DNA from: Runella rosea
GTDB taxonomy: Bacteria > Bacteroidota > Bacteroidia > Cytophagales > Spirosomataceae
Length of the DNA stretch: 64,000 nucleotides
Reading direction: 5' to 3'
Assembly: GCF_003325355.1 (NCBI RefSeq)
Contig: NZ_CP030850.1
Location: 1,984,001-2,048,000 of the forward strand
The first letter of the stretch is position 1, and each line of letters begins with the position of its first letter. Positions 1-64,000 of this stretch are shown piece after piece. Position numbers and translations under genes: made by a program. The notes beneath the pieces are model-generated. The model saw nothing but the letters and a program-made list of their open reading frames with translations, was not told the origin of the DNA and made no database searches.

Positions 1-423
1 CGTCTGCACTACCTTTCCGTCGGTTTGCCCAGCCAGCTCTTTCATAGCCAGACCCATTACTTTGCCCATGTCTGATGGAGCTTTTGCACCTACGCGGTCA
101 ATAATTTCCTGAAGTTTGGTTTTTACCTCATCTTCGGTGAGTTGTTTTGGCAAATATTTTTCAATAACTGCAATTTCCGCAATTTCTTTTTCAAGCAAAT
201 CGGGGCGGTTTTGCTGCTCATAAATGGCGGCAGAGTCACGGCGTTGTTTAGCGGCCTTCGTCAGCAGCTTCAATTCATCATCGGCGCTGATTCCATTGGC
301 TCCTTCTTTGGTTTCTTCCAATAAAATTAACGACTTAATGGCTCTTAATGCCCGCAACGTATCCTGATTTTTGTCGCGCATGGCTTGTTTGATGTCTTCG
401 TCTATGCGTTGTTTGAGTGACAT
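1..423 (-). CDS. GatB/YqeY domain-containing protein (partial, C-terminus cut by window edge)
   Basis: The reverse strand reads from an ATG at 423 through 141 codons without a stop to the window edge. The protein begins MSLKQRIDEDIKQAMRDK and later has the typical YqeY pieces 'LRALRAIKSLILLEE', 'YEQQNRPDLLEKE' and 'SDMGKVMGLAMKEL'. YqeY proteins are about 150 residues, so only a few residues should be missing. The family shares the helical tail domain of the GatB subunit of tRNA-dependent amidotransferase, but the role of the stand-alone protein is not established. The gene is transcribed away from tRNA-His. Confidence 0.9.
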   Translation of the reverse strand, partial: MSLKQRIDEDIKQAMRDKNQDTLRALRAIKSLILLEETKEGANGISADDELKLLTKAAKQRRDSAAIYEQQNRPDLLEKEIAEIAVIEKYLPKQLTEDEVKTKLQEIIDRVGAKAPSDMGKVMGLAMKELAGQTDGKVVQT

Positions 424-512
424 ATCTATTTGTAAATTAGAATATTAGGAATTCAGCACGTGTTTTACGCACTATAATTCATTCGCAAATCTACAAAAAA
501 ACGCGGTAAGGC

Positions 513-544
513 TTGGATTATTTAAAAGGAGTTTGCTATCTTTG
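513..544 (+). promoter_or_regulatory. promoter for tRNA-His
   Basis: A TTG (513-515) is followed after 21 bp by TATCTTTG (537-544), matching the Bacteroidota housekeeping pattern TTG / TAnnTTTG. The predicted start of transcription lies a few bases before the tRNA at 559. Confidence 0.7.
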
Positions 545-558
545 CAGCCTGAAAACAC

Positions 559-636
<78 letters not shown>

Positions 637-647
637 AATAAAATTTT

Positions 648-710
648 CAGATTGTGGTTGCGAAAGCCACGGGTTCGAGTCGCAGCGGCGAACCGTCCCG
701 TCTTCCTCCC
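648..710 (+). pseudogene. partial, interrupted duplicate of the tRNA-His 3' half
   Basis: Positions 648-680 match 588-620 of the tRNA-His gene at 28 of 33 bases, covering anticodon loop, variable loop and T arm. A 16-base insertion (681-696) follows, then 697-710 match 621-634 exactly (acceptor 3' strand). The D arm and acceptor 5' strand are missing, so this cannot fold as a tRNA. It may be a decayed tandem duplicate or a scar of integration at the tRNA 3' end. Confidence 0.75.
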
Positions 711-719
711 TTTTTAAAA

Positions 720-750
720 ATCCTGGTGCGTTGCATCAGGATTTTTTGTT
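720..750 (+). terminator. intrinsic terminator after tRNA-His
   Basis: A 10-bp stem (720-729 with 733-742, one G-T pair) with a 3-base loop runs into a T-rich tract. It lies after the tRNA remnant and before the carotenoid gene. Confidence 0.8.
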
Positions 751-797
751 TTGTATATTTCTAAAAACATTTTCCCCTTCTATCGGTTCAAAATAGT

Positions 798-1463
798 ATG
801 TATTCTTATTTAAGCCAACTTCGATCTCCAGCTGGCCAACGCGTTATTTTTATTGTGTTGCCACTCATGCACTTAGCCGGTTTTATCGGGTTACAGTACC
901 CGCCAACGCAAGCGCTTTTCAAAGCACTGGTTCCTTTTCACCTGCTGAGTTCATTAGCGCTATTGTTGCTTTTTCATACCGAATGGAACAAAAATATGTT
1001 TATTTTTTGCACAGTAGCTTACTTTGTCGGATTTACGATTGAAGCTTTGGGCGTACATACAGGTCTCATTTTCGGTCAATATCATTACGGCGCAACCCTA
1101 GGATGGAAATTCGTCGAAATTCCTTTGGTAATTGGTGCCAATTGGCTTGTACTTATCTATTGCGCAGGAGTGGTGGCAAATACATGGAGTCAAGCCCCAT
1201 TGGTCAAAACACTCCTCGCGGCAACGGTGGTGGTAGTGCTGGATGTTTTAATTGAACCCGTTGCCATCCGATTGGATTTCTGGCAATGGACCGACAATAC
1301 AGTGCCTTTGCAAAACTACCTAGCTTGGTATATGGTTGCCTTTGGTTTATTGTGGTTGTTTTATAAACTTCCATTTCACAAACAAAATCGATTGGCGGGA
1401 TTATTACTGATCTGCCAATTCGCTTTTTTTTTATCCCACAACGTCGCTTACTTTATTGAATAA
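798..1463 (+). CDS. CruF-like carotenoid biosynthesis protein (DUF422)
   Basis: This is a 221-residue hydrophobic protein with about seven membrane segments. The central motif 'GFTIEALGVHTGLIFGQYHY', followed by 'LGWKFVEIPLVIGANWLV', is characteristic of the DUF422/CruF family. Characterised members add water across the end double bond of acyclic carotenoids (C-1',2' hydratase), a step toward monocyclic pigments such as myxol or saproxanthin. The next gene encodes a B12-dependent, CarH-like regulator, which supports a link to carotenoid control. No other carotenoid genes lie in the window. The substrate is not determined by sequence. Confidence 0.85.
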   Translation: MYSYLSQLRSPAGQRVIFIVLPLMHLAGFIGLQYPPTQALFKALVPFHLLSSLALLLLFHTEWNKNMFIFCTVAYFVGFTIEALGVHTGLIFGQYHYGATLGWKFVEIPLVIGANWLVLIYCAGVVANTWSQAPLVKTLLAATVVVVLDVLIEPVAIRLDFWQWTDNTVPLQNYLAWYMVAFGLLWLFYKLPFHKQNRLAGLLLICQFAFFLSHNVAYFIE

Positions 1464-1531
1464 CAACTATTTAAAAACATTTTTAAGCGCAGGTAGTTCT
1501 ATGAATGACGATGTTGTTATGGTACTTTTAA

Positions 1532-1546
1532 CGATATTATTTATCG
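1532..1546. promoter_or_regulatory. small inverted repeat upstream of the CarH-like gene
   Basis: CGATA and TATCG are separated by 5 bases (1532-1536 and 1542-1546) in the 178-bp gap between the carotenoid gene and the regulator. It could be an operator for the MerR-type regulator. Such short palindromes also arise by chance. Confidence 0.25.
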
Positions 1547-1641
1547 ACAACCATATAGACTTTTCAGTCGTTATTACAACTACTTTTTAGCTCAATTGTG
1601 GACGCAGCTATCAATCACTTTGGTAAATTTTAAAGCAGACG

Positions 1642-2517
1642 ATGAGCCATTATTCTATCCGAGATTTAGAGCAGCTTTCTGGAATCAAAGCGCACACGTT
1701 GCGTATCTGGGAGCAACGCTATAACATCATTCAGCCCAAACGTACGGATACCAACATCCGTATGTATGACGACCACGACCTTAAATTAGTCCTCAATATC
1801 TCGTTACTCAAAGACCACGGGTTCAAAATATCTGAGATTTCAAAATTACCGCTTGACGAGATGGCCAAAGAAGTCATTGCCATTTCGGACAAAAAACTAA
1901 ATTATCCCGACCAAATTCACGCCCTTACCATTTCAATGATTGATTTGGACGAAGAGCGTTTTGAGAAAATCATCAGTACCAATTTTTTGCAGTTTGGGTT
2001 TGAGAATACGATGCTCAATATTATTTATCCTTTTTTGAGTCGTGTCGGAACCCTCTGGATGACTGGCTCCATCGGGCCCGCCCAAGAGCACTTCATGAGC
2101 AACCTCATTCGCCAAAAAGTAATTGTGGCCATTGATGGACAAGTGATTAAACACCGTCCCGATGTTAAGAAGTTTTTGTTGTATTTACCCGAAGGGGAAT
2201 TGCACGAAATCGGGCTTCTTTTTGCTACTTATGTGATTCGTTCGCGCAACCACAAAGTGATTTATCTGGGACAAACGCTGCCTTTCAATGAATTGATTTT
2301 TGCCCACGAGGTACACAAACCCGATTTTATTTTCTCGATACTCACTTCAGTGCCTGCCAACGAAGAGGTACAACCCTACGTTGACAGGCTATGTAGTCAG
2401 TTTCCTGAGACTCAAATTTTATTGACGGGTTATCAAGTAGTCGGTCAGGACATTCAAACGGGCCCCAATGCCGCTATTATCAACAAAACCGAAGATTTAG
2501 TAGATTATCTTCATTAA
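1642..2517 (+). CDS. MerR-family regulator with B12-binding domain (CarH/LitR-like)
   Basis: The 291-residue protein has an N-terminal MerR helix-turn-helix (about 1-70, 'YSIRDLEQLSGIKAHTLRIW EQRY'), a helical cap domain with the Wx9EH motif (W near 139, 'WMTGSIGPAQEH'), and a Rossmann B12-binding domain with ExHxxG ('ELHEIG', near 187-192). These are the signatures of CarH photoreceptors, which use adenosylcobalamin as chromophore and repress carotenoid genes in the dark. Adjacency to a CruF-like gene fits this. It overlaps the stop of hldD by 4 bp (convergent). Light sensing itself is inferred; LitR-type members can control other genes. Confidence 0.87.
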   Translation: MSHYSIRDLEQLSGIKAHTLRIWEQRYNIIQPKRTDTNIRMYDDHDLKLVLNISLLKDHGFKISEISKLPLDEMAKEVIAISDKKLNYPDQIHALTISMIDLDEERFEKIISTNFLQFGFENTMLNIIYPFLSRVGTLWMTGSIGPAQEHFMSNLIRQKVIVAIDGQVIKHRPDVKKFLLYLPEGELHEIGLLFATYVIRSRNHKVIYLGQTLPFNELIFAHEVHKPDFIFSILTSVPANEEVQPYVDRLCSQFPETQILLTGYQVVGQDIQTGPNAAIINKTEDLVDYLH

Positions 2518-3479
2518 TAATATTTATCAACCATCAAATAATTCTGAACGTAGTCTTTCACACCTTCTTCAAGGGTATGGAAAGGCTTTGTGTAGCCAAT
2601 AGAACGAAGTTTGTTCATGTTGGCTTGGGTAAAATACTGGTATTTGTCGCGGATATCGGCGGGGGTATCCACAAAATTAATCTGGGGTTCTAAGCCCATT
2701 GCCTCAAAGGTATTGGTCGCTAGGTCTACAAACGTCCGCGCTTTTCCGCTTCCCAGATTATAGATACCAGAGTTGCGACGATGGTGCATCAAAAACGAAC
2801 AAACCTCTACCACGTCTTTTACGTACACAAAATCCCGCATTTGCTCTCCATCCTTAAAATCAGGATGATGGGATTTGAACAAACGCATCTGTTTGGTATC
2901 CTTGATTTGGTGATACGCGTGAAAAATAACCGAAGCCATTCGGCCTTTGTGGTATTCATTCGGCCCGTATACGTTAAAAAACTTCAACCCTGCCCAGAAA
3001 AAAGGCTTCTTTTCTTGCTGCAACGCCCAATTATCGAAGTCATTTTTTGACTCTCCATAAGGATTGAGCGGCTTCAATTTGGGAATCAGCAACTCATTGT
3101 CGTCGTAGCCCAACTCACCCAAACCATACGTAGCCGCCGAAGAGGCATACACGAGCGGGATTTGATAATCAATGCACTTTTGCCAAATCTGCTGCGAATA
3201 GCGTACGTTCAATTCGTCAAAAACCGCATAGTCAAATTCGGTGGTATCTGTGCGGGCTCCAATGTGAAAAATGAACTCTACATCGTAGTAATTTTGGTCT
3301 AGCCATTCAAAAAACGACTCGCGTTCGACCCGTTCCTGAATCTTTTTTCCGTCTAAATTGTGCGACTTTTCAATCTTCGAAAAATCATCAACTGCAATTA
3401 TAAAATTGAAGTTTTCTTCGTTGAGCTTACTGATAAGACAGCTTCCGATAAAGCCCGCAGCCCCCGTGACAATAATCAT
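2514..3479 (-). CDS. hldD: ADP-L-glycero-D-manno-heptose 6-epimerase
   Basis: The 321-residue extended short-chain dehydrogenase starts with the NAD(P) motif GxxGxxG at residues 6-12 ('VTGAAGFIGSCL'). It has the substrate serine region 'YASSAATYG' and the catalytic YxxxK near 141-145 ('YGESKNDFDNW'). Pieces such as 'LKFFNVYGPNEYHKGRMASV' and 'MRDFVYVKDVV' are typical of HldD/RfaD. The enzyme makes the heptose donor for the LPS inner core in the cytoplasm. It is transcribed alone and convergent with the CarH-like gene. Confidence 0.95.
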   Translation of the reverse strand: MIIVTGAAGFIGSCLISKLNEENFNFIIAVDDFSKIEKSHNLDGKKIQERVERESFFEWLDQNYYDVEFIFHIGARTDTTEFDYAVFDELNVRYSQQIWQKCIDYQIPLVYASSAATYGLGELGYDDNELLIPKLKPLNPYGESKNDFDNWALQQEKKPFFWAGLKFFNVYGPNEYHKGRMASVIFHAYHQIKDTKQMRLFKSHHPDFKDGEQMRDFVYVKDVVEVCSFLMHHRRNSGIYNLGSGKARTFVDLATNTFEAMGLEPQINFVDTPADIRDKYQYFTQANMNKLRSIGYTKPFHTLEEGVKDYVQNYLMVDKYY

Positions 3480-3558
3480 ACTGATAGCTTATGATAAGGC
3501 GTTTAATTAGTGGGTTTCAAATGGTTAGGTATGGTAAAAATACCTAGTAAAATATTTA

Positions 3559-3566
3559 CAAAGGTA
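3559..3566 (-). promoter_or_regulatory. candidate -7 element for hldD
   Basis: On the minus strand the sequence reads TACCTTTG, fitting TAnnTTTG, about 80 bp before the hldD start codon. No TTG lies at ideal distance, so only the -7 part is supported. The rest of the gap 3480-3746 holds the plus-strand promoter listed next and nothing else visible. Confidence 0.4.
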
Positions 3567-3651
3567 GATAATAATTTGAACAAAAAAACAGTTAAAATTC
3601 GTGGAATAAATGGTACTTTTTAAAGAATTAAAGTTCATTTACAAAGAACTT

Positions 3652-3680
3652 TTGGAAACGAGTTTTTGGTCGTAATTTTG
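3652..3680 (+). promoter_or_regulatory. promoter for the pterin synthase gene
   Basis: TTG (3652-3654), 18 bp, then TAATTTTG (3673-3680) fits the Bacteroidota promoter pattern. The predicted leader before the ATG at 3747 is about 60 bases. Confidence 0.55.
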
Positions 3681-3746
3681 TCGAAAATTAATACTGAAAA
3701 GTAAAGGCAGCGGGCTACTTCGCTTACTGCATATTCTTAAATTTAT

Positions 3747-4166
3747 ATGGTGTACGTAACACGTAAAGAACATTTTAACGCTGCTCACCGGGTCTATAAC
3801 CCGAGTTGGTCGGATGAAAAAAATACGGAAGTATTCGGGATTTGTGCCAACCCTAACTTTCATGGGCACAATTTTGAACTGATAGTAACCGTCAAAGGAA
3901 AAATCAACCCCGATACTGGCTTTGTGGTAGACATGAAATTGCTGGGCAATCTGATGAAAACCGCCGTTATTGATAAAGTAGATCACCGAAATCTCAACCT
4001 TGACGTTGATTTTATGCAAGGAATCATTCCAAGTTGTGAAAACTTCATCGTGGAAATTTGGAACATTTTGGAAAAAGGTTTGATCGAGCTCGCCCCAAAT
4101 ACTAAACTGCATTATCTTAAATTGATTGAAACTCCCAAAAATTTTGTGGAGTATTACGGAGAATAA
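3747..4166 (+). CDS. 6-pyruvoyl-tetrahydropterin synthase family protein (PTPS-like)
   Basis: The 139-residue protein carries the zinc histidines in 'FNAAHRVYN' and 'HGHN', and a catalytic cysteine in 'CANPNFHGHNF'. The spacing C-x5-HGH and the stretches 'VVDMKLLGNLMK', 'DHRNLNLDVDF' and 'SCENFIVEIW' resemble animal-type 6-pyruvoyl-tetrahydropterin synthase more than QueD, where the cysteine is only four residues before the first histidine. The likely reaction is conversion of 7,8-dihydroneopterin triphosphate to pyruvoyl-tetrahydropterin. A queuosine (QueD) role cannot be excluded. No partner pterin genes are nearby. Confidence 0.85.
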   Translation: MVYVTRKEHFNAAHRVYNPSWSDEKNTEVFGICANPNFHGHNFELIVTVKGKINPDTGFVVDMKLLGNLMKTAVIDKVDHRNLNLDVDFMQGIIPSCENFIVEIWNILEKGLIELAPNTKLHYLKLIETPKNFVEYYGE

Positions 4167-4208
4167 CGTATTGTCAATCACGCTTTTTGCCAATTTAAGC
4201 CATCCATT

Positions 4209-5942
4209 TTGAACAAGTCCATCCTTCCTATTTCGTTCCTGACGGCCGCATTGGTCATCGTAGGGGTTTACCTATATTATATAAATCTTTACGCAGTCAA
4301 TATTCCTATCACGGATGATTATGACTTGGTCAGGGTCAAATACATGCTGTTGACCAATGATTTTTCTCTTTGGCAAAAAATACAGCTTTTGCTAGAGCCC
4401 GAAAACGACCATCGGATACTTGTGCCCCGCTCGATAGCGCTCTGTGTCTATGCCCTTAAGGGATACATTGACTACCGAACCCTCATCTGGATTGTCAATG
4501 GAAGCTTAATGGGAATCTTGGGCTTTTGGTTTATTAGTTTTATAAAAAGAGGATTTGTGGCGGGGTACTTTATTCCAGTATTGCTCTGGTATCTTACTCC
4601 TTTTGTGTTTGATGTAACCTTATGGGGCATCAACGGTATGCAGCATACTACGTTGAATTTATTGGTTTTTGCCACTTTTTATCTCTTGGCTTACCATCCT
4701 GCGGCAATTCCGACCCTTTTTGCGTTTATTTTGGCTTTTGCCGCCACGTTTACCAACGGAAACGGGTTTCTGGTTTTTCCAGCGGGCCTTACGATGCTGC
4801 TTTTGGCCAAAGAACGCACTAAAAGTCTGTGGTGGAGCATCGGCATGGTCGCAGCGCTGTTGGCGTATTTTCTTAATTACAGCGTAGGACAAGCAACCAA
4901 AGTGACGATTTCGGGTGAGTTTATTCAAAACCTCATCGTCAGTTTTGCGGCCCTGTCGGGAGGATGGTTGGCGGCATTTAAAGGTGCAAATCAAGACTTT
5001 TTGCTTTGGGGTGCATTTGGTATTGGCCTGATAACCTTACTCTCACTGGTTATTTGGCTGACGCTCAACACCTTTTTTTCGCCCCCAAAACCTGTCAAAA
5101 ATAAACCCTATTTTTGGGTGGGAGTCTTTGTGTTTTCAGTGTTGACCATCGGTATTATTGCCGTTTCGCGGGGAGGGCGGGATGTATATTCTGTCTTCAC
5201 TAGTCGTTATAGCCTATATCCTCTACACCTGCTGACGCTCGTTTACGTGATGCTCTTGGTCTGGAAACCCGTTTCGCGGGTGTGGATTTCGGGCGTGGCC
5301 GCCGCTTTTGGTCTGACCTTTGCGGTGGCAAGTGTGTATCAATACCAAATCGACGTTGACGTACGCCGCCGCAGTCTCGTGGCCGATCATTATAACTGGC
5401 GACAACATCACAAACTCATCACGCATTTTAGGAGCGAGTTAGCTGACTTTTTTACACAGTCCGCTTACAAAAAAGGCATTTATCGCTTTGTTGATTCGCC
5501 TTTGGCGGCGGCGGAGCCCTCCCTCGCCCAACCATTGGATACTGCTGCCCTCCAACCATTACAACTGACATTGAACAACACTTCTAAACCCGTTGACTTT
5601 TTTGGACATCCACAAACAGTTTGGCAATTTACGCTTGAAAACAATGATTGTCCTCAACCCGGATTGGGGAAAGGAAATGGGGTTTTCGTTGTCCTAAAAT
5701 CTCGTCAAAATACCACTTACTTGCTTCCCACTTGGCCGAGTCAGGCGGGAAAAAAGCAGTTTTTGGCCCGTGGAGAACTCTATCGGCCTGGTTTTAAAGT
5801 AACACTGTACAACGAGAACTTTCGACCAGGCGATTATCAAATCGGCATTTTGTACTCCACCAAAGAAGGCAATAAACTTCAGTATACCTCCAACGTGCTT
5901 CGGGTCGATTCCCTTCACGCTCAACTCCTGAAACGCCCATGA
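4209..5942 (+). CDS. polytopic membrane protein of unknown function (GT-C-like), coupled to lpxB
   Basis: This is a 577-residue protein with an N-terminal membrane segment, about eight to ten further membrane helices up to residue ~400, and a soluble C-terminal part of about 180 residues. An acidic cluster 'ITDDYD' (about 34-39) lies just after the first membrane segment, followed by 'ENDHRILVPR' (about 65-74). This resembles the first loop of GT-C type lipid-linked glycosyltransferases, but I cannot place it in a named family. The start is TTG; the next in-frame ATG (codon 46) would remove the first helix. Its TGA overlaps the lpxB ATG (ATGA), so the two are probably translated together. Confidence 0.8.
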   Translation: MNKSILPISFLTAALVIVGVYLYYINLYAVNIPITDDYDLVRVKYMLLTNDFSLWQKIQLLLEPENDHRILVPRSIALCVYALKGYIDYRTLIWIVNGSLMGILGFWFISFIKRGFVAGYFIPVLLWYLTPFVFDVTLWGINGMQHTTLNLLVFATFYLLAYHPAAIPTLFAFILAFAATFTNGNGFLVFPAGLTMLLLAKERTKSLWWSIGMVAALLAYFLNYSVGQATKVTISGEFIQNLIVSFAALSGGWLAAFKGANQDFLLWGAFGIGLITLLSLVIWLTLNTFFSPPKPVKNKPYFWVGVFVFSVLTIGIIAVSRGGRDVYSVFTSRYSLYPLHLLTLVYVMLLVWKPVSRVWISGVAAAFGLTFAVASVYQYQIDVDVRRRSLVADHYNWRQHHKLITHFRSELADFFTQSAYKKGIYRFVDSPLAAAEPSLAQPLDTAALQPLQLTLNNTSKPVDFFGHPQTVWQFTLENNDCPQPGLGKGNGVFVVLKSRQNTTYLLPTWPSQAGKKQFLARGELYRPGFKVTLYNENFRPGDYQIGILYSTKEGNKLQYTSNVLRVDSLHAQLLKRP

Positions 5943-7057
5943 AATACTATCTCATTGCAGGCGAGCGCTCGGGCGACTTACACGGGAGTAATCTTATCAA
6001 AGCCATCAAACAACACGACCCCGAAGCCGAGTTTCGGGCTTGGGGCGGTGATATGATGCAGGCCGCTGGCGCAACGCTGGTGAGGCACTACTCCGAAATG
6101 GCGTTTATGGGTTTTTGGGAAGTTGCCAAGAACTTAGGGACCATTTCAGGATTTTTGAAAGCATGCAAAGCCGACCTCCTCTCCTACCAACCCGACGTGC
6201 TGATATTAATTGATTATGCAGGTTTCAACATGCGGATGGCGCGTTTTGCCCATGAAAATGGCTTCCAGACGTTCTACTACATTTCCCCCAAAGTATGGGC
6301 GTGGAACCAAAACCGCGCCTTGAAACTCAAACGAGATGTTGACAAACTGTTTGTCATCTTTCCGTTTGAGAAAGCCTTCTTCAAACGCTTTGACTACGAG
6401 GTAGACTATGTCGGCAATCCACTATTTGATGCCATTGCCGATTTTACCCCTAATCCGAATTTCTTGGTCGAAAATAACCTCAACCCTCAAAAACCCGTCA
6501 TTGCGTTATTGCCCGGTAGCCGTCGGCAGGAAGTGGAGCAAATGCTAACGCTCATGACTTCTACCAAGCCTCAGTTTCCTGAGTATCAATACGTGATTGC
6601 TGGCGTCAGCAATTTACCGAATGAACTTTATGAACCCTTCGAAAAAGAAGGCATTAAACGCGTAACGGACCACGCTTACAATTTGCTTTCGGTGGCCACG
6701 GCGGCGCTGGTCACTTCGGGCACGGCTACGCTCGAAACCGCTCTTTTTGAAGTTCCGCAGGTAGTTTGCTACAAAACGGGGTCGCTCAGTTATTTGATTG
6801 CCAAGAATTTGATTCGTGTCCCCTACATTTCATTGGTCAATCTCGTGGCCGAAAAAGAAGCCGTAAAAGAACTGATTCAGAACGATCTGACGTCCCAACA
6901 TCTGACGGAAGAACTGCGGGCGGTATTGCCCAACGGCACGCGCCGCGAAGCCCAACTTCAGGATTATCGACACGTAAAAGCACTTTTGGGAGAAAAAGGC
7001 GCTTCCAAAAAAACGGGTGAATTGATGGTGAAGTATTTAAAAGAAGCAAAAAAATAA
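5939..7057 (+). CDS. lpxB: lipid-A-disaccharide synthase
   Basis: The 372-residue GT-B fold enzyme joins UDP-diacylglucosamine and lipid X to make the lipid A disaccharide at the inner membrane. It has the family N-terminus 'YYLIAGERSGDLHGSNLI', then 'YYISPKVWAWNQNR', 'YVGNPLFD', 'LLPGSRRQEVEQML' and 'TSGTATLETALFEVPQVVCY'. Length is normal. It overlaps the upstream membrane protein gene by 4 bp, which suggests that protein acts in envelope lipid or saccharide work. Confidence 0.96.
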   Translation: MKYYLIAGERSGDLHGSNLIKAIKQHDPEAEFRAWGGDMMQAAGATLVRHYSEMAFMGFWEVAKNLGTISGFLKACKADLLSYQPDVLILIDYAGFNMRMARFAHENGFQTFYYISPKVWAWNQNRALKLKRDVDKLFVIFPFEKAFFKRFDYEVDYVGNPLFDAIADFTPNPNFLVENNLNPQKPVIALLPGSRRQEVEQMLTLMTSTKPQFPEYQYVIAGVSNLPNELYEPFEKEGIKRVTDHAYNLLSVATAALVTSGTATLETALFEVPQVVCYKTGSLSYLIAKNLIRVPYISLVNLVAEKEAVKELIQNDLTSQHLTEELRAVLPNGTRREAQLQDYRHVKALLGEKGASKKTGELMVKYLKEAKK

Positions 7058-7073
7058 AATCCGCTCGATTTAC

Positions 7074-7613
7074 CTACCCTTTCAAGATTCCCTCCAATTC
7101 GGCCTGTTGCCGCAGGTGATGCTTAAAATGCATCTCCATGTTATGATACCACTCGCGGGCGTTGAGCCATCCAAAAATAGGGTGGATACATTTATATTCT
7201 CCCGCATCCTGTCCAACGACTTCAATTAACTTTTGAGCATCGAGTAGCACTTTTTCCAACAACGGTCCATAGGCAGCACGCGTTTTTGCCACTGGTTCGG
7301 GACCTCTCACCGCCTCAGGAATTTTGATTTTAACGGGCGGAAAACTGTTGTATTTAAAGATATTATCTCCGTATTTGTTTTTCTCTCCGCCCCATTGACC
7401 TTTGCGCTGCTCCAGGCACCTCAGGGTATTGGCCAAAAAGAAAAAATTAGAGGTAAGCACTAAATGCTCGTACATCTGCCCCAACGACCAGACATCTTCG
7501 GCCGATTTATGGGTAAATTGTTCGTCAGAATAGCGGTCAAGGGCTTCCTGATAGCCTTTAACTACCCTTTCTAAATGTTCGTAAATTTCAAGGGGCGAAA
7601 GTGAGGAGGTCAT
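7074..7613 (-). CDS. DinB family protein
   Basis: The 179-residue helical protein has DinB-type histidines: H50 in 'LGQMYEHL' and a C-terminal group in 'MEMHFKHHLRQ' (about 162-166). In this superfamily three such histidines bind a divalent metal, and members include thiol S-transferases (bacillithiol, mycothiol); the substrate here is unknown. It converges with lpxB (16 bp gap) and lies 25 bp downstream of the next minus-strand gene, so the two are probably co-transcribed. Confidence 0.8.
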   Translation of the reverse strand: MTSSLSPLEIYEHLERVVKGYQEALDRYSDEQFTHKSAEDVWSLGQMYEHLVLTSNFFFLANTLRCLEQRKGQWGGEKNKYGDNIFKYNSFPPVKIKIPEAVRGPEPVAKTRAAYGPLLEKVLLDAQKLIEVVGQDAGEYKCIHPIFGWLNAREWYHNMEMHFKHHLRQQAELEGILKG

Positions 7614-7638
7614 GATTCAATACAAGATTTAGCAGTAG

Positions 7639-8193
7639 TTATGCCTTAAGGTCTTTGGGCATTTTCAAGGATTTTAAGAATCCGTAAATAATCAGCAGTA
7701 CCGTGACGACAAACGAAAACCATTTGAGCATTTTGAAAATTTCGCAAAAACTTGCCACGGTCATCGACTGCTCAGGGTAACTTTTGAGCATTGTAATGAT
7801 GGTGATATTTTCTAAATAATCAAATACTAAAGAAACAAAAGGAAACAGGTTCACGTAGGCAAAAGGGGCATAAGACTTACGATAATACAACAAAGACAAA
7901 ATCACCGCAAACAAGCAGGAATACACAATGGGATAAACCACATCGGTGGTCATTTCAATCGTTGCATAAAAAGCGCGCGCGGCCTCTCCATATTCTTCAA
8001 CCATTTGCAAGGTGCGGGAAGGCGTAAATCCTATTGTCAAATCAATGGGTCCCAAGGTTTTACCCGATAGGGTATTCATACGTATTTCGGCATTTTTCAG
8101 AAAATAAGCTGGAAATGCAATGTATAGTACCAACAGTAAGACCAAGGTTTTCCAATTAGAAAACTGATAAAAAAACGTTGAGAGAGCTTTCAT
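7639..8193 (-). CDS. hypothetical four-helix membrane protein
   Basis: This 184-residue protein is not recognised. It has a membrane segment at about 15-33, a periplasmic-looking stretch to about 85, then three hydrophobic segments (about 88-105, 112-135, 155-172) and a basic tail 'LKSLKMPKDLKA'. It is probably the first gene of a two-gene unit with the DinB gene. The upstream gap to the divergent permease gene (8194-8573) holds only the hairpin described separately. Confidence 0.7.
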   Translation of the reverse strand: MKALSTFFYQFSNWKTLVLLLVLYIAFPAYFLKNAEIRMNTLSGKTLGPIDLTIGFTPSRTLQMVEEYGEAARAFYATIEMTTDVVYPIVYSCLFAVILSLLYYRKSYAPFAYVNLFPFVSLVFDYLENITIITMLKSYPEQSMTVASFCEIFKMLKWFSFVVTVLLIIYGFLKSLKMPKDLKA

Positions 8194-8390
8194 TTAGTCG
8201 TAGGTTTTGAGGATTTAACAAAAATTGGGAATTGAAAAGGGATAAAACCCTTTACTGGCAAGAATAATGATAAAAACAGTGTGCCAGACTCAACTACCGA
8301 CTCGGAAACTGATTTTGGCAAATAAAAAGAAAAATAGCGCATATTTTCATACGCTTCTCAAAAATTAGACCTTCGAATCGAAAAATACTA

Positions 8391-8416
8391 GGGGCAAATT
8401 AGGTTGAATTTGCCCC
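8391..8416. repeat. perfect 10-bp inverted repeat in a divergent intergenic region
   Basis: GGGGCAAATT (8391-8400) and AATTTGCCCC (8407-8416) pair perfectly around a 6-base loop. It lies in the 380-bp gap between the divergent membrane protein and permease genes. There is no clean T-run on either side, so an operator or RNA leader hairpin is more likely than a terminator. Nothing else was seen in 8194-8573. Confidence 0.5.
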
Positions 8417-8573
8417 AAAATACCACCACTTGCTGTTTTTTTAACAAGTCAAATCATACCGAAAGTTATGCTGATTGGCTTTTTTTAACCAATTTAGCAG
8501 CCGCCGCCCAATCTCCGCCTCTGCTGGGAGTCTCACTGCCAAAAAAGGTGCTTTTGTAACCAACCTAACTTAC

Positions 8574-9920
8574 ATGCAATCTGTTGACCCACAACCTAAA
8601 AACAATCAATTACTTAAAATCCTCGGCGTAGGTTTCGGCATCGCCGTCACCATCGGTGGCACCATCGGCACGGGTATTTTGCGCAAACCTGGCCCCATCG
8701 CCAATGCCCTCGGCGATCCGTGGCTTATTATGGGTGTATGGGTACTGGTGAGTATCTACGCACTACTTGGGGTACTGTGTACCATTGAGTTAGGAGTTAC
8801 TTTCCCCAAAGCAGGCGCTTGGTACGTTTATGCCAAACGGGCCTTTGGCGGCTATGCGGGTTTTGTCGTAGGCTTCAACAGTTGGCTGGGCACGTCTTCC
8901 GCTACGGCCTTCGGGGCCTTTACCATGAGCGAATACATCGCGCTGCTTTTGCCCCAAACGGCTGGCTATGAATCTTTCATGGCGGTGGGTATTTTGTTGG
9001 CCCTTGGGTTGCTCCATTGGATTGGCCTACGCACTGCCAGCCGCGCCCAAGAAATTATGAGCGTGGCCAAAGCGGTGGGCCTTTTTGCATTTGTCGTGAT
9101 TTGTTTTGTGTACGGCGACGCCGTTACGCCCACGCAAGTAGTAGAAACGACCGCAGATGCGGTGCAAAAAGGTTCCATGATTGGGGCCATTATCTTTGCA
9201 TTACAGGCCATTTTTTATACCTACGACGGCTGGCACACCGCCGCCTATTTTGCCGAAGAAGATGCTGACCCGTCCCGCAACCTTCCCAAGTCCATGCTCG
9301 GCGGACTAGCGCTTATTGTAGCCATTTATTTGCTGGTCAACGCCGCCATTCTGTACATTTTGCCCATGCCCGTACTGCAACAATCCAAACTTGCCGCCGC
9401 TGATGCCATTACGTTGATTTTCGGCGAGCAATCGGGCAAAATTGTAACGTTCTTTCTGATGATTTCAATTCTAGGGATTGTCAACGCGCAGGTGATGTTT
9501 AACCCCCGCGTGCTCTATTCAATGGGCCGCGATGGGTTGTTTATTTCGCAAGCCACCCGCGTCAATGCGGGCGGCACGCCCAGCATTGCTATGCCGTTGT
9601 CGGTTGCGATGGCAGTTTTGTTTATCGTCAGTGGAAAGGAAGCCAGCGGTAAACTCTCCGACATCGCTACGTTTTTCTTCGTCATTGGCTATACTTCGGG
9701 CTTTGCGTCGTTGTTGTACCTCCGCAAAACTGAACCCGACATTCCACGCCCTTGGAAAGTGCCCGGCTATCCCCTCATTCCGTGGATTGTATTAATTGCC
9801 TCGTTGGCATTTTTGATTGGCGCGGGTTTTCAAGACCCCGGCAGTAGCGTCTATGCACTCGGCTTTCTAGTACTAAGTTATCCGCTGTATTTGGGGGTGA
9901 AATGGTGGAATAAGGGTTAG
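8574..9920 (+). CDS. APC family amino acid permease
   Basis: The 448-residue transporter has about 12 membrane helices. The first helix carries 'GIAVTIGGTIGTGILRKPG', the unwound substrate-binding GxGxxxG-type motif of the APC superfamily. Further marks are 'AGAWYVYAKRAFGGYAGFV' and 'YDGWHTAAYFAEE'. It is likely an inner-membrane amino acid uptake or exchange protein; the substrate is not predictable. A TTG 99 bp upstream extends the frame, but the added residues are not family-like, so the ATG at 8574 is preferred. Confidence 0.88.
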   Translation: MQSVDPQPKNNQLLKILGVGFGIAVTIGGTIGTGILRKPGPIANALGDPWLIMGVWVLVSIYALLGVLCTIELGVTFPKAGAWYVYAKRAFGGYAGFVVGFNSWLGTSSATAFGAFTMSEYIALLLPQTAGYESFMAVGILLALGLLHWIGLRTASRAQEIMSVAKAVGLFAFVVICFVYGDAVTPTQVVETTADAVQKGSMIGAIIFALQAIFYTYDGWHTAAYFAEEDADPSRNLPKSMLGGLALIVAIYLLVNAAILYILPMPVLQQSKLAAADAITLIFGEQSGKIVTFFLMISILGIVNAQVMFNPRVLYSMGRDGLFISQATRVNAGGTPSIAMPLSVAMAVLFIVSGKEASGKLSDIATFFFVIGYTSGFASLLYLRKTEPDIPRPWKVPGYPLIPWIVLIASLAFLIGAGFQDPGSSVYALGFLVLSYPLYLGVKWWNKG

Positions 9921-10026
9921 TCAGTTGGTGAAAACTTTCCATCAAATTTTAAGGTTTATACTTCTCTTGTGCGGCTTTCTCAAGTAATTTATCAGAAAAG
10001 TGCTTTGCAAGTAAACGACTCAATAT

Positions 10027-10539
10027 TCAATTTCCAGCTCTTTTGTACTGCTTAGGATCCAATGCATTTTTATTCCATGCACCCAAAAATTCCATGATTT
10101 TAGCTTTATCGTAACCATCTCCTTTTTCGAGATAGGCAGAGTTTTGAGTATGAATCCTTTCGCCTTTATCGTTGAGAATAACAAACACTGGGAAACCAAA
10201 ACGCTGCGGATAGTGGAGCTTTTCGAGAAACGCTAAGTTCATATTCTCTTTGCTGTAATTGACATGGGTTACTATGTACGATGCTTTAAACAAAGAGTCA
10301 ATTTGCACGTCGGTGGTGCTGAGCTTATTGAATTTCAAGCACCATGAGCACCAATTTCCGCCAATTTGCAGGAAAACGTGCTTGCCTTCGGCCTGCGCTT
10401 TTTTAACTGCCGATTGTACATCAGCCTGTGCGTCAGCTTCGGGGTTATACAATTTTGGTTTCTCCTGCGCCTTTACTGTTATTGTAAAAGCGGCAGAAAA
10501 ACAGAGCAATAAAAAAAAATTAAACGTGGTTAATTTCAT
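10027..10539 (-). CDS. exported thioredoxin-family protein
   Basis: This 170-residue protein has a signal peptide (residues 1-24, 'FFLLLCFSAAFTITVKAQ') and a thioredoxin-like domain with a C-x-x-C site at C64-C67 ('GNWCSWCLKF'). 'LHYPQRFGFPVFVILNDKG' holds the expected cis-proline region. It probably acts in the periplasm in disulfide chemistry. The upstream ATG extension of the frame precedes the signal peptide and was not used. Confidence 0.85.
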   Translation of the reverse strand: MKLTTFNFFLLLCFSAAFTITVKAQEKPKLYNPEADAQADVQSAVKKAQAEGKHVFLQIGGNWCSWCLKFNKLSTTDVQIDSLFKASYIVTHVNYSKENMNLAFLEKLHYPQRFGFPVFVILNDKGERIHTQNSAYLEKGDGYDKAKIMEFLGAWNKNALDPKQYKRAGN

Positions 10540-10565
10540 TGCGAAGTTGTTGATTAGTGTATAGA

Positions 10566-10573
10566 CAAAAGTA
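10566..10573 (-). promoter_or_regulatory. candidate -7 element for the thioredoxin-family gene
   Basis: The minus strand reads TACTTTTG, matching TAnnTTTG, 27 bp before the chosen ATG at 10539. Its position supports the shorter start. No clear TTG partner was seen. Confidence 0.45.
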
Positions 10574-10628
10574 TTGAATTTAACGGCTCTACTGAAAAGT
10601 CGCATCCATACAATTATAAATCAGAGTA

Positions 10629-13163
10629 TTATGGATTTACTACAACCGTTCTACCACCCCGACCAGCACTGTTGAACACCCTAAATTTCATGCCTTTACT
10701 GACCGAAATAGGCTGCGAATACACCGCGCTGTTGACCGTAGGCTCTGTGCCATCGGTGGTGTATCGGATGGTCAATCCAGGCAATTGAACGTTGGCCTGC
10801 ACTTGGTTTCCTTCCACTAAAGCGCCCGCCGTTGGCACACGATAGGCAAACCCTCCTGCAAAGGCATCCAAACGCGGCAGCTCACGTTTACCTAATTGGT
10901 TGGCAAACACCGACCACGCTTTTTGGTAGGCTTTTTCATCATTTGTTTCCGCCCAAGTGGGCGACTGCGCCCACGCCCGTTCGGCCATTCCCATGAGTTT
11001 TGGCAACATCATGTAATCCACTCGTTCGGGCGAATTAACCGTTTCACTCCAAAGAAGTCCCTGAATACCCACAATATTTTGCTTTCCATAATCAGTAAGT
11101 CGCTCTTTTCCGTTGAAAATAGAACGGTCGAGGGGATTGCCCAGACGGTCTTCTTTGGAGTTTTTGAAATAATCGTAAGGAATAAACGAAAACGGTTTGT
11201 CAACGTCGGTATACGCGCCCCAATAGTAACCCGGCTCGTCAAAAGATTTGTAGTACGACATGTCGAAATACAAATGCGTCACGCACGACAGCACCACTTT
11301 GTAGCCTGCATTGGCAAGTCGATACGCCAAGTCTTCAGCGCCCCAGCCCAGTACGTTGTTCCACACATCTACCTGCATATCTTGACCCACAAAATCAGGA
11401 TTGGGAATAATGTGAGGTTTGCCATCAAGCATGGTTTTTCGCATCGCAATTTCTTCCCAACCATACAAAAACAAGCCTCGTTTCTGGACCAAATCGTTGA
11501 TTTTTCCGTAGAAATAATACCAAAGGTCGTCGGTGGTTTTCAGTTCTGGATTTTGTTGGCGGAGCTTTTCGACCGCCGGAGAGTTAGTCCAAACGCCCGT
11601 CGGGACTTCGTCACCACCGTAGTGAATGGTTTCGAGCGGCGCGCCTGCTTCGCGATACATCGCCAAAATATCATCGGTAACGGTTTCCAAAAAACGATAG
11701 GCCGAAGGCAACGCCACGTTGATGACATTGTCGTTGTACATCTGTACTGAGCGGTACACCGAGCGGTCGGCGGGGTCGTGCAAGAGGTATTTTTCAGCTT
11801 CTACTTTGCGGCCTTCCGCAAGCTTGCTCACGTACCGCGCTTCCATCGCCTTGATGGCCGCCCGGGCGTGGCCTGGTGCTTCTATTTCAGGAATAACTTT
11901 GATATGACGCGCCGTAGCGTAGCGTAAAATATCCACAAATTCCAATCTACTGTAGTAGCCAGTGCCCGCGTTGGCGGTTAGGTCAGGACCCGAGCCATAG
12001 GCAGGTTGAAGGTTTTTTAGCGGGGTGTTGGAGTGCCCGCGCATAGCCCCTACCTGCGTCAATTCGGGCAGAGAAGGCATTTCCAAACGCCAGCCTTCAT
12101 CGTCCGAAAAATGCAGATGCAGCACGTTGAGTTTATAAAAACCCATCAGGTCGAGGAGTTTTAAAAGCTGCTTTTTAGAATGAAAATTACGGGCAATATC
12201 CAACATAATAGCCCGATGCCCAAAACGCGGTTGGTCGTTTACTTCAGCACCTACTACGGTTAAGTTCGCCTGCGTTTTTCCCCACGAAGTGGGAGGTAGC
12301 AAGGCCATTAATGACTGCATCCCGTAAAAAGCCCCCGCCCGGTCGGCAGCGGCAATCTCAGCCCCTTTTTCATTGACAATCAACCGATATGCTTCTTTTG
12401 CGAGGCTGCTATCTACCCGAAAAACAATGGCGGCTTCCGCCTTTTGTGTCGTTGAAGTCACGGATTTCCCAAGCATTGCGCTCAACTGTCCAGCCAGAAA
12501 AGAGGCCTCTTCTTTGAAATCAGCGGGAGCAAACAGCTTAGTTTCGGGCGTAATTACCAAGGAAGTTCCCGTTTCGCGGTAGTGTTGGGGAGTTGGGAGT
12601 ATTTTAGGGATTTCTTTTTCGGGAATATCCTGAATGGATTTATTTTGGGCAAAGGTCGTAGCGGGCGTAATGAGACCAAATTTATCTCCCGCAAAACGTT
12701 GGTATTGACGCGGTTGGGTAGAAGGTTTGATGGTATAATCCGTCAGCGAATAGCCTTTTTCGGGTTGTTGGTCCCACACCCAATACAGGCCCGCTGGGCC
12801 ATCAGTAAAATTGACCACCCATGCTTCCGAGATAAAATTGACCTGCACCGAAGCACCCGGTTTAAGTCCCTGAAAACTGGCGGTGGGCACCAATTGAAAC
12901 AAATCTCCGTTGATGTGCCGCACTTTCAAGTCGGTAGATAGCGTCGTATCCACTTTGCGTACAAAATTGAAATACATCGTCCAGCCGTTTTTAGGAAGCG
13001 GTTTTTTACCCGTATTGGTAATAGTAAAAGCGGTAAGCGAAGCCGATTTCCCTTGGTGGTTGTTTTCAATGATTTCCCAACTGATTTTTAACGGGGGAGC
13101 GGTTAATTGCGCCCACAAAGCGGAAGAAATCAATAAAAGCGTCGGTAGAATGTAACGAATCAT
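10629..13163 (-). CDS. beta-N-acetylhexosaminidase, GH20
   Basis: This is an 844-residue exported enzyme. In order: signal peptide (1-18), N-terminal CHB_HEX carbohydrate-binding domain (about 25-155), GH20b domain (about 185-310), the GH20 barrel (about 320-670), and a C-terminal CHB_HEX_C/Fn3-like domain ('YTTDGTEPTVNSAVYSQPI'). The catalytic Asp-Glu pair is in 'HYGGDEVPTGVW' near residue 517. GH20 enzymes remove terminal GlcNAc or GalNAc by substrate-assisted catalysis, for example from chitin oligomers or glycans. No SusC/SusD pair is adjacent, so it is not in a visible polysaccharide utilisation locus. Confidence 0.94.
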   Translation of the reverse strand: MIRYILPTLLLISSALWAQLTAPPLKISWEIIENNHQGKSASLTAFTITNTGKKPLPKNGWTMYFNFVRKVDTTLSTDLKVRHINGDLFQLVPTASFQGLKPGASVQVNFISEAWVVNFTDGPAGLYWVWDQQPEKGYSLTDYTIKPSTQPRQYQRFAGDKFGLITPATTFAQNKSIQDIPEKEIPKILPTPQHYRETGTSLVITPETKLFAPADFKEEASFLAGQLSAMLGKSVTSTTQKAEAAIVFRVDSSLAKEAYRLIVNEKGAEIAAADRAGAFYGMQSLMALLPPTSWGKTQANLTVVGAEVNDQPRFGHRAIMLDIARNFHSKKQLLKLLDLMGFYKLNVLHLHFSDDEGWRLEMPSLPELTQVGAMRGHSNTPLKNLQPAYGSGPDLTANAGTGYYSRLEFVDILRYATARHIKVIPEIEAPGHARAAIKAMEARYVSKLAEGRKVEAEKYLLHDPADRSVYRSVQMYNDNVINVALPSAYRFLETVTDDILAMYREAGAPLETIHYGGDEVPTGVWTNSPAVEKLRQQNPELKTTDDLWYYFYGKINDLVQKRGLFLYGWEEIAMRKTMLDGKPHIIPNPDFVGQDMQVDVWNNVLGWGAEDLAYRLANAGYKVVLSCVTHLYFDMSYYKSFDEPGYYWGAYTDVDKPFSFIPYDYFKNSKEDRLGNPLDRSIFNGKERLTDYGKQNIVGIQGLLWSETVNSPERVDYMMLPKLMGMAERAWAQSPTWAETNDEKAYQKAWSVFANQLGKRELPRLDAFAGGFAYRVPTAGALVEGNQVQANVQLPGLTIRYTTDGTEPTVNSAVYSQPISVSKGMKFRVFNSAGRGGRTVVVNP

Positions 13164-13209
13164 TTGGAATGGAGCAGTTAGAAAAGGAATACGATGAGTT
13201 GATGAAACG

Positions 13210-13242
13210 CAAAAGTAAATGAACATTGCTGTTTTTTAACAA
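13210..13242 (-). promoter_or_regulatory. promoter for the GH20 gene
   Basis: On the minus strand a TTG (13242-13240) is followed after 22 bp by TACTTTTG (13217-13210), consistent with the Bacteroidota pattern. It lies 47 bp before the ATG at 13163 and argues against the longer start at 13226. Confidence 0.5.
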
Positions 13243-13307
13243 ATCGTTTTGTAAAAAACCAAACGTACCCCATTTTGCAATTGATTTCACTTCTCTCAAA
13301 AACGCCC

Positions 13308-13763
13308 ATGAACAACCCTAAAAACCAAATGCTCCTTGAGCCCGTTTTTCCGTCCGATTATCCTGAAGTTACCGAGGTTTGGGAGGCATCGGTGCGGGCA
13401 ACTCATCACTTCCTATCCGAGGACGATATTCTTTATTTTAAACCCTTGATTCTGAATGAGTACCTGAAAGCCGTCGATTTGGTCTGCACCAAAGACACAA
13501 CGGGACGGATTCTGGGCTTTATGGGCGTCCACGGCGATAGCCTTGAAATGCTTTTTATTCATCCCGACGCGCGCGGCAAAGGCATTGGAAGTCAATTTAT
13601 TTATCATGCCATCCATCACTTAAACGTACGAAAAGTGGATGTAAATGAGCAAAATCCGCAAGCATTAGGATTTTATGAACACATGGGTTTTGTGGTTGTG
13701 AGCCGCTCGGAACTTGATGGTTTGGGTAAGCCCTACCCGATTTTGCACATGGAATTGAAATAG
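13308..13763 (+). CDS. GNAT family N-acetyltransferase (YjaB-like)
   Basis: The 151-residue single GNAT domain resembles E. coli YjaB. The acetyl-CoA loop is in 'LEMLFIHPDARGKGIGSQFI', preceded by 'WEASVRATHHFLSEDDI' and followed by 'VDVNEQNPQALGFYEHMGF' and 'SELDGLGKPYPILHM'. The acceptor substrate is unknown. The ATG at 13308 is chosen over an upstream TTG. Confidence 0.88.
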   Translation: MNNPKNQMLLEPVFPSDYPEVTEVWEASVRATHHFLSEDDILYFKPLILNEYLKAVDLVCTKDTTGRILGFMGVHGDSLEMLFIHPDARGKGIGSQFIYHAIHHLNVRKVDVNEQNPQALGFYEHMGFVVVSRSELDGLGKPYPILHMELK

Positions 13764-13777
13764 GCGGCCGATGTAGC

Positions 13778-13812
13778 AAAAAAAGAGGCCAAAAACGATT
13801 CGTTTCTGGCCT
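13778..13812 (-). terminator. terminator for the DUF1328 gene
   Basis: A 12-bp stem with one mismatch (13786-13797 with 13801-13812) is followed on the minus strand by a run of U. It lies 29 bp past the DUF1328 stop and can also stop plus-strand transcription from the GNAT gene. Confidence 0.75.
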
Positions 13813-13840
13813 TTGATGCATTAATGGGTGTTTATTTTCG

Positions 13841-14002
13841 TTATATCTTGTTTCGTCCTGCGATTAAACTCAATAAAAACAACACAATCGCAATGTAGAA
13901 TACTATTTTGGCCAAGCCAGCAGCACTTGCTGCAATACCGCCAAATCCTAAAACAGCCGCAATGAGGGCTACAACTAACAAAATTACAGTCCAGCGTATC
14001 AT
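13841..14002 (-). CDS. DUF1328 small membrane protein
   Basis: A 53-residue protein reads '[20 protein letters not shown]' then '[20 protein letters not shown]', ending 'SLIAGRNKI'. Two hydrophobic helices and the sequence pattern (MIRW start, GGIAxxAAGxAKI) fit the DUF1328/YtjA family of tiny membrane proteins, whose function is unknown. Related genes are often stress-induced, but nothing here shows that directly. Confidence 0.85.
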
Positions 14003-14150
14003 AGTAGTAAGGTCGTTTTGAAGTTAGAATAGTTATTAAACTACCCTATTCCTTAAAATGCTATGACCAGCCCTATTTTGGGGAATATTCCCTATTTATT
14101 GCCGAAAACACGCCTATCTTTCAACAAAGTGTAGAAAAAAGTCCACACTT

Positions 14151-14672
14151 TTATGCAGACCCTGCGCGTACTACCGCCACTGTTACCAGCAGTTGCCCCA
14201 CATGCCGCTGGGTATGCTCTGCCGCGTGAAAAAGCAATCCCAATACAGTCGAGGGGATTTGGGAGCGCCCTACTCCTCGAATATCGGTGAGCGTCTCAGG
14301 GTTTGTACGTTGAATTTGGGCCAATGCCCGCTCTATCTGTTGACTGAATAATTGCAACAACGCATCAAACGTTTCCGCATTTTCCTGCGGTTTACCTTCG
14401 TTGGCGAGCCATTGCAACTGCGCCGCATTCAAGGGTTCAGCCCGAGCGTAGGTAAAAAGCCGGTCGAGGACCCCCGTCAGGTGTTGCAAGTGAAACCCAA
14501 CCGAAGCGACTCCTACGGGGCGTTCCCAGAGTTTATTTTCGGGAAAATCTTTCGCCAACGCCTGCACTTCTTCACGAGCCTGCAATAGCGCATGGGCTAC
14601 TGGTTGTAGCAAAGCAGGAATTTCAGGAAGCGGCCCCCTCAGCCACACTTCACGGTTATCAATGGGCGTCAT
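14151..14672 (-). CDS. DinB family protein (second in window)
   Basis: The 173-residue helical protein has putative metal histidines H61/H64 ('VGFHLQHLTGVLDRL') and a C-terminal group in 'LLFHAAEHTQRHVGQLLVT', the DinB_2-type pattern. It is not closely similar to the DinB protein at 7074-7613. Substrate unknown. The start is the ATG in front of 'MTPIDNREVWLRGP'. Confidence 0.8.
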   Translation of the reverse strand: MTPIDNREVWLRGPLPEIPALLQPVAHALLQAREEVQALAKDFPENKLWERPVGVASVGFHLQHLTGVLDRLFTYARAEPLNAAQLQWLANEGKPQENAETFDALLQLFSQQIERALAQIQRTNPETLTDIRGVGRSQIPSTVLGLLFHAAEHTQRHVGQLLVTVAVVRAGSA

Positions 14673-14832
14673 AGAAATTGTTTTTTGAGTTATAAAACAT
14701 ACCACGGGTAACTCGTCCGCTGTTCAGTTTTTTTAGCTGACAAATATCACCTCACTCTTCGTAGAAGGTCATTCTATAATGATTTTCTAGCGGCAATCTT
14801 TGAATTACTGTTTACAAAACCCCTTTATTGCC

Positions 14833-15246
14833 ATGATAAAAGCACTCAGATTTACGGCTATTTTTCTACTCCTGTTCAATGGCATCGGTGCGCTCTATGG
14901 CGGTGGCCTGTTGATTCTTGACCCCACGGGCGACAAATTGCAACTTCCTTTAAGCTACCTCCAACACGCTCCGTTCAAAGATTACCTCATTCCAGGCATT
15001 GTGCTTTTCCTCGCCAATGGCGTTTTGAGCTGTGTTGTGTGTATCCTCACATTTACTCACCACAGGCGCTATGCCCATTTCATCATTTTGCAAGGGGTAA
15101 TTCTGAGCGGCTGGATTCTCATTCAGGTGTTGATGGTCCAAACGGTTTATCAACTGCACTATATCATGGGGGCCGTTGGCCTTGCACTCATGGGAGCAGG
15201 AAGTCTCTTACTTTTAAAAGACATTTCAAAACAGCAACTCCAATAA
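14833..15246 (+). CDS. hypothetical four-helix membrane protein
   Basis: This 137-residue protein is not recognised. It has four hydrophobic segments (about 2-25, 50-75, 82-102, 107-128), short loops, and a C-terminal 'LLLLKDISKQQLQ'. It ends exactly where the convergent MazG-like gene ends, with no bases between the stop codons. A weak -7-like CAATCTTTG lies upstream near 14794. Confidence 0.65.
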   Translation: MIKALRFTAIFLLLFNGIGALYGGGLLILDPTGDKLQLPLSYLQHAPFKDYLIPGIVLFLANGVLSCVVCILTFTHHRRYAHFIILQGVILSGWILIQVLMVQTVYQLHYIMGAVGLALMGAGSLLLLKDISKQQLQ

Positions 15247-15714
15247 TTAAGCCTCCACAATGCTTTCTAAATCGGCGGGAGAATAAAAAATGGACTTCAA
15301 AGTCTTGTTATCGGCGGTTCGGTACACGAGGTATTTTCCGCTGTCTTCTTTATAATAACATTCCGTGCCTTTAGCCTCAAAATGCTTAACGGTAGCTTCT
15401 GCTTCTTCGATGGTATTGCAAGCTTTGCTCATGTTTGAGCGTTGTACTTCATCAAACAGGGCTTTGAACTTGCTCCCCAATCCAAACTCCAACACCGCCC
15501 CCGACAAAACGTACTGAATATCGGCCAAGGCATCGGCCACACCCACGATGTCTTTCTCCAAAATCGCCACTTCTAGCTCTTTCAGTTCTTCAGCAATCAA
15601 GGCCACACGCAGGTTGCAGCGGTCTTGGGACGGAATTTGGGGTGTATCTAAAATAGGGTGTTTGAAAGTGCGGTGAAACTCAGCAACTTGATTGAGGCAG
15701 TCTAATTGTTCCAT
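15247..15714 (-). CDS. MazG-like nucleotide pyrophosphohydrolase domain protein
   Basis: The 155-residue protein has the all-alpha NTP pyrophosphatase metal motif: an EExxE block ('LIAEELKELEVAI') followed after about 12 residues by ExxD-like 'VADALADIQYV'. Such enzymes hydrolyse nucleoside triphosphates or phosphoribosyl-ATP. Its C-terminal 40 residues ('ECYYKEDSGKYLVYR') fit the phage/bacterial phosphoribosyl-ATP pyrophosphohydrolase-like group. No his genes are adjacent, so a housecleaning role is more likely. Confidence 0.82.
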   Translation of the reverse strand: MEQLDCLNQVAEFHRTFKHPILDTPQIPSQDRCNLRVALIAEELKELEVAILEKDIVGVADALADIQYVLSGAVLEFGLGSKFKALFDEVQRSNMSKACNTIEEAEATVKHFEAKGTECYYKEDSGKYLVYRTADNKTLKSIFYSPADLESIVEA

Positions 15715-15748
15715 TGAATATAAGGTTATCCTTTTGATAAATGAGACT

Positions 15749-15756
15749 CAAAACTA
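15749..15756 (-). promoter_or_regulatory. candidate -7 element for the MazG-like gene
   Basis: The minus strand reads TAGTTTTG (TAnnTTTG) 35 bp before the ATG at 15714. It directly follows the U-run of the terminator of the upstream gene. Confidence 0.4.
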
Positions 15757-15784
15757 CAAAAAAACGCGGAGAAGCCTCTCCGCG
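15757..15784 (-). terminator. terminator for the DUF3592 gene
   Basis: A perfect 8-bp GC-rich stem (15765-15772 with 15777-15784) with a 4-base loop is followed on the minus strand by seven to eight U. It lies just past the DUF3592 stop at 15818. Confidence 0.85.
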
Positions 15785-15817
15785 CCCGTCAACAACGACC
15801 TAGTTCATTTCTTAAAA

Positions 15818-16513
15818 TTAATTTCCTTGTTTTGGCAAAAAAGAAGTATCTACCTCGTACACGCCATAATCTTTTGGAGAAACACGCACCGTCACTTTTT
15901 GCCCAGGCGACATAAAAGGCGCAGGATTGAACCAAATGTTATCGCTTTCGTAGCTATAAACTTTTTGGGACTGTGGTTCAAAATATTGAGCAATAATCAT
16001 CCAGGGATGTTTTCCACCTACCGAAAGGGATGTATTGTACCGGACATCCACTACGTCGGCCATGATAATTTGACCATTAAGGCGCAACCAATCGTTTAGG
16101 CGTTTGCGACGCCAGCGCCAGATAAATCCGCCGTAACCTATTGCCCCAAAAATAAGCCCGATTCCGCCAAAAATACCCGGCAAAAGCCACGAATCAAGCC
16201 CCGAAAGAACCACTTCATCGGGGTCATTGGGCAAATACCACAGGGTTACGTTTTCCCCTTCGTCGTAAGACGGCGGACTTGAATACGTAGAAGAATAGTA
16301 AGTGCGGCTCTCTCCCGATTGCGTCATGAAAGAGATAACAGGCGCTCGCCCTCCTTTTGACGAACTGCTGAACGATACAACCGTTCCGGTGGTTTTGATA
16401 CCGTTTTGTTTGATTTTCTGATCGGCGCTCCAAGTAAGAAAGCCAATAGCACCGAAGAGCGTCCCTACGGCCGCAAATATGGCAAAGAAAATACCGAAAA
16501 AACTATTCTTCAT
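15818..16513 (-). CDS. DUF3592 membrane protein
   Basis: The 231-residue protein has a signal-anchor helix (about 6-28), an extracytoplasmic beta-rich part with a serine-rich turn 'SFSSSSKGG' and the DUF3592 pattern 'YDEGENVTLWYLPNDPDE', a second membrane helix (about 108-130), and a further beta-rich domain ending 'VDTSFLPKQGN'. DUF3592 proteins are common membrane proteins of unknown function. Confidence 0.75.
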   Translation of the reverse strand: MKNSFFGIFFAIFAAVGTLFGAIGFLTWSADQKIKQNGIKTTGTVVSFSSSSKGGRAPVISFMTQSGESRTYYSSTYSSPPSYDEGENVTLWYLPNDPDEVVLSGLDSWLLPGIFGGIGLIFGAIGYGGFIWRWRRKRLNDWLRLNGQIIMADVVDVRYNTSLSVGGKHPWMIIAQYFEPQSQKVYSYESDNIWFNPAPFMSPGQKVTVRVSPKDYGVYEVDTSFLPKQGN

Positions 16514-16606
16514 CTGCGTATAAATTTAACAAACAATACACTGGTTATCAGCGCTGTTTCGAACAAAACTAAAAACTAATTTTTGTACTGAAAAAGCAAT
16601 TTATTC

Positions 16607-16669
16607 AACGGCAAAATCACCACGGTTCAACACCTTTATCGTACGGCTCAATGCTGATTTTGCCCCGTT
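16607..16669. repeat. long-looped inverted repeat before the propeller kinase
   Basis: AACG-GCAAAATCA (16607-16619) pairs with TGATTTTGC-cc-CGTT (16655-16669): nine contiguous pairs, then four more across a 2-base bulge, enclosing 35 bases. It lies in the 331-bp gap 16514-16844, which otherwise shows only a weak minus-strand -7 (CAAAACTA, 16564-16571) for DUF3592. Confidence 0.4.
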
Positions 16670-16844
16670 TTACCCCCAAAAACCAACGCTTTGGTCAGTT
16701 TTATTTTTCGTTTCAATCCCTTCTTTCTACTTTCATCGAATACCAATTGTATCGATTCAGCTTGTCAAATCCGTTTAATGAAGTAAAAGAAGGCCATTTT
16801 TTTTGCACTTTTACGTCTTACTTAACTTTTTTCAGCCACAACAA

Positions 16845-19800
16845 ATGCGGACAGGCTCATCCCTTTTTTTTAGTCTACTTTTGAGCTGTTGGACACAGGT
16901 TCTGGTGCTTGGGCAATCTTCCGAAATCTCTTTTCAGCACCTGAGTCCTGAGCAGGGGCTTCCTATTCATTATTGCACTGGTATTGCCCAAGATACGTCG
17001 GGTTTTATCTGGATTGGTACGTTGGCTGGACTAGCACGCTACGACGGTATTCGATGCAAAGTCTTTGACCACGACCGCCAAAACCCCCATTCGCTTTCGG
17101 ATATTATTGTTCGTTCCGTTTTGTTATCCAAAAATGGCACCCTTTGGGTAGGAACGCAGCATGGATTTAACCGAATGGACTTTAAAACGCAGCAATTTGA
17201 GCGATTTCATTTTACCAAATACGGTGAGCGCTCCGATTATATTCGCTGTATCGGCGAAGACTTCCGGGGTAAACTCTGGCTCGGTAGCGCCAACGGACTG
17301 ATTCTTTTTGACCCCAAAACCAAGCAATCAGAATTAATTAAGCTTCCTACCGACCCCTCCTCAAAGCCGCTCGTTTATTCTGTTCGCTCGTTGCTGATTG
17401 ATGGCCCCACGGTTTGGATTGGCACCGACTTGGGGCTGTATCGCTACAATATTGAAGAGAATTCTTTTCAGGTTTTTTGCAAAAGCGATGAATTGGGCAC
17501 CATTCCCGACAACTCCGTGACGGCTTTGGCAAAGCACCCCAAAACGGGAAATATCATTGTTGGCACCCGCAATGGTACGTTGTCGATGTTGAGCCTTGCC
17601 ACCGAACATTTCATAAAAATGGACATTCCACTGGCCGAACCCCGAGAAATTAGCTCGGTGTTTTACTCCAAAGATGGTAAACTCTGGATATGTACCCAAG
17701 GACAAGGGATTTTTTGTTATCACGAAAACCAACGAAAGTTTATTAATTACCAAAGTCAAATCAACGTACCCAATAGTCTGAGTTCCAACTATGTACGAAC
17801 CGCATTCCAGGACCGTTCGGGCGTACTTTGGTTTAGTACTGCTTATAAAGGCATCAGTCGGTTTAACCCTGCTAGTCAGTCATTTACTTCTCCCCTAAAA
17901 GAAGCCAATTATCAGCCTACCACGGCCAACGGCGGGGCCATTAACCGGATTGCGGTCGACAGTAAGGACAACCTTTGGTTGGGAACCGACAACGGCGTGG
18001 TGTGGGTCAACCAAACTACCAATACGTACAAGGCCTATCGCCACGATCCTAAAAACAAAAACAGTCTTTCTGACAACGGTGTCAACTCTATCTACGTTGA
18101 CCCCGAAGACAAGGTATATATAGCCACCCAACACTTTCAGCATTTGGACCCTACCACGGGAAAATTTACGATTTATGACCATCTCCCCAATGAAGCAATG
18201 CCCTCCCCACCACCTATCGTTCCTGGGCGTCATTTTGTCGCAGGCAGGCTTGTGTTCGATTTACATCCTACATCAGATGGAAGTGTGTTTATCGGCACCG
18301 ACGAGGGGCTGAATATATTTGACCCCAAGACCAAAACTTTTGCCAATCGCTTTAACGATGAGCGCATTCGGCGTTTGCCTCTGAATCGCTACAATAGCCT
18401 ATACACCGACAGCAAACAAAATCTGTGGGTTGGCTGCGGCGTTGACGAGGTGCTTTGCATTAGTCCCGATTTATCAAAAGTAACCACTTATCGATACCAA
18501 GAAGACAACCCCAAAAGCCTGCCTGACAACGGCGTAATGTCTTTTTCGGAAGACTCAAAGGGCAATATATGGATGGGAACTGATAATGGACTGGCCTGCC
18601 TTGACCCTAAAACTCAATCGTTTACCAATTATTTTACCCGTCATGGCATTGCTAACAATTATGTTTCGGCCCTGATACGGGTCCGAAACACGCTATGGAT
18701 GGGAACCGCTAATGGATTAACGCGGTACGACGAGCAACAAAAACGGTTTGTATCCTTTGGCCGCGCCGACAACCTTGAGGTGCTTTCTATCGAGACCAAA
18801 TCGGTGGCCAAAGACCAATTGGGTAATTTGTATTTTGGGGGACTGTACGGATTGGTGCGGTTTCATCCCGACCGCGTCAAAACCAACACGTTTGTTCCGC
18901 CCGTAGTCGTGACGTCGTTAAGGGTGCATGGTCAGGAAGTTCTTCCTACGCACATTCCCCAAAACAACCTTCCGATTACGTTGGCGTACGATGAAAACGA
19001 CCTTAGCATCGAAGCGGCCGCCCTAAGCTATGACCATTCGGAAAACAATCTGTTTTCATTCTGGCTCGAAGGCGTCAAAAATGACAACGGTTGGCGAGCT
19101 CCTACGACCCAAGCAAACATTAGCTACCTCAACGTACCACCCGGGGAGTATACGTTGCACGTAAAAGCCGCCAACAACGACGGAGTCTGGAACCCAGCTC
19201 CGTACACCCTACGCATCGTAATCAATCCACCATTTTGGCAAACATGGTGGTTTCAAACGTTAATGGTCATGCTGGTCGTAGCCATCGGCGTTTACATTTA
19301 TCGGTCCCGCGTAAAAATCATCCAACGCGAACACGCCACGCAGGTAAAATTGTTGGAAGAACAACAAATGCTTCAAAATCAACTCAATCAGGAGTTGACC
19401 GAAAAACTGGATTTTCGCCAAAAGTTTGAAATTGTCCAAAAGCAACAAGTTGAAACCGAGCGCAAAGCCATCATGCTTGAGCGTGAGAAAGTACTAGCTC
19501 GTTATCAAGGACTTATCAACCAACTCAATCCCCACTTTTTGTTTAACAGCTTGGCGGTTTTGGACAGTCTCATCTACAAAGACCATAAACTAGCCTCCAA
19601 ATACCTCCGTCAATTGACAAAAGTATACCGGTATCTGATTGAAAACGACGACCACGAAGTGGTGATGCTAGAACAAGAATTACGCTTTGCCCGTGACTTT
19701 ATAAGCCTGTTGCACATGCGATACGGCACGGGGCTATGCGTTGAAATAGACATCCCCGACGATTTGGCGCACAAAAAAGTGGTCCCCGTTACCTTTCAAA

Positions 19801-20045
19801 ATTTAATTGAAAACGCCATCAAACACAACACAACCAGCTTGGAATCACCCCTTTGGGTAAAAATCAGGGAAGAAGACAATTACCTTATTTTTGAAAATAA
19901 CCTACAAAAGCGCGGAACCGTAACCACTTCCAATAAAAAAGGATTGGGCGATTTTCGGGCTTTGTATAGTTACCTAACCGACCGACCCATGCAAGTAAAA
20001 GAAACCGTCGACCGTTTTACCGTCTATGTTCCATTACTGGATTAA
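16845..20045 (+). CDS. two-component sensor histidine kinase with periplasmic beta-propeller (LytS-type kinase domain)
   Basis: This 1066-residue protein has a signal peptide (1-21), about 14 Reg_prop repeats forming periplasmic propellers (to about 700; repeated 'DSKGNIWMGTDNGLACLDP'), a Y_Y_Y domain (about 735-795), one membrane helix (about 800-820), a coiled coil, and a PF06580-type kinase core. The phosphoacceptor histidine is near 896 in 'INQLNPHFLFNSL' and the N box is 'NLIENAIKHN'. Such proteins usually sense polysaccharide fragments or envelope cues. It has no regulator of its own; the nearest is the LytTR gene at 21233. The start at 16845 opens directly onto the signal peptide. Confidence 0.92.
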   Translation: MRTGSSLFFSLLLSCWTQVLVLGQSSEISFQHLSPEQGLPIHYCTGIAQDTSGFIWIGTLAGLARYDGIRCKVFDHDRQNPHSLSDIIVRSVLLSKNGTLWVGTQHGFNRMDFKTQQFERFHFTKYGERSDYIRCIGEDFRGKLWLGSANGLILFDPKTKQSELIKLPTDPSSKPLVYSVRSLLIDGPTVWIGTDLGLYRYNIEENSFQVFCKSDELGTIPDNSVTALAKHPKTGNIIVGTRNGTLSMLSLATEHFIKMDIPLAEPREISSVFYSKDGKLWICTQGQGIFCYHENQRKFINYQSQINVPNSLSSNYVRTAFQDRSGVLWFSTAYKGISRFNPASQSFTSPLKEANYQPTTANGGAINRIAVDSKDNLWLGTDNGVVWVNQTTNTYKAYRHDPKNKNSLSDNGVNSIYVDPEDKVYIATQHFQHLDPTTGKFTIYDHLPNEAMPSPPPIVPGRHFVAGRLVFDLHPTSDGSVFIGTDEGLNIFDPKTKTFANRFNDERIRRLPLNRYNSLYTDSKQNLWVGCGVDEVLCISPDLSKVTTYRYQEDNPKSLPDNGVMSFSEDSKGNIWMGTDNGLACLDPKTQSFTNYFTRHGIANNYVSALIRVRNTLWMGTANGLTRYDEQQKRFVSFGRADNLEVLSIETKSVAKDQLGNLYFGGLYGLVRFHPDRVKTNTFVPPVVVTSLRVHGQEVLPTHIPQNNLPITLAYDENDLSIEAAALSYDHSENNLFSFWLEGVKNDNGWRAPTTQANISYLNVPPGEYTLHVKAANNDGVWNPAPYTLRIVINPPFWQTWWFQTLMVMLVVAIGVYIYRSRVKIIQREHATQVKLLEEQQMLQNQLNQELTEKLDFRQKFEIVQKQQVETERKAIMLEREKVLARYQGLINQLNPHFLFNSLAVLDSLIYKDHKLASKYLRQLTKVYRYLIENDDHEVVMLEQELRFARDFISLLHMRYGTGLCVEIDIPDDLAHKKVVPVTFQNLIENAIKHNTTSLESPLWVKIREEDNYLIFENNLQKRGTVTTSNKKGLGDFRALYSYLTDRPMQVKETVDRFTVYVPLLD

Positions 20046-20159
20046 CGCCTCGGTTTTAGCTTTTGCAGGATTAGCCATCCAAACCGACGTCTTAGGCTGT
20101 TTTTTTTAGTTATGCTGTTTAAACCATCTAATTTTATACAACCAACCCACACATAAACC

Positions 20160-20576
20160 ATGAATGATCAACAAAAAAAGCTGGTACAAACCAGTTTTGC
20201 CCGTATTGTTCCGAAATCAGAGTATGCCGCTCAAGTGTTTTATACACGTTTTTTTGAACTAGTCCCTGAGGTAAAGCATCTTTTCAAAAGTGAGCTTAAA
20301 ACCCAAGGAATCAAACTGTTTCAGGTGATTAGCTTTACGGTATGTTCTCTGGATAATATGGATGAACTACTGCCACTGTTGCAAGATTTAGGACAGAAAC
20401 ACGTGAAGTACGGCGCCAAAGTACAGCATTATCAATACATTGGAGAGGCGTTGTTGTGGACATTGGAAAAGGTACTAAAAAGTGATTTTACCCCCGAAAT
20501 ACAACAAGCGTGGATTGATGTATACAGCGTGATGTCGGCCGCAATGATTGAAGCCGCCCACCAACAAACGGCCTGA
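20160..20576 (+). CDS. single-domain globin
   Basis: The 138-residue protein is a complete haemoglobin-like domain with the residues of a flavohaemoglobin-type haem pocket: Tyr28 (B10) in 'VFYTRFFELVPEVKHLF', Gln49 (E7) in 'KTQGIKL', and the proximal His81 (F8) in 'LGQKHVKYGA'. Tyr/Gln distal pairs bind O2 tightly and react with NO in the family. It has no reductase or transducer domain. Only 3 bp separate it from a histidine kinase gene, with a response regulator next, so it may be the haem sensor subunit of that pathway rather than an NO dioxygenase. That role is inference. Confidence 0.9.
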   Translation: MNDQQKKLVQTSFARIVPKSEYAAQVFYTRFFELVPEVKHLFKSELKTQGIKLFQVISFTVCSLDNMDELLPLLQDLGQKHVKYGAKVQHYQYIGEALLWTLEKVLKSDFTPEIQQAWIDVYSVMSAAMIEAAHQQTA

Positions 20577-20579
20577 TGA

Positions 20580-21218
20580 ATGAAACCAACGCCTAAAATA
20601 GAATCTACACCAACCGAAATACCCGCCCAAGAAGCGGGCGAAAAAAGCGCGTATGATAGTGACCATTCGGAAGTTAAATACCAAAATTTAGTCAGTCAGC
20701 TCAATCCACATTTTTTGTTTAACAGTCTGGCCACCCTTGAAAGTCTGATTTACAGCGACCAACGGCTGGCGGTCAAATTTTTAAGTCAATTGACGCGCGT
20801 CTATCGCTACGTTCTGACCACCCGACACACCAAACTGGTCACGCTGGGTGAAGAGTTGTGTTTTATTAAAGATTACGCAGATTTGCTCCAAACCCGCTTT
20901 GGGAAAGGGCTGGAAGTATGCCTTACAGTACCCGAAACCTATTATTCGTTTCAGATTGTTCCGACCACGTTGCAGATTCTGATTGAAAACGCCACCCGGC
21001 ACAACCTAACCGACCCCGACTCGCCGTTGCTGGTTACGATAAAAATTGAAAATCAACGACTTATCATCGAAAACAACCTCCAAATCAAACGTACATTAGA
21101 AGTTCAAAATCGACAAGGCTTAAGCAGCTTGCGGAATTTATACGCTTATTTTTCAGAAACCGCGCTTGAGATTCAACAAACACCCGAATTCTTTCGCATC
21201 GTATTGCCATTACTTTAA
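20580..21218 (+). CDS. soluble histidine kinase (PF06580 / LytS-type core)
   Basis: The 212-residue protein has no membrane segment and no sensor domain: about 33 polar residues, then the kinase core with His44 in 'VSQLNPHFLFNSL', 'LSQLTRVYRYVL' and the N box 'LIENATRHN'. Its core is clearly paralogous to the propeller kinase at 16845-20045 (for example 'YQ-L--QLNPHFLFNSLA-L' is shared). It sits 3 bp after the globin and 14 bp before the LytTR regulator, so the three are almost certainly one operon. Sensory input must come from another protein, plausibly the globin. Confidence 0.9.
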   Translation: MKPTPKIESTPTEIPAQEAGEKSAYDSDHSEVKYQNLVSQLNPHFLFNSLATLESLIYSDQRLAVKFLSQLTRVYRYVLTTRHTKLVTLGEELCFIKDYADLLQTRFGKGLEVCLTVPETYYSFQIVPTTLQILIENATRHNLTDPDSPLLVTIKIENQRLIIENNLQIKRTLEVQNRQGLSSLRNLYAYFSETALEIQQTPEFFRIVLPLL

Positions 21219-21232
21219 CCTAACCAAACACC

Positions 21233-21994
21233 ATGAAAGTTCTAATTGTAGAAGACGAAGCCCTCATTGCCGAACAGCTCCAACGAATGTTGAAAGATAT
21301 TGCGCCACAGGCCGAGGTGCTTGATGTTTTGCACAGCGTAAAAAACGCCAGACGGTGGTTTATGCAAAATGCCGAGCCTGATTTGCTTTTCATGGATATT
21401 CAGCTCTCCGATGGTATCAGTTTCGATTTATTCAACTATTTCGACATCAAATGTCCGATTATTTTTGCCACCGCTTACGACGAATACGCCATCAAGGCGT
21501 TTAAGGTCAATGGCATTGATTATCTTTTAAAACCCATCGACGAAGAGGATCTTATTCGTGCCCTTGGTAAATTTAAGGCGCTGCAAAAAAACCAAAGTAT
21601 TTCGACCGAAGTGCTGCAAACCCTGGCCAATCACCCTTCCCAAATCGGGAGAATGTACAAGGAGAAACTGATTGTTCAGCACCGCAATGCGTCTATTCCT
21701 ATCAACTTGGCCGATGTATCGCTATTTTATCTTGACCAAGTAATCTTTGTGGTAACCAATGACGGTCAAAAATACATTGCCGAACAAAACACACTGGATG
21801 AAATCGAAGACATCCTCAACCCAAATGAGTTTTTCAGGGCAGGACGCCGACAAATTATCAATCAAAATGCAGTTGAAAGTTATAAGGGTGACGCCTCTGG
21901 GAAATTATACGTAAAACTACGAAGCAGCCACGTATCAGAAGTAGAAATCAGCCGGGAAAAAGCCCCTGTGTTTAAACGCTGGATTGACCGCTAA
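21233..21994 (+). CDS. LytTR-family response regulator
   Basis: The 253-residue protein has a receiver domain (about 1-118) with acidic residues E7/D8, phosphoacceptor D55 ('FMDIQLSDG'), 'TAYDEYAIKAFKVNGIDYLLKPI', then a LytTR DNA-binding domain (about 150-250: 'FFRAGRRQIINQNAVESY'). It is the likely partner of the soluble kinase and perhaps also of the paralogous propeller kinase. The direct targets are unknown. Confidence 0.93.
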   Translation: MKVLIVEDEALIAEQLQRMLKDIAPQAEVLDVLHSVKNARRWFMQNAEPDLLFMDIQLSDGISFDLFNYFDIKCPIIFATAYDEYAIKAFKVNGIDYLLKPIDEEDLIRALGKFKALQKNQSISTEVLQTLANHPSQIGRMYKEKLIVQHRNASIPINLADVSLFYLDQVIFVVTNDGQKYIAEQNTLDEIEDILNPNEFFRAGRRQIINQNAVESYKGDASGKLYVKLRSSHVSEVEISREKAPVFKRWIDR

Positions 21995-22015
21995 GCTAAA
22001 GCTTTACACCAAAAC

Positions 22016-22058
22016 AGCCGCGTTATGAAGGTATATTTTCATAATGCGGCTATTTTAT
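22016..22058 (+). terminator. terminator of the globin-kinase-regulator operon
   Basis: A 14-bp stem (22016-22029 with 22038-22051, one G-T pair) and an 8-base loop are followed by ATTTTATTT. It lies 22 bp after the regulator stop. Confidence 0.85.
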
Positions 22059-22095
22059 TTCAAAAAAATTCGACAATTATCATTCCAGAATCTAT

Positions 22096-22830
22096 CTACG
22101 ATTCGCTTCTGACGGAGCTGGCACCAGAGGTATTGGAGCGTACCGAAGCAGTGCCACGATAACGTACACTACTCGCGCCACTGGCTTCCACTTCGAGTTT
22201 ACCGTTTACGCTCACGCGCACGTTACTAGCTCCCGAAGCATCCAGAAAGGCTTCTTTCACGGGAAAATCGTAGGCTTTCAGGGAGGTAGCCCCCGAGACT
22301 TCCCCTTCCAAGCGGTTGGCCGAACCCGTCAATACAATCGTGGAAGCGCCCGAAGCATCCATCACGATTCTTTGGGCCTTCACCTGAATATCGGATTTAG
22401 AAGCCCCCGAAATATCCAAATCCAACGTTCCCAAATCATTGAATCCTGATACACGCGACGTCGTGGCTCCCGAAAAATCAAGGGCTTTGACGGTGGGCAT
22501 CGAAATCGTGACCGATATGCGTTTTCGGTTACGGTTCCAACCAAATGAATCCTTGTAACGAATGCGGAGTTTTCCAGCCGAAACATCGGCTTCCAAGTCG
22601 TTGAGATCTTGCTTACGGCCTTCTACTTTGACCGAATGGTTGCCTTTGGTAACCGTAATTTCAAACGCGCTTCCTAACGAAAGACGATCAAAATCTTTGA
22701 GGTCAAACGTACGGGTAGTACGGTCTTCGTCTTGACGTTCACGGTTTTCGGCCGAAAAAGAGCAGGCTACTAAGAAAAAAGCGCTGGCAAAAAGAAGGGT
22801 GGTGAGGCGGTAAAAAATGGCTGTTCTCAT
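22096..22830 (-). CDS. GIN domain lipoprotein (DUF2807)
   Basis: The 244-residue protein has a lipoprotein signal peptide with lipobox 'FFLVACS' (Cys about 23) and a beta-helical head-GIN domain (DUF2807) with many repeated SGA(S/T) turns ('DISGASKSD', 'DASGASTIV', 'EASGASSVR'). It should sit in the envelope as a stacked beta-sheet repeat. Function unknown; widespread in Bacteroidota. Confidence 0.87.
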   Translation of the reverse strand: MRTAIFYRLTTLLFASAFFLVACSFSAENRERQDEDRTTRTFDLKDFDRLSLGSAFEITVTKGNHSVKVEGRKQDLNDLEADVSAGKLRIRYKDSFGWNRNRKRISVTISMPTVKALDFSGATTSRVSGFNDLGTLDLDISGASKSDIQVKAQRIVMDASGASTIVLTGSANRLEGEVSGATSLKAYDFPVKEAFLDASGASNVRVSVNGKLEVEASGASSVRYRGTASVRSNTSGASSVRSES

Positions 22831-22877
22831 ATCAATTTCAGGGGTTTTTGGGTATAAGATGCAAAAGTTAAATTCAA

Positions 22878-22924
22878 TGTTGCATCAACACTATTTTTTT
22901 TATTTGAACGTTGCATTAGGCAAC
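22878..22924. promoter_or_regulatory. two related palindromes between divergent genes
   Basis: TGTTG-CAT-CAACA (22878-22890) and GTTGC-ATTAG-GCAAC (22910-22924) each form 5-bp inverted repeats and share GTTGCAT, with the copies 31 bp apart (about three helical turns). They lie between the GIN lipoprotein and the isomerase genes and look like paired operators. Confidence 0.4.
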
Positions 22925-22980
22925 ACAAACGGACGTTTATTCTTTTCGAGTCAATCGAAGGTAACTAATTCCTTTCCGGT

Positions 22981-22988
22981 TACATTTG
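22981..22988 (+). promoter_or_regulatory. candidate -7 element for the isomerase gene
   Basis: TACATTTG fits TAnnTTTG and would give a leader of about 36 bases before the ATG at 23031. It also supports that start over an in-frame ATG at 22986. No TTG is at good distance. Confidence 0.45.
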
Positions 22989-23030
22989 CGCCTTAAATTA
23001 CTAATTAACCTATCTTCAATTTTAAGTTCA

Positions 23031-23897
23031 ATGAAACGCAGAACCTTTCTCCAAACCACCGCAGGTCTTGGTGCACTTGCCTTATTGCAATTGCAGGCCG
23101 AAGCTAACCCGCAAGCCAAAGCAGTAGGCTTACAACTATACACCCTCCGCGAGGATATTCAAAAGCAGGGTATCGAAAAGATACTGGCAGAAGTGGCCAA
23201 GCTCGGCTACAAAAAGGTGGAAAATTTCGGGTACGGGCAAGGTAAATTTTTCAAAAAAACTCCTGCTGAATACAGTCAACTCCTGAAAGACAACGGGCTT
23301 ACGGCTGTCAGCGGACACTATATGACCGCGCGTACGCCCGGAATGACCGATGGATTGACCAAGAATTGGGAAAAAGTGGTGGAGGATGCAGCCGCTATTG
23401 GTCAGAAATACGTAGTGCTTGCCTACCTGATGGACAGCGAGCGCAAAGCCGAGGATTACAATCAACTGTTTGATTTGCTCAACAAAAGTAGCGAAATCGC
23501 CCTTAAATCGGGCCTGACCATGGGCTATCATAACCATGATTTTGAATTTACCCAAAAAATTGATGGCCAAAAGCCTTATGATTTATTGCTCAAAAACACC
23601 AATGTCGTCATGGAAATGGACTTGTATTGGGTCGTAAAAGCAGGCGAAAATGCCGCTGCGTACTTCGCCAAATATCCAAATCGTTTTCCGTTGTGGCACG
23701 TCAAAGACATGGCCAAAACCCCCGAAAAAGAGTTTTCAGAAGTGGGCCTCGGCAGCATTGATTTTGCCAGCCTGTTCAAGGAAGCAAGCGTGGCGGGCCT
23801 CAAACATTACTTTGTAGAGCAAGATGTATGCAAGCGTCCTCCGCTCGAAAGTATCCAGATAAGCATTGATAATATTCAAAAAGCAAAATGGGGATAA
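23031..23897 (+). CDS. exported sugar phosphate isomerase/epimerase family protein (TIM barrel)
   Basis: The 288-residue protein starts 'MKRRTFLQTTAGLGALALL', a Tat-like signal, followed by an AP-endonuclease-2-type TIM barrel (xylose isomerase-like). Metal-binding candidates are in 'MGYHNHDFEF' , 'VVMEMDLYWVVKAG' and 'PLWHVKDM'. Bacteroidota have many such exported enzymes, usually of unknown sugar or inositol-related substrate. It is a single gene ending in a strong terminator. Confidence 0.87.
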   Translation: MKRRTFLQTTAGLGALALLQLQAEANPQAKAVGLQLYTLREDIQKQGIEKILAEVAKLGYKKVENFGYGQGKFFKKTPAEYSQLLKDNGLTAVSGHYMTARTPGMTDGLTKNWEKVVEDAAAIGQKYVVLAYLMDSERKAEDYNQLFDLLNKSSEIALKSGLTMGYHNHDFEFTQKIDGQKPYDLLLKNTNVVMEMDLYWVVKAGENAAAYFAKYPNRFPLWHVKDMAKTPEKEFSEVGLGSIDFASLFKEASVAGLKHYFVEQDVCKRPPLESIQISIDNIQKAKWG

Positions 23898-23902
23898 ATT
23901 GA

Positions 23903-23943
23903 AAAACGCCCCTCTCCTTGACAAGGAGAGGGGCGTTTTGTTT
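23903..23943 (+). terminator. strong bidirectional terminator
   Basis: A perfect 17-bp stem (23903-23919 with 23923-23939) with a 3-base loop ends in TTTT and T-rich sequence. The A-run on the left lets it also end minus-strand transcription from ftsI. Confidence 0.93.
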
Positions 23944-23971
23944 TAACTAAAAAGATGGATGAGGAGTACAA

Positions 23972-26167
23972 CTATCGCAACGTCAAAATATACGCACCTC
24001 CCTTATATTCATATTCTGCCACTTTTCCTTTCCCCTTGTATGCCACTTTAAAACCGTGGTTTTCGAGCAAATAAAGGGCGTCGCGGAGCGACATTCCTTT
24101 CAAATTGGGCAATTTATTAGGGTCGGCATCGCGGCTTTCCCATTTTACACCATCCTTATCTTTTTTGGCTTCTACCCATCCGTTGACATTCACTGGCGAT
24201 TCAATATCCATTTCTTCGGCCACCACCCGCAAGTCATCGGCATGACCCGCCCGTAGCTGACGCGACATTTCGGAGTTCTTATTTTGTTGTTTCGGAATCG
24301 GTGGGTGCATGTTTATGTCATACCCCACAATCCGGTCTACCACTTCTTTAAATACCGGTGCCGCCACGCTACCCGCGTAAAGTTGTTCCATACTGAATCC
24401 ACGCGGGCTGTCAACCACCACCAACACCGAATAACGAGGAGCATCGGCGGGAAAATAGCCGATAAACGATGTATTGTACAACCCCGGCACGTAGCGGCCA
24501 TTCACAAGTTTTTGAGCAGTACCCGTTTTCCCCGCAATTTTGTAAAACGGATTTTTGATGTTCGTGGCCGTTCCGTGGTCCACGACTCCTTCCAACATTT
24601 TTCGGGCATTGCGCAAAGAGTTTTCGGAAGCAATGCGTACTTCACTGCGAAATGGCACCATTTCCTGCACAATTTGATCGGCCTGTTTTATCTGTTTGAC
24701 CAGCATCGGGCGCACCCAGTAGCCATCGTTGGCAACAGCATTATAAAAAGATAACATCTGTAAAGGCGTCAACTCTGACTCATAGCCATAACTCATATAG
24801 GTCAGCGAGGTCTTGCTCCAGCGTTTGTCGGATGGCGTCCGAACGCGGGGATCTGGCTCTCCTTTCATCTGAATACCCGTAGGCTCACGCAGGTGAAAGC
24901 GCTTCAGATAACCCACATATTTATCAGGTTTTGTGTAAAAATAATCTTTCATCACTAAGTGAACACCGACGTTTGAGGATTTTTCAAACACCTGTTGCGC
25001 CGTGATACTACCGTGTCCTATGCGTTTTGTATCCCGAATGATTGCCGACTTGTAGGTCGCAATTCCATTGCCAGTATGGTACATGCGTTTGGGCGACATC
25101 CCTTCTTCCAAAGCCGCCAACATGGAGGCCAACTTAAAGGTAGAGCCGGGGTTTCCCAATCCCGCAAGGGCGTGATTATAGGTTTCGCGGTAACTTGAAT
25201 CGGTATCACGAGAGAGGTTGGCAATGGCCCGAATCTCGCCCGTTTGGACTTCCATCACAATCACACAACCATAAGCTGCATTATAACTGCGGAGCGTATT
25301 GCGAAGTGCCGTTTCAGCAATGTCCTGAAAATTAACGTCGATGGTGGTGTGTAAGTCGTATCCGTTGGACGGTTGCAGTCCATCTTCGTCTTCATTAGGC
25401 ATAAATGTCTGATCGTCAAGCACTCGGTACAACCCTACACCTGGGGTCCCTGCCAATCGTTTTTCAAAACTAGCCTCCAGTCCAACCAATCCGCGCCGGG
25501 TCTTTTTATCGAGGTAGCCGATGGTACGCTCCGCCAATGAACCGAAGGGATTATAACGCTCGTAGGTAATCATCAATTTCCCACCCCGACTGCGCCCTGT
25601 CGACGAAAAACGGCGGAAAAACGGCCAGCCTTTCCAGGTGGCTTTTTCGGTTGTGCCGTCCTTCTTTTTTACATTTCCCTTAAATTCTTGCCCCAAAATA
25701 ATACTGTACTCTCGGTAAGTCACTTTACGTTTCAGGAGTCGAATATTGCGGTTGCCACGCCGTTCGTTCCGCTCAAATTCGTGCCGGGCAAAGAGTAATT
25801 CTTTCACATAACTCTCGGCCGTGCGTTGTCCAAAAGTCTTGGCCAAAAGTGTCCCCAACGAGTCGACCCGGGTGTAGAAATACACGCTGTCGGCCACTGT
25901 AGGGTCGATAGAAACCTCAAAATAGGGCAACGAAGTCGCCATCAGGCTACCGTCATTGGAGTAAATATTGCCGCGCATGGCTGGAATGGTATCCACGCGA
26001 ACAGTTTTTGACATGTATTCAATCCAGGGTTTCCCCTTGTAAAGATCGTAGTGTTGAATATAAAAAATACGGTAAATAACCAACGCCCCCAGAATAATAA
26101 GCCCAATGGCTACTACCCAAGAACGCTGCAAAATATCGTCACGAATATTTCCAGTTTTGCCTCTCAT
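23972..26167 (-). CDS. ftsI: class B penicillin-binding protein, cell division transpeptidase (with PASTA domain)
   Basis: The 731-residue protein has a short cytoplasmic N-terminus, one membrane helix (about 18-40), a PBP dimerisation domain ('PAMRGNIYSNDGSLMATSLP'), and a transpeptidase domain with SxxK near 340 ('GNPGSTFKLAS'), SSN near 396 ('EKSSNVG') and KTGT near 547 ('IAGKTGTAQK'). A single C-terminal PASTA domain ('PNLKGMSLRDALYLLENHGF') follows. It makes septal peptidoglycan. It follows ftsL and rsmH as in dcw clusters, but a terminator rather than murE follows. Confidence 0.95.
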   Translation of the reverse strand: MRGKTGNIRDDILQRSWVVAIGLIILGALVIYRIFYIQHYDLYKGKPWIEYMSKTVRVDTIPAMRGNIYSNDGSLMATSLPYFEVSIDPTVADSVYFYTRVDSLGTLLAKTFGQRTAESYVKELLFARHEFERNERRGNRNIRLLKRKVTYREYSIILGQEFKGNVKKKDGTTEKATWKGWPFFRRFSSTGRSRGGKLMITYERYNPFGSLAERTIGYLDKKTRRGLVGLEASFEKRLAGTPGVGLYRVLDDQTFMPNEDEDGLQPSNGYDLHTTIDVNFQDIAETALRNTLRSYNAAYGCVIVMEVQTGEIRAIANLSRDTDSSYRETYNHALAGLGNPGSTFKLASMLAALEEGMSPKRMYHTGNGIATYKSAIIRDTKRIGHGSITAQQVFEKSSNVGVHLVMKDYFYTKPDKYVGYLKRFHLREPTGIQMKGEPDPRVRTPSDKRWSKTSLTYMSYGYESELTPLQMLSFYNAVANDGYWVRPMLVKQIKQADQIVQEMVPFRSEVRIASENSLRNARKMLEGVVDHGTATNIKNPFYKIAGKTGTAQKLVNGRYVPGLYNTSFIGYFPADAPRYSVLVVVDSPRGFSMEQLYAGSVAAPVFKEVVDRIVGYDINMHPPIPKQQNKNSEMSRQLRAGHADDLRVVAEEMDIESPVNVNGWVEAKKDKDGVKWESRDADPNKLPNLKGMSLRDALYLLENHGFKVAYKGKGKVAEYEYKGGAYILTLR

Positions 26168-26212
26168 GGTTAGGGTTAATTAACGGTATTAAAATGCCAA
26201 TGGCTCAATTTA

Positions 26213-26599
26213 TTACTTTTTCACCTGAATACGCTGGGGCGATTTTCGGCTTTCCGATAGGCCCATCTTGGCCACTTTAGGTGCCAATTCTGACTGTTTC
26301 CCCATCTTCATATAATTGGCTTTCAGAATAGTATACGCGGCCCGATAGTTATTGACTTCTTCGGTTGCTTTGCGCAGTTGCCGCATTTGTCGTTCGGCGT
26401 TGATGCGAAAAAAAATCACAATAAGCCCTAACAAAAGCAAATACAAGGTTCCGTCGAGGTACCTGACGGGAAATTCGCGTCCGCCAATCCACTTTTCAAC
26501 GTGGAACCATTGCCCAAGCCAGCTCAATACTCGGCTCTTGCTACGAACGGGGCGCGCGGTTCGCTTTTGGTTTTGGGCTTTTAACACGTTGATGGCCAT
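26213..26599 (-). CDS. ftsL: FtsL-like cell division protein
   Basis: The 128-residue protein has a basic N-terminus, one membrane helix (about 50-66, 'LDGTLYLLLLGLIVIFF') and a short coiled-coil periplasmic part ('RQMRQLRKATEEVNNY'). Sequence similarity in this family is weak; the call rests on size, topology and the position between rsmH and ftsI. FtsL links FtsI/FtsW to the divisome. Confidence 0.83.
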   Translation of the reverse strand: MAINVLKAQNQKRTARPVRSKSRVLSWLGQWFHVEKWIGGREFPVRYLDGTLYLLLLGLIVIFFRINAERQMRQLRKATEEVNNYRAAYTILKANYMKMGKQSELAPKVAKMGLSESRKSPQRIQVKK

Positions 26600-26648
26600 A
26601 GGTCAAATGTTTTGCTGATGACTGTTTTTATAACTACTGCTTAATGAA

Positions 26649-27551
26649 TTACAATTTTTCGGCAATACGCAGTTTTGCGCTGCGCGCACGCGAGTTTTGG
26701 ACAATCTCTTCGGCTGATGCTTCAATGGGTTTACGCGTAACTGACTGCAAGGGTTTGAGGTCGTTGCCAAACAAATCTTTTTCTACTTCTCCGTAGAACT
26801 TGCCTTTGCCGATAAAATTTTTCACCAACCGATCTTCCAGCGAATGATACGACATCACCACCAACCGGCCTTTGACTTTGAGCACTTCTGCCGATTGCGT
26901 CAAAAAATCCTGCAATGCACCCATTTCGTCATTTACTTCAATGCGTAACGCCTGAAATACTTGCGCAAAATATTTGTTCTCTTTCCCTCTCGGCACGCAC
27001 CGTTGGAGACTTGCTTTCAGATCATTCACGGTTTCGAGCGGTCCGTTGGCACGGGCTGAAACCACCGCTAACGCGGCCGTTTTGGCATTTTGTAACTCAC
27101 CATACATGCCAAAAATACGGTGTAATTCTTCGGCCGAATAGCCATTGACAATATCCCGGGCTGAGACCCCGCCACGCGGATTCATGCGCATGTCTAAATT
27201 GGCTTCAAAGCGCGTCGAAAAACCGCGCTCGGGCGTATCAAACTGGTGCGACGAAACCCCCAAATCACCTAAAATTCCATCCACTTGCTTAACGCCGTAC
27301 AAGCGTAGGTATTTTTGAAGAAGACGAAAATTAGCATCCACAAACGTAAGACGCTTATCATCAATCGCTTCGGCATTGGCCCGGGCGTCTGGGTCTTGGT
27401 CAAAAGCAAACAGACGACCTTTTTCTCCGAGCTGTGCCAAAATGGCCTTTGAATGCCCTCCCCCGCCAAATGTCACATCTACATAAACGCCATCGGGACG
27501 AATTGCCAAACCTTCCAAACACTCCTTCAATAATACAGGATTATGATACAT
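26649..27551 (-). CDS. rsmH: 16S rRNA (cytosine1402-N4)-methyltransferase
   Basis: The 300-residue enzyme starts 'MYHNPVLLKECLEGL' with the SAM-binding loop 'DVTFGGGGHS' (about 25-34). Later come 'GILGDLGVSSHQFDTPERGFS', 'FAQVFQALRIEVNDE', 'VMSYHSLEDRLVKNF' and 'NSRARSAKLRIAEKL', all typical of RsmH/MraW. It methylates C1402 in the ribosome decoding centre. It leads the rsmH-ftsL-ftsI unit; mraZ, its usual upstream neighbour, is not present. Confidence 0.97.
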   Translation of the reverse strand: MYHNPVLLKECLEGLAIRPDGVYVDVTFGGGGHSKAILAQLGEKGRLFAFDQDPDARANAEAIDDKRLTFVDANFRLLQKYLRLYGVKQVDGILGDLGVSSHQFDTPERGFSTRFEANLDMRMNPRGGVSARDIVNGYSAEELHRIFGMYGELQNAKTAALAVVSARANGPLETVNDLKASLQRCVPRGKENKYFAQVFQALRIEVNDEMGALQDFLTQSAEVLKVKGRLVVMSYHSLEDRLVKNFIGKGKFYGEVEKDLFGNDLKPLQSVTRKPIEASAEEIVQNSRARSAKLRIAEKL

Positions 27552-27985
27552 TTTTTAATATTTAGTAGGGGCAAGCCTTGCGTTTAACCAAAACGTAGGT
27601 ACCTATCCCCAACGCGAGTCAGTGAATAACCGCAAAATTAACGAACTTGATGAGATACGGGGCAGAGTTCGTCAAATTAACTGACGAACGAATTGGTAAA
27701 AAATAGTCACAGGGGGTAATGACAGTAATTTCTCGTAAGGCAAAGATAGAAATTTACCAAAGACAGGCACCAGATCCATACTTTCTTTTTTTGGGAAAAA
27801 AATCCGAGGGCCGGGGCCACCGCGTACCGCTTACCTCCGCCCATCACCAGTTCTAATTAAACAGAATGGTACGTTATTTGATATAAATCCGTTAATTTTC
27901 CAGCACGTTGGCAAAGCATCACATTTTGTGCTTACAGAAACCGCTAATGCTGACCCGAATCCATTTTATCATTTGTTCTATTCTC
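27552..27985. other. 434-bp intergenic region upstream of rsmH
   Basis: No protein gene is supported here. The region holds a perfect 8-bp inverted repeat (27667-27674 with 27682-27689), the rsmH -7 element, and a GC-rich block (27804-27842) that on the minus strand forms an imperfect hairpin followed by seven U. The last resembles a terminator or the 3' end of a small RNA. The plus-strand frame opening at 27908 is an N-terminal extension of the next gene, not its start. Confidence 0.5.
27741..27748 (-). promoter_or_regulatory. candidate -7 element for rsmH-ftsL-ftsI
   Basis: The minus strand reads TATCTTTG, the best form of TAnnTTTG in the gap. It predicts a leader of about 180 bases containing the inverted repeat at 27667-27689. 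The -33 part is weak. Confidence 0.5.
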
Positions 27986-29224
27986 ATGAAATCTACGTTG
28001 TTTTCCCTTGTTTTTTCCCTTTTGTTTTTTCCAGTTTTGAGTCAGGGTATCAAATTTGAAGAAGGTAATTTTCAGCAATTGGTCAACTTGGCCCGTCAGC
28101 AAAACAAGCTGTTGATGGTAGAAGTGTACCTCAACGGTTGTCCTCACTGCGCAGCGCTGGCCCCAGTATTGCAGGAAAAAAAGGTCGGTGAGTTTTTCAA
28201 TCCTGCCTTTGTGAGTAGTAAAATAGAAGCCAATTCGCCCATTTCTAAGGAATTACAACTACAAAAGGGCATTACTTATCCCGAATTTCCCCTGCTTTTC
28301 TTTTTTGATACCAACGGCCAATTGATTCACCAAGCAGCTCCTGCTGAGCGCCCCAACCGAGCCGAATTTATTACCGAAGTCATTAAACACGGCAACGAGG
28401 CACTCACCCCTACGCTACGCACGGGCAACTACGCCGCCCGCTACGCCAAAGGCGAACGGGGACTGGAGTTTCTGGTCAATTACGGCAAATATGCCAAAGC
28501 CACCAAAGACATAACGCGCCAAAGTCAAATCGGTAACGATTTTGCCAAGTTGCTCACCAAACCCGCCGACATGGAAAGCGCCAACGGTTTTTACATTATT
28601 TCACGGTTAATCAACGACTTCCAGAACCCGCTGGCGAAACATTTTTTTGCCAACCTACCCAAATATCAGAAATACAATAACTCCGAAAATCCAAAAGCGG
28701 TCAAAGACGCCGCCGAAGCCATCATTTACAACACACTTTACGGGCCGCGTACCAACAGCCTCAAGGCGTCGGAAGTGGTGGCCATGCGAGAAGCCATGAT
28801 TAAACTCGGCAATCCCGCCAAAGTCGTTGCTCCGCGCACGCTGCTGAAGGAGTTGGAAGCCCATTTTCGCGAAAAAAATACCCCAGCCGCCACTGCCCGC
28901 TTCAATGAATACCGTAAAATTGCGACGATGGACTTTCTGGATTACTCCTACATTGTTCGTCTTTTCAACGAAAAAGCCACCGAAAACTCTTACGTACCTT
29001 CGCTGATTTTGTGGGTAAATGACGGGGCTAAATTATTTAAAACCTCCAACACCAACCATACCAAAGATAAGCTAGCCGACTTGTACAATGATTTGTCAAA
29101 AGCCTACGTCAAAATTGGGAAAAAGGCCGAAGGCAAAAAGGCAGCTCAGGAAGCCCTGACGATTGCGAAGGCCGCCAAAATTGACACAAAACCTTACGCC
29201 GACCAGTTGGCAAAATGCAACTAA
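27986..29224 (+). CDS. exported thioredoxin-fold protein with long helical C-terminus
   Basis: The 412-residue protein has a signal peptide (1-20, 'SLVFSLLFFPVLSQG'), a thioredoxin-like domain (about 25-140) with C52-P-H-C55 ('LNGCPHCAALAP') and cis-proline 'GITYPEFPLLFFF', then about 260 mostly helical, TPR-like residues ('SKAYVKIGKKAEGKKAAQEAL'). It probably acts in periplasmic redox chemistry. The ATG at 27986 directly precedes the signal peptide. Confidence 0.83.
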   Translation: MKSTLFSLVFSLLFFPVLSQGIKFEEGNFQQLVNLARQQNKLLMVEVYLNGCPHCAALAPVLQEKKVGEFFNPAFVSSKIEANSPISKELQLQKGITYPEFPLLFFFDTNGQLIHQAAPAERPNRAEFITEVIKHGNEALTPTLRTGNYAARYAKGERGLEFLVNYGKYAKATKDITRQSQIGNDFAKLLTKPADMESANGFYIISRLINDFQNPLAKHFFANLPKYQKYNNSENPKAVKDAAEAIIYNTLYGPRTNSLKASEVVAMREAMIKLGNPAKVVAPRTLLKELEAHFREKNTPAATARFNEYRKIATMDFLDYSYIVRLFNEKATENSYVPSLILWVNDGAKLFKTSNTNHTKDKLADLYNDLSKAYVKIGKKAEGKKAAQEALTIAKAAKIDTKPYADQLAKCN

Positions 29225-29238
29225 ACTTGCCCTTTTTT

Positions 29239-29284
29239 CCAAAGAAAAGCGTCGCCATCTAATCATGGCGACGCTTTTCTTTGG
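29239..29284 (+). terminator. strong terminator, 20-bp perfect stem
   Basis: 29239-29258 pair perfectly with 29265-29284 around a 6-base loop. T-rich sequence lies within the end of the stem, so it can act in both directions, serving this gene and the convergent small gene. Confidence 0.88.
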
Positions 29285-29322
29285 AACCTTAAACTGGTGG
29301 ATGATACTGCTGAAAGTTCGGA

Positions 29323-29634
29323 TTAAAGAATCAAAATCAGCAACAAAACAATGATAATAATGGCCCCAACAGAAAGATAAACGCCGTTGTAGCTCGCCAT
29401 TGCTTTTTTGATTCCCTTCACTTCCTTCCGCACGGCTTTGCGCTCGCTGCGGGTCAAATTGTCGGGTTCCATTGCTTTAATTTCTTCCAAACGTTTCATC
29501 ATTGCCTCCGCTTGCGCGGGAGTCATTGTTGACGTCGAAGTTTTCTCTGAGCCAGAGCTAGCCGAGTAGCCGTTAATCGTCATTCCAATCGTCATTAAAA
29601 GAACAGGTACGAGGTTTTTTAGTAATGCCTTCAT
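29323..29634 (-). CDS. small exported protein with C-terminal membrane helix
   Basis: The 103-residue protein has a signal peptide (about 1-23), a polar part with 'MTPAQAEAMMKRLEEIKAME' and 'LTRSERKAVRKEVKGIKKAM', and a very hydrophobic C-terminal helix 'VGAIIIIVLLLILIL'. This layout is common in small Bacteroidota proteins of unknown function. The ATG at 29634 is chosen because the signal peptide begins there. Confidence 0.75.
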   Translation of the reverse strand: MKALLKNLVPVLLMTIGMTINGYSASSGSEKTSTSTMTPAQAEAMMKRLEEIKAMEPDNLTRSERKAVRKEVKGIKKAMASYNGVYLSVGAIIIIVLLLILIL

Positions 29635-29862
29635 TGTTGGATAGCGTTTATAATGAGTGGAAAGATTAAAAAAAACAGGCCCTTTAACACAGGAAGGTTT
29701 TGACGTCACCACACCCTGCTTGTTAAAAACATGTTAAGACGTATATACGATTAAAGTGACCAACGTAGCAGGCATTGTGCACAATTTTAGGAAGTATTTT
29801 ACAAAACACGCACTACACTTTGATAATGAGCTACTTACCCAAATTTGTTTTAGAAAATAGCC

Positions 29863-29903
29863 ATAAAAAAAATACTCCCTCACCGCGAAGTGGTGAAGGA
29901 GTA
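29863..29903 (-). terminator. terminator after the ferredoxin gene
   Basis: A 12-bp stem with one mismatch (29873-29884 with 29892-29903) is followed on the minus strand by a U-run. It lies 19 bp after the ferredoxin stop. Confidence 0.85.
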
Positions 29904-29921
29904 AGACGATAGCAGGAAATA

Positions 29922-30242
29922 TTAATGCTCTTCGCCGCGAATCTTGAAAGTTGTGCCTACCATGGTTTCATCCACGCGCAACTGACACGCCAAACGGCTG
30001 CACGAAGTGGCCGAAGGCAGGGTGTCCAAAATGTCCAGTTCGGCATCGCTGACGGGAGCCAGGCTGTCGCCACCGTCCAAAATTTCGACGTGACAGGTAG
30101 CGCACAGCGCCATGCCACCACAGGTAGCCAAGATATTGTACTCAGAGGCCTTTAAGACTTCCATTAAATTTAAGCCGATGCCTTCAGGAATTTCGAGCGT
30201 CTGACGCTCTCCTATTCCATCTTCTATGGTGAATTGTATCAT
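29922..30242 (-). CDS. 2Fe-2S ferredoxin, adrenodoxin type
   Basis: The 106-residue protein has four cluster cysteines at about 41, 47, 50 and 86 ('TCGGMALCATC' and 'RLACQLRV'), the C-x5-C-x2-C...C spacing of adrenodoxin/putidaredoxin-type ferredoxins. It is a soluble electron carrier. It lies 21 bp downstream of a ferredoxin-NADP reductase gene in the same operon, its likely electron donor. The final acceptor is not in the window. Confidence 0.92.
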   Translation of the reverse strand: MIQFTIEDGIGERQTLEIPEGIGLNLMEVLKASEYNILATCGGMALCATCHVEILDGGDSLAPVSDAELDILDTLPSATSCSRLACQLRVDETMVGTTFKIRGEEH

Positions 30243-30263
30243 TTTTTTGTATCAGTAAGGTAG

Positions 30264-31268
30264 TTAAAAAGCGTTCACCCCGTTGACCGTCGTATATTTA
30301 AAACTGAGGTGTTGGTTGGGATAAACGAACTTAAAGGCGCTTTGGCACATCATAGCCGCTTCGTGAAAGCCCGTCAAAATGAGTTTGAGTTTCCCAGGAT
30401 AGGTGTTGATGTCGCCAATTGCGTAGATACGCTCCACATTGGTGGAATAGTCAAAGGTGTTTACCTCAATCGCTGATTTATTGATGTTCAGCCCCCACTC
30501 AGCAATCGGCCCCAATTTGGGACTTAAGCCAAACAGCGGAATAAAATAGTCGGAAGGTACCGCATAGCTATTTTTATCTTTGCCCGCCACCACAACTTCT
30601 TTCAGGTGTCCATTGCCGTTCAAACTCACCACATTTGATTGTAAAATGAGGTTAATTTTACCCTGTTCAGCCAACGCAAACACTTTTTCGGCCGAGTCAG
30701 GCGCCCCTCTGAACGTATCGCTACGATGAATCAAGGTAGTGGTCTTGGCGATGTCGGCCAGATACGCCGTCCAGTCCAACGCCGAGTCGCCGCCGCCCGC
30801 AATCACAATTTCTTTGTCTCTGAATTTTTCGGGATTTTTCACCATGTAGGCTACGCCTTTTCCTTCAAAATGCTCCAAGCCAGCAATCTCTGGTTTGCGG
30901 GGCTCAAAGCACCCCAATCCGCCCGCAATGACCACCACCTGGCAATGCACTTCGGTAGCATCCGACGTCTTGACAATCATTGAACCATCTTCCTGTTTAT
31001 CAATTGTTTCGACCCGTTCGCCCAAGGTAAAACTGGGATTAAATGGCGCGATTTGCAGCATTAGATTATCCACCAACTCCTGCGCCTTGATGGTGGGATA
31101 GCCCGGAATGTCATAAATGGGTTTTTGGGGATAAATTTCTGATAACTGTCCCCCTATTTGCGGCAACGCATCAATCAGATGACACCGCATTTTCAATAAT
31201 CCTGCTTCAAACACGCTGAACAAGCCAACGGGCCCCGCGCCAATGATGCATATATCTGTAGTAATCAT
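30264..31268 (-). CDS. ferredoxin--NADP reductase, thioredoxin-reductase-like type
   Basis: The 334-residue flavoprotein starts with the FAD motif GxGxxG at 10-15 ('CIIGAGPVGLFSVF') and has an NAD(P)H motif 'IAGGGDSALDWTAYL' and the C-terminal FAD motif 'IYAIGDINTYPGKLKL'. It lacks the CxxC of thioredoxin reductases, placing it with YumC/ONFR-type reductases. It should pass electrons from NADPH to the ferredoxin encoded 21 bp downstream. Confidence 0.92.
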   Translation of the reverse strand: MITTDICIIGAGPVGLFSVFEAGLLKMRCHLIDALPQIGGQLSEIYPQKPIYDIPGYPTIKAQELVDNLMLQIAPFNPSFTLGERVETIDKQEDGSMIVKTSDATEVHCQVVVIAGGLGCFEPRKPEIAGLEHFEGKGVAYMVKNPEKFRDKEIVIAGGGDSALDWTAYLADIAKTTTLIHRSDTFRGAPDSAEKVFALAEQGKINLILQSNVVSLNGNGHLKEVVVAGKDKNSYAVPSDYFIPLFGLSPKLGPIAEWGLNINKSAIEVNTFDYSTNVERIYAIGDINTYPGKLKLILTGFHEAAMMCQSAFKFVYPNQHLSFKYTTVNGVNAF

Positions 31269-31397
31269 AACCTTTGGTAATTATTCGTGCGTTTAATCAA
31301 TGAGAACTTATTCGATTACATTTTGTGCCTTATTTCTCAATTCGTGCCCAAAAGTAAATTATAGTTGATTCACGCGCCAATCATAAAAACCTATGTT

Positions 31398-31416
31398 TTA
31401 TAACCAATGGTTATAA
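31398..31416. promoter_or_regulatory. perfect 19-bp palindrome between divergent genes
   Basis: TTATAACCAATGGTTATAA consists of two 9-base arms around one central A. It lies 130 bp before the ferredoxin reductase gene and 82 bp before the DUF3472 gene. Length and symmetry fit an operator for a dimeric helix-turn-helix regulator. No regulator gene is adjacent. Confidence 0.65.
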
Positions 31417-31499
31417 TGACACGTAACAGGCAATTTAAGTCCATTAGTTTTATCAACAAACAGCCTTTCTTTGTAAGAACTAAAACAACTTCTTCCCTG

Positions 31500-32807
31500 A
31501 TGACATTTCCCTCTAAATTCATTTATTTCATCTTTGCTGTCTTCTTCATCAGTGGCGGGGTAGCTTCGCAAACGATTCCCAATGGCCACGAAGCCAATAA
31601 ACAAACTATCCCTATCGGCGGAAATGCGTGGCTCATCAACGCCAATAAATCGGAGAAGATAACCAAAAATGGGTTTGAACAATGGGCAAATCCCTCAACC
31701 GTTTGTCGAACATTTTTGAGGGTAAATCAGCCAGGGAAATTGAAGGTTTCCGTCATGATTACCGCCAACGGAGAAAGTAAAGCCACCGTTACGGTGGCGG
31801 GCAAAACGCTACCCGTTATGGTTACTTCTGAAGGAACGCAGGAATATTTTGTTGGCGAATGGGTGATAAAAGAACCTGGCTATTTAAGCATTGATTTACA
31901 AGGTATTTCTAAAACAGGGGCCACGTTTGGCGCGGCACAAAGCGTCGGTGTGAGCGGTAGCGCTGTCAATGCCGAAACTGTTTTTGTGAAAAACAATGTG
32001 GGCGAATATTTTTATTGGGGACGCCGTGGGCCATCCGTCCATTTGAATTACCCCCTACCCGCCAATGAAGATATTGAATGGTTTTACAATGAACTTACCA
32101 TTCCCCAAGGTCAGGACGTCATCGGCTCTTATTTTATGGCCAATGGTTTTAAGGAAGGGTATTTTGGCATTCAGGTCAATTCTCCCACCGAGCGGCGGGT
32201 TCTGTTTTCGGTATGGAGCCCCTTCGAAACCGACAACCCCAAAGCCATTCCTGACGAACAAAAAATAGTGATGCTCAAAAAAGGGGCCGATGTATACACG
32301 GGCGAATTTGGCAACGAAGGTGCAGGCGGACAGAGCTACCTGAAGTACAACTGGAAGGCGGGAAACACTTACAAATTTTTGCTACAAGGCAAACCCACGG
32401 CCAACAATTACACTACTTATACTGCTTACTTTTTTGCGCCCGAAGAAAATAAATGGCGATTGATTGCAAGTTTCAACCGCCCAAAAACGTCTACCTATTT
32501 AAAATCTTTGCACTCATTTCTGGAAAATTTCATCCCCGAAACTGGTAACAGCAGCCGAATGGGCCTGTACAGCAACCAATGGGTCCGTACCACATCGGGG
32601 CAATGGAAAGAACTCACTGAAGCCAAATTTACGGGCGACAACACCGCCCGCAAAAACTATCGAAAAGATTATGCGGGCGGTCTTTCCAACGGTAGCTTTT
32701 ACCTGCGCAACTGCGGTTTTTTCAACGATTTTGTCCCGCTCGACGGCACATTTAGGAGGGATGCCGCAAATAGAATTCCAACGATTAACTTTTCGGCGCT
32801 GCCATAA
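31500..32807 (+). CDS. exported DUF3472 protein with DUF5077 domain
   Basis: The 435-residue protein has a signal peptide (about 1-24), an N-terminal DUF5077-like beta domain ('IPIGGNAWLINANKSEKI'), then the DUF3472 domain ('VHLNYPLPANEDIEWFYNEL', 'GSYFMANGFKEGYFGIQVNS'). Such proteins are exported and thought to bind or process carbohydrate, but no activity is assigned. It is followed 33 bp later by a peptidase gene, probably co-transcribed. Confidence 0.85.
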   Translation: MTFPSKFIYFIFAVFFISGGVASQTIPNGHEANKQTIPIGGNAWLINANKSEKITKNGFEQWANPSTVCRTFLRVNQPGKLKVSVMITANGESKATVTVAGKTLPVMVTSEGTQEYFVGEWVIKEPGYLSIDLQGISKTGATFGAAQSVGVSGSAVNAETVFVKNNVGEYFYWGRRGPSVHLNYPLPANEDIEWFYNELTIPQGQDVIGSYFMANGFKEGYFGIQVNSPTERRVLFSVWSPFETDNPKAIPDEQKIVMLKKGADVYTGEFGNEGAGGQSYLKYNWKAGNTYKFLLQGKPTANNYTTYTAYFFAPEENKWRLIASFNRPKTSTYLKSLHSFLENFIPETGNSSRMGLYSNQWVRTTSGQWKELTEAKFTGDNTARKNYRKDYAGGLSNGSFYLRNCGFFNDFVPLDGTFRRDAANRIPTINFSALP

Positions 32808-32840
32808 GTTACTTTGTCATCAACCTTCTAATCAAACCGT

Positions 32841-34196
32841 ATGAAAAGAACAACTACCCTCCTCCTATTCTGCACCCTTTTTGCATTTAATGGTTCTGCT
32901 CAACAGGTCATCCAGCGCGACCCGATGATTTCGGCCATGCTGGCGGAGGTATCGCCCGACAGCCTGCGCAGTCACATCGACAAACTCGTTAGTTTTGGCA
33001 CCCGCCACACCATGAGCACCGTCACCGACCCCAAACGCGGGATTGGCGCGTCAAGAAAATGGGTATTGAGTCGTTTCAATGAATTTGCCAAACAATCGGG
33101 CGGACGCATGACCGCCACCATTGATACATGGATGCTCCAACCCGACGGGCGGCGTGTGGATCAACCGCAGGAAATCGGCAACGTAATGGCAACCCTCAAA
33201 GGCACCGACCCCAACGACGACCGTATTTTCATGGTCAGCGGGCACATTGACAGCCGCGTAAGCAACATCAGCAATCGCGAATCCGACGCTCCTGGGGCCA
33301 ACGACGACGGTAGCGGCACGGCAGCCGTGATTGAATTGGCGCGTGTGATGAGCAAATATTCCTTTCCAGCCACCATCATTTTTGTGGCCGTAAGCGGAGA
33401 AGAGCAGGGTTTATTGGGGGCTAATCATTTGGCCGAGCGTGCTGTAAACGAAAAATGGAACCTCGAAGCATTGCTCAACAACGACATCATGGGCTCCAAC
33501 CACAGCCCCGACACCCGCCTGATTGACAACACCAAAATCCGAATTTTTAGCGAAGGTTTATCAGGCTTTGAGACCGACAAACGCGCGGCGGGCGTTCGGC
33601 AATACGGCGCCGAAAACGACGGTAAAGCCCGTACATTGGCCCGTTACGTGAAAGAAGTGGGCGAACGGTATGTCGATAATCTGGAAGTACGGCTGATCTA
33701 CCGCAACGACCGCTACCTGCGCGGCGGCGACCATACGCCGTTTGTCAACCGCGATTTTGCGGCGGTACGTATCACCGAAATGAACGAAAATTTCAACAAT
33801 CAACACCAAGATTTGCGTACGGAAAAAGGCGTAGAATACGGCGATTACGCCAAAAACATGGACTTTGAATATTTGCGTAAAAACACTTGCCTCAATTTAG
33901 CATCGCTGGCCAACTTAGCCAAAGCACCCGCTATGCCCCAAAACGTAACGCTCGAAGCCCGCAATCTCACCAATACCACCTCTCTCTTTTGGCAAACTCC
34001 AAAAGCTGGCAAAGTGAAAGGCTACTACGTACTTATGCGCGAAACGCACATGCCGTTTTGGCAAAAGAAGTTTTTTACCGACAAAAACGGCCTAACCTTA
34101 CCGTATTCCAAAGACAATTACTTTTTTGCAGTTCAGGCCGTGGACGAAGAAGGGCACGAAAGCCTGCCCGTGTTGCCGCGTCCAAGTATGCGATAG
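32841..34196 (+). CDS. exported M28 family zinc peptidase with Fn3-like C-terminus
   Basis: The 451-residue protein has a signal peptide (1-20) and an M28 aminopeptidase-type domain with zinc ligands and catalytic residues in 'VSGHIDSR' (about 131-138), 'PGANDDGSGTAA' (about 151-162), 'SGEEQGLLG' (about 185-193) and the distal His in 'GGDHTPFVNRDF'. A C-terminal Fn3-like domain (about 365-451) follows. It likely cleaves peptides outside the cytoplasm. Confidence 0.9.
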   Translation: MKRTTTLLLFCTLFAFNGSAQQVIQRDPMISAMLAEVSPDSLRSHIDKLVSFGTRHTMSTVTDPKRGIGASRKWVLSRFNEFAKQSGGRMTATIDTWMLQPDGRRVDQPQEIGNVMATLKGTDPNDDRIFMVSGHIDSRVSNISNRESDAPGANDDGSGTAAVIELARVMSKYSFPATIIFVAVSGEEQGLLGANHLAERAVNEKWNLEALLNNDIMGSNHSPDTRLIDNTKIRIFSEGLSGFETDKRAAGVRQYGAENDGKARTLARYVKEVGERYVDNLEVRLIYRNDRYLRGGDHTPFVNRDFAAVRITEMNENFNNQHQDLRTEKGVEYGDYAKNMDFEYLRKNTCLNLASLANLAKAPAMPQNVTLEARNLTNTTSLFWQTPKAGKVKGYYVLMRETHMPFWQKKFFTDKNGLTLPYSKDNYFFAVQAVDEEGHESLPVLPRPSMR

Positions 34197-34264
34197 TCTG
34201 TAAATGAAAGGTTTAAGAATCTTTATACCCACAAACTAGAAACCACTTAATTCTCACAAATACA

Positions 34265-34816
34265 ATGAAAAAGACCACCCTCATTTATTGCATGCTAAGT
34301 TTACTCGCATTAGGAGCCTACGCGCAGGGTTTCAGAGCGGTTGACAAAAGTTCGTTGGATTATGCTTATTTCCCTGACCATTTTGCCCACGACCGCAAAG
34401 ATGGTGAAAAAGCCCTCGTGCGTGTCACTTATAGCCGCCCTGCTAAAAATGGCCGTGAAGTGTTTGGCAAACTGGTTCCTTACGGTAAAGTATGGCGGAC
34501 GGGCGCAAACGAAAACACCGAGATTAAGTTTTATCAAGACGCCACCATTCAAGGCAAAAAAGTGAAAGCGGGTACGTATTCACTCTTCACTATCCCTGGA
34601 GAAACCGAGTGGACCATCATTCTGAATTCTGACCTCGATTATTGGGGCGCCTTTAAATACAAAGAAGCCAACGATGTGGCACGCTTTACGGTGCCTTCAA
34701 AGAAATCGACAGATGCTCCGCTTGAGCATTTTTCCATCCAATTCCCCAAAGGCACCGACGCCATCCTGCGCATGGGCTGGGATAATACAATTGTGGAAGT
34801 TCCTATAACTTTCTGA
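34265..34816 (+). CDS. exported DUF2911 protein
   Basis: The 183-residue protein has a signal peptide (1-20) and the DUF2911 pattern 'VTYSRPAKNGREVFGKLVPY', 'VWRTGANENTEI', 'KAGTYSLFTIPG', 'WTIILN'. The family is common in Bacteroidota and has no known function. Its last 14 bases overlap the convergent DUF1080 gene. Confidence 0.88.
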   Translation: MKKTTLIYCMLSLLALGAYAQGFRAVDKSSLDYAYFPDHFAHDRKDGEKALVRVTYSRPAKNGREVFGKLVPYGKVWRTGANENTEIKFYQDATIQGKKVKAGTYSLFTIPGETEWTIILNSDLDYWGAFKYKEANDVARFTVPSKKSTDAPLEHFSIQFPKGTDAILRMGWDNTIVEVPITF

Positions 34817-35528
34817 GTTTGAGATTGCGGTACCAAACCGTGCTGCCCCAATCTTGCAAACCCAACAATCCAGTAAAGACGCCCTGAGCAATCGGGGCGT
34901 TTTTTAATCCGCTACCCGCCACGCGCTGCTTCCAATCAGCGCTTGTCAAATCGTGTTCTTGCACCACAAAACCGTTGAGCATTACGGTCAATTTCTTTTT
35001 TCGAACGCTAAACACCACCGAATTCCATTCGCCCACGGGGTTTATTTCTCTGATACGGGCGTTGGCAACACCAAAAAAATCGCCTGCTCGGTGTTTGTTC
35101 TCCGCCGCTCCTTCGTAGATTTTATCGTCAAGTACCTGCAATTCCAGCCCCGTATCGTGCATATTTTTGTATTGAGCGGCTTCTTTGACAAAAAAGAAAA
35201 TACCACTGTTGGCCAACGGGCTTACTTTCCAATCGGCCTTAAATTCAAAATCGCCAGTGATAGGCACTTCGCTTACAATATCGCCGCCGTTGGGCGCTTT
35301 GTTTCCGGCACGTTGGGGAACGTTTAGTTTTAACGCGCCCTGCTCCACAATCCATGCCGAGCCAATGCCCTTGGCTCCGTAAGAATGCCAACCGCTGACG
35401 TCCTTGCCGTTGAAAAGCAACTGCCAGCCCTCTTTTTTCTCCTGTGCCGAAAGCGTATTGGGAGATTGGGCGTTAGCAAAAAAGGCAGCAAGTACAAAAA
35501 AGAAAATAGAGGCTGTTTGTTTTAACAT
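34803..35528 (-). CDS. exported 3-keto-disaccharide hydrolase family protein (DUF1080)
   Basis: The 241-residue protein has a signal peptide (1-20) and a single DUF1080 concanavalin-like domain: 'WQLLFNGKDVSGWHSYG', 'FEFKADWKVSPLANSGIFF', 'ELQVLDD' and 'GLLGLQDWGSTVWYRNLKL'. Characterised members hydrolyse 3-keto-glycosides made by periplasmic oxidoreductases. No partner oxidoreductase is adjacent. Confidence 0.88.
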   Translation of the reverse strand: MLKQTASIFFFVLAAFFANAQSPNTLSAQEKKEGWQLLFNGKDVSGWHSYGAKGIGSAWIVEQGALKLNVPQRAGNKAPNGGDIVSEVPITGDFEFKADWKVSPLANSGIFFFVKEAAQYKNMHDTGLELQVLDDKIYEGAAENKHRAGDFFGVANARIREINPVGEWNSVVFSVRKKKLTVMLNGFVVQEHDLTSADWKQRVAGSGLKNAPIAQGVFTGLLGLQDWGSTVWYRNLKLRKL

Positions 35529-35605
35529 GGTAAAAGGCGTTTAGTGTCTTGGCTTACAGAAGGATTTAAAGGGTTTCAACTACTTTCTTTTTCAGCGTAA
35601 ACCGA

Positions 35606-36979
35606 TTAATTTCCCTGTAAATATTCCACCGCCCGAGCCGGCCATTCGTATTCCGGCAACAGAATTCGTATCTCTGGTTTAATACCCGTTCGATCAATTG
35701 GCTCCGTGTCGGTCCAGGGAGATTTTACCATAGGAATCACACATTTAAAGTCCCGACAAGGCAAGTCCGCTGGTCCACGTAAATCTCCGTAGTCCATCAT
35801 TCCCATCGTAAATCCGCCCATTGTTGTTACTTTCTTAAAATTTTTGACAATTTGAAGAGAATATTCGGTTGCGCTGCCGCACTGATCATTTTGAAGTATA
35901 ACCACCTTTTTCGGATTGGGCAGCGGTTCATACTGTAATGAAAGGTCGGGTTGAGAAACTAGTTTACCTACATTCTGACGAAGTCTTCTGACCAGCACTG
36001 TGTCTCCTGCATAATCAGACTCAAACGCCCGGTTGTTATCTTCGGACGACTTCATCAAGCCCCCTTTGACTACAAACGGCTCCGAACACAGATAAGGCAA
36101 CAGCACTTCCATGCCAATGTTCCCGCCTCCGTTGTGGCGTACATCTACAATCAAATAGGGGGTAGCACGTATAAGCGAATCATATTTATTTACAAAACTT
36201 TCCAGCTGATTTCCCTGCATACCAAAGGTTGGGATTTTGAGACAAACCACACTGTCGGTCATTTTGTAGCACATCAGGCCCTTGCCGTTATTTTTCCATG
36301 CCTCAAATTCCCGCTGCTCGGCCAAGTCGGGCTGATGAGGATACTGCCGCATCCAGGGGCCGTAGTTATAGAACAGGTTTTTGTAATGTTTTCCGCGACT
36401 TTTGGCACTCAATAAGGCATTCCCCAACGATTCGACCTCATAAAAACCCCCTTTGTTTTGTAGTCTGTAATACAACTGCCCGGGTTTGAAGTTGGAATCA
36501 CTGCTTTGAATCACTAATGCTTTAAAGATGCCAGGGCGTTTACCGTCTTTTAAGATTGCCAGTTTTTTTTCTCCAGAAGGCTCAATCCAAATGCCTTCTG
36601 GGCTGTCAATGGAAGCATTCCTGAGCAGTTGCCGTGCATCTTTTTCGGTAAAGAATTCATATATACGCGTAAAATCATCTGGATGGTAATCACCAATTTG
36701 CAAATGTTTATCCTCAAAAAAATTGACATAACGTGCCAATAACTTAAAACACGCACGTCGATCAGGAGATTTAGAAGCCAATGCACGCAGCTCCTGAACC
36801 ATACGCCCGTAATGGCTCCTCGTTTTCTCGTTGACTTTATCTTCATACCCTGCATAATTGAGACCAATTTTATTCCTCAGAGAATCAAGAGAAGAAAGAC
36901 AGGTACAGTCAGATTGGGCAAAGCCCAGAAAATGAATACTAAAAAAAAGAACAATACTTATCCATATGCCTTGTTTCAT
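35606..36979 (-). CDS. exported S41 family peptidase
   Basis: The 457-residue protein has a signal peptide (1-22), an N-terminal domain of about 200 residues without an obvious PDZ, and a tail-specific protease core: 'YLIVDVRHNGGGNIGMEVLL', and the catalytic serine near 368 in 'NDQCGSATEYSLQIVKNF'. The extended N-terminus and the C-terminal 'YEWPARAVEYLQGN' fit Bacteroidota S41 proteins. The ATG at 36979 directly precedes the signal peptide. Confidence 0.85.
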   Translation of the reverse strand: MKQGIWISIVLFFSIHFLGFAQSDCTCLSSLDSLRNKIGLNYAGYEDKVNEKTRSHYGRMVQELRALASKSPDRRACFKLLARYVNFFEDKHLQIGDYHPDDFTRIYEFFTEKDARQLLRNASIDSPEGIWIEPSGEKKLAILKDGKRPGIFKALVIQSSDSNFKPGQLYYRLQNKGGFYEVESLGNALLSAKSRGKHYKNLFYNYGPWMRQYPHQPDLAEQREFEAWKNNGKGLMCYKMTDSVVCLKIPTFGMQGNQLESFVNKYDSLIRATPYLIVDVRHNGGGNIGMEVLLPYLCSEPFVVKGGLMKSSEDNNRAFESDYAGDTVLVRRLRQNVGKLVSQPDLSLQYEPLPNPKKVVILQNDQCGSATEYSLQIVKNFKKVTTMGGFTMGMMDYGDLRGPADLPCRDFKCVIPMVKSPWTDTEPIDRTGIKPEIRILLPEYEWPARAVEYLQGN

Positions 36980-37175
36980 GATGAAAAATACGCTGTTTTT
37001 AGGTGTATGTGTATATAATAAGTTTGGGCTTCCCAATTCCTACTAAAAGCACAATACCACTACTTTTTTTTAACTTTATATATCAGAAAACATCCCCTGA
37101 TTGTGCATTGGCAACCTGTCAGCCAGCTTTTGTTTCACTGCCATTTTGTCCTAATAAAATATTGTAGCGCGAATA

Positions 37176-37209
37176 TTGTTATTAAACTATTGACAAAAAG
37201 CTAACTTTG
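37176..37209 (+). promoter_or_regulatory. promoter for the toxin-antitoxin / secA unit
   Basis: TTG (37176-37178), 23 bp, then TAACTTTG (37202-37209), 17 bp before the antitoxin ATG. It is the only good promoter match upstream of the antitoxin, toxin and secA genes. Confidence 0.55.
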
Positions 37210-37225
37210 CGAAAAAAACAACGGC

Positions 37226-37450
37226 ATGGGCGCGATATTGGTGAAACCAGCTAACGAAGAAGAATATCAGTTGATAACGCAGTTACTCAAAAAGATGCGG
37301 GTTAAGACTGAGAACTTCAGCGAAGATGACATTGAAGATATTTCGGCTTACGATAAAGCCATACGACGCATTGCCAAGGGAGAAGATACTTTTCTGCCGG
37401 CAGATTCTGTTTTCGAACAAATTGAAGCAAAACGCAAAAAGAGTTCTTAA
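37226..37450 (+). CDS. putative antitoxin of a RelE/ParE-type pair
   Basis: The 74-residue acidic, helical protein ('LLKKMRVKTENFSEDDIEDI', ending 'EAKRKKSS') has no named family that I recognise. Its stop codon overlaps the toxin start (TAATG), the usual arrangement of antitoxin then toxin. Size, charge and coupling support an antitoxin; it would normally bind the toxin and repress the shared promoter. Confidence 0.8.
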   Translation: MGAILVKPANEEEYQLITQLLKKMRVKTENFSEDDIEDISAYDKAIRRIAKGEDTFLPADSVFEQIEAKRKKSS

Positions 37451-37698
37451 TGTATCAGGTCCTTATCAGCAAACGAGTTGCAAAACAAATCGAAAAGATA
37501 AAAGACCCTGATTATTCAAGGATAAAAAAAGGGATTCTTGATTTAGCGATTAATCCCCGCCCCGCTGGCTTTAAGAAATTGGAAGGAAGAGCTGCATATC
37601 GAATTAGACAAGGTAATTATCGCATTATCTACGACATAAAAGACAAAATCAGAATTGTCGATATTTTAGATGTAGGTGATCGAAAAGAAATTTATTAA
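37450..37698 (+). CDS. RelE/ParE family toxin
   Basis: The 82-residue protein has the RelE-fold pattern 'YQVLISKRVAKQIEKI', 'KKLEGRAAYRIRQGNYRIIY' and 'IRIVDILDVGDRKEIY'. The basic patch and the R-x-G-x-Y-R-I-I-Y strand are typical of ribosome-dependent mRNA interferases of the RelE group. It overlaps the antitoxin by one base and ends 22 bp before secA. Confidence 0.9.
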   Translation: MYQVLISKRVAKQIEKIKDPDYSRIKKGILDLAINPRPAGFKKLEGRAAYRIRQGNYRIIYDIKDKIRIVDILDVGDRKEIY

Positions 37699-37720
37699 AC
37701 AAGAAACACAGTATTTTGAA

Positions 37721-40700
37721 ATGATAAAATTCCTCACTAAAAGTTTTACGGGATTGTTCGGAACGAAGGCAGACCGCGATTTGAAAGAACTCTCCCCTTA
37801 CGTAGAAAAAGTAAATACTGAATTTGCTAAACTGCGTAACCTCAGCCACGACGAACTGCGTAATGCGACCCAAGAACTCAAAACATACATTGCGGGCCAG
37901 CTTAAAACCATAGATGATCAAATCGCCGCTTTGCGCCAACGCATCACCGACGATGTCGAGATGGATGTCGACGCCAAAGAAGAGATTTTCAAGCAAATTG
38001 ACGCCCTAGGCTTAGAGCGCGACAAAGAACTGGAAAAAGTTCTGCTGCACATTCTGCCCACGGCTTTCGCCATTGTAAAAGAAACGGCGCGACGCTTTAC
38101 TGAGAACGAATCCATCGAAGTGACGGCATCGTTTATAGACCATGAGTTGGCGGCAAAGAAAAACCACATCACCATCAACGGCGAAAAAGCCATTTGGAAC
38201 ACCACTTGGGACGTGGCCGGCCACCCTATCAAATGGAACATGGTTCACTATGATGTTCAAATCATCGGAGGAACGGTGCTACACCAAGGAAAAATCGCCG
38301 AAATGGCCACGGGAGAAGGTAAAACGCTCGTTGCTACCTTGCCTGCGTTCCTGAATGCCCTTGCGGGTCAGGGAGTACATATTGTAACCGTTAACGACTA
38401 TCTAGCCCGTCGCGATAGCGAGTGGAACGGTCCTTTGTTTGAATTTCACGGGTTGCGCGTCGATTGTATCGACCGCCACCAGCCCAATACCTTTGCGCGT
38501 CGTCAGGCGTACTTGGCCGATATTACCTACGGAACCAACAACGAATTTGGCTTTGACTACCTCCGCGACAACATGGCCCACAGCCCCGAGGAATTGGTAC
38601 AGCGCAAGCACCATTTTGCGATGGTCGATGAGGTTGACTCCGTGTTGGTCGACGACGCCCGTACGCCACTCATCATCAGCGGTCCAGTACCGCGCGGCGA
38701 CGAGCAGGATTTTGCCGAACTCAAGCCCCGCGTGGCGCGCATTGTGGAAGCCCAAAAACGCCTCGTAACGGATTTGCTCAACGAAGCCAAAAAGAAAATT
38801 GCGGCTGGCGACAAGAAAGAAGGTGGTTTGGCATTGTTCCGCGCCCACCGTGGTTTTCCAAAATATAAACCACTCATTAAATTTATGAGTGAAACGGGCA
38901 TGAAAACCCTGATGCAGGAAACCGAAAAGATCTATTTGGCCGAAAACCAAAAATTGATGCCGCAGGCCGATGCTCCGTTGTATTTCACGATTGAAGAAAG
39001 AAACAATAGCATTGAGTTAACGGAAAAAGGATTAGACTATATTACTGGTGAAAGCGAAGACACTGCATTTTTCGTCATGCCAGACTTATCCATTGAGTTG
39101 AACATCATTGATAAAGACCCTGAACTTAACGACCAGCAGAAACTGATTCGCAAAGAGGAAGTCATTCGTGACTATTCAATCAAAACGCAGCGGGTCCACA
39201 CGATTCAGCAGTTGTTGAAAGCCTACTCGCTTTTTGAGAAAGATGTGGATTATGTGATTATGGACGGAAAGGTAAAAATCGTGGATGAGCAAACGGGCCG
39301 TATCATGGAAGGCCGCCGTTGGTCAGACGGTTTACACCAAGCGGTAGAAGCCAAAGAAAACGTAAAAGTAGAAGACGCTACCCAAACCTACGCCACCGTA
39401 ACGCTGCAAAACTACTTCCGTATGTACCACAAACTTTGCGGTATGACGGGTACGGCCGAAACCGAAGCGGGAGAATTCTGGACGATTTATAAACTGGACG
39501 TGGTCAGCATTCCGACCAACATCCCAGCCGTTCGGAAAGACGAGGAAGACAAAGTGTACCGTTCGGTACGCGAAAAATACAACGCTGTAGTAGACGAAAT
39601 CGTCGAACTCGTTGGCAAAGGACGTCCAGTACTGGTGGGTACGACTTCGGTCGAAAACTCGGAGTTATTGAGCCGTATGCTTACCCTACGCAAGATTCCA
39701 CACCAAGTATTGAACGCCAAGCAACACCAACGCGAAGCCGAGATTGTATCGGAAGCAGGAAAGCCCGGCACCGTGACCATCGCTACCAACATGGCAGGTC
39801 GAGGTACCGACATCAAGCTGACCGCCGAGTCGAAAGCAGCGGGTGGATTGGCCATCATCGGTACGGAGCGCCACGAAAGCCGCCGTGTTGACCGTCAGTT
39901 GCGCGGACGTGCCGGTCGTCAGGGTGACCCAGGTTCGTCGCAGTTCTTTGTGTCGTTGGAAGACGGCCTGATGCGCATGTTCGGTTCTGACCGGATCGCG
40001 GGCGTGATGGATCGCATGGGTCTGGAAGAAGGCGAAGTGATTCAGCACTCTATGGTGTCAAAATCCATTGAGCGAGCACAGAAGAAAGTCGAAGAAAACA
40101 ACTTCGGAACGCGTAAACGATTATTGGAATATGACGACGTCATGAACATGCAACGCGAAAATATCTACAAACGCCGCCGCAATGCCCTATTCGGCGACCG
40201 TTTGGCCATTGATATTGCCGACACCATGTACGACGTAGCCAACGAAGCCTTGGCCAATACCGAAGATAATTACGAAGAGCTTGAATTGGCGGCCATCACC
40301 AATTTTGGAATTGAGCCTCCATTTACCCGCGAAGAATACGCCAAGCTCAAGCCAGAACAACGTACTCAGCGCCTTTACGACGCGGCAGAAAAGCACTATC
40401 TGACCAAAAACAAAGTCATTGCCGAGCAAGTATTGCCCGTGTTGAAGCAAATATCAGCCGAGCGTGGCGCCACCATCAATGAGATTGTCATTCCGTTTAC
40501 GGATGGTATCAAGGGAACCCAAATCGGCGTGAATCTCCAAAAAGCCATCGAGACCAATGGCCGTGAAATTATCCACGAAATGGAGAAATTTGTGGTACTT
40601 TCGCTCATCGATCAAGAGTGGAAAGAGCACCTGCGCGACATGGACGATTTGAAGCAATCGGTACAAAATGCCGCCTACGAGCAGAAAGACCCCTTGTTGA

Positions 40701-41077
40701 TTTATAAATTCGAATCTGTAGAGTTGTTCAAACGACTGATGACCAAAGTGAATTTTGAAACCATCAGTTTCTTAATGAAAGCGCACATACCGCAGGAGGA
40801 AGCACCGCAGCAGGCTCCTCGCCAAACGCGCCGCACTGAGCCACAATTGCAGACCAACCGCCACGACGACGAAACCGAAGAAGAAACCCCTGGAGGCGGG
40901 CCCAATGCCTACGCCGCCCGTCAGGCAGAAAAGCAAGCACCTGTGCGTACCATCAAAATTGCCGACCGGAACCAAAAAGTAACGGTGCAATACCGCGATG
41001 GTCGCGTGGTAAAAGATGTGAAATACAAAAAAATAGAACACGAGATAGAACGCGGCGATTGTGTCGTAATTGCCTAG
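37721..41077 (+). CDS. secA: preprotein translocase ATPase SecA
   Basis: The 1118-residue protein has Walker A 'MATGEGKTL' (about 194-202), DEVD 'DEVDSVLVDDARTPLIISG' (about 303), the preprotein cross-linking part, 'ATNMAGRGTDIKL' and 'GRAGRQGDPGSSQFFVS'. SecA drives export through SecYEG. It is longer than E. coli SecA, as usual in this phylum, and its C-terminus lacks the cysteine-rich zinc motif. The ATG at 37721 matches the family start 'FLTKSFTGLFGTKADRDLK'. It lies 22 bp after a toxin gene and probably shares its transcript. Confidence 0.97.
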   Translation: MIKFLTKSFTGLFGTKADRDLKELSPYVEKVNTEFAKLRNLSHDELRNATQELKTYIAGQLKTIDDQIAALRQRITDDVEMDVDAKEEIFKQIDALGLERDKELEKVLLHILPTAFAIVKETARRFTENESIEVTASFIDHELAAKKNHITINGEKAIWNTTWDVAGHPIKWNMVHYDVQIIGGTVLHQGKIAEMATGEGKTLVATLPAFLNALAGQGVHIVTVNDYLARRDSEWNGPLFEFHGLRVDCIDRHQPNTFARRQAYLADITYGTNNEFGFDYLRDNMAHSPEELVQRKHHFAMVDEVDSVLVDDARTPLIISGPVPRGDEQDFAELKPRVARIVEAQKRLVTDLLNEAKKKIAAGDKKEGGLALFRAHRGFPKYKPLIKFMSETGMKTLMQETEKIYLAENQKLMPQADAPLYFTIEERNNSIELTEKGLDYITGESEDTAFFVMPDLSIELNIIDKDPELNDQQKLIRKEEVIRDYSIKTQRVHTIQQLLKAYSLFEKDVDYVIMDGKVKIVDEQTGRIMEGRRWSDGLHQAVEAKENVKVEDATQTYATVTLQNYFRMYHKLCGMTGTAETEAGEFWTIYKLDVVSIPTNIPAVRKDEEDKVYRSVREKYNAVVDEIVELVGKGRPVLVGTTSVENSELLSRMLTLRKIPHQVLNAKQHQREAEIVSEAGKPGTVTIATNMAGRGTDIKLTAESKAAGGLAIIGTERHESRRVDRQLRGRAGRQGDPGSSQFFVSLEDGLMRMFGSDRIAGVMDRMGLEEGEVIQHSMVSKSIERAQKKVEENNFGTRKRLLEYDDVMNMQRENIYKRRRNALFGDRLAIDIADTMYDVANEALANTEDNYEELELAAITNFGIEPPFTREEYAKLKPEQRTQRLYDAAEKHYLTKNKVIAEQVLPVLKQISAERGATINEIVIPFTDGIKGTQIGVNLQKAIETNGREIIHEMEKFVVLSLIDQEWKEHLRDMDDLKQSVQNAAYEQKDPLLIYKFESVELFKRLMTKVNFETISFLMKAHIPQEEAPQQAPRQTRRTEPQLQTNRHDDETEEETPGGGPNAYAARQAEKQAPVRTIKIADRNQKVTVQYRDGRVVKDVKYKKIEHEIERGDCVVIA

Positions 41078-41219
41078 TAATCTTATAGTTACATTTAATT
41101 AATATTCTTTTTGAATAGCAAACGCAAAAAAATTCAAAAAAAAAATAAAAATAAATGTAACCAATCACATCACTCAGCGTCTTAACCATAGAGTTTTTCA
41201 TAACGTTGAGTAAAGATTT

Positions 41220-41252
41220 AAAATCCGATTGGGCTTCCCGTTCGGATTTTTT
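41220..41252 (+). terminator. terminator after secA
   Basis: AAATCCGA and TCGGATTT pair as an 8-bp stem and run into eight T. It lies about 140 bp after secA and 86 bp before the next start codon. Confidence 0.8.
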
Positions 41253-41337
41253 TTGTGCCCTGAAAACGGTATTATTGTCCGACCAAAACAATCATCAACA
41301 CCTAACACCCAAAAAGGCTTTTAATCTACCGTTTCCT

Positions 41338-42978
41338 ATGAAAGTCCTCTACACCTTTGCGCTTGTTTTTTTACTTCAGCTTGCCGCCTCTGCTCAAACC
41401 TATATTTTTACCCATGATGATACGCTTCGTGGCAGTATTACCAAAGAACGCGCTTGGTGGGATTTGCAGTTTTATCACCTCAATGTCCGCGTTCAACCCC
41501 AAGATAGCACACTCAACGGCAGCGTAACAGTACGCTACAAAGTACTCCAACCTTACCAAACTCTCCAAATTGACTTACAACGTCCGATGAACATCAGCCG
41601 TGTTACCCAAGACGGGCAAACGCTCTCTTTTCGCCGCGACGGCAACGCTTTTTTCATTGATTTAGTCAAAAAACAGGAGACCCAAAAACAAGAATCGCTG
41701 GTCATTGAATATAGCGGCCGCCCACATGTGGCCAAACGCGCCCCGTGGGATGGCGGATTTTCGTGGAAAAAAGACAAAGATGGATTGCCTTTTGTGGCTA
41801 CTTCGTGCCAAGGATTGGGCGCCAGTGTCTGGTGGCCCTGCAAAGACCACATGTACGATGAGCCCGACAGTATGCGCATCAGTGTGACAGTGCCTAAGCC
41901 CCTAATGGATGTTTCAAACGGACGATTGCGGAGCATCACCGAAAATTCCGACGGTACGCGCACCTTTGATTGGTACGTTCAAAACCCCATCAATAACTAC
42001 GGCGTTAATGTCAACATTGGCAACTACGTGTCCTGGACGGATACGCTGAATGGCGAAAAAGGTACGCTGGATTTATCGTTTTACGCACTCGCCGAAAACC
42101 TCGACAAAGCCAAAGCCCAATTTCAGCAGACGAAACCCATGCTTCGCGCTTTTGAACATTGGTTTGGCCCTTATCCTTTTTATGAAGACAGCTACAAGCT
42201 CGTTGAGGTACCTTACTTGGGCATGGAGCATCAAAGCTCGGTCACCTACGGCAACGGATACAAAAATGGTTATTTGGGTCGGGATTTATCCGCCACTGGC
42301 TGGGGCCTAAAATGGGATTTTATTATTATTCATGAATCTGGACATGAATGGTACGCCAATAATATTACCTACAAAGACCAAGCGGATATGTGGATTCACG
42401 AGAGTTTTACCAACTATTCCGAAAATCTGTATACCGAATATTACTACGGCAAAGAGGCAGGTAGCGACTACGTGATTGGCTGCCGTAAATTGATTCGCAA
42501 CGATAAGCCTATTATTGGCACCTACAACGTAAACCGCAGTGGCTCAGGCGATATGTACTACAAAGGCGGCAATATGCTGCACACGATTCGTCAAATCATC
42601 AACAATGATGAGAAATGGCGCGGCATCTTACGCGGAATGAATAAAACGTTTTATCATCAAACCGTTACAACCCAGCAAATTGAGGACTACATCAGCAACG
42701 AAGCGGGTATCAACCTGAGCAAAGTTTTTGACCAATACCTGCGCGATATTCGGATTCCGGTGCTTGAGTATCGCATCGAAAAAAAGAAACTTTCATACCG
42801 TTGGAACAACGTAGTGGAAGGATTTGACATGCCAATCAAGTATAAAGCTGAAAACGGCGAATGGAAAACCCTGAAACCGACGACTGAATGGAAGTCTATA
42901 AAAGTTAAAAAATCATCCGCGCTTGACGTAGACCGAGGATTCTATATAGAAGTCAAAAAAATCGCTTCTGATTCGTAA
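41338..42978 (+). CDS. exported M1 family metallopeptidase
   Basis: The 546-residue protein has a signal peptide (1-19), the N-terminal saddle domain of M1 peptidases, an exopeptidase substrate motif 'YLGMEHQSS' (near 294, GxMEN-like) and the zinc site HExxH-x18-E ('IHESGHEWYANN' near 331 and 'WIHESFTNYSE'). It is an aminopeptidase-type enzyme, probably periplasmic or secreted. The ATG at 41338 precedes the signal peptide; upstream in-frame sequence overlaps the secA terminator. Confidence 0.92.
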   Translation: MKVLYTFALVFLLQLAASAQTYIFTHDDTLRGSITKERAWWDLQFYHLNVRVQPQDSTLNGSVTVRYKVLQPYQTLQIDLQRPMNISRVTQDGQTLSFRRDGNAFFIDLVKKQETQKQESLVIEYSGRPHVAKRAPWDGGFSWKKDKDGLPFVATSCQGLGASVWWPCKDHMYDEPDSMRISVTVPKPLMDVSNGRLRSITENSDGTRTFDWYVQNPINNYGVNVNIGNYVSWTDTLNGEKGTLDLSFYALAENLDKAKAQFQQTKPMLRAFEHWFGPYPFYEDSYKLVEVPYLGMEHQSSVTYGNGYKNGYLGRDLSATGWGLKWDFIIIHESGHEWYANNITYKDQADMWIHESFTNYSENLYTEYYYGKEAGSDYVIGCRKLIRNDKPIIGTYNVNRSGSGDMYYKGGNMLHTIRQIINNDEKWRGILRGMNKTFYHQTVTTQQIEDYISNEAGINLSKVFDQYLRDIRIPVLEYRIEKKKLSYRWNNVVEGFDMPIKYKAENGEWKTLKPTTEWKSIKVKKSSALDVDRGFYIEVKKIASDS

Positions 42979-43013
42979 AGCGTTGATTTGTCGACACTTA
43001 TTTCGTACACATT

Positions 43014-43406
43014 ATGGTTGACACAACAATTCAAGATAAACTTTTGAGGCTTGGTTATTCACAACTCTGGCTTGACAACGGCATATTGACAATTGATAGC
43101 TTAAACCAACAGATGAAAGAATTAGAATTAGGAGAAGATGACAATATAGAACATTATCGCTACCAGACATTTATTAACTACTTCGCCTCACAAGCTTTCT
43201 TTGATAATCATTCTTTAAAACAAATTTTAGAAATTCTGCAAAGTGATAACGACAAGACAATGGCTGGCTCTGCAACAGTTGGCTTATTAAGAAAATCAAG
43301 TTTGACAGATGAGCAGTTTAACACAGTTGCCGACTTCTTAAAAACATTCGGTGACTGGGCAACAAAACAAGTTAACAGAGCTAAACAAAAAAGAGTAAAG
43401 CCTTAA
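43014..43406 (+). CDS. orphan hypothetical protein, AT-rich
   Basis: The 130-residue protein 'MVDTTIQDKLLRLGYSQLWL'... is not recognised. It is soluble, mainly helical and rather acidic, with a basic tail 'QVNRAKQKRVKP'. Its codons are clearly more AT-rich than those of its neighbours (many TTA, AAA, ACA, GAA), and a long palindrome follows it, so it may be acquired. It starts 35 bp after the M1 peptidase gene. Confidence 0.7.
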   Translation: MVDTTIQDKLLRLGYSQLWLDNGILTIDSLNQQMKELELGEDDNIEHYRYQTFINYFASQAFFDNHSLKQILEILQSDNDKTMAGSATVGLLRKSSLTDEQFNTVADFLKTFGDWATKQVNRAKQKRVKP

Positions 43407-43419
43407 TTCGACACCCGCA

Positions 43420-43495
43420 CGGCATTGGCATTAGGCGCGAGACACTTTGTAAGAGGCTGTGTTAGTTGTTGCTGAGTCGCCCAACGCCAATGCTG
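43420..43495. repeat. imperfect 17-bp inverted repeat downstream of the orphan gene
   Basis: 43420-43436 (CGGCATTGGCATTAGGC) pairs with 43479-43495 at 14 of 17 positions around a 42-base loop. On the minus strand two of the three exceptions become G-U pairs. There is no T-run, so it is not a simple terminator. Confidence 0.6.
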
Positions 43496-43502
43496 AAACG
43501 AA

Positions 43503-43558
43503 AAAAGGGAAAATCGTACTCACATCGCCGAATAGCGAATGGGTTTGATTTCCCTTTT
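43503..43558. terminator. possible bidirectional terminator between convergent genes
   Basis: An A-rich arm AAAAGGGAAAATC faces GATTTCCCTTTT with one bulge, and an inner TCGC/GCGA hairpin lies between them. A/T runs on both outer sides suggest termination from both directions, for the orphan gene and the GT25 gene. Confidence 0.4.
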
Positions 43559-43590
43559 CCTAGACCAGATTCCTCCTAATTTACATTTTT

Positions 43591-44367
43591 CTACGACCAA
43601 ATGTAGGAATCTGCGTTAGCGTGGCCCCTCGCAAAATCTTCCTGGTCAAAAAAAGTGGGGCGGCAAATAAAGGCGGCAAGATTACCTCTGATTACCTCAT
43701 GCGTCATCAGCTCATCGGCTCTTGAATAAATGGGGGTTTGTGCTTTCAGCAGTTTTTCAGCCGCTGATTTTGACACAGCATACGCGTGCGTACAATCGTG
43801 CAAACCAGCAATGCGTAAATTGGTAGAGTAAGGTTTAGGATATAAATTATTGACGTGGTGGCGGGTGAGCCACTTGTAAGCTCGGAAAGTTGCCAACAAT
43901 TTATAGAACTGCTTTTTACGCCAATGTTTGGGCGTTATTTCTTCATTTTTCAAAAAACCCAGATACACCAACTCCCAATGTTCGGGCAGTTGATTCATTG
44001 TCGTACGCAGTAGTTCTAGCATCTGAAGTTTAGGCACCACGTCGTCTTCAAAAATCAGCACGCGTTCGTGGCCTTCTTGTACAATTTTTTCGTAAAGATT
44101 TCGGTGCGACCAAGCGCAGGCGATTTCACCCAACGATAATTTGCTGTGCCTATGACGATTGAATTTTACCGCTTTGGCTTCATCATACACCCCCGACTTG
44201 ATGGAGTCTGCGAGGGTAAAATCCTTTTTATCTACCGCCCAAAAGAGCTCATAGTTTAACCCCTCAAGGTGCTGTTTTACAGCCTCCTGTCGGTCAGTGG
44301 CCCGCCTTAGCGTAACCACAAAAACTCGGTCAAAATAACCGTTCAAAAATTCGTAGACTGATTTCAT
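43591..44367 (-). CDS. glycosyltransferase family 25
   Basis: The 258-residue protein has the GT25 pattern: N-terminal 'FDRVFVVTLRRATDRQEAV', 'GEIACAWSHRNLYEKIV', the acidic motif 'VLIFEDDVVPK' and 'CTHAYAVSKSAAEKLLK'. Family members add galactose or other sugars to LPS core or glycoproteins. It is cytoplasmic without membrane segments. It stands apart from the polysaccharide locus further on. Confidence 0.88.
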   Translation of the reverse strand: MKSVYEFLNGYFDRVFVVTLRRATDRQEAVKQHLEGLNYELFWAVDKKDFTLADSIKSGVYDEAKAVKFNRHRHSKLSLGEIACAWSHRNLYEKIVQEGHERVLIFEDDVVPKLQMLELLRTTMNQLPEHWELVYLGFLKNEEITPKHWRKKQFYKLLATFRAYKWLTRHHVNNLYPKPYSTNLRIAGLHDCTHAYAVSKSAAEKLLKAQTPIYSRADELMTHEVIRGNLAAFICRPTFFDQEDFARGHANADSYIWS

Positions 44368-44446
44368 TCCTGACCAATAAAGTGTGAAATAATGAGTCTG
44401 CACCCGAGGGCGGCAAACCTTTCAAACAGTCAGAAATGGTGATGGA

Positions 44447-44809
44447 TTAAACGTAGGCGGGCACGTTGTAAATACGCTCGTAGAGCAGGCTATTCAGTTC
44501 AAGCATAAATTTAGTCCCTTCCAGCAATTCACGCAAGTGGACCAAATCACAAAGGGTTAATTTCAGCGAAAGATTTGCTTGGGGAGCCTCAATGACTTCA
44601 AAATCATATTCGTCCGAAAGGTTGAAAATCATCGCGTGTAAATCTACATTGTCGACTTTCTGCTTAAAATTCAGAAAATCGTTGATTCTGAAAGCCATTT
44701 TATACCCTGCAAATTCTACCATAATTCGAGCCGAACGATCACATTGATAGGTCGTTCCTTTTGAATTGGTGTAAAGTTCGTTTATGTAGGTTGCTTCACT
44801 AATCATCAC
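44447..44809 (-). CDS. hypothetical protein, 120 aa
   Basis: Not recognised. It is a soluble protein with 'YKMAFRINDFLNFKQKVDNV' and a C-terminal helix-rich 'LTLCDLVHLRELLEGTKFML'. There is no signal peptide or membrane segment. Proteins of this shape occur as single-copy unknowns in Bacteroidota. A second ATG directly follows the first. Confidence 0.65.
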   Translation of the reverse strand: MMISEATYINELYTNSKGTTYQCDRSARIMVEFAGYKMAFRINDFLNFKQKVDNVDLHAMIFNLSDEYDFEVIEAPQANLSLKLTLCDLVHLRELLEGTKFMLELNSLLYERIYNVPAYV

Positions 44810-44860
44810 GGCAAATATACGCGATTTTATGCTCTTTATTTAGAGTCAATCAAAATAAAC

Positions 44861-45379
44861 CTAAAAACTTGGTGTTTTATCGGCCAATAGTACCGTATCG
44901 GCCACGGCACCAGTGCGGGGCGCGCCTGCCTCAATCCAACGTCGAATAAATTCAATCTGCCCCTTGTAAAGAGCTTTTCCGTTTAGGGGCATGGGCGTAC
45001 CGTAGCTTTTGCCGCCGTGGTGCGCGCCGCCTTCCCAATTAAGTTTATGAAAAAGTAAACTTTGCAGTGAAAAATACGGCAAGACACGCTTCAACTTATC
45101 TTCCACCGCATTTTGATTTTTAGGGTCTTTGTTGAATAAATAATCGTAGGATTTACCCGTGGCAAGCACTAAACCGTGTTGACTGAAAGTAGATTCCTGC
45201 TCCGAAGCATGGCAACCCGAAGTGGCACAGGTAGGTGTAAAAATACGTTCCTGAATTAACTCAAACGAGGCTTTTGCAACGGGCGCCGTTGTTGGCTCTT
45301 CGTTTTTCTTGCAGGCATTGAAGGTCATCCCAACGATTCCTGTAAGCAATATAGTTAGCAGTAAAGGTCTGATGCTCAT
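44861..45379 (-). CDS. lipoprotein with a cytochrome c-like CX4CH motif
   Basis: The 172-residue protein has a lipoprotein signal with Cys about 22 ('GIVGMTFNACKKNE'). The motif 'FTPTCATSGCHASE' gives C-x4-C-H, as in the exported PSCyt-like proteins of Bacteroidota and Planctomycetes that are annotated as cytochrome c-like. Canonical haem attachment is CxxCH, so haem binding is uncertain. It later has 'GTPMPLNGKALYKGQIEFIRRWIEAGAP', typical of that group ('I-RWI--GA'). Confidence 0.75.
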   Translation of the reverse strand: MSIRPLLLTILLTGIVGMTFNACKKNEEPTTAPVAKASFELIQERIFTPTCATSGCHASEQESTFSQHGLVLATGKSYDYLFNKDPKNQNAVEDKLKRVLPYFSLQSLLFHKLNWEGGAHHGGKSYGTPMPLNGKALYKGQIEFIRRWIEAGAPRTGAVADTVLLADKTPSF

Positions 45380-45465
45380 ACCACAGTTTTTTTAATGACC
45401 ATTATGATTAAAAAGTAAACGAAAATGCATTCTTTTTGTTACACCCTACTTCTTATCCCTTCTCC

Positions 45466-46341
45466 TTACTTCATCGTCGTCAGTAGTACCCCCGCCAATA
45501 CCAAAACCCCTCCGATGATGGTTGTCAATGTCAGTTCTTCTCCCAAAAGCGTAACGGCAATAATGGCCGCAAAAACGGGGGTCAAGTTTCCTACGACGGC
45601 GGCTTTGGTAGCGCCTATTTTTTGAACGGCTTCATAATACCAAATAAACCCCAGCGCGGTGGCGGTCATTGCCATGTACACTACCGCCGCCAATGCCTGC
45701 CAACTTGCTTGTTCCAAACGTTCGATTAATCCATGTTGAAGTGCAGGGATAAACAACAAAACCGCGCCAATCAGCGCCGAGAAAGAACTAAGCGACAGCG
45801 CAGGAATGGTTTTCAGCGCTACTCGGCCAATGAGCGTATAAACCGTCCAACTCAAAACACAGCCCATGATGAGCAATTCGCCCAACCCCCAGGTTGTGTT
45901 GGAAAGAAGGGATGAAAAATCACCGCGAGCAAGCACAACAGCCGCCCCAAAAATAGACAACGCAATGCCCGCCCATTTGATAACAGACACCTGCTCCCCT
46001 AAAAAAAGCCAACTTCCCAGCGTAATCGTAATGGGCGCAAAGGCAATTACGAGCGAGGCTCGTACCGTAGGCATATACTGAATACCACTGAAAAAGAACA
46101 AGTTATATAAAAACACCCCCATTAGTGCAGAGATAAACACCAACCCCCATTGCTTGGGGGTAAGAGAAGGAATTTTGCCGTTGGTTTTGTAAAGATAAGC
46201 CATCAATAGCATCGCTCCGATGACAAACCGCAGGAAGGCCGTTGAATAAGGTCCTAAAGATTGAACGGCGATTTTGCCCGCCGCGAAATTAGTGCCCCAG
46301 AAAAAAACGGTAGCGATGAGTTTAAAGTAGGTAAGACGCAT
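45466..46341 (-). CDS. EamA/DMT family transporter
   Basis: The 291-residue protein has ten membrane helices in two EamA repeats ('FFWGTNFAAGKIAVQSLGP' and 'SWTVYTLIGRVALKTIPAL'), the standard drug/metabolite transporter layout. Members export amino acids or other metabolites; substrate unknown. The ATG at 46341 matches the family start 'MRLTYFKLIATVFFWGTNFA'. Confidence 0.9.
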   Translation of the reverse strand: MRLTYFKLIATVFFWGTNFAAGKIAVQSLGPYSTAFLRFVIGAMLLMAYLYKTNGKIPSLTPKQWGLVFISALMGVFLYNLFFFSGIQYMPTVRASLVIAFAPITITLGSWLFLGEQVSVIKWAGIALSIFGAAVVLARGDFSSLLSNTTWGLGELLIMGCVLSWTVYTLIGRVALKTIPALSLSSFSALIGAVLLFIPALQHGLIERLEQASWQALAAVVYMAMTATALGFIWYYEAVQKIGATKAAVVGNLTPVFAAIIAVTLLGEELTLTTIIGGVLVLAGVLLTTMK

Positions 46342-46481
46342 GAACAAACGATAAAAGAGGCTTTCTGAAATGTACTGTTTAAAGTACAAAAAAACACCGC
46401 CCGAAAGTTCAATGCTACCCGCAAATGAAACCTTGAAATAAGTGCCCTTTGAACGAATTTACCCAACTATCAAAGCCTTTC

Positions 46482-47675
46482 CTACGGCGTTTTTGTTTCG
46501 GTTTCTCCGTGGGGAGTTGGCAAAAAGCTTTTACTGGCGGCCTTGATATTGAGCAGTGAGCGCACCATTCGGAAAATCAATTGAAATAGGAGAAGAAAAT
46601 CTTTGGCAGAAATTTTCTTCCAAAGATACCCCGGAATAGAAATAGCAAGGGTAAAAGCAAGAACGCCCAGCAGGCTCCCCATCGTGACTAAAATCGGAAT
46701 ATTTAAGAATACCAAACCAATCAATACGCCCAGTCCTAAAACCGCCAGCAACAACGTACGCGGCATAATCAATCCTTTTAGGTAAGCGTTGAAGGCATGG
46801 AAATTTCCTTTAAACAACTGCGCGAATCCAGTCGTAAAATAAAACTTAATAAAGTGAATCTGGGCCGCAATCCACCGAGAGCGCTGCCGCTCAAAGACCG
46901 CTAGGTTTTGTACTTTTTCATCATAAATGTATGCGTCCTTCAGGTATGCAATATGAAAACCATCCAACAATAGATTCATTTCCAACTCTTTATCATACCC
47001 TCCAATGGTTTGGAGGCGACTCATTCCGTGCATCATTGCATCGGGCACGAACGCCATCCCCGACCCGATCAACGAAGCCGACATGCCCAACGCCCGTTGG
47101 CCCGCGCGAAAAAGATGGTTGTTGACTTCTTCGTTCATCGCATCAAAAACCGCCACACTGGTATTGGTATTTTTGGCCACCCGATGCCCCTGTACTACTT
47201 TCCAGCCTTGGTCAAAGGCCAAATTGATGCGTTGCAAAAAATCGGGGCGCATGTGATTGTCGGCGTCGGAGACCATCACAATATCATAGGTATTTCGGGG
47301 AAGTTGGTGCAGCGCATACGCAATTGACTTTTGCACCGTAGATTGCTCAAACTCTACCGTAATGACTTTAATGGGATAAGTCGCCAGTTTTTGGAGGGTT
47401 TCGGGCAAAAAAGAATCTGCAATGACAAACAAATCAAAATTACTTTTTGGATAGTCAAGTTGAAGGTTCGCTTCCACCGAATCAATAATCACTTTATCTT
47501 CTTTGTAGGCTGGAATCAGCACCGCGATTTTTCGTATCAGCGTAGGTTTGGTTGAAATAGAAACATCGTCAGCTTTGCCTAAACGACCCGCAACCGCCGA
47601 CAACAATAAATACAAAACATTAAATACCAAATAGATAACTATTGGCATTAGGAGAAAATATCCAAAAAATTGCAT
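46482..47675 (-). CDS. membrane-bound family 2 glycosyltransferase
   Basis: The 397-residue protein has an N-terminal membrane helix (about 4-25), a GT2 domain ('IAVLIPAYKEDKVIIDSVEA', DxD-like 'DIVMVSDADNHMRP', 'GGYDKELEMNLLLDG' and 'QRSRWIAAQ' as QxxRW) and two to three C-terminal membrane helices. The QxxRW motif points to a processive or cellulose-synthase-like enzyme. It reads away from the CBM6 enzyme gene; the 271-bp AT-rich gap 47676-47946 shows no feature I can support. Confidence 0.88.
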   Translation of the reverse strand: MQFFGYFLLMPIVIYLVFNVLYLLLSAVAGRLGKADDVSISTKPTLIRKIAVLIPAYKEDKVIIDSVEANLQLDYPKSNFDLFVIADSFLPETLQKLATYPIKVITVEFEQSTVQKSIAYALHQLPRNTYDIVMVSDADNHMRPDFLQRINLAFDQGWKVVQGHRVAKNTNTSVAVFDAMNEEVNNHLFRAGQRALGMSASLIGSGMAFVPDAMMHGMSRLQTIGGYDKELEMNLLLDGFHIAYLKDAYIYDEKVQNLAVFERQRSRWIAAQIHFIKFYFTTGFAQLFKGNFHAFNAYLKGLIMPRTLLLAVLGLGVLIGLVFLNIPILVTMGSLLGVLAFTLAISIPGYLWKKISAKDFLLLFQLIFRMVRSLLNIKAASKSFLPTPHGETETKTP

Positions 47676-47946
47676 TAGGAAGATTGTATTTTCGGTGGAA
47701 ATAAAACGTTTTTTTTCAATCGTTGAATAGTCATGGCAAAATACACTTAATGTATTTCAAAAAAAACTAACCGCTCTAATAAAAAGGCGTAAAAAAAGCC
47801 AAGCTTTCAATACAATTATTCCTAAAAGTTATATTTCTAATTGTTTGAGTACAACAATGACTCTAATCTTTTGATATTATTTTAATTATTTTTAACTAAT
47901 ATGCCAATTATATTAAGTACTACAACTCCAACGTTTACGAAGCTTT

Positions 47947-50900
47947 ATGAAAAAACTCTATCTAAATGTACTCCTGCTGTTATTAACCATAAGCGTTTTC
48001 GCTCAGAAAGCCATTCCGGGCAAAATTGAGGCTGAAGCATACGATGCCATGAGCGGCATTGCAACTGAAAACACCCAAGATACTGGCGGTGGCCTAAATG
48101 TAGGCTGGATTGAAGACAACGATTGGATGGATTATAATGTCAATGTTCCAGTCAGCGGGACGTATAAGTTCAGTTTCAGAACCGCCAAGGGATTTGGCGA
48201 TGGCACCCTTGAAGTAAGAACAACCAATGGCACAGTGCTGGGTTCGGTCGTTTTGCCGTTTACTGGCGGCTGGCAAGGATGGGGGACATCGAGCATCATT
48301 ATTCCGCTCACGGCCGGACAACAAACCTTACGTATTTACGCCAAATACGGCTCATGGAACTTCAACTGGTTTGAAGTAGAAAAATACAACGCCATTCCGG
48401 GCAGAATCGAAGCCGAAAACTATGATGTCATGAGCGGCATCAATACCGAAAACACCCAAGACACGGGCGGCGGTTTAAACATTGGCTGGATTAACGACGG
48501 AGACTGGATGGACTACACGGTCAACGTGGCCGCTTCAGGAATTTATACCTTCGGTTTTAGGGTGGCCAAAGGATACGGCGACGGTACCATTGAAGTAAAA
48601 TCTGCCACTGGCGCGGTACTTGGCTCCATTGTGTTGCCCTACACGGGCGGGTGGCAAGGATGGGCCACGGCCAAGGTTTTTATTCCACTCACCGCTGGCC
48701 AACAAACACTGCGCATTTATGCCAAGCATGGCGACTGGAATTTCAACTGGTTTGAGGTCACGGGCAGCCGACCGATTCTTGGAAAAACCGAAGCCGAAGA
48801 CTACGACGTTGTCAGCGACGTAAAACCCGAAAATACCCAAGACGTAGGCGGGGGATCCAATGTAGGTTGGATTGATGACAACGATTGGCTCGATTATCAC
48901 TTCAGCGTCGACGAAGCCGCCACTTATAAGTTTACTTTCCGCATCGCCAAACCTTACGGAGATGGCAAACTCGAACTCCGAAACGCTTCAGGCGGCGTTT
49001 TAAGTGCCCTTACCCTGCCTGTTACGGGAGGCTGGCAAACCTGGGATACAGTCAGCACTACAGTTGCGCTGCCAGTAGGGAAGCAAATTATTAGAATTTA
49101 CGCCGTTAACGGCAGTTGGAATTTTAATTGGTTTAACGTAACGAAAGGGGCTAATACCCAGATTCAATCGGTCATTAATTTTGGAGCTTTACCCCAAAAA
49201 ACAGTCGGTGATGCGCCTTTTGATTTGGTCGCCTCCAGTAACCAGAACCAAACGCCCATTACTTTTACTTCTTCCAACCCAGCGGTTGCTTCGGTATCCA
49301 ACGTCTCTGGTGTTTGGAAAGCCACCATTCTGACGGCGGGTACGACCACCATTACGGCTTCACAGGCTGGCAATACCAGCTACCTGTCAGCAAATAATGT
49401 TAACCAAACCCTAACCGTTGTTACCGCTACTCCACCGCCGCCGCCCTATACTGGGGTTAAAATTCCGATTCAAGCCGCCCGCTGGTATCAGCTCAATAAC
49501 GCGCCCAAAGGTTTGGAAGGCTTATTTGACAACGTGACCGACGTGACCGTGCATACTGGCTACAGCAAAGTGTTGGAGAATTATGATGCTTACTACCCAC
49601 TTTTGGAAGGCGAACAAATGACAATTGACCGTATCAAATTCTTTGACGGAGAAGGCTCTTTTGCCGACAAACCCATGACGCTCTCGATTATCACCAGCGA
49701 TTGGCGGCGGATTCCTGTTGCTACGTTTACGGGAGAAGTGTATAACGGCTGGGTAGGTCCCTATTCAGGCCGCTCTACCACGGGCGATGCGAAATTCAAC
49801 TTAGATTCTGCCATTACCAATGCGCGTTATTTGGTCATCAACGCCTGGTGGGGTTATCCTACCGAAATAGAATTGTACGGTGCTTATACGCCGCCGTCGG
49901 CCACATCAAACGGCCCTTACCGCCAAAAATCCATTAAATTGAAGGAAATGATTGGCGTCAACGCGTTTGAGTGGGATTTTGAGGAAGCTTGGGACAACCG
50001 TATCAGTGAAACCAAACTGAAGGCCATGAAGACCTTCGGCGGAATACGCCACTACATCGACTGGGAAAAACTAGAACCCAACGAAGGAGGTTATACCTTC
50101 AACCCCACCCACAGCGGCAGCTGGGATTATGACGGCCTCTATACACGCCTCAAAGCTGAAGGCATGGAGGTATTGGCCTGTATCAAAACCATTCCACCGT
50201 GGATGACCGCTACCTATCCCGAAGGAGAAAGAGACTCAGAGAATGTTCCGCTACGGTACGGCAAGAATTTTTCGGACCCACTTTCGTACATAGAACAGGC
50301 AAAAGTCGCATTTCAGTATGCCGCTCGGTACGGAAACAACCCCAATGTCAACCCCGCCTTACTGAGTGTGGATACCCGCCAGCGCTGGAACGGCGACGGC
50401 ATCAACGAAGTCAAAATCGGGTTGAACCTCATCAAATACATCGAGTGCGACAACGAGCGCGATAAGTGGTGGAAGGGCCGTAAAGCCTACCAAACAGGCC
50501 GCGAATACGCCGCCAATTTATCCGCTTTCTACGATGGACATAAAAACACGATGGGTCCTGGCGTAGGCGTAAAAAACGCCGACCCTTCTATCAAAATTGT
50601 CATTGCGGGATTGGCGTCTCCCTTTATCGGGGTTGATTACATCAAAGGAATGATTGACTGGTGCAAAGAATTTCGCGGGTACCGCCCTGACGGAAGCGTC
50701 AACTTGTGTTGGGACGTGATTAACTACCATTTTTATCCCGACAATGCGTCTTCTACGCAAGACGGGACTGGCACACGCGGCGTAGCGCCAGAAGTATCAA
50801 CGGCGGGGATAGTGACCGAAAAATTCATCCAATTGGCCCAAAAAGAATCGCAAGATATGCCTGTCTGGATGAGCGAAACCGGCTATGACGTCAATCAAGG

Positions 50901-51771
50901 AAGTCCGCTTAAAGCCATTGCCATCGGCAATAAGTCGGTCTTACAGACCCAAGCCGACTGGATATTGAGAAATGCCCTTTTCTACGCCCGAAAAGGTATC
51001 GAACGGGTTTATTTTTACCAAACTTACGACTACGATATCAATAATCCTACGCAATTCGGTTCTTCTGGGCTACTCAACAACAACCAAACACGCAAACCAG
51101 CGGCGGATTTTCTGTACCAAACCAACCGTCAATTCGGGCAGTATACGTACAAAGAAACCCTCCAAAACAACCCCATCATCGACCGCTACGAGCTCAACGG
51201 TAAATCGGCGTATGCGCTGGTTATTCCCGACGAAACAGGTCGTACGGGCTCGGCAACGTTAAATTTGGGAAGCGCCACCTCGGCCAAAATCTACACGCCA
51301 ACCATCGGCCGCGACACCATGAACGTAGAATTGGTCAGCACCACGCAGGGGCAATTGACCGTCACCGTGACTGAAACGCCTATTTTTATTGTAGCCTCCG
51401 ACCAAGTAGTCAGTAGCACCACCGACTCTACATCGACTCCAATAGCCCGCATTGGCGACAAAACCAACGCCACCTTTGCCCCGAAAGAGTTAGTTGCCGA
51501 AAACGTTAAACTACACGACATCGTCACCGTCTACCCTAACCCATCCACCGATTACGTATTGGTTTCGTTTGAAAGTACCAGTCGGGAAAAATTGCAGGTC
51601 CGCATTTTCAACGCCAATCTGGGCATCCTCCACCGTGAAGCAACGTTCACTAAAACGGCAACTTCATTTTCCGAAAGGGTGGACGTGTCAAATTTACTGC
51701 CTGGTGCTTACATCATCGAGATTCAGCAAGGCAACCAACGCGCCTTCCGTAAAATCGTAAAAGCGCCTTAA
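47947..51771 (+). CDS. secreted multi-domain glycoside hydrolase-like protein with three CBM6 modules and T9SS type A sorting domain
   Basis: The 1274-residue protein has a signal peptide (1-19), three tandem CBM6 modules (about 22-400), an Ig-like domain (about 405-495), a proline linker, a beta domain (about 505-650), and a clan GH-A-like barrel (about 660-1090). Candidate catalytic residues are Glu near 837 in 'ECDNERDKWW' and Glu near 976 in 'MSETGYD'. The C-terminal 80 residues from 'VYPNPSTDYVLVSF' form a type A sorting domain, so it is sent out by type IX secretion and anchored or released. Substrate unknown; it may act on the polysaccharide made next door or on plant/algal glycans. 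Confidence 0.88.
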   Translation: MKKLYLNVLLLLLTISVFAQKAIPGKIEAEAYDAMSGIATENTQDTGGGLNVGWIEDNDWMDYNVNVPVSGTYKFSFRTAKGFGDGTLEVRTTNGTVLGSVVLPFTGGWQGWGTSSIIIPLTAGQQTLRIYAKYGSWNFNWFEVEKYNAIPGRIEAENYDVMSGINTENTQDTGGGLNIGWINDGDWMDYTVNVAASGIYTFGFRVAKGYGDGTIEVKSATGAVLGSIVLPYTGGWQGWATAKVFIPLTAGQQTLRIYAKHGDWNFNWFEVTGSRPILGKTEAEDYDVVSDVKPENTQDVGGGSNVGWIDDNDWLDYHFSVDEAATYKFTFRIAKPYGDGKLELRNASGGVLSALTLPVTGGWQTWDTVSTTVALPVGKQIIRIYAVNGSWNFNWFNVTKGANTQIQSVINFGALPQKTVGDAPFDLVASSNQNQTPITFTSSNPAVASVSNVSGVWKATILTAGTTTITASQAGNTSYLSANNVNQTLTVVTATPPPPPYTGVKIPIQAARWYQLNNAPKGLEGLFDNVTDVTVHTGYSKVLENYDAYYPLLEGEQMTIDRIKFFDGEGSFADKPMTLSIITSDWRRIPVATFTGEVYNGWVGPYSGRSTTGDAKFNLDSAITNARYLVINAWWGYPTEIELYGAYTPPSATSNGPYRQKSIKLKEMIGVNAFEWDFEEAWDNRISETKLKAMKTFGGIRHYIDWEKLEPNEGGYTFNPTHSGSWDYDGLYTRLKAEGMEVLACIKTIPPWMTATYPEGERDSENVPLRYGKNFSDPLSYIEQAKVAFQYAARYGNNPNVNPALLSVDTRQRWNGDGINEVKIGLNLIKYIECDNERDKWWKGRKAYQTGREYAANLSAFYDGHKNTMGPGVGVKNADPSIKIVIAGLASPFIGVDYIKGMIDWCKEFRGYRPDGSVNLCWDVINYHFYPDNASSTQDGTGTRGVAPEVSTAGIVTEKFIQLAQKESQDMPVWMSETGYDVNQGSPLKAIAIGNKSVLQTQADWILRNALFYARKGIERVYFYQTYDYDINNPTQFGSSGLLNNNQTRKPAADFLYQTNRQFGQYTYKETLQNNPIIDRYELNGKSAYALVIPDETGRTGSATLNLGSATSAKIYTPTIGRDTMNVELVSTTQGQLTVTVTETPIFIVASDQVVSSTTDSTSTPIARIGDKTNATFAPKELVAENVKLHDIVTVYPNPSTDYVLVSFESTSREKLQVRIFNANLGILHREATFTKTATSFSERVDVSNLLPGAYIIEIQQGNQRAFRKIVKAP
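48010..49142 (+). repeat. three tandem CBM6-encoding repeats
   Basis: Three units of about 380 bp encode modules with the shared frame 'ENTQD-GGG-N-GWI-D-DW-DY' and a shared end 'WNFNWF'. The first two are closest to each other and the third is more diverged, indicating in-gene duplication. They are parts of the CDS, not mobile repeats. Confidence 0.85.
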
Positions 51772-51784
51772 TATTTAGTACGTA

Positions 51785-51831
51785 CCACCAAAAACCCCCG
51801 CGAAGCGTTTCTTGGCGGGGGTTTTTAGTGG
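51785..51831 (+). terminator. strong terminator after the CBM6 enzyme gene
   Basis: A 17-bp stem with one mismatch (51785-51801 with 51815-51831) including GCGGGGG and an internal T5 run. It lies 13 bp after the stop and can also end the minus-strand polysaccharide operon. Confidence 0.88.
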
Positions 51832-51914
51832 TAAAAAGCTATTTATCTTACACAAAAACAAGTTTTGAGAAACTTGCTACACTAATCCGAAAACCTGCTT
51901 TGCTAAGCCCAATT

Positions 51915-52700
51915 TCAATGCGGGCGGGTAAAACGTAAATCGTAGTTGTATTTGATTTGCCGATACAGCGTCCGTGCTAGGCGTATGAATGGATTATTGC
52001 TTTGTTGACGCCAGTTATTACGCTGCACCGTGCTGGGTTCATTGTCCGAATTTACTTGGTCAAATAACCCTTTGAAGTCATCGTAAAACAGGCCCGTACC
52101 TTTATTTTGAATGAAGGCGAGGCACATCATATACTCTGCTTTATCCGACTTAATCCCTTCTACGTAACGCCCAAATTTGTTCAAAAACGTGCTACGCCGC
52201 AGGTGCGGGTGGTCGCTGTAGAAGTAAATTTTATCGTATTTGGCCGACCAAGGTTTATAGACCATGCGCGAAAACCCTTCTTTAAACGGCTCCAAATGGG
52301 CATACTCATAATAGGCATAAAAACGCACCATGTCCAAAGACGCATCGTCATTGAGAAAACCAAGTGCAGCTTTCAGCTTGGGGATAAAGGCGGGTTTAGG
52401 AATAAAATCCTCCTGCACATAGAGCGTATACGGCGTTGTTACGGCCTCCTGCCCTTTGTTGAGATTATTGGCCAACCCTTTGTTTTTAGGCGTCGTAATG
52501 AGCCGAAACGGAAAACGTTTACGCATCTCTTCCATAGCCTGTTGATGCTCGGGCTTGCTGGCGTCATCTGAAACCACAATGTCTTCAAATGAACAGGAAA
52601 TAGCATCAAATGCTTTTAGCAAACGTTCCAGCGAACTGCTGCGATTGTAATGCGTAATGAGCAATGTAACGCCAGGGAAATGGTTCTCCGCTTTAGCCAT
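51915..52700 (-). CDS. family 2 glycosyltransferase (paralogue of the next gene)
   Basis: The 261-residue GT-A enzyme has 'VTLLITHYNRSSSLERLLKA', the nucleotide motif 'IVVSDDASKPEH' and 'PYTLYVQEDFIPK' (acidic metal site). It has no membrane segment. It is clearly a duplicate of the gene at 52785-53576, with which it shares whole blocks such as 'HPHLRRSTFLNKFGRYVEG'. It is the last gene of the minus-strand polysaccharide run. Confidence 0.9.
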   Translation of the reverse strand: MAKAENHFPGVTLLITHYNRSSSLERLLKAFDAISCSFEDIVVSDDASKPEHQQAMEEMRKRFPFRLITTPKNKGLANNLNKGQEAVTTPYTLYVQEDFIPKPAFIPKLKAALGFLNDDASLDMVRFYAYYEYAHLEPFKEGFSRMVYKPWSAKYDKIYFYSDHPHLRRSTFLNKFGRYVEGIKSDKAEYMMCLAFIQNKGTGLFYDDFKGLFDQVNSDNEPSTVQRNNWRQQSNNPFIRLARTLYRQIKYNYDLRFTRPH

Positions 52701-52784
52701 CGGGTCTATCTTTTAGGAAAATACACATTCGCCGCTGTCTCGGCTACTTTTTCAGTAAGCCTCTGACGACCAATACGATATTTT

Positions 52785-53576
52785 TTATTTGAAAGTAATA
52801 AGTTCAACTGTGTTTTTTAACAATCGGAATTTTAGATAAAACCACCGCAAGGCCATAAAAGCGGGATTGGTGCTTTCGCGCCAACTACTCCGTTGAATGG
52901 TACTGGGTTCATCACTGGAATTCTTTTGGTCAAAAAGGGTAGTAAATTCATTAAAAAACAGGCCTTTACCCTTCTTTTTTAGCACCGACAAACACATCAA
53001 AAACTCGGTACGGTCTGATTTAATGCCTTCGACATACTTGCCAAACTTGTCCAAAAACGTGCTTCGACGCAAATGCGGGTGGTCGCTGTAGTAGTAAAAT
53101 TTCAGGTGGTCGGTGTACCATACCCACGGTTTAAAAACCATCAACGAATAGCCTTTAGCGTGGGGTTTGAGGTATGGATAGGCAAAATAGGCGTAAAAAC
53201 GCACAATATCCAGCTCGTCATCTAGCTCCATAAACGCCAATGCGTCTTTGAAATGCGTCACGAAGGCAGGTTTTGGCACAAAATCTTCCTGAACGTACAG
53301 GGTGTAGGGCGATTTTACCGCCGCTTGTCCTTTATTGATGTTGTTACCCAACCCTTTGTTTTGGGGTGTCGAAACCAACGTAAATCCGTATTTTTCTTTC
53401 ATTGCCTCTACCGCCTTAAAATGCTCGGGCTTACTGGCATCGTCAGAGACCACGATGTCGTCAAACACGCAACCTAAGTTTTGAAATGATATTAACAAAC
53501 GCTCCAACGAACTGCTGCGATTGTAATGAGTGATGAGCAACGTGACACCCGCAAAATGATTGGCAGAGGTTACCAT
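52785..53576 (-). CDS. family 2 glycosyltransferase (paralogue of the previous gene)
   Basis: The 263-residue GT-A enzyme is similar along its whole length to the gene at 51915-52700 ('VTLLITHYNRSSSLERLL', 'IVVSDDASKPEHFKAV', 'SPYTLYVQEDFVPK'). The two differ most in the middle and at the C-terminus, where acceptor recognition is expected, so they may add different sugars or linkages. It lies 34 bp downstream of the T9SS cargo gene. Confidence 0.9.
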   Translation of the reverse strand: MVTSANHFAGVTLLITHYNRSSSLERLLISFQNLGCVFDDIVVSDDASKPEHFKAVEAMKEKYGFTLVSTPQNKGLGNNINKGQAAVKSPYTLYVQEDFVPKPAFVTHFKDALAFMELDDELDIVRFYAYFAYPYLKPHAKGYSLMVFKPWVWYTDHLKFYYYSDHPHLRRSTFLDKFGKYVEGIKSDRTEFLMCLSVLKKKGKGLFFNEFTTLFDQKNSSDEPSTIQRSSWRESTNPAFMALRWFYLKFRLLKNTVELITFK

Positions 53577-53610
53577 AAGTTTAAAAAGATTGGCAAAAGG
53601 TTAATTTCAA

Positions 53611-54612
53611 TTAATGAGCCAACACCACCTGACCATTTTTGGTGTATTTTTGGGTTGAGTTCGTAAATGTATATGTCATTGACCACGCATACACCCCTTC
53701 CAGACACGCCACGTTTTTAAATTTCCCGTCCCACTTGACCGTCGGGTCGCGGCTCACAAAAATTGCACTTCCCCACCGGTCATACACCACAAATTCAAAC
53801 GCGGCTACGTTGCTCATAAAAACGTCCAAAACATCATTTTGACCGTCGTTATTAGGCGTAAATATATCGGGCACATACACACTCGGACTTTCACAATCGG
53901 TACACCTTTTCAGGACCAAATCATCCAGCGCAAAGTCATTTCCACACCCTCCTTGTCCGTTGTCAATCAGCCGAATCACTACATCTGTCGTCTCCTCCGC
54001 CATGGGAGGGAAACTGAAAGTCAAGGCAAACTTTCGCCAAACGGGCGTCGGTGTTCGTAAAGTTACTCCCGTATGTAAAGTATCAATCAATTGACCGTCG
54101 GGCGTTTCTATACGAATGGTAATATCGGGGTCATTGGGTATGGCAAAACCACAGGTTCCTGGCGGAAATTCAAGGTTTAAATTCACCAACCAAAACGAAT
54201 ATTCGTACGCTGCTTTGGTACATAAATTGGCAATGGTTTCCCGATAAATCTCACCCGGATAGGGTGCATTGATAATCAACATATTACCCGCCTCGTCTCC
54301 GGGAGTATGGTCTTCATTCAGTCCGTGCCAACTGTTAGTAAAACATGCCCCACTCACCGAGCCCGCCACCGTGTAGCGTCCGTCATTGGGACAGCCATCG
54401 GTTACGTAAGTATAGTTGATGTAGCCGTTTGGCAAAGCCCCCCGCTGACCCGTACCAAATGTTTGATTACTGATGGTATTTCCATCGGCACAATTCTGGG
54501 CAAATGCATTCCTCCCAAACACCCCTACCAACCAACACCCCACGAAAAGCAACAGATACGAGCGCACAGTTCGGTTTCCGTTACGATTCGTTTTGTAGAA
54601 ATTCGTCATCAT
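53611..54612 (-). CDS. T9SS type B sorted protein (gliding motility-associated C-terminal domain)
   Basis: The 333-residue protein has a signal peptide (about 1-38, cleavage after 'GRNAFA'), a beta-rich domain (about 40-235) resembling a lectin or laminin-type fold with 'DLVLKRCTDCESPS', and a C-terminal CHU_C / type B sorting domain ('VYVPDIFTPNNDGQNDVLDV', 'FVVYDRWGSAIF', 'GVYAWSMTYTF'). It should be exported by the type IX system to the surface. It sits between glycosyltransferase genes, 15 bp after one of them. Confidence 0.88.
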   Translation of the reverse strand: MMTNFYKTNRNGNRTVRSYLLLFVGCWLVGVFGRNAFAQNCADGNTISNQTFGTGQRGALPNGYINYTYVTDGCPNDGRYTVAGSVSGACFTNSWHGLNEDHTPGDEAGNMLIINAPYPGEIYRETIANLCTKAAYEYSFWLVNLNLEFPPGTCGFAIPNDPDITIRIETPDGQLIDTLHTGVTLRTPTPVWRKFALTFSFPPMAEETTDVVIRLIDNGQGGCGNDFALDDLVLKRCTDCESPSVYVPDIFTPNNDGQNDVLDVFMSNVAAFEFVVYDRWGSAIFVSRDPTVKWDGKFKNVACLEGVYAWSMTYTFTNSTQKYTKNGQVVLAH

Positions 54613-54627
54613 GCCCAGTTTAATGTT

Positions 54628-55533
54628 TCAGGAGGAGGCTTTTGGCGTGGGTGATAAAAAATGGCCAATTTCTTGAAACCCACCCCAAAAACGTTTGGAA
54701 AATGCTTTCATCAAACTTCCATCCGCCACCAATCGTCGATCACTGGTCCATGCCTTAGCGTTGGGGTCAATGACCCTAAAAGTCGTACCTTTTCCCTGAT
54801 TTTGCAGCGCCAAAGCCATCAATCCGTCTTCACACCGGCCCGACGGCGGCGGTGCTTCTCCCGCCGCAATCAATTCGGCCACGGAACCTTCCCGGCCCGA
54901 ATCGGTCTCAAAACCACCCACCGCCAACGCATCTGCGCGGCGAAAAGCAAAATTGAAGCCGTACACATTCATGTACGACCGGTGTCGATTGCGCACCCGA
55001 TTGAGCAAGTGTGCCGCTTTTTCATACAGCGACAACGCCAACCGCGACGACTGAGGACTGGGCAAAAACGAGTATAATCCGTAGGAACAGGCAATGGCGG
55101 GGTTTTGGAGTGGCGCCGTAATGGCCTCCACCCAACCAGGCGGGTACAGGCAATCAGCGTCGGCATTGGCAATGATTCGCCCCTTGGCGGCCAATAATCC
55201 CGACTGACGGGCAAAAGCCACGCCCGGTTGTTTTTCAAAGATTGAACGTACGCCGCATTTATCCAACAACTCTTGCGTACGGTCAGCCGAATTGTTATTG
55301 ACGACCAACAGTTCTACGCTTCGCGTTGTTTGTTGGTCACCCAATGACGACAGCAGATTCAGAATATTTGCTTCTTCGTTATAGGCGGGAATTACAATGG
55401 ATATTTCAGGATTTTCTACCCGAAACTTACTCAGCCTCGACCGAATATCCGTGATGCGCTCCGCCGAGGTATCGCCAGGCGGATACGTAGACAAATGTTT
55501 GGAAACCCAAGAGGGAAGTAAAGAATTAGTCAC
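54628..55533 (-). CDS. family 2 glycosyltransferase
   Basis: The 301-residue enzyme has 'ISIVIPAYNEEANILNLLSS', 'VELLVVNNNSADRTQELL', the DxD-like 'IANADADCLYPPGWVEAI', and 'GRCEDGLMALALQNQGKG' with the ED catalytic region. It has no membrane helix. It is more similar to dolichol-phosphate-type or EPS glycosyltransferases than to the paralogous pair downstream. It is part of the polysaccharide operon. Confidence 0.9.
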   Translation of the reverse strand: MTNSLLPSWVSKHLSTYPPGDTSAERITDIRSRLSKFRVENPEISIVIPAYNEEANILNLLSSLGDQQTTRSVELLVVNNNSADRTQELLDKCGVRSIFEKQPGVAFARQSGLLAAKGRIIANADADCLYPPGWVEAITAPLQNPAIACSYGLYSFLPSPQSSRLALSLYEKAAHLLNRVRNRHRSYMNVYGFNFAFRRADALAVGGFETDSGREGSVAELIAAGEAPPPSGRCEDGLMALALQNQGKGTTFRVIDPNAKAWTSDRRLVADGSLMKAFSKRFWGGFQEIGHFLSPTPKASS

Positions 55534-55579
55534 GGCAACGTTGGTTAGGGATAATCACTACAAACATTATTATACGCCA

Positions 55580-56680
55580 TTAAACAGTTGATGTAACCGT
55601 TTTTTTTCTCGCTTTAAACCTCATCTCTATGTGCGTATAGGTCCACTCAGACACTTTGTAAATCAGGTAATAATTCACAAATACTAAATATACGTAAGCA
55701 GAGGGAGGAAATTTTAAAATCCGGATAAAAAGAACATTGAACAAACTGATTAGCAGGGCATGAGTCATATAAATTGAGTAACTGTACAAGCCCACTTTAT
55801 CCAAAAATATTGATTTTTTTAGCGCATCTGAAACCAGTCCACGTTCGAAAGAAAAAATCAGAATTGACGTAAAAAACAACACTTCGTACACCCCTCCCAT
55901 TTCTTTGAAGTAGGCTCCGTAGTAAATCATGGTGATAATTGTTCCCATAACGAGTACTTCCGACAAATCGAAAAATAACTTGGGCAGTTTTTTGAAATAC
56001 ACATAAGACCGGTCAAAAACCCCGTAACAAAATGCCCCAATAAAGAAACCAATGATGCCGCGTAAAAAACCGTAATCAAAACTATAATTGAGCCGGAAGC
56101 TTTGGTTAATCAAGACCATTGAGGCAAAAGCTACAAGGGAAATAAACAAAAATACGACGAATTTTTGGCGGACAATCCCCCATTTGTGCAGCAGCAGCAC
56201 AACCGCACCGTATACCACGTATGAAATCATTTCGGCACTGATGGACCAACTCGGAATATTCCAGCTTACGTCCTTAATTCCGAATACTTTAACTGAATTA
56301 AGTAGAAATAAAGACGTAAAAAACGAATACACATTGTTGTTTGCACCCACGGGCTGATTGACTTGCACGTACGACGAAAGATAACCTTTGACCAATTCGA
56401 TAAACAAAAAAGCCAGTAACATCAATAAATGTAAAGGATAGATTCGGTACAGTCGTTTTTGCAAAAACGTGCCAATTTCTTCGGTTTTGGCAAAGGTTTG
56501 ATAATTGTACGCAATCACAAACCCGCTGAGCACGAAGAAAAAATCGACAAACATGTCCGAGTTTCTGACGAAATCGTTGTTGAGCAAGGGAGTATCGGCA
56601 AAATCGGCCAAGTGAAAAAACACGACCATTGAGGCAAAAATCCCCCTGAAAATGTCCAATATTCTGAACCGGTGTTTCAT
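55580..56680 (-). CDS. membrane acyltransferase family 3 (OafA/YrhL-like)
   Basis: The 366-residue protein has about ten membrane helices and the family start 'FRILDIFRGIFASMVVFFHL' (the catalytic His in R-G-hA-hxVhxxH form), 'FFVLSGFVIAYNY' and 'IYPLHLLMLL'. Such proteins O-acetylate or O-acylate surface polysaccharides. It lies 9 bp after the flippase gene. Confidence 0.92.
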   Translation of the reverse strand: MKHRFRILDIFRGIFASMVVFFHLADFADTPLLNNDFVRNSDMFVDFFFVLSGFVIAYNYQTFAKTEEIGTFLQKRLYRIYPLHLLMLLAFLFIELVKGYLSSYVQVNQPVGANNNVYSFFTSLFLLNSVKVFGIKDVSWNIPSWSISAEMISYVVYGAVVLLLHKWGIVRQKFVVFLFISLVAFASMVLINQSFRLNYSFDYGFLRGIIGFFIGAFCYGVFDRSYVYFKKLPKLFFDLSEVLVMGTIITMIYYGAYFKEMGGVYEVLFFTSILIFSFERGLVSDALKKSIFLDKVGLYSYSIYMTHALLISLFNVLFIRILKFPPSAYVYLVFVNYYLIYKVSEWTYTHIEMRFKARKKTVTSTV

Positions 56681-56689
56681 AACATCTTC

Positions 56690-58126
56690 TTATATCGACT
56701 TCCTGAAATTTTTAATTTCGGACAACGAAAGTTTAAACTTCAACGTCAGAACCGCAAAAATGCCCCCACCAATGGCAATCTGAACAAGGGTATGGAGCAG
56801 CCCCTCACTACCGACAAACTGTTGATACAAAAACACCCCACCGACCATCATCAGACAAAACAGCAGTGGTTTGCTGAGGTTGATCAAAAACTCTTTCAAA
56901 AAATGACCGATTAATGAGTGGGCAATCATGAAATTCAGTACCAAATAAATGAACGTAGCCGTCAAAAATGCAAACGCAATGCCAGTGACTTCCCAATATT
57001 TTCCAAAGAAATAAAGCAACGGAATCTTAATGATAAGCGTCACTAAATTAAGATAAAAAAGCAAGTTCGGCTTACCTTTGGTAAAGGCAATGGTATACAA
57101 TGGGTGCGCCAACGAACTGAAAAAACTCTGGAAAACAAAAATCTTAATCAACGGAATGGTCGGCTCCCAGCCTGTGCCGTACAGCAGCGGAATAACACTG
57201 TTGGCCGTAATAAACAGCCCCGCCAGCAAAGGTAAATTGAGATAGCTAATCAAGTCCAAAATTTTGATATATGACTTACGTAGCTCCGAATCTTTGTCTT
57301 TCATTTTGGCCAACAACGGGTACGCTACCTGCAATATAATCGGGTTGAGTTTGGTAATCGGAAACACGGCCAATTGAGCCGCCACCGTATAAAAACCCAA
57401 CGATTTAACCCCCAACACACCACCGACCACAATCGTATCGGCATTTCCTTGGATAAAACCCAGCAGCCCATCGCCTACATTATACATTCCAAAACGAATA
57501 TGCTCTTTGATCATTCCCAAGTTGAAATACAACGACGGGAAAAAGAACTTTAGCCCAAAAACAATTTGTAATCCCGTACGAACAATGTGCATCGCCAATT
57601 GTCCATAAATCAACGATAACTCTTCAAAGCCGCTATATGCCAACGAGATTGAAGTAACAGCACCCACCACCGCTCCCGCAATTTCCATCAGAGCAATCGA
57701 CTTAAAACGCAGTTCTTTCTGGAGCAGAAACAGGTAAATTTGTCCGAAATAAATAATCACAAAATACAGAGAAGCCAACTTAATGACCTTATCAAGCCTC
57801 GGCTCATGGTAATACTCAATGATAAGCGGTGAGCTGAAAAAGACGATAAGGAAAATAAAAAAACCCATCAGGAGACTCAGAAAATACAGCGTAGACAACG
57901 CTTTTTGGTCGTTTTCCTGTTTATAAATGATAGAGTTTGAAAAACCGAGGTTACTGAAAATGTAGAAGAAATTAATGATTAGCGTACTTACACTTACGAC
58001 TCCAAAAACGGCGGGATCCAATAATCTGGCGAGAATTGTGACCTGAACAAACTGAAATACAGTGGATATGACGGTAGAAATAGTGATCCATTTCCCTCCA
58101 TCAATCGCTTTTTTAGTGTTACTCAT
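56690..58126 (-). CDS. Wzx-type polysaccharide flippase (MOP superfamily)
   Basis: The 478-residue protein has about 12-14 membrane helices and the start 'KKAIDGGKWITISTVISTVF', 'ILARLLDPAVFGVVSVSTLI' and 'NADTIVVGGVLGVKSLGFYT', typical of lipopolysaccharide/exopolysaccharide flippases (PST family). It moves lipid-linked repeat units across the inner membrane. It is 26 bp after the Wzz-like gene. No Wzy polymerase was recognised in the window. Confidence 0.92.
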   Translation of the reverse strand: MSNTKKAIDGGKWITISTVISTVFQFVQVTILARLLDPAVFGVVSVSTLIINFFYIFSNLGFSNSIIYKQENDQKALSTLYFLSLLMGFFIFLIVFFSSPLIIEYYHEPRLDKVIKLASLYFVIIYFGQIYLFLLQKELRFKSIALMEIAGAVVGAVTSISLAYSGFEELSLIYGQLAMHIVRTGLQIVFGLKFFFPSLYFNLGMIKEHIRFGMYNVGDGLLGFIQGNADTIVVGGVLGVKSLGFYTVAAQLAVFPITKLNPIILQVAYPLLAKMKDKDSELRKSYIKILDLISYLNLPLLAGLFITANSVIPLLYGTGWEPTIPLIKIFVFQSFFSSLAHPLYTIAFTKGKPNLLFYLNLVTLIIKIPLLYFFGKYWEVTGIAFAFLTATFIYLVLNFMIAHSLIGHFLKEFLINLSKPLLFCLMMVGGVFLYQQFVGSEGLLHTLVQIAIGGGIFAVLTLKFKLSLSEIKNFRKSI

Positions 58127-58152
58127 AACGTTGGCAAACGGGCTTAAATCGG

Positions 58153-60360
58153 TTAGGTTTGGGAGGCCGAAGGCAGTTTCCGCTGGTGTTTTAGCAGCAA
58201 TTCAGACGGCACTAAAATTTGCTCCGCTTCTTTCACCGTTGGGGCGTCAATATACTCCTTTTCAACACGATTTAAAATAATTATGGGATCATTGACAGAA
58301 ATTTTATTGTATAAATCCATCAGTTGTTTCTCCTTGCGCCCCCATACGCTGTTTGCATCCACAACCAAAAGCGAAACGTGGCATTTATTAAATAAATACA
58401 GCGGCAAGGGACTACTCACCAGCGGAGGCAGTTCCACGATAATTTTATGAAAAGGAGAGGTAGCAAAGGGTTTATCCTCCTCCAATAGCCCCGTCAAATC
58501 AGACACATTCATAAAATCTGGACGAATGGAATAGGGGAAAAAATGGACTCCATTTTGTTCAAAAGGAAGTTCATTTTTAGTAATCTTTGGGTAAAAATAG
58601 GCTATTTGCTGGCCCGTCTCGGCATACAATCTCGCCAGGCCGTGGGCTACCCAAGTTTTACCTTGTTTTGAACGCATACTCACCAGCGTAATCAACGGAA
58701 TCGGGACCTGTGAAGCCGACTGTAAAATTTCAATGTTGATGGCATTGGTCAACTGCTCAAACGTACTCATTGCCGCTCGACTCTCCTTGGAGCCAAGGGT
58801 AAATTTTTTCACCTTTGGAAAAGCAATGGTCACGGGTTTACCGATTTTTGCTTCGGCATTCTCGGGAGAATCGAGTCGGCGGTCGAGCAGAAAACGAATG
58901 ACCGTCATCAATAATGCGATAAACAAACCCACACCAAAACCCACCACAATCAGCAGTAGACGCTTGCTCGGTTTGGGCTTTAACGGATAATTGGGCGGGT
59001 CCAGTATCTTTAGTATATCATCCTCCAACACATCCTGACGATAGATTTGCGCTTGGTTGAGGCTCGCAGTCAACGCCAGATATTCCTTCTCTGCCACGTC
59101 GAGTTCGCGTTGCAGTTGATGAAGGTCCGTCCCGAGCGGGCTATATTCGCTCATTTTAGCCTGAAATTCTCCAAGGCGTTTTTTATACACATCGAGGCGG
59201 GCATTTGACTCTTCGAAGTCAATCACTTTTGCCAACCAATCTTCCACCAATTTATCTTGGGGCAAGGATTCGGGAGAATTGCCTGCGGCATAATACCTGC
59301 GCGAAATCTCCTTCATTTCTTCCTTTATTCGGTCCGATTTTGCCTGCAAACTACTCACCTGGCCGTTGCTCTGCCCACTCGACTGGGCACTTACCACGTC
59401 GGTTTCAGCAAACAACAGCTCAGTCTGCTTTTGAAGCAAATCATCATTGATAGACAACAAATTACCGCGTTGCCCCATTCTTTTTTGAAGGGCATCCATA
59501 CCTGCTTTTGCGGCTCGGTTGCGCATCAACTCTGTGGTATATTCTTTGGCAAACCCATCGCGGGAAAAAACCGCATTCTTGGATTCTTCGGCAAAGTTTA
59601 CCAGTTCGTGTTTTACATTAAACTCCCTCAGTTTGGATTCTATCTCCTCTAGTTTATCCCGTGCTTCTTGGGATTTACCTTTGTAATAATCAATGACCGG
59701 ATTGGCGTCGATGCTTTTTAGGGAAACATAGCGCGCATTCAGCACCCGAACGGCATGAGCGAGCGTTTGCTGGGTCACGCCCCGGTCGTCCGACTCATAC
59801 TCTAGCTCAATCATATCGCTGCTATTCTTTCGGTTTGCCTTTAACTTTTTGGCAATTCCTTCGGTAGAATAGTACGAATAAGGATCGTTTAAGAGACTCT
59901 TGATTGGATTGCCCGTCTCTGAATTGGCCAGTGCTTCCAGCTTAGGATACAGCCCTGTTGAGTCCAGATTTGCCAATAAATCAAGCCGAAAACTTGAAGG
60001 AATCGCATTCTGTAGTTCAGAAAACCCTGGTTGCGATAAAATGAGGCTATCAGGTTTTTGTAACACAAGGTGCTGCGCCAGTAAGCGCAGACCAATCTGA
60101 CGCATGGTCTCGTTTGAGTTCAGCGTCGTCAGCAAATTGTCGAAGGCATTGCTGATGGTTGTGTAATCTGGAGTCCCTGATTTATTGACAGATTGAATAT
60201 TATACCCCGAAGCAAGTCCAGTATAAACGGTTGCTTTTGCAGTATATTCTTTTTGTTCGTTACGGGTAAAATAATAAACAGCGCCCGCCGTCAGCAGCGG
60301 GAACAGAATAATCCACAGCGTATTTTCTTTCAGAAGACGTATAAAATGATTAACTGTCAT
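58153..60360 (-). CDS. Wzz/GumC-like chain-length regulator with degenerate BY-kinase domain
   Basis: The 735-residue protein has a membrane helix (about 13-32), a Wzz domain, a long coiled-coil periplasmic part, 'MSEYSPLGTDLHQLQRELDV', a second membrane helix (about 462-487) and a cytoplasmic part like bacterial tyrosine kinases. There Walker A is 'SMRSKQGKTWVA', the Walker A' aspartates are missing ('IAYFYPKI'), Walker B is 'KIIVELPPLV' (Glu instead of Asp), and no tyrosine cluster ends the protein. So kinase activity is doubtful. It should control polysaccharide length and export with the TolC-like protein encoded 9 bp upstream. Confidence 0.9.
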   Translation of the reverse strand: MTVNHFIRLLKENTLWIILFPLLTAGAVYYFTRNEQKEYTAKATVYTGLASGYNIQSVNKSGTPDYTTISNAFDNLLTTLNSNETMRQIGLRLLAQHLVLQKPDSLILSQPGFSELQNAIPSSFRLDLLANLDSTGLYPKLEALANSETGNPIKSLLNDPYSYYSTEGIAKKLKANRKNSSDMIELEYESDDRGVTQQTLAHAVRVLNARYVSLKSIDANPVIDYYKGKSQEARDKLEEIESKLREFNVKHELVNFAEESKNAVFSRDGFAKEYTTELMRNRAAKAGMDALQKRMGQRGNLLSINDDLLQKQTELLFAETDVVSAQSSGQSNGQVSSLQAKSDRIKEEMKEISRRYYAAGNSPESLPQDKLVEDWLAKVIDFEESNARLDVYKKRLGEFQAKMSEYSPLGTDLHQLQRELDVAEKEYLALTASLNQAQIYRQDVLEDDILKILDPPNYPLKPKPSKRLLLIVVGFGVGLFIALLMTVIRFLLDRRLDSPENAEAKIGKPVTIAFPKVKKFTLGSKESRAAMSTFEQLTNAINIEILQSASQVPIPLITLVSMRSKQGKTWVAHGLARLYAETGQQIAYFYPKITKNELPFEQNGVHFFPYSIRPDFMNVSDLTGLLEEDKPFATSPFHKIIVELPPLVSSPLPLYLFNKCHVSLLVVDANSVWGRKEKQLMDLYNKISVNDPIIILNRVEKEYIDAPTVKEAEQILVPSELLLKHQRKLPSASQT

Positions 60361-60369
60361 CCGTCAAGT

Positions 60370-61206
60370 TTATTTACGTTTCAGGCGCTGAATCGGCACT
60401 CCCACCAGCGCTTCAAGATTATACAAATACTTCAAAAAAGACCCTCTCGCCTCCTCAATGGAAGAAAGAACGCCAAAATAGCTTTTACTCATATTCGAGA
60501 ATGCATTTACATCCAATTTCCGCTGTTTGAATTCCACCTCCGCGATTTGGTACGCAACCGTCGCCATTTGTTGGTCTTTCAGCCTAAGTTGAAGAACTTT
60601 CTGGGCCGTCAACAAATCCTGAAACAAATCAATCAACTCCCTTTTCAGTTGTAATTCTTGAATTTCTTTGCGGCTGAGCGTCGATTGGTAGTTGGCTTTT
60701 GCCTGCGCAAGCACATGTTTTCTTCCTATAATTTCATAAAGGCTGAGCTGTAGATTTAGCCCAACCCGGTATCCGTTCGCAATTTGCCCGATAGCATCTC
60801 CTGTAGACCCCGACCCAGTTGAAATAATCGCCTGATTACCCGCCGAATAACTACCTGCGGCCGTCACTGATTGCAAGATTTGCAACTTTGAAAGTTTATA
60901 CGACGCCTGCTGTGCATTGGCCACTTCTTTCTCAAAATTAAGCAAGGGCGAATGCGACAGTGCTAACTCAAACAAGTCATTAAAGGGTAACAACTGCATG
61001 GCTATATCTTTATTAAAATCAACATACAGCGAGTCTGCCGTCCCCAATGTAGAGCCCCGCATATTGGTGGCGGGCGCTTTTTGAAAAGAAGAATTTTGTC
61101 CAAACACCGGCCCACACATACATACCCCACTAATCAATAACAGACAATAATGGTGGCAAAAAAAAGAAGACCACTTGTAAAAGTACATAATCATCCGTTT
61201 AATCAA
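60370..61206 (-). CDS. half-size TolC family outer-membrane protein
   Basis: The 278-residue protein has a signal peptide (about 1-36, ending 'CGPVFGQ') and one OEP-type repeat: 'FNDLFELALSHSPLLNFEKE', a beta-hairpin region around 'NGYRVGLNLQLSLYEIIGRK' and long coiled-coil helices. Standard TolC proteins have two repeats and over 400 residues. As first gene of the run next to a Wzz-like protein, it may form the outer-membrane exit, which would need six copies if three full-size ones make a TolC channel. That is inference. Confidence 0.82.
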   Translation of the reverse strand: MIKRMIMYFYKWSSFFCHHYCLLLISGVCMCGPVFGQNSSFQKAPATNMRGSTLGTADSLYVDFNKDIAMQLLPFNDLFELALSHSPLLNFEKEVANAQQASYKLSKLQILQSVTAAGSYSAGNQAIISTGSGSTGDAIGQIANGYRVGLNLQLSLYEIIGRKHVLAQAKANYQSTLSRKEIQELQLKRELIDLFQDLLTAQKVLQLRLKDQQMATVAYQIAEVEFKQRKLDVNAFSNMSKSYFGVLSSIEEARGSFLKYLYNLEALVGVPIQRLKRK

Positions 61207-61290
61207 TTAATATATATATCCCCAAAAGATTCGCCTTTTAATACCTACCAAACCAATTTTAACCGATTAAGTTTTTGTTTTATTCAACCC

Positions 61291-61298
61291 CAAAGATA
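61291..61298 (-). promoter_or_regulatory. candidate -7 element for the polysaccharide operon
   Basis: The minus strand reads TATCTTTG (TAnnTTTG), 85 bp before the TolC-like start codon. A TTG occurs on the minus strand at 61329-61327, somewhat too far (28 bp). Confidence 0.5.
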
Positions 61299-61417
61299 CA
61301 CTGTAAACAGGCAGCTGGCTTCATGCCAAGGGTAAAAAATAAAACAGTCCTTGCTTACCAAAATTAACTATAATATATTTATCAAATCAAACTATAAGCA
61401 CACTGGTGTATGCTTTC

Positions 61418-61447
61418 TTGGAAGAGATAAATCGTTTATTATCTTTG
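61418..61447 (+). promoter_or_regulatory. promoter for the GT4-acetyltransferase pair
   Basis: TTG (61418-61420), exactly 19 bp, then TATCTTTG (61440-61447): the best match to the Bacteroidota consensus in the window. The leader to the start codon at 61669 would be over 200 bases. Confidence 0.7.
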
Positions 61448-61460
61448 ATTTATTAACGTT

Positions 61461-61652
61461 ATGACCTTTTTTGCTCTCGTAAAACACGTTTTGAGAACGA
61501 ACCAATCAAAACATGCAAAGCTCTTCTTCTTACCCTTAAAAACCATGCCAAATTATCAATATGGCCGCTTTTTACCCGAAGTATTTTGTTTTATAACACC
61601 CTTCCAACAGAGTAAAATATCCATAAAAAGCAAGTCAAGAAAATATACCTAA
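61461..61652 (+). CDS. possible small leader ORF, 63 aa
   Basis: Not recognised. The ATG lies 13 bp after the promoter -7 element, so translation would begin almost at the transcript 5' end. The peptide is basic ('MTFFALVKHVLRTNQSKHAK'...'SKISIKSKSRKYT') and stops 16 bp before the glycosyltransferase gene. It could be a regulatory leader or a chance frame in AT-rich DNA. Confidence 0.25.
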   Translation: MTFFALVKHVLRTNQSKHAKLFFLPLKTMPNYQYGRFLPEVFCFITPFQQSKISIKSKSRKYT

Positions 61653-61668
61653 CTCTACTACCAATAAG

Positions 61669-62895
61669 ATGGGCATATCCTCCAAAAAGTTTAATATTGT
61701 TATTACTTCCCGGCAAATTTGGGAAGAGACGCATTTGGGCAGTAATATTCGGGATATGGCCCGGGTCTTATCCCAATCTCATCAGGTTTTATTTATAAAT
61801 GACCCATTGGACTGGTCGACTGTTATCTCTCAAAAATCAGGCCGCGCGCAGCTGCGCAGTGAGTTTTTGGCAAAACATCAAGGCCAGCGCCTGATTCAGG
61901 ACGGGGCTAATTTGTGGGTTTTAAGCCCAGAATCGGTGGTGGCCTCCATCAATTGGATGCCCGATGGGGCGTTATATGATTGGCTCAATCGTTACAATAC
62001 AAAAAAAATAGCCCATGAAATCACCGCCGCCGTCAAAAAACTGGGCTGGGATTCATTTATTTTAATCAATGACAACGATATGTTGCAGGGCTTTTTTATG
62101 AAAGAACTCTTGCAACCCAAGGTAGCGGTGTATTATTTACGTGATAATTTTCTGGCCGTTGATTTTTGGCGTAAACACGGTCTACGTCTTGAGCCATTGC
62201 TGATGGAAAAAGTAGACATGATAGCCAGCAATTCCATTTATTTGGCTAATCAGGCCGCTCGCTACAATCCTCAATCGGTGTACGTTGGTCAAGGCTGTGA
62301 TTTAAAACTTTTTGACTCTAACAAAATAGACAAGATTCCCGCCGATTTGGAGGCCATCCCGCACCCTCGAGTGGGCTACGCGGGTGCGCTGACGGGCCTT
62401 CGCCTCGATGGCGCACTTATTGAAACCGTTGCGGCCCAGCGCCCCGATTGGCAAGTGGTTTTGATTGGCTCAACCGACGATTCTTTTCCTGTTGAACGCC
62501 TAAAAGCACTTCCTAACGTCCATTTTTTGGGTTCCAAAACTCCTCAACAAATCCCTGCCTACCTAGAAGGAATGGACGTGCTGATTAATCCTCAAAAACT
62601 GAACGAAGTAACGATTGGGAATTATCCCCGAAAAATTGACGAATACCTCGCCATGGGCAAGCCCATCGTTGCGGTCAAAACCGAGACCATGGACTTGTTT
62701 AAAGACCACGTAAATTTGGCCGAAAACAGCGACCAATTCATCGGGCAAATTGAAGATGTACTTCAGGGCAAACAGCTTTCTTCGCCAGAAGCCCGTATTG
62801 CCTTCGCACACGAGCACTCATGGGAAAATTCGGTGGGAGATTTAATGAATGCCATTGAAACACGTTTTTTCCCGAAAGCATTACCAAAAAAATGA
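61669..62895 (+). CDS. GT4/GT1-type glycosyltransferase
   Basis: The 408-residue GT-B enzyme has an N-terminal acceptor domain ('VITSRQIWEETHLGSNIRDM'), and a donor domain with 'HPRVGYAGALTGLRLDGALI', 'VVLIGSTDDSFPVERL', 'NVHFLGSKTPQQIPAYL' and the E-x7-E-like 'NYPRKIDEYLAMGKPIVAVK'. It is cytoplasmic. Its stop overlaps the next gene's start by 4 bp (ATGA). Confidence 0.92.
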   Translation: MGISSKKFNIVITSRQIWEETHLGSNIRDMARVLSQSHQVLFINDPLDWSTVISQKSGRAQLRSEFLAKHQGQRLIQDGANLWVLSPESVVASINWMPDGALYDWLNRYNTKKIAHEITAAVKKLGWDSFILINDNDMLQGFFMKELLQPKVAVYYLRDNFLAVDFWRKHGLRLEPLLMEKVDMIASNSIYLANQAARYNPQSVYVGQGCDLKLFDSNKIDKIPADLEAIPHPRVGYAGALTGLRLDGALIETVAAQRPDWQVVLIGSTDDSFPVERLKALPNVHFLGSKTPQQIPAYLEGMDVLINPQKLNEVTIGNYPRKIDEYLAMGKPIVAVKTETMDLFKDHVNLAENSDQFIGQIEDVLQGKQLSSPEARIAFAHEHSWENSVGDLMNAIETRFFPKALPKK

Positions 62896-63524
62896 GTATA
62901 AAAACTTATCTGGACAACCGTCCGTCCATCAAACGATTCGTCCATTGGATGCTCATTCCCACGGGTCAGGCTCGGCCACGCCTGTGGGTGAGCTGGTTTG
63001 TCAATCCATTTATTCATAAAAAGCACCGGTCGGCGGCCATTCGTGCCAACGTACGGATGGATGTACTGCCTTTCAATGCCTTCACACTGGGGGCTCATAG
63101 TACAATTGAGTCCTTTAGTGTGGTCAACAACGGCGTAGGAGACGTGACCATCGGCGAGCATTGCACGGTCGGAATCGGTTCGGTGGTGATTGGCCCCGTC
63201 ACGATTGGCTCCGACGTCATTATTGCGCAGCACGTAGTGATGTCGGGCTTGAACCACGTGTACGAGGATGTCACGTTACCCATTCACCGTCAACCCGTTA
63301 CAACGCGCCCGATTGTCATTGAGGAAGAGTGCTGGATTGGCGCAAACGTCGTCATCACGGCGGGGGTAACCGTTGGCCGTCATTCAGTAGTAGCGGGCGG
63401 AAGCGTGGTCACGAAGGATGTACCCCCGTATTCGGTGGTGGGGGGAAACCCCGCCCGTATCCTGAAACAGTATGATGCTGCAAGCGGGCTTTGGCAAAAG
63501 CCGAGTATTGCTGCCGCCCTTTAG
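62892..63524 (+). CDS. hexapeptide-repeat acetyltransferase (WcaF/maltose acetyltransferase-like)
   Basis: The 210-residue protein has a left-handed beta-helix: '-VTIGEHCTVGIGSVVIGPVT' repeats, catalytic His region 'SGLNHVYEDVTLPIHRQPV', and 'CWIGANVVITAGVTVGRHSV' and 'KDVPPYSVVGGNPARIL'. Such enzymes O-acetylate sugars using acetyl-CoA. Coupled translation with the GT4 gene suggests it modifies the same glycan. Confidence 0.93.
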   Translation: MSIKTYLDNRPSIKRFVHWMLIPTGQARPRLWVSWFVNPFIHKKHRSAAIRANVRMDVLPFNAFTLGAHSTIESFSVVNNGVGDVTIGEHCTVGIGSVVIGPVTIGSDVIIAQHVVMSGLNHVYEDVTLPIHRQPVTTRPIVIEEECWIGANVVITAGVTVGRHSVVAGGSVVTKDVPPYSVVGGNPARILKQYDAASGLWQKPSIAAAL

Positions 63525-63532
63525 GATTGCTT

Positions 63533-63546
63533 TTGTACGTGTACAA
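63533..63546. terminator. small inverted repeat between convergent genes
   Basis: TTGTAC-GT-GTACAA lies 8 bp after the acetyltransferase stop and 5 bp before the GMC gene end. With flanking T- and A-rich sequence it may be a weak bidirectional terminator. Confidence 0.35.
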
Positions 63547-63551
63547 TCAAT

Positions 63552-64000
63552 TTACAAATTCAATTTTTTAAGTTCCGAAACCGCATAATCACAGGCTCGG
63601 GCCGTCAGTGCCATGTAGGTCAGTGATGGGTTTTGGCAGGCTGAAGAAGTCATACAGCTTCCATCCGTGATAAAAACATTCTTGACGTCGTGCATTTGAT
63701 TAAAGCCATTCAAAACGGAAGTTTTGGGGTCTCGACCCATCCGGGCAGTGCCCATTTCGTGCACTGCTGAGCCAGGCGGCAGGTCGTAATAAAACTGTTG
63801 TACTTTCTGAAAACCTGATTTTTGGAGCATTTCTTCGGCGCTTTCTTTGATGTCTTTGCGCATGTTGATTTCGTTTTCATGGTATTCAAAAAATACCCGA
63901 ACCAGCGGCAATCCCCATTGGTCTTTTTGCTCTTTGTCTAGCCAAATACGGTTCTCCGTGTAGGGAAGTGTTTCGCCCCAAGCCCCGATAAACATCGTCC
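63552..64000 (-). CDS. GMC family oxidoreductase (partial, C-terminal part only)
   Basis: The window holds the last 148 codons and the reading frame stays open to the edge. It has the GMC C-terminal pattern: 'GSAVHEMGTARMGRDPKTSV' with the catalytic His, 'VKNVFITDGSCMTSSACQNP' and 'NPSLTYMALTARACDYAV' with the second catalytic polar residue (Asn). These flavoproteins oxidise alcohols or sugars (gluconate dehydrogenase-like group). In Bacteroidota a gluconate 2-dehydrogenase subunit 3 gene often accompanies it, outside this window if present. Confidence 0.92.
   Translation of the reverse strand, partial: TMFIGAWGETLPYTENRIWLDKEQKDQWGLPLVRVFFEYHENEINMRKDIKESAEEMLQKSGFQKVQQFYYDLPPGSAVHEMGTARMGRDPKTSVLNGFNQMHDVKNVFITDGSCMTSSACQNPSLTYMALTARACDYAVSELKKLNL

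Follow-up and report, generated by a model that had tools for sequence, protein, structure and literature searches.

The window analysed here is a 64,000-nt stretch of the Runella rosea genome. Within it, a large sensor kinase (HKbig), a globin, a short transmitter (HKs) and a LytTR response regulator (RR) follow one another on the + strand, with associated direct repeats and a terminator-like hairpin:

16622..16693, + strand: LytTR-type direct-repeat cluster upstream of HKbig, with repeats at 16622 (ACGGTTCA), 16643 (ACGGCTCA) and 16686 (ACGCTTTG)
16803..20045, + strand: HKbig, an ORF of 1080 aa with a Reg_prop propeller, a Y_Y_Y domain and a LytS-type His_kinase transmitter
20045..20094, + strand: LytTR-type direct-repeat pair, 42 bp apart, between HKbig and globin, with repeats at 20045 (ACGCCTCG) and 20087 (ACGTCTTA)
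20160..20576, + strand: single-domain globin of 138 aa, with Tyr28, Phe42, Gln49, His81, Tyr91 and Glu131
20580..21218, + strand: HKs, a sensorless LytS-type transmitter of 212 aa, with phospho-acceptor His (NPHFLFN) and N-box and a degenerate ATP lid
21233..21994, + strand: RR, a LytTR response regulator of 253 aa, with receiver and LytTR domains
22016..22051, + strand: terminator-like hairpin of 16 pairs with a T-rich tail, just 3' of RR, from a consensus scan only

The gaps are 114 nt between HKbig and globin, 3 nt between globin and HKs and 14 nt between HKs and RR. The initial annotation had described the last three ORFs as one operon with gaps of 3 and 14 nt, and these coordinates were confirmed on the + strand. 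Its description of a 212-residue kinase without a sensor domain, followed by a LytTR regulator, was also borne out: HKs gave the Pfam family His_kinase (PF06580, 6e-22) and no other family at E 0.01, and RR gave Response_reg and LytTR, with Asp55, Thr80 and Lys100 invariant in 13 RRs. The unit is real and its order is kept in Runella, but it belongs to a larger and differently organised system, the propeller kinase just upstream having been missed. HKbig lies immediately 5' of the globin on the same strand and carries the Pfam domains Reg_prop, Y_Y_Y and His_kinase; its real start is probably the ATG at 16845, given a signal-peptide-like N terminus. With PF06580 on both HKbig and HKs and a receiver-LytTR arrangement on RR, the genes are of LytS/LytTR type. 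The system has a conventional sensor of its own, so the globin need not be its sensor. The scan that gave the hairpin called 17 terminator-like sites across the region, where shuffled sequence gave 7.6, and the hairpin may possibly be the end of the transcription unit. A sigma-70 promoter scan of the region showed no excess (10 against 9.1).

The globin ORF matched the Pfam family Globin (PF00042) alone, with an E value of 4e-17. We take Tyr28 to be B10, Phe42 CD1, Gln49 E7, His81 F8, Tyr91 G5 and Glu131 H23. Across an 84-row alignment of linked globins, Tyr28 was kept in 82/84, Gln49 in 78/84 and His81 in 75/84 rows which, with the Pfam result, upholds the earlier description of a single-domain globin with Tyr B10, Gln E7 and His F8. 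The sole NCBIfam match was to flavohaemoprotein, at 73.9 bits and far under the cut-off of 432. The best PDB matches were haemoglobin-like flavoproteins, neuroglobins, flavohaemoproteins and Vitreoscilla-type haemoglobin, the nearest solved structures by sequence being 3s1i and 3wfw (E 1e-25 and 1e-31, respectively). Judged by its fold and the presence of Tyr B10, Gln E7 and His F8, the protein is a flavohaemoglobin-type single-domain globin. The FAD/NAD reductase domain of flavohaemoglobin is absent from the 138 aa of the Runella protein, which hold a globin domain only. It is not assigned to the sensor-family (S) globins, as PF00042 and the NCBIfam and PDB matches point to a flavohaemoglobin-like protein. 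Globin and transmitter do not form one polypeptide, a stop codon dividing the ORFs in the Runella loci read, and no H-NOX or FIST haem domain was found at the locus with Pfam, only the globin.

The best match of HKs in its own genome, among 38 other matches, was HKbig, the transmitter of which is 47% identical to HKs over 180 aa. On a tree, the HKs rows formed one clade beside the Runella HKbig rows and one Fibrisoma kinase, with an SH-aLRT of 81 and an HKs branch of 1.24. The phospho-acceptor His and the N-box Asn of the kinases were present in all 22 aligned rows and invariant in a 32-row alignment. The G2 glycine of the ATP lid was kept in 12/12 HKbig rows and in 4/10 HKs rows, including the copy in the window, and was replaced by Ala or Thr in the other 6/10. 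The HKbig rows, too, have a short lid, which lacks the motif usual in canonical kinases. A regular-expression count of the lid glycine in 61 other kinases (45 G, 8 other letters, 8 unread) was noisy, and the lid-glycine claim therefore rests on the 22-row alignment. Mean identity among eight Runella copies of HKs was 88% in the acceptor part and 62% in the catalytic part, and among seven copies of HKbig it was 93% in the phospho-acceptor part and 72% in the catalytic part. The dN/dS values for HKs, 0.07–0.14 in the five pairs giving a value, indicate purifying selection, so HKs is not a decaying pseudogene; with values of 0.00–0.03 for RR, HKs is less constrained than the regulator. An AlphaFold2 model of HKs was fair (pLDDT 80.5, pTM 0.75) and kept the DHp-CA fold, its best PDB fold match being the GanS kinase domain (TM 0.55). 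By its sequence, HKs is a copy of the HKbig transmitter with an eroding ATP lid. Since the phospho-acceptor part is kept while the lid erodes, HKs is most likely a partner or adaptor, a role that appears to fit at least as well as that of an independent kinase.

The genome of 7.2 Mb encodes a single globin and 74 LytTR domains. The order HKbig-globin-HKs-RR, with HKbig 5' of the globin, is common to 11/13 Runella genomes, which are all of the 11 with an orthologous globin. In ten of these loci the gaps were 110–136 nt (HKbig-globin), 0–5 nt (globin-HKs) and 14–92 nt (HKs-RR). The RR orthologue, present in 11/13 genomes, was 85–100% identical, with R. aurantiaca and Runella sp. CRIBMP giving the closest RRs (100%). 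The remaining 2/13 genomes had neither the globin nor an RR orthologue; their best RR matches were 39% and 46% identical.

An alignment of 13 RRs, all from globin-linked loci and itself without globin sequence, was used to scan the genome collection, and the best 80 of 147 confirmed RR relatives were kept as loci. These came from Chitinophagaceae, Saprospiraceae, Spirosoma, Fibrisoma, Dyadobacter and other taxa. A globin ORF was found in 57/80 of these loci (the best 80 of 147), a linkage rate biased by the choice of query, since every aligned RR came from a globin-linked locus. Where the flanks were full, a globin was present in 41/53 loci, or 35/47 outside Runella. The kinase was of the HKbig kind in the 72 non-Runella loci, some of them cut by contig ends, and none of the 72 had a complete short HKs-like kinase, the short kinase ORFs in two loci (L069, L075) being cut by contig ends. 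Among the best 80 of 147 RR-relative loci, HKs was met in Runella only. Thus, conservation of the three-gene order across Bacteroidota, to which the initial annotation had looked for support, was found in part: the order holds in 11/13 Runella genomes, but among these loci the globin-HKs pair was seen in Runella only, and the kinase of the 72 others is of the HKbig kind.

A family survey starting from the globin covered 222 genomes, 95 of which had a match. All non-Runella matches of single-domain size except one (G211:C221) were fetched, one locus (L201) giving no globin ORF at the threshold, and globins in ORFs >320 aa were excluded before distances were counted. Of the 72 remaining globin ORFs (≤320 aa, outside Runella), 24 had an RR of the clade within 1 kb and 32 within 6 kb; the other 40/72, some on short contigs, had no clade RR within 6 kb. 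None of the 72 had only a non-clade RR within 1 kb, the nearest case being a locus (L050) with another RR at 1017 bp. The RRs near family globins fell into a group of 26/31 scoring 337–460 bits and five scoring 35–60 bits. Two of the excluded globin ORFs, of NO-synthase type (L045, L046), had another RR within 313 bp. Domain scans of long globin ORFs covered one NO-synthase, two of ∼280 aa (one with an FAD-binding match) and two Fer2-cyclase proteins, and none was a globin-histidine kinase fusion; globin ORFs of ∼400 aa were taken as flavohaemoglobins, and the others, of 1100–1580 aa, as NO-synthase relatives, by length alone.

Presence of the RR clade in a genome was defined as E ≤ 1e-85, with 12 candidates per genome scored, and co-occurrence was counted by hand. 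A single-domain globin was present in 40/45 RR-clade-positive genomes and in 18/177 negative genomes (Fisher 1.6e-24); outside Runella the counts were 29/34 and 18/175 (Fisher 2.7e-18). Counted by genus, they were 13/14 and 1/22, a fairer figure because genomes are not independent. The tie of the globin to HKbig and to one LytTR RR clade, as gauged from these sequence comparisons, is strong and wide across Bacteroidota.

The position of the globin was compared across 98 distinct RRs, obtained by merging the 80-locus set with the globin-fetched family loci; this set gives orientations, not a rate. Among the 75 RRs with a globin, it lay upstream on the same strand in 34, upstream on the opposite strand in 27, downstream on the same strand in 10 and downstream on the opposite strand in 4, with three of the opposite-strand globins >4 kb from RR. 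The RRs lacking a globin comprised 12 with >5 kb of flank on both sides and 11 with short flanks. When the linked loci were searched for other genes that recur as partners, the two largest clusters were, judging by position, probably shadow ORFs of core genes, and the next clusters occurred in at most 11 loci.

A globin tree (123 rows, 139 columns) had many open forks. In its main linked clade 63/75 rows were linked. Nine Runella globin rows lay outside this clade, on a branch of 1.07 among mostly unlinked globins, and the other linked rows were scattered. Linkage changed 15 times on the tree, at least six of the changes being forced by starred branches, compared with 33 in shuffles. Because the linked globins are not one group on the tree, repeated recruitment is suggested: the RR clade may have acquired different globins on more than one occasion, within the limits set by short proteins and long branches.

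LytTR repeats are 9 bp long, and a gap of 12 bp gives a period of 21 bp. In published LytTR systems, repeats are separated by 12 bp and the systems are autoregulated (PMC6193735), and AgrA is described as binding two direct repeats (PMC4227749). Upstream of both HKbig and the globin the period is 21–22 bp, and in-phase pairs on either strand of the 64-kb window occur upstream of these two genes only. Both in-phase clusters were found in 9/9 other Runella loci, where the intergenic DNA around the globin pair has diverged; a further pair was present in 2/9, and control distances gave two pairs in all. Direct repeats ∼21 bp apart, as expected of LytTR regulators, are thus in place here as candidate RR sites. 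Repeats resembling ACGGTTCA are also visible in Runella intergenic alignments and in divergent regions of Spirosoma-type loci.

The repeats are oriented. In Runella, forward and reverse matches numbered 21:0 upstream of HKbig (7 sequences) and 16:0 upstream of the globin (10 sequences). In Chitinophagaceae-type loci, they numbered 21:2 upstream of the globin (25 sequences) and 14:1 upstream of the kinase (24 sequences), and matches were present in 13/25 globin regions (shuffles 1.85) and 12/24 kinase regions (shuffles 2.22). Because visual inspection of Runella and Spirosoma-type loci had first revealed the motif, the counts for these loci are descriptive and those from Chitinophagaceae-type loci are fairer. 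In 21 divergent regions the ratio was 16:13, a balance expected if both divergent genes have sites.

Spacing was then counted in linked loci outside Runella. Where matches formed pairs 10–45 bp apart, the distance was exactly 21 bp in 11/18 pairs upstream of globins and in 9/14 pairs upstream of kinases. Pairs of one core and one looser half-site, 20–22 bp apart, were found upstream of 10/79 globins, 12/76 kinases, 9/311 other ORFs and 0/91 RRs outside Runella (Fisher 0.0013 and 1e-4); by linkage, 8/61 linked and 4/15 unlinked kinases had such a pair. These low counts imply that most sites are degenerate, absent or outside the stretch considered. Across 68 linked loci outside Runella, 23 in-phase pairs lay ≤350 bp upstream of the globin (13), the kinase (6) or RR (4), where 1.35 were expected from the rest of the same loci. 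A further 25 in-phase pairs lay elsewhere in these loci, so the motif is not confined to the globin, kinase and RR promoters; control distances gave three pairs, all elsewhere.

A strict pattern gave 13 matches in 8 of the 13 Runella genomes, against 3 for the reversed control. The initial annotation had suggested control of surface or carbohydrate genes, and the matches did not go that way: six lay upstream of HKbig and seven upstream of one standalone LytTR gene, with the pattern so insensitive that it misses even the globin site. The two matches in the window's own genome were the HKbig site and one upstream of the standalone LytTR gene. Since 7/13 matches precede that gene, another LytTR protein may bind such sites. 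A loose two-repeat pattern, applied to the same genome, gave 9 matches against 13 for the reversed control and thus no excess. Three of these loose matches were at the HKbig and standalone LytTR loci. Among the other six, the four that were viewed lay in an opposite-strand ORF (L229, L232), inside an ORF (L230) and at an ORF start (L231). We infer a narrow target set for RR, with two provisos: degenerate sites, that of the globin included, escape detection, and a site of this kind may also be bound by the standalone LytTR protein.

The reading that we consider probable takes the locus as the Runella form of a two-component system that in Bacteroidota is linked to a globin, and in which RR would control both its own kinase and the globin. 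It is based on what was observed, namely gene content, linkage, co-occurrence, repeats and conservation. The propeller of HKbig would sense a signal from the periplasm or the surface, and HKbig, as its domains and gene pairing suggest, would phosphorylate the LytTR RR. RR is predicted to bind the repeats of 21–22-bp period seen upstream of HKbig and the globin; with RR on these repeats, the system would control its own kinase and also the globin, its recurrent target. Having the Tyr-B10/Gln-E7/His-F8 pocket typical of flavohaemoglobin-type globins, the globin would handle NO or O2 in the cytoplasm. In Runella, HKs probably serves HKbig and RR as a partner or adaptor, through a heterodimer, phosphotransfer or phosphatase activity, and feedback from the haem state of the globin might tune it. 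The signal, the direction of control, the chemistry and any contact between globin and HKs are inferred here. On the best reading, the globin would be at least a co-regulated output of RR.

A narrower form of this reading, possible and in our view somewhat improbable, makes the globin an output only: a target gene encoding an NO or O2 scavenger, with HKs a regulatory duplicate that shares the transcript by chance. The variation of globin order and orientation across 75 RRs fits such a role, as do RR-type repeats oriented towards the globin and the linkage of different globin lineages. It leaves unexplained, however, why a sensorless transmitter stands right behind the globin in 11/11 Runella loci.

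That adjacency, at 0–5 nt, speaks for a split haem gas sensor. On this view the globin, on binding O2 or NO, would regulate HKs in trans, and HKs would feed RR in parallel to HKbig, much as H-NOX works with its kinase. A transmitter that has no input domain, keeps its phospho-acceptor His, is under purifying selection and retains the DHp-CA fold in the model would suit this role, and H-NOX and NosP provide examples of a haem protein and a kinase that are separate (PMC8738867). However, HKs was seen in Runella only while the globin link is far wider, the ATP-lid glycine is replaced in 6/10 HKs rows, and the scanned long globin ORFs held no globin-histidine kinase fusion. An AlphaFold read-through of globin and HKs (pLDDT 66, pTM 0.49) was uninformative, being too poor to read an interface. 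We consider the split sensor unlikely, noting that it and the preferred reading of a self-controlling, globin-linked system are not mutually exclusive.

Also unlikely is a closed loop across Bacteroidota, in which RR would direct synthesis of the globin and the haem state of the globin would report O2 or NO to the kinase, in Runella by way of a partly degenerate second transmitter in trans. If true, this would to our knowledge be the first case of a stand-alone globin serving as input to a two-component system, and the module would have been built from repeatedly recruited globins. The accidental adjacency of a common globin and common LytTR genes, for which it can be said that with 74 LytTR domains in 7.2 Mb one chance neighbour is not very rare, is ruled out by the linkage and co-occurrence data, given the order kept in 11/13 Runella genomes, the recurrence with one RR clade and the co-occurrence by genome and genus, and we hold it to be extremely improbable.

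Single-domain globins are common in Bacteroidota and their role is mostly obscure. With a recurrent, regulator-specific partner and a shared site pattern, regulation of the globin becomes testable in culturable type strains, and the linked loci offer a defined setting in which to examine whether a kinase can receive signals from a free globin. The Runella locus adds an example of a transmitter domain duplicated from its parent sensor kinase and now lying next to a haem protein. We found no description of a stand-alone globin tied to a LytTR system in the open literature, most subscription papers being outside this scope; co-mentions of 'globin' and 'LytTR' were, by title, on other subjects.

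Among known proteins, the closest structures to the Runella globin are those of the haemoglobin-like globins 3s1i and 3wfw, presumably the 'Hell's gate globins', of which 3wfw comes from a Roadblock/LC7 fusion; we know of no two-component partner for either. Sensor kinases with Reg_prop and Y_Y_Y domains occur in Bacteroidota at large. HKbig has the same architecture, with the difference that a single LytTR RR clade, and often a globin as well, accompanies its clade. The arrangement had been put forward as one not known from any described system, which stands, as far as the open literature goes, for the globin-LytTR module but not for the separation of haem protein and kinase, known from H-NOX/HK and NosP/HK. 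Those systems combine a stand-alone haem protein, which neighbours or acts upon a separate kinase, with a response regulator (PMC8738867), and the Runella locus is alike in having these three components. Their sensor is an H-NOX or FIST protein, whereas in Runella the haem protein is a globin that is apparently also a target of the regulator. Globin-coupled sensors are single polypeptides with a sensor-family globin (PMC3287990). Globin and histidine-kinase transmitter are shared with the Runella locus, where, in contrast, the globin is flavohaemoglobin-like and separate. In LytTR systems of the HdrRM/BrsRM type, the membrane partner is an inhibitor. HdrRM and BrsRM are described as autoregulated, with paired direct repeats separated by a 12-bp gap upstream of their own operon and a membrane protein as partner (PMC6193735). 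The Runella system resembles them in the repeats upstream of its own genes; its partner is instead a propeller kinase, and the globin is a further predicted target.

In four loci (L065, L073, L088 and L089), a tandem globin pair lies 5' of the propeller kinase and LytTR regulator. A Fibrisoma genome holds a second copy of this system, whose regulator is 57% identical to the Runella regulator and whose globin is convergent, 34 bp away. Globins of 283 and 279 aa also occur close to the system in Spirosoma-type genomes, and one of the two gave an FAD_binding_6 match barely over the cut-off.

L166:6014-7219, with kinase ORF from 7230, second copy of the system, Fibrisoma
L048:6834-7682, 283-aa globin
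L095:1486-2322, 279-aa globin

The LytTR-type repeats were also found apart from the system, with ACGGTTCA-like repeats, spaced 21-22 bp, lying 5' of a standalone LytTR gene in seven Runella genomes, at loci L226, L217-L222, L227 and L228.

L226:5840-6271, + strand, standalone LytTR gene, Runella

Globin domains were also found within larger proteins, including two fusions from other Bacteroidota. A response-regulator-like ORF lies 5' of the NO-synthase gene, and relatives have further globin ORFs of 1100-1580 aa.

L154:412-1881, + strand, 2Fe-2S ferredoxin, adenylate/guanylate cyclase and C-terminal globin domains
L143:1492-2817, - strand, second fusion of like arrangement
L046:3265-7848, + strand, NO-synthase with flavodoxin/FAD/NAD reductase and globin domain, 1527 aa

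One further locus has consecutive globin, kinase and regulator genes on the same strand.

L050:2770-5120, - strand, globin, LytS-type kinase (347 aa) and LytTR regulator

Neither a LytS-type kinase nor a LytTR regulator was seen in L170, the locus of the globin closest to that of L050. The L050 kinase and regulator belong to families other than those of the globin-linked Runella-type system.
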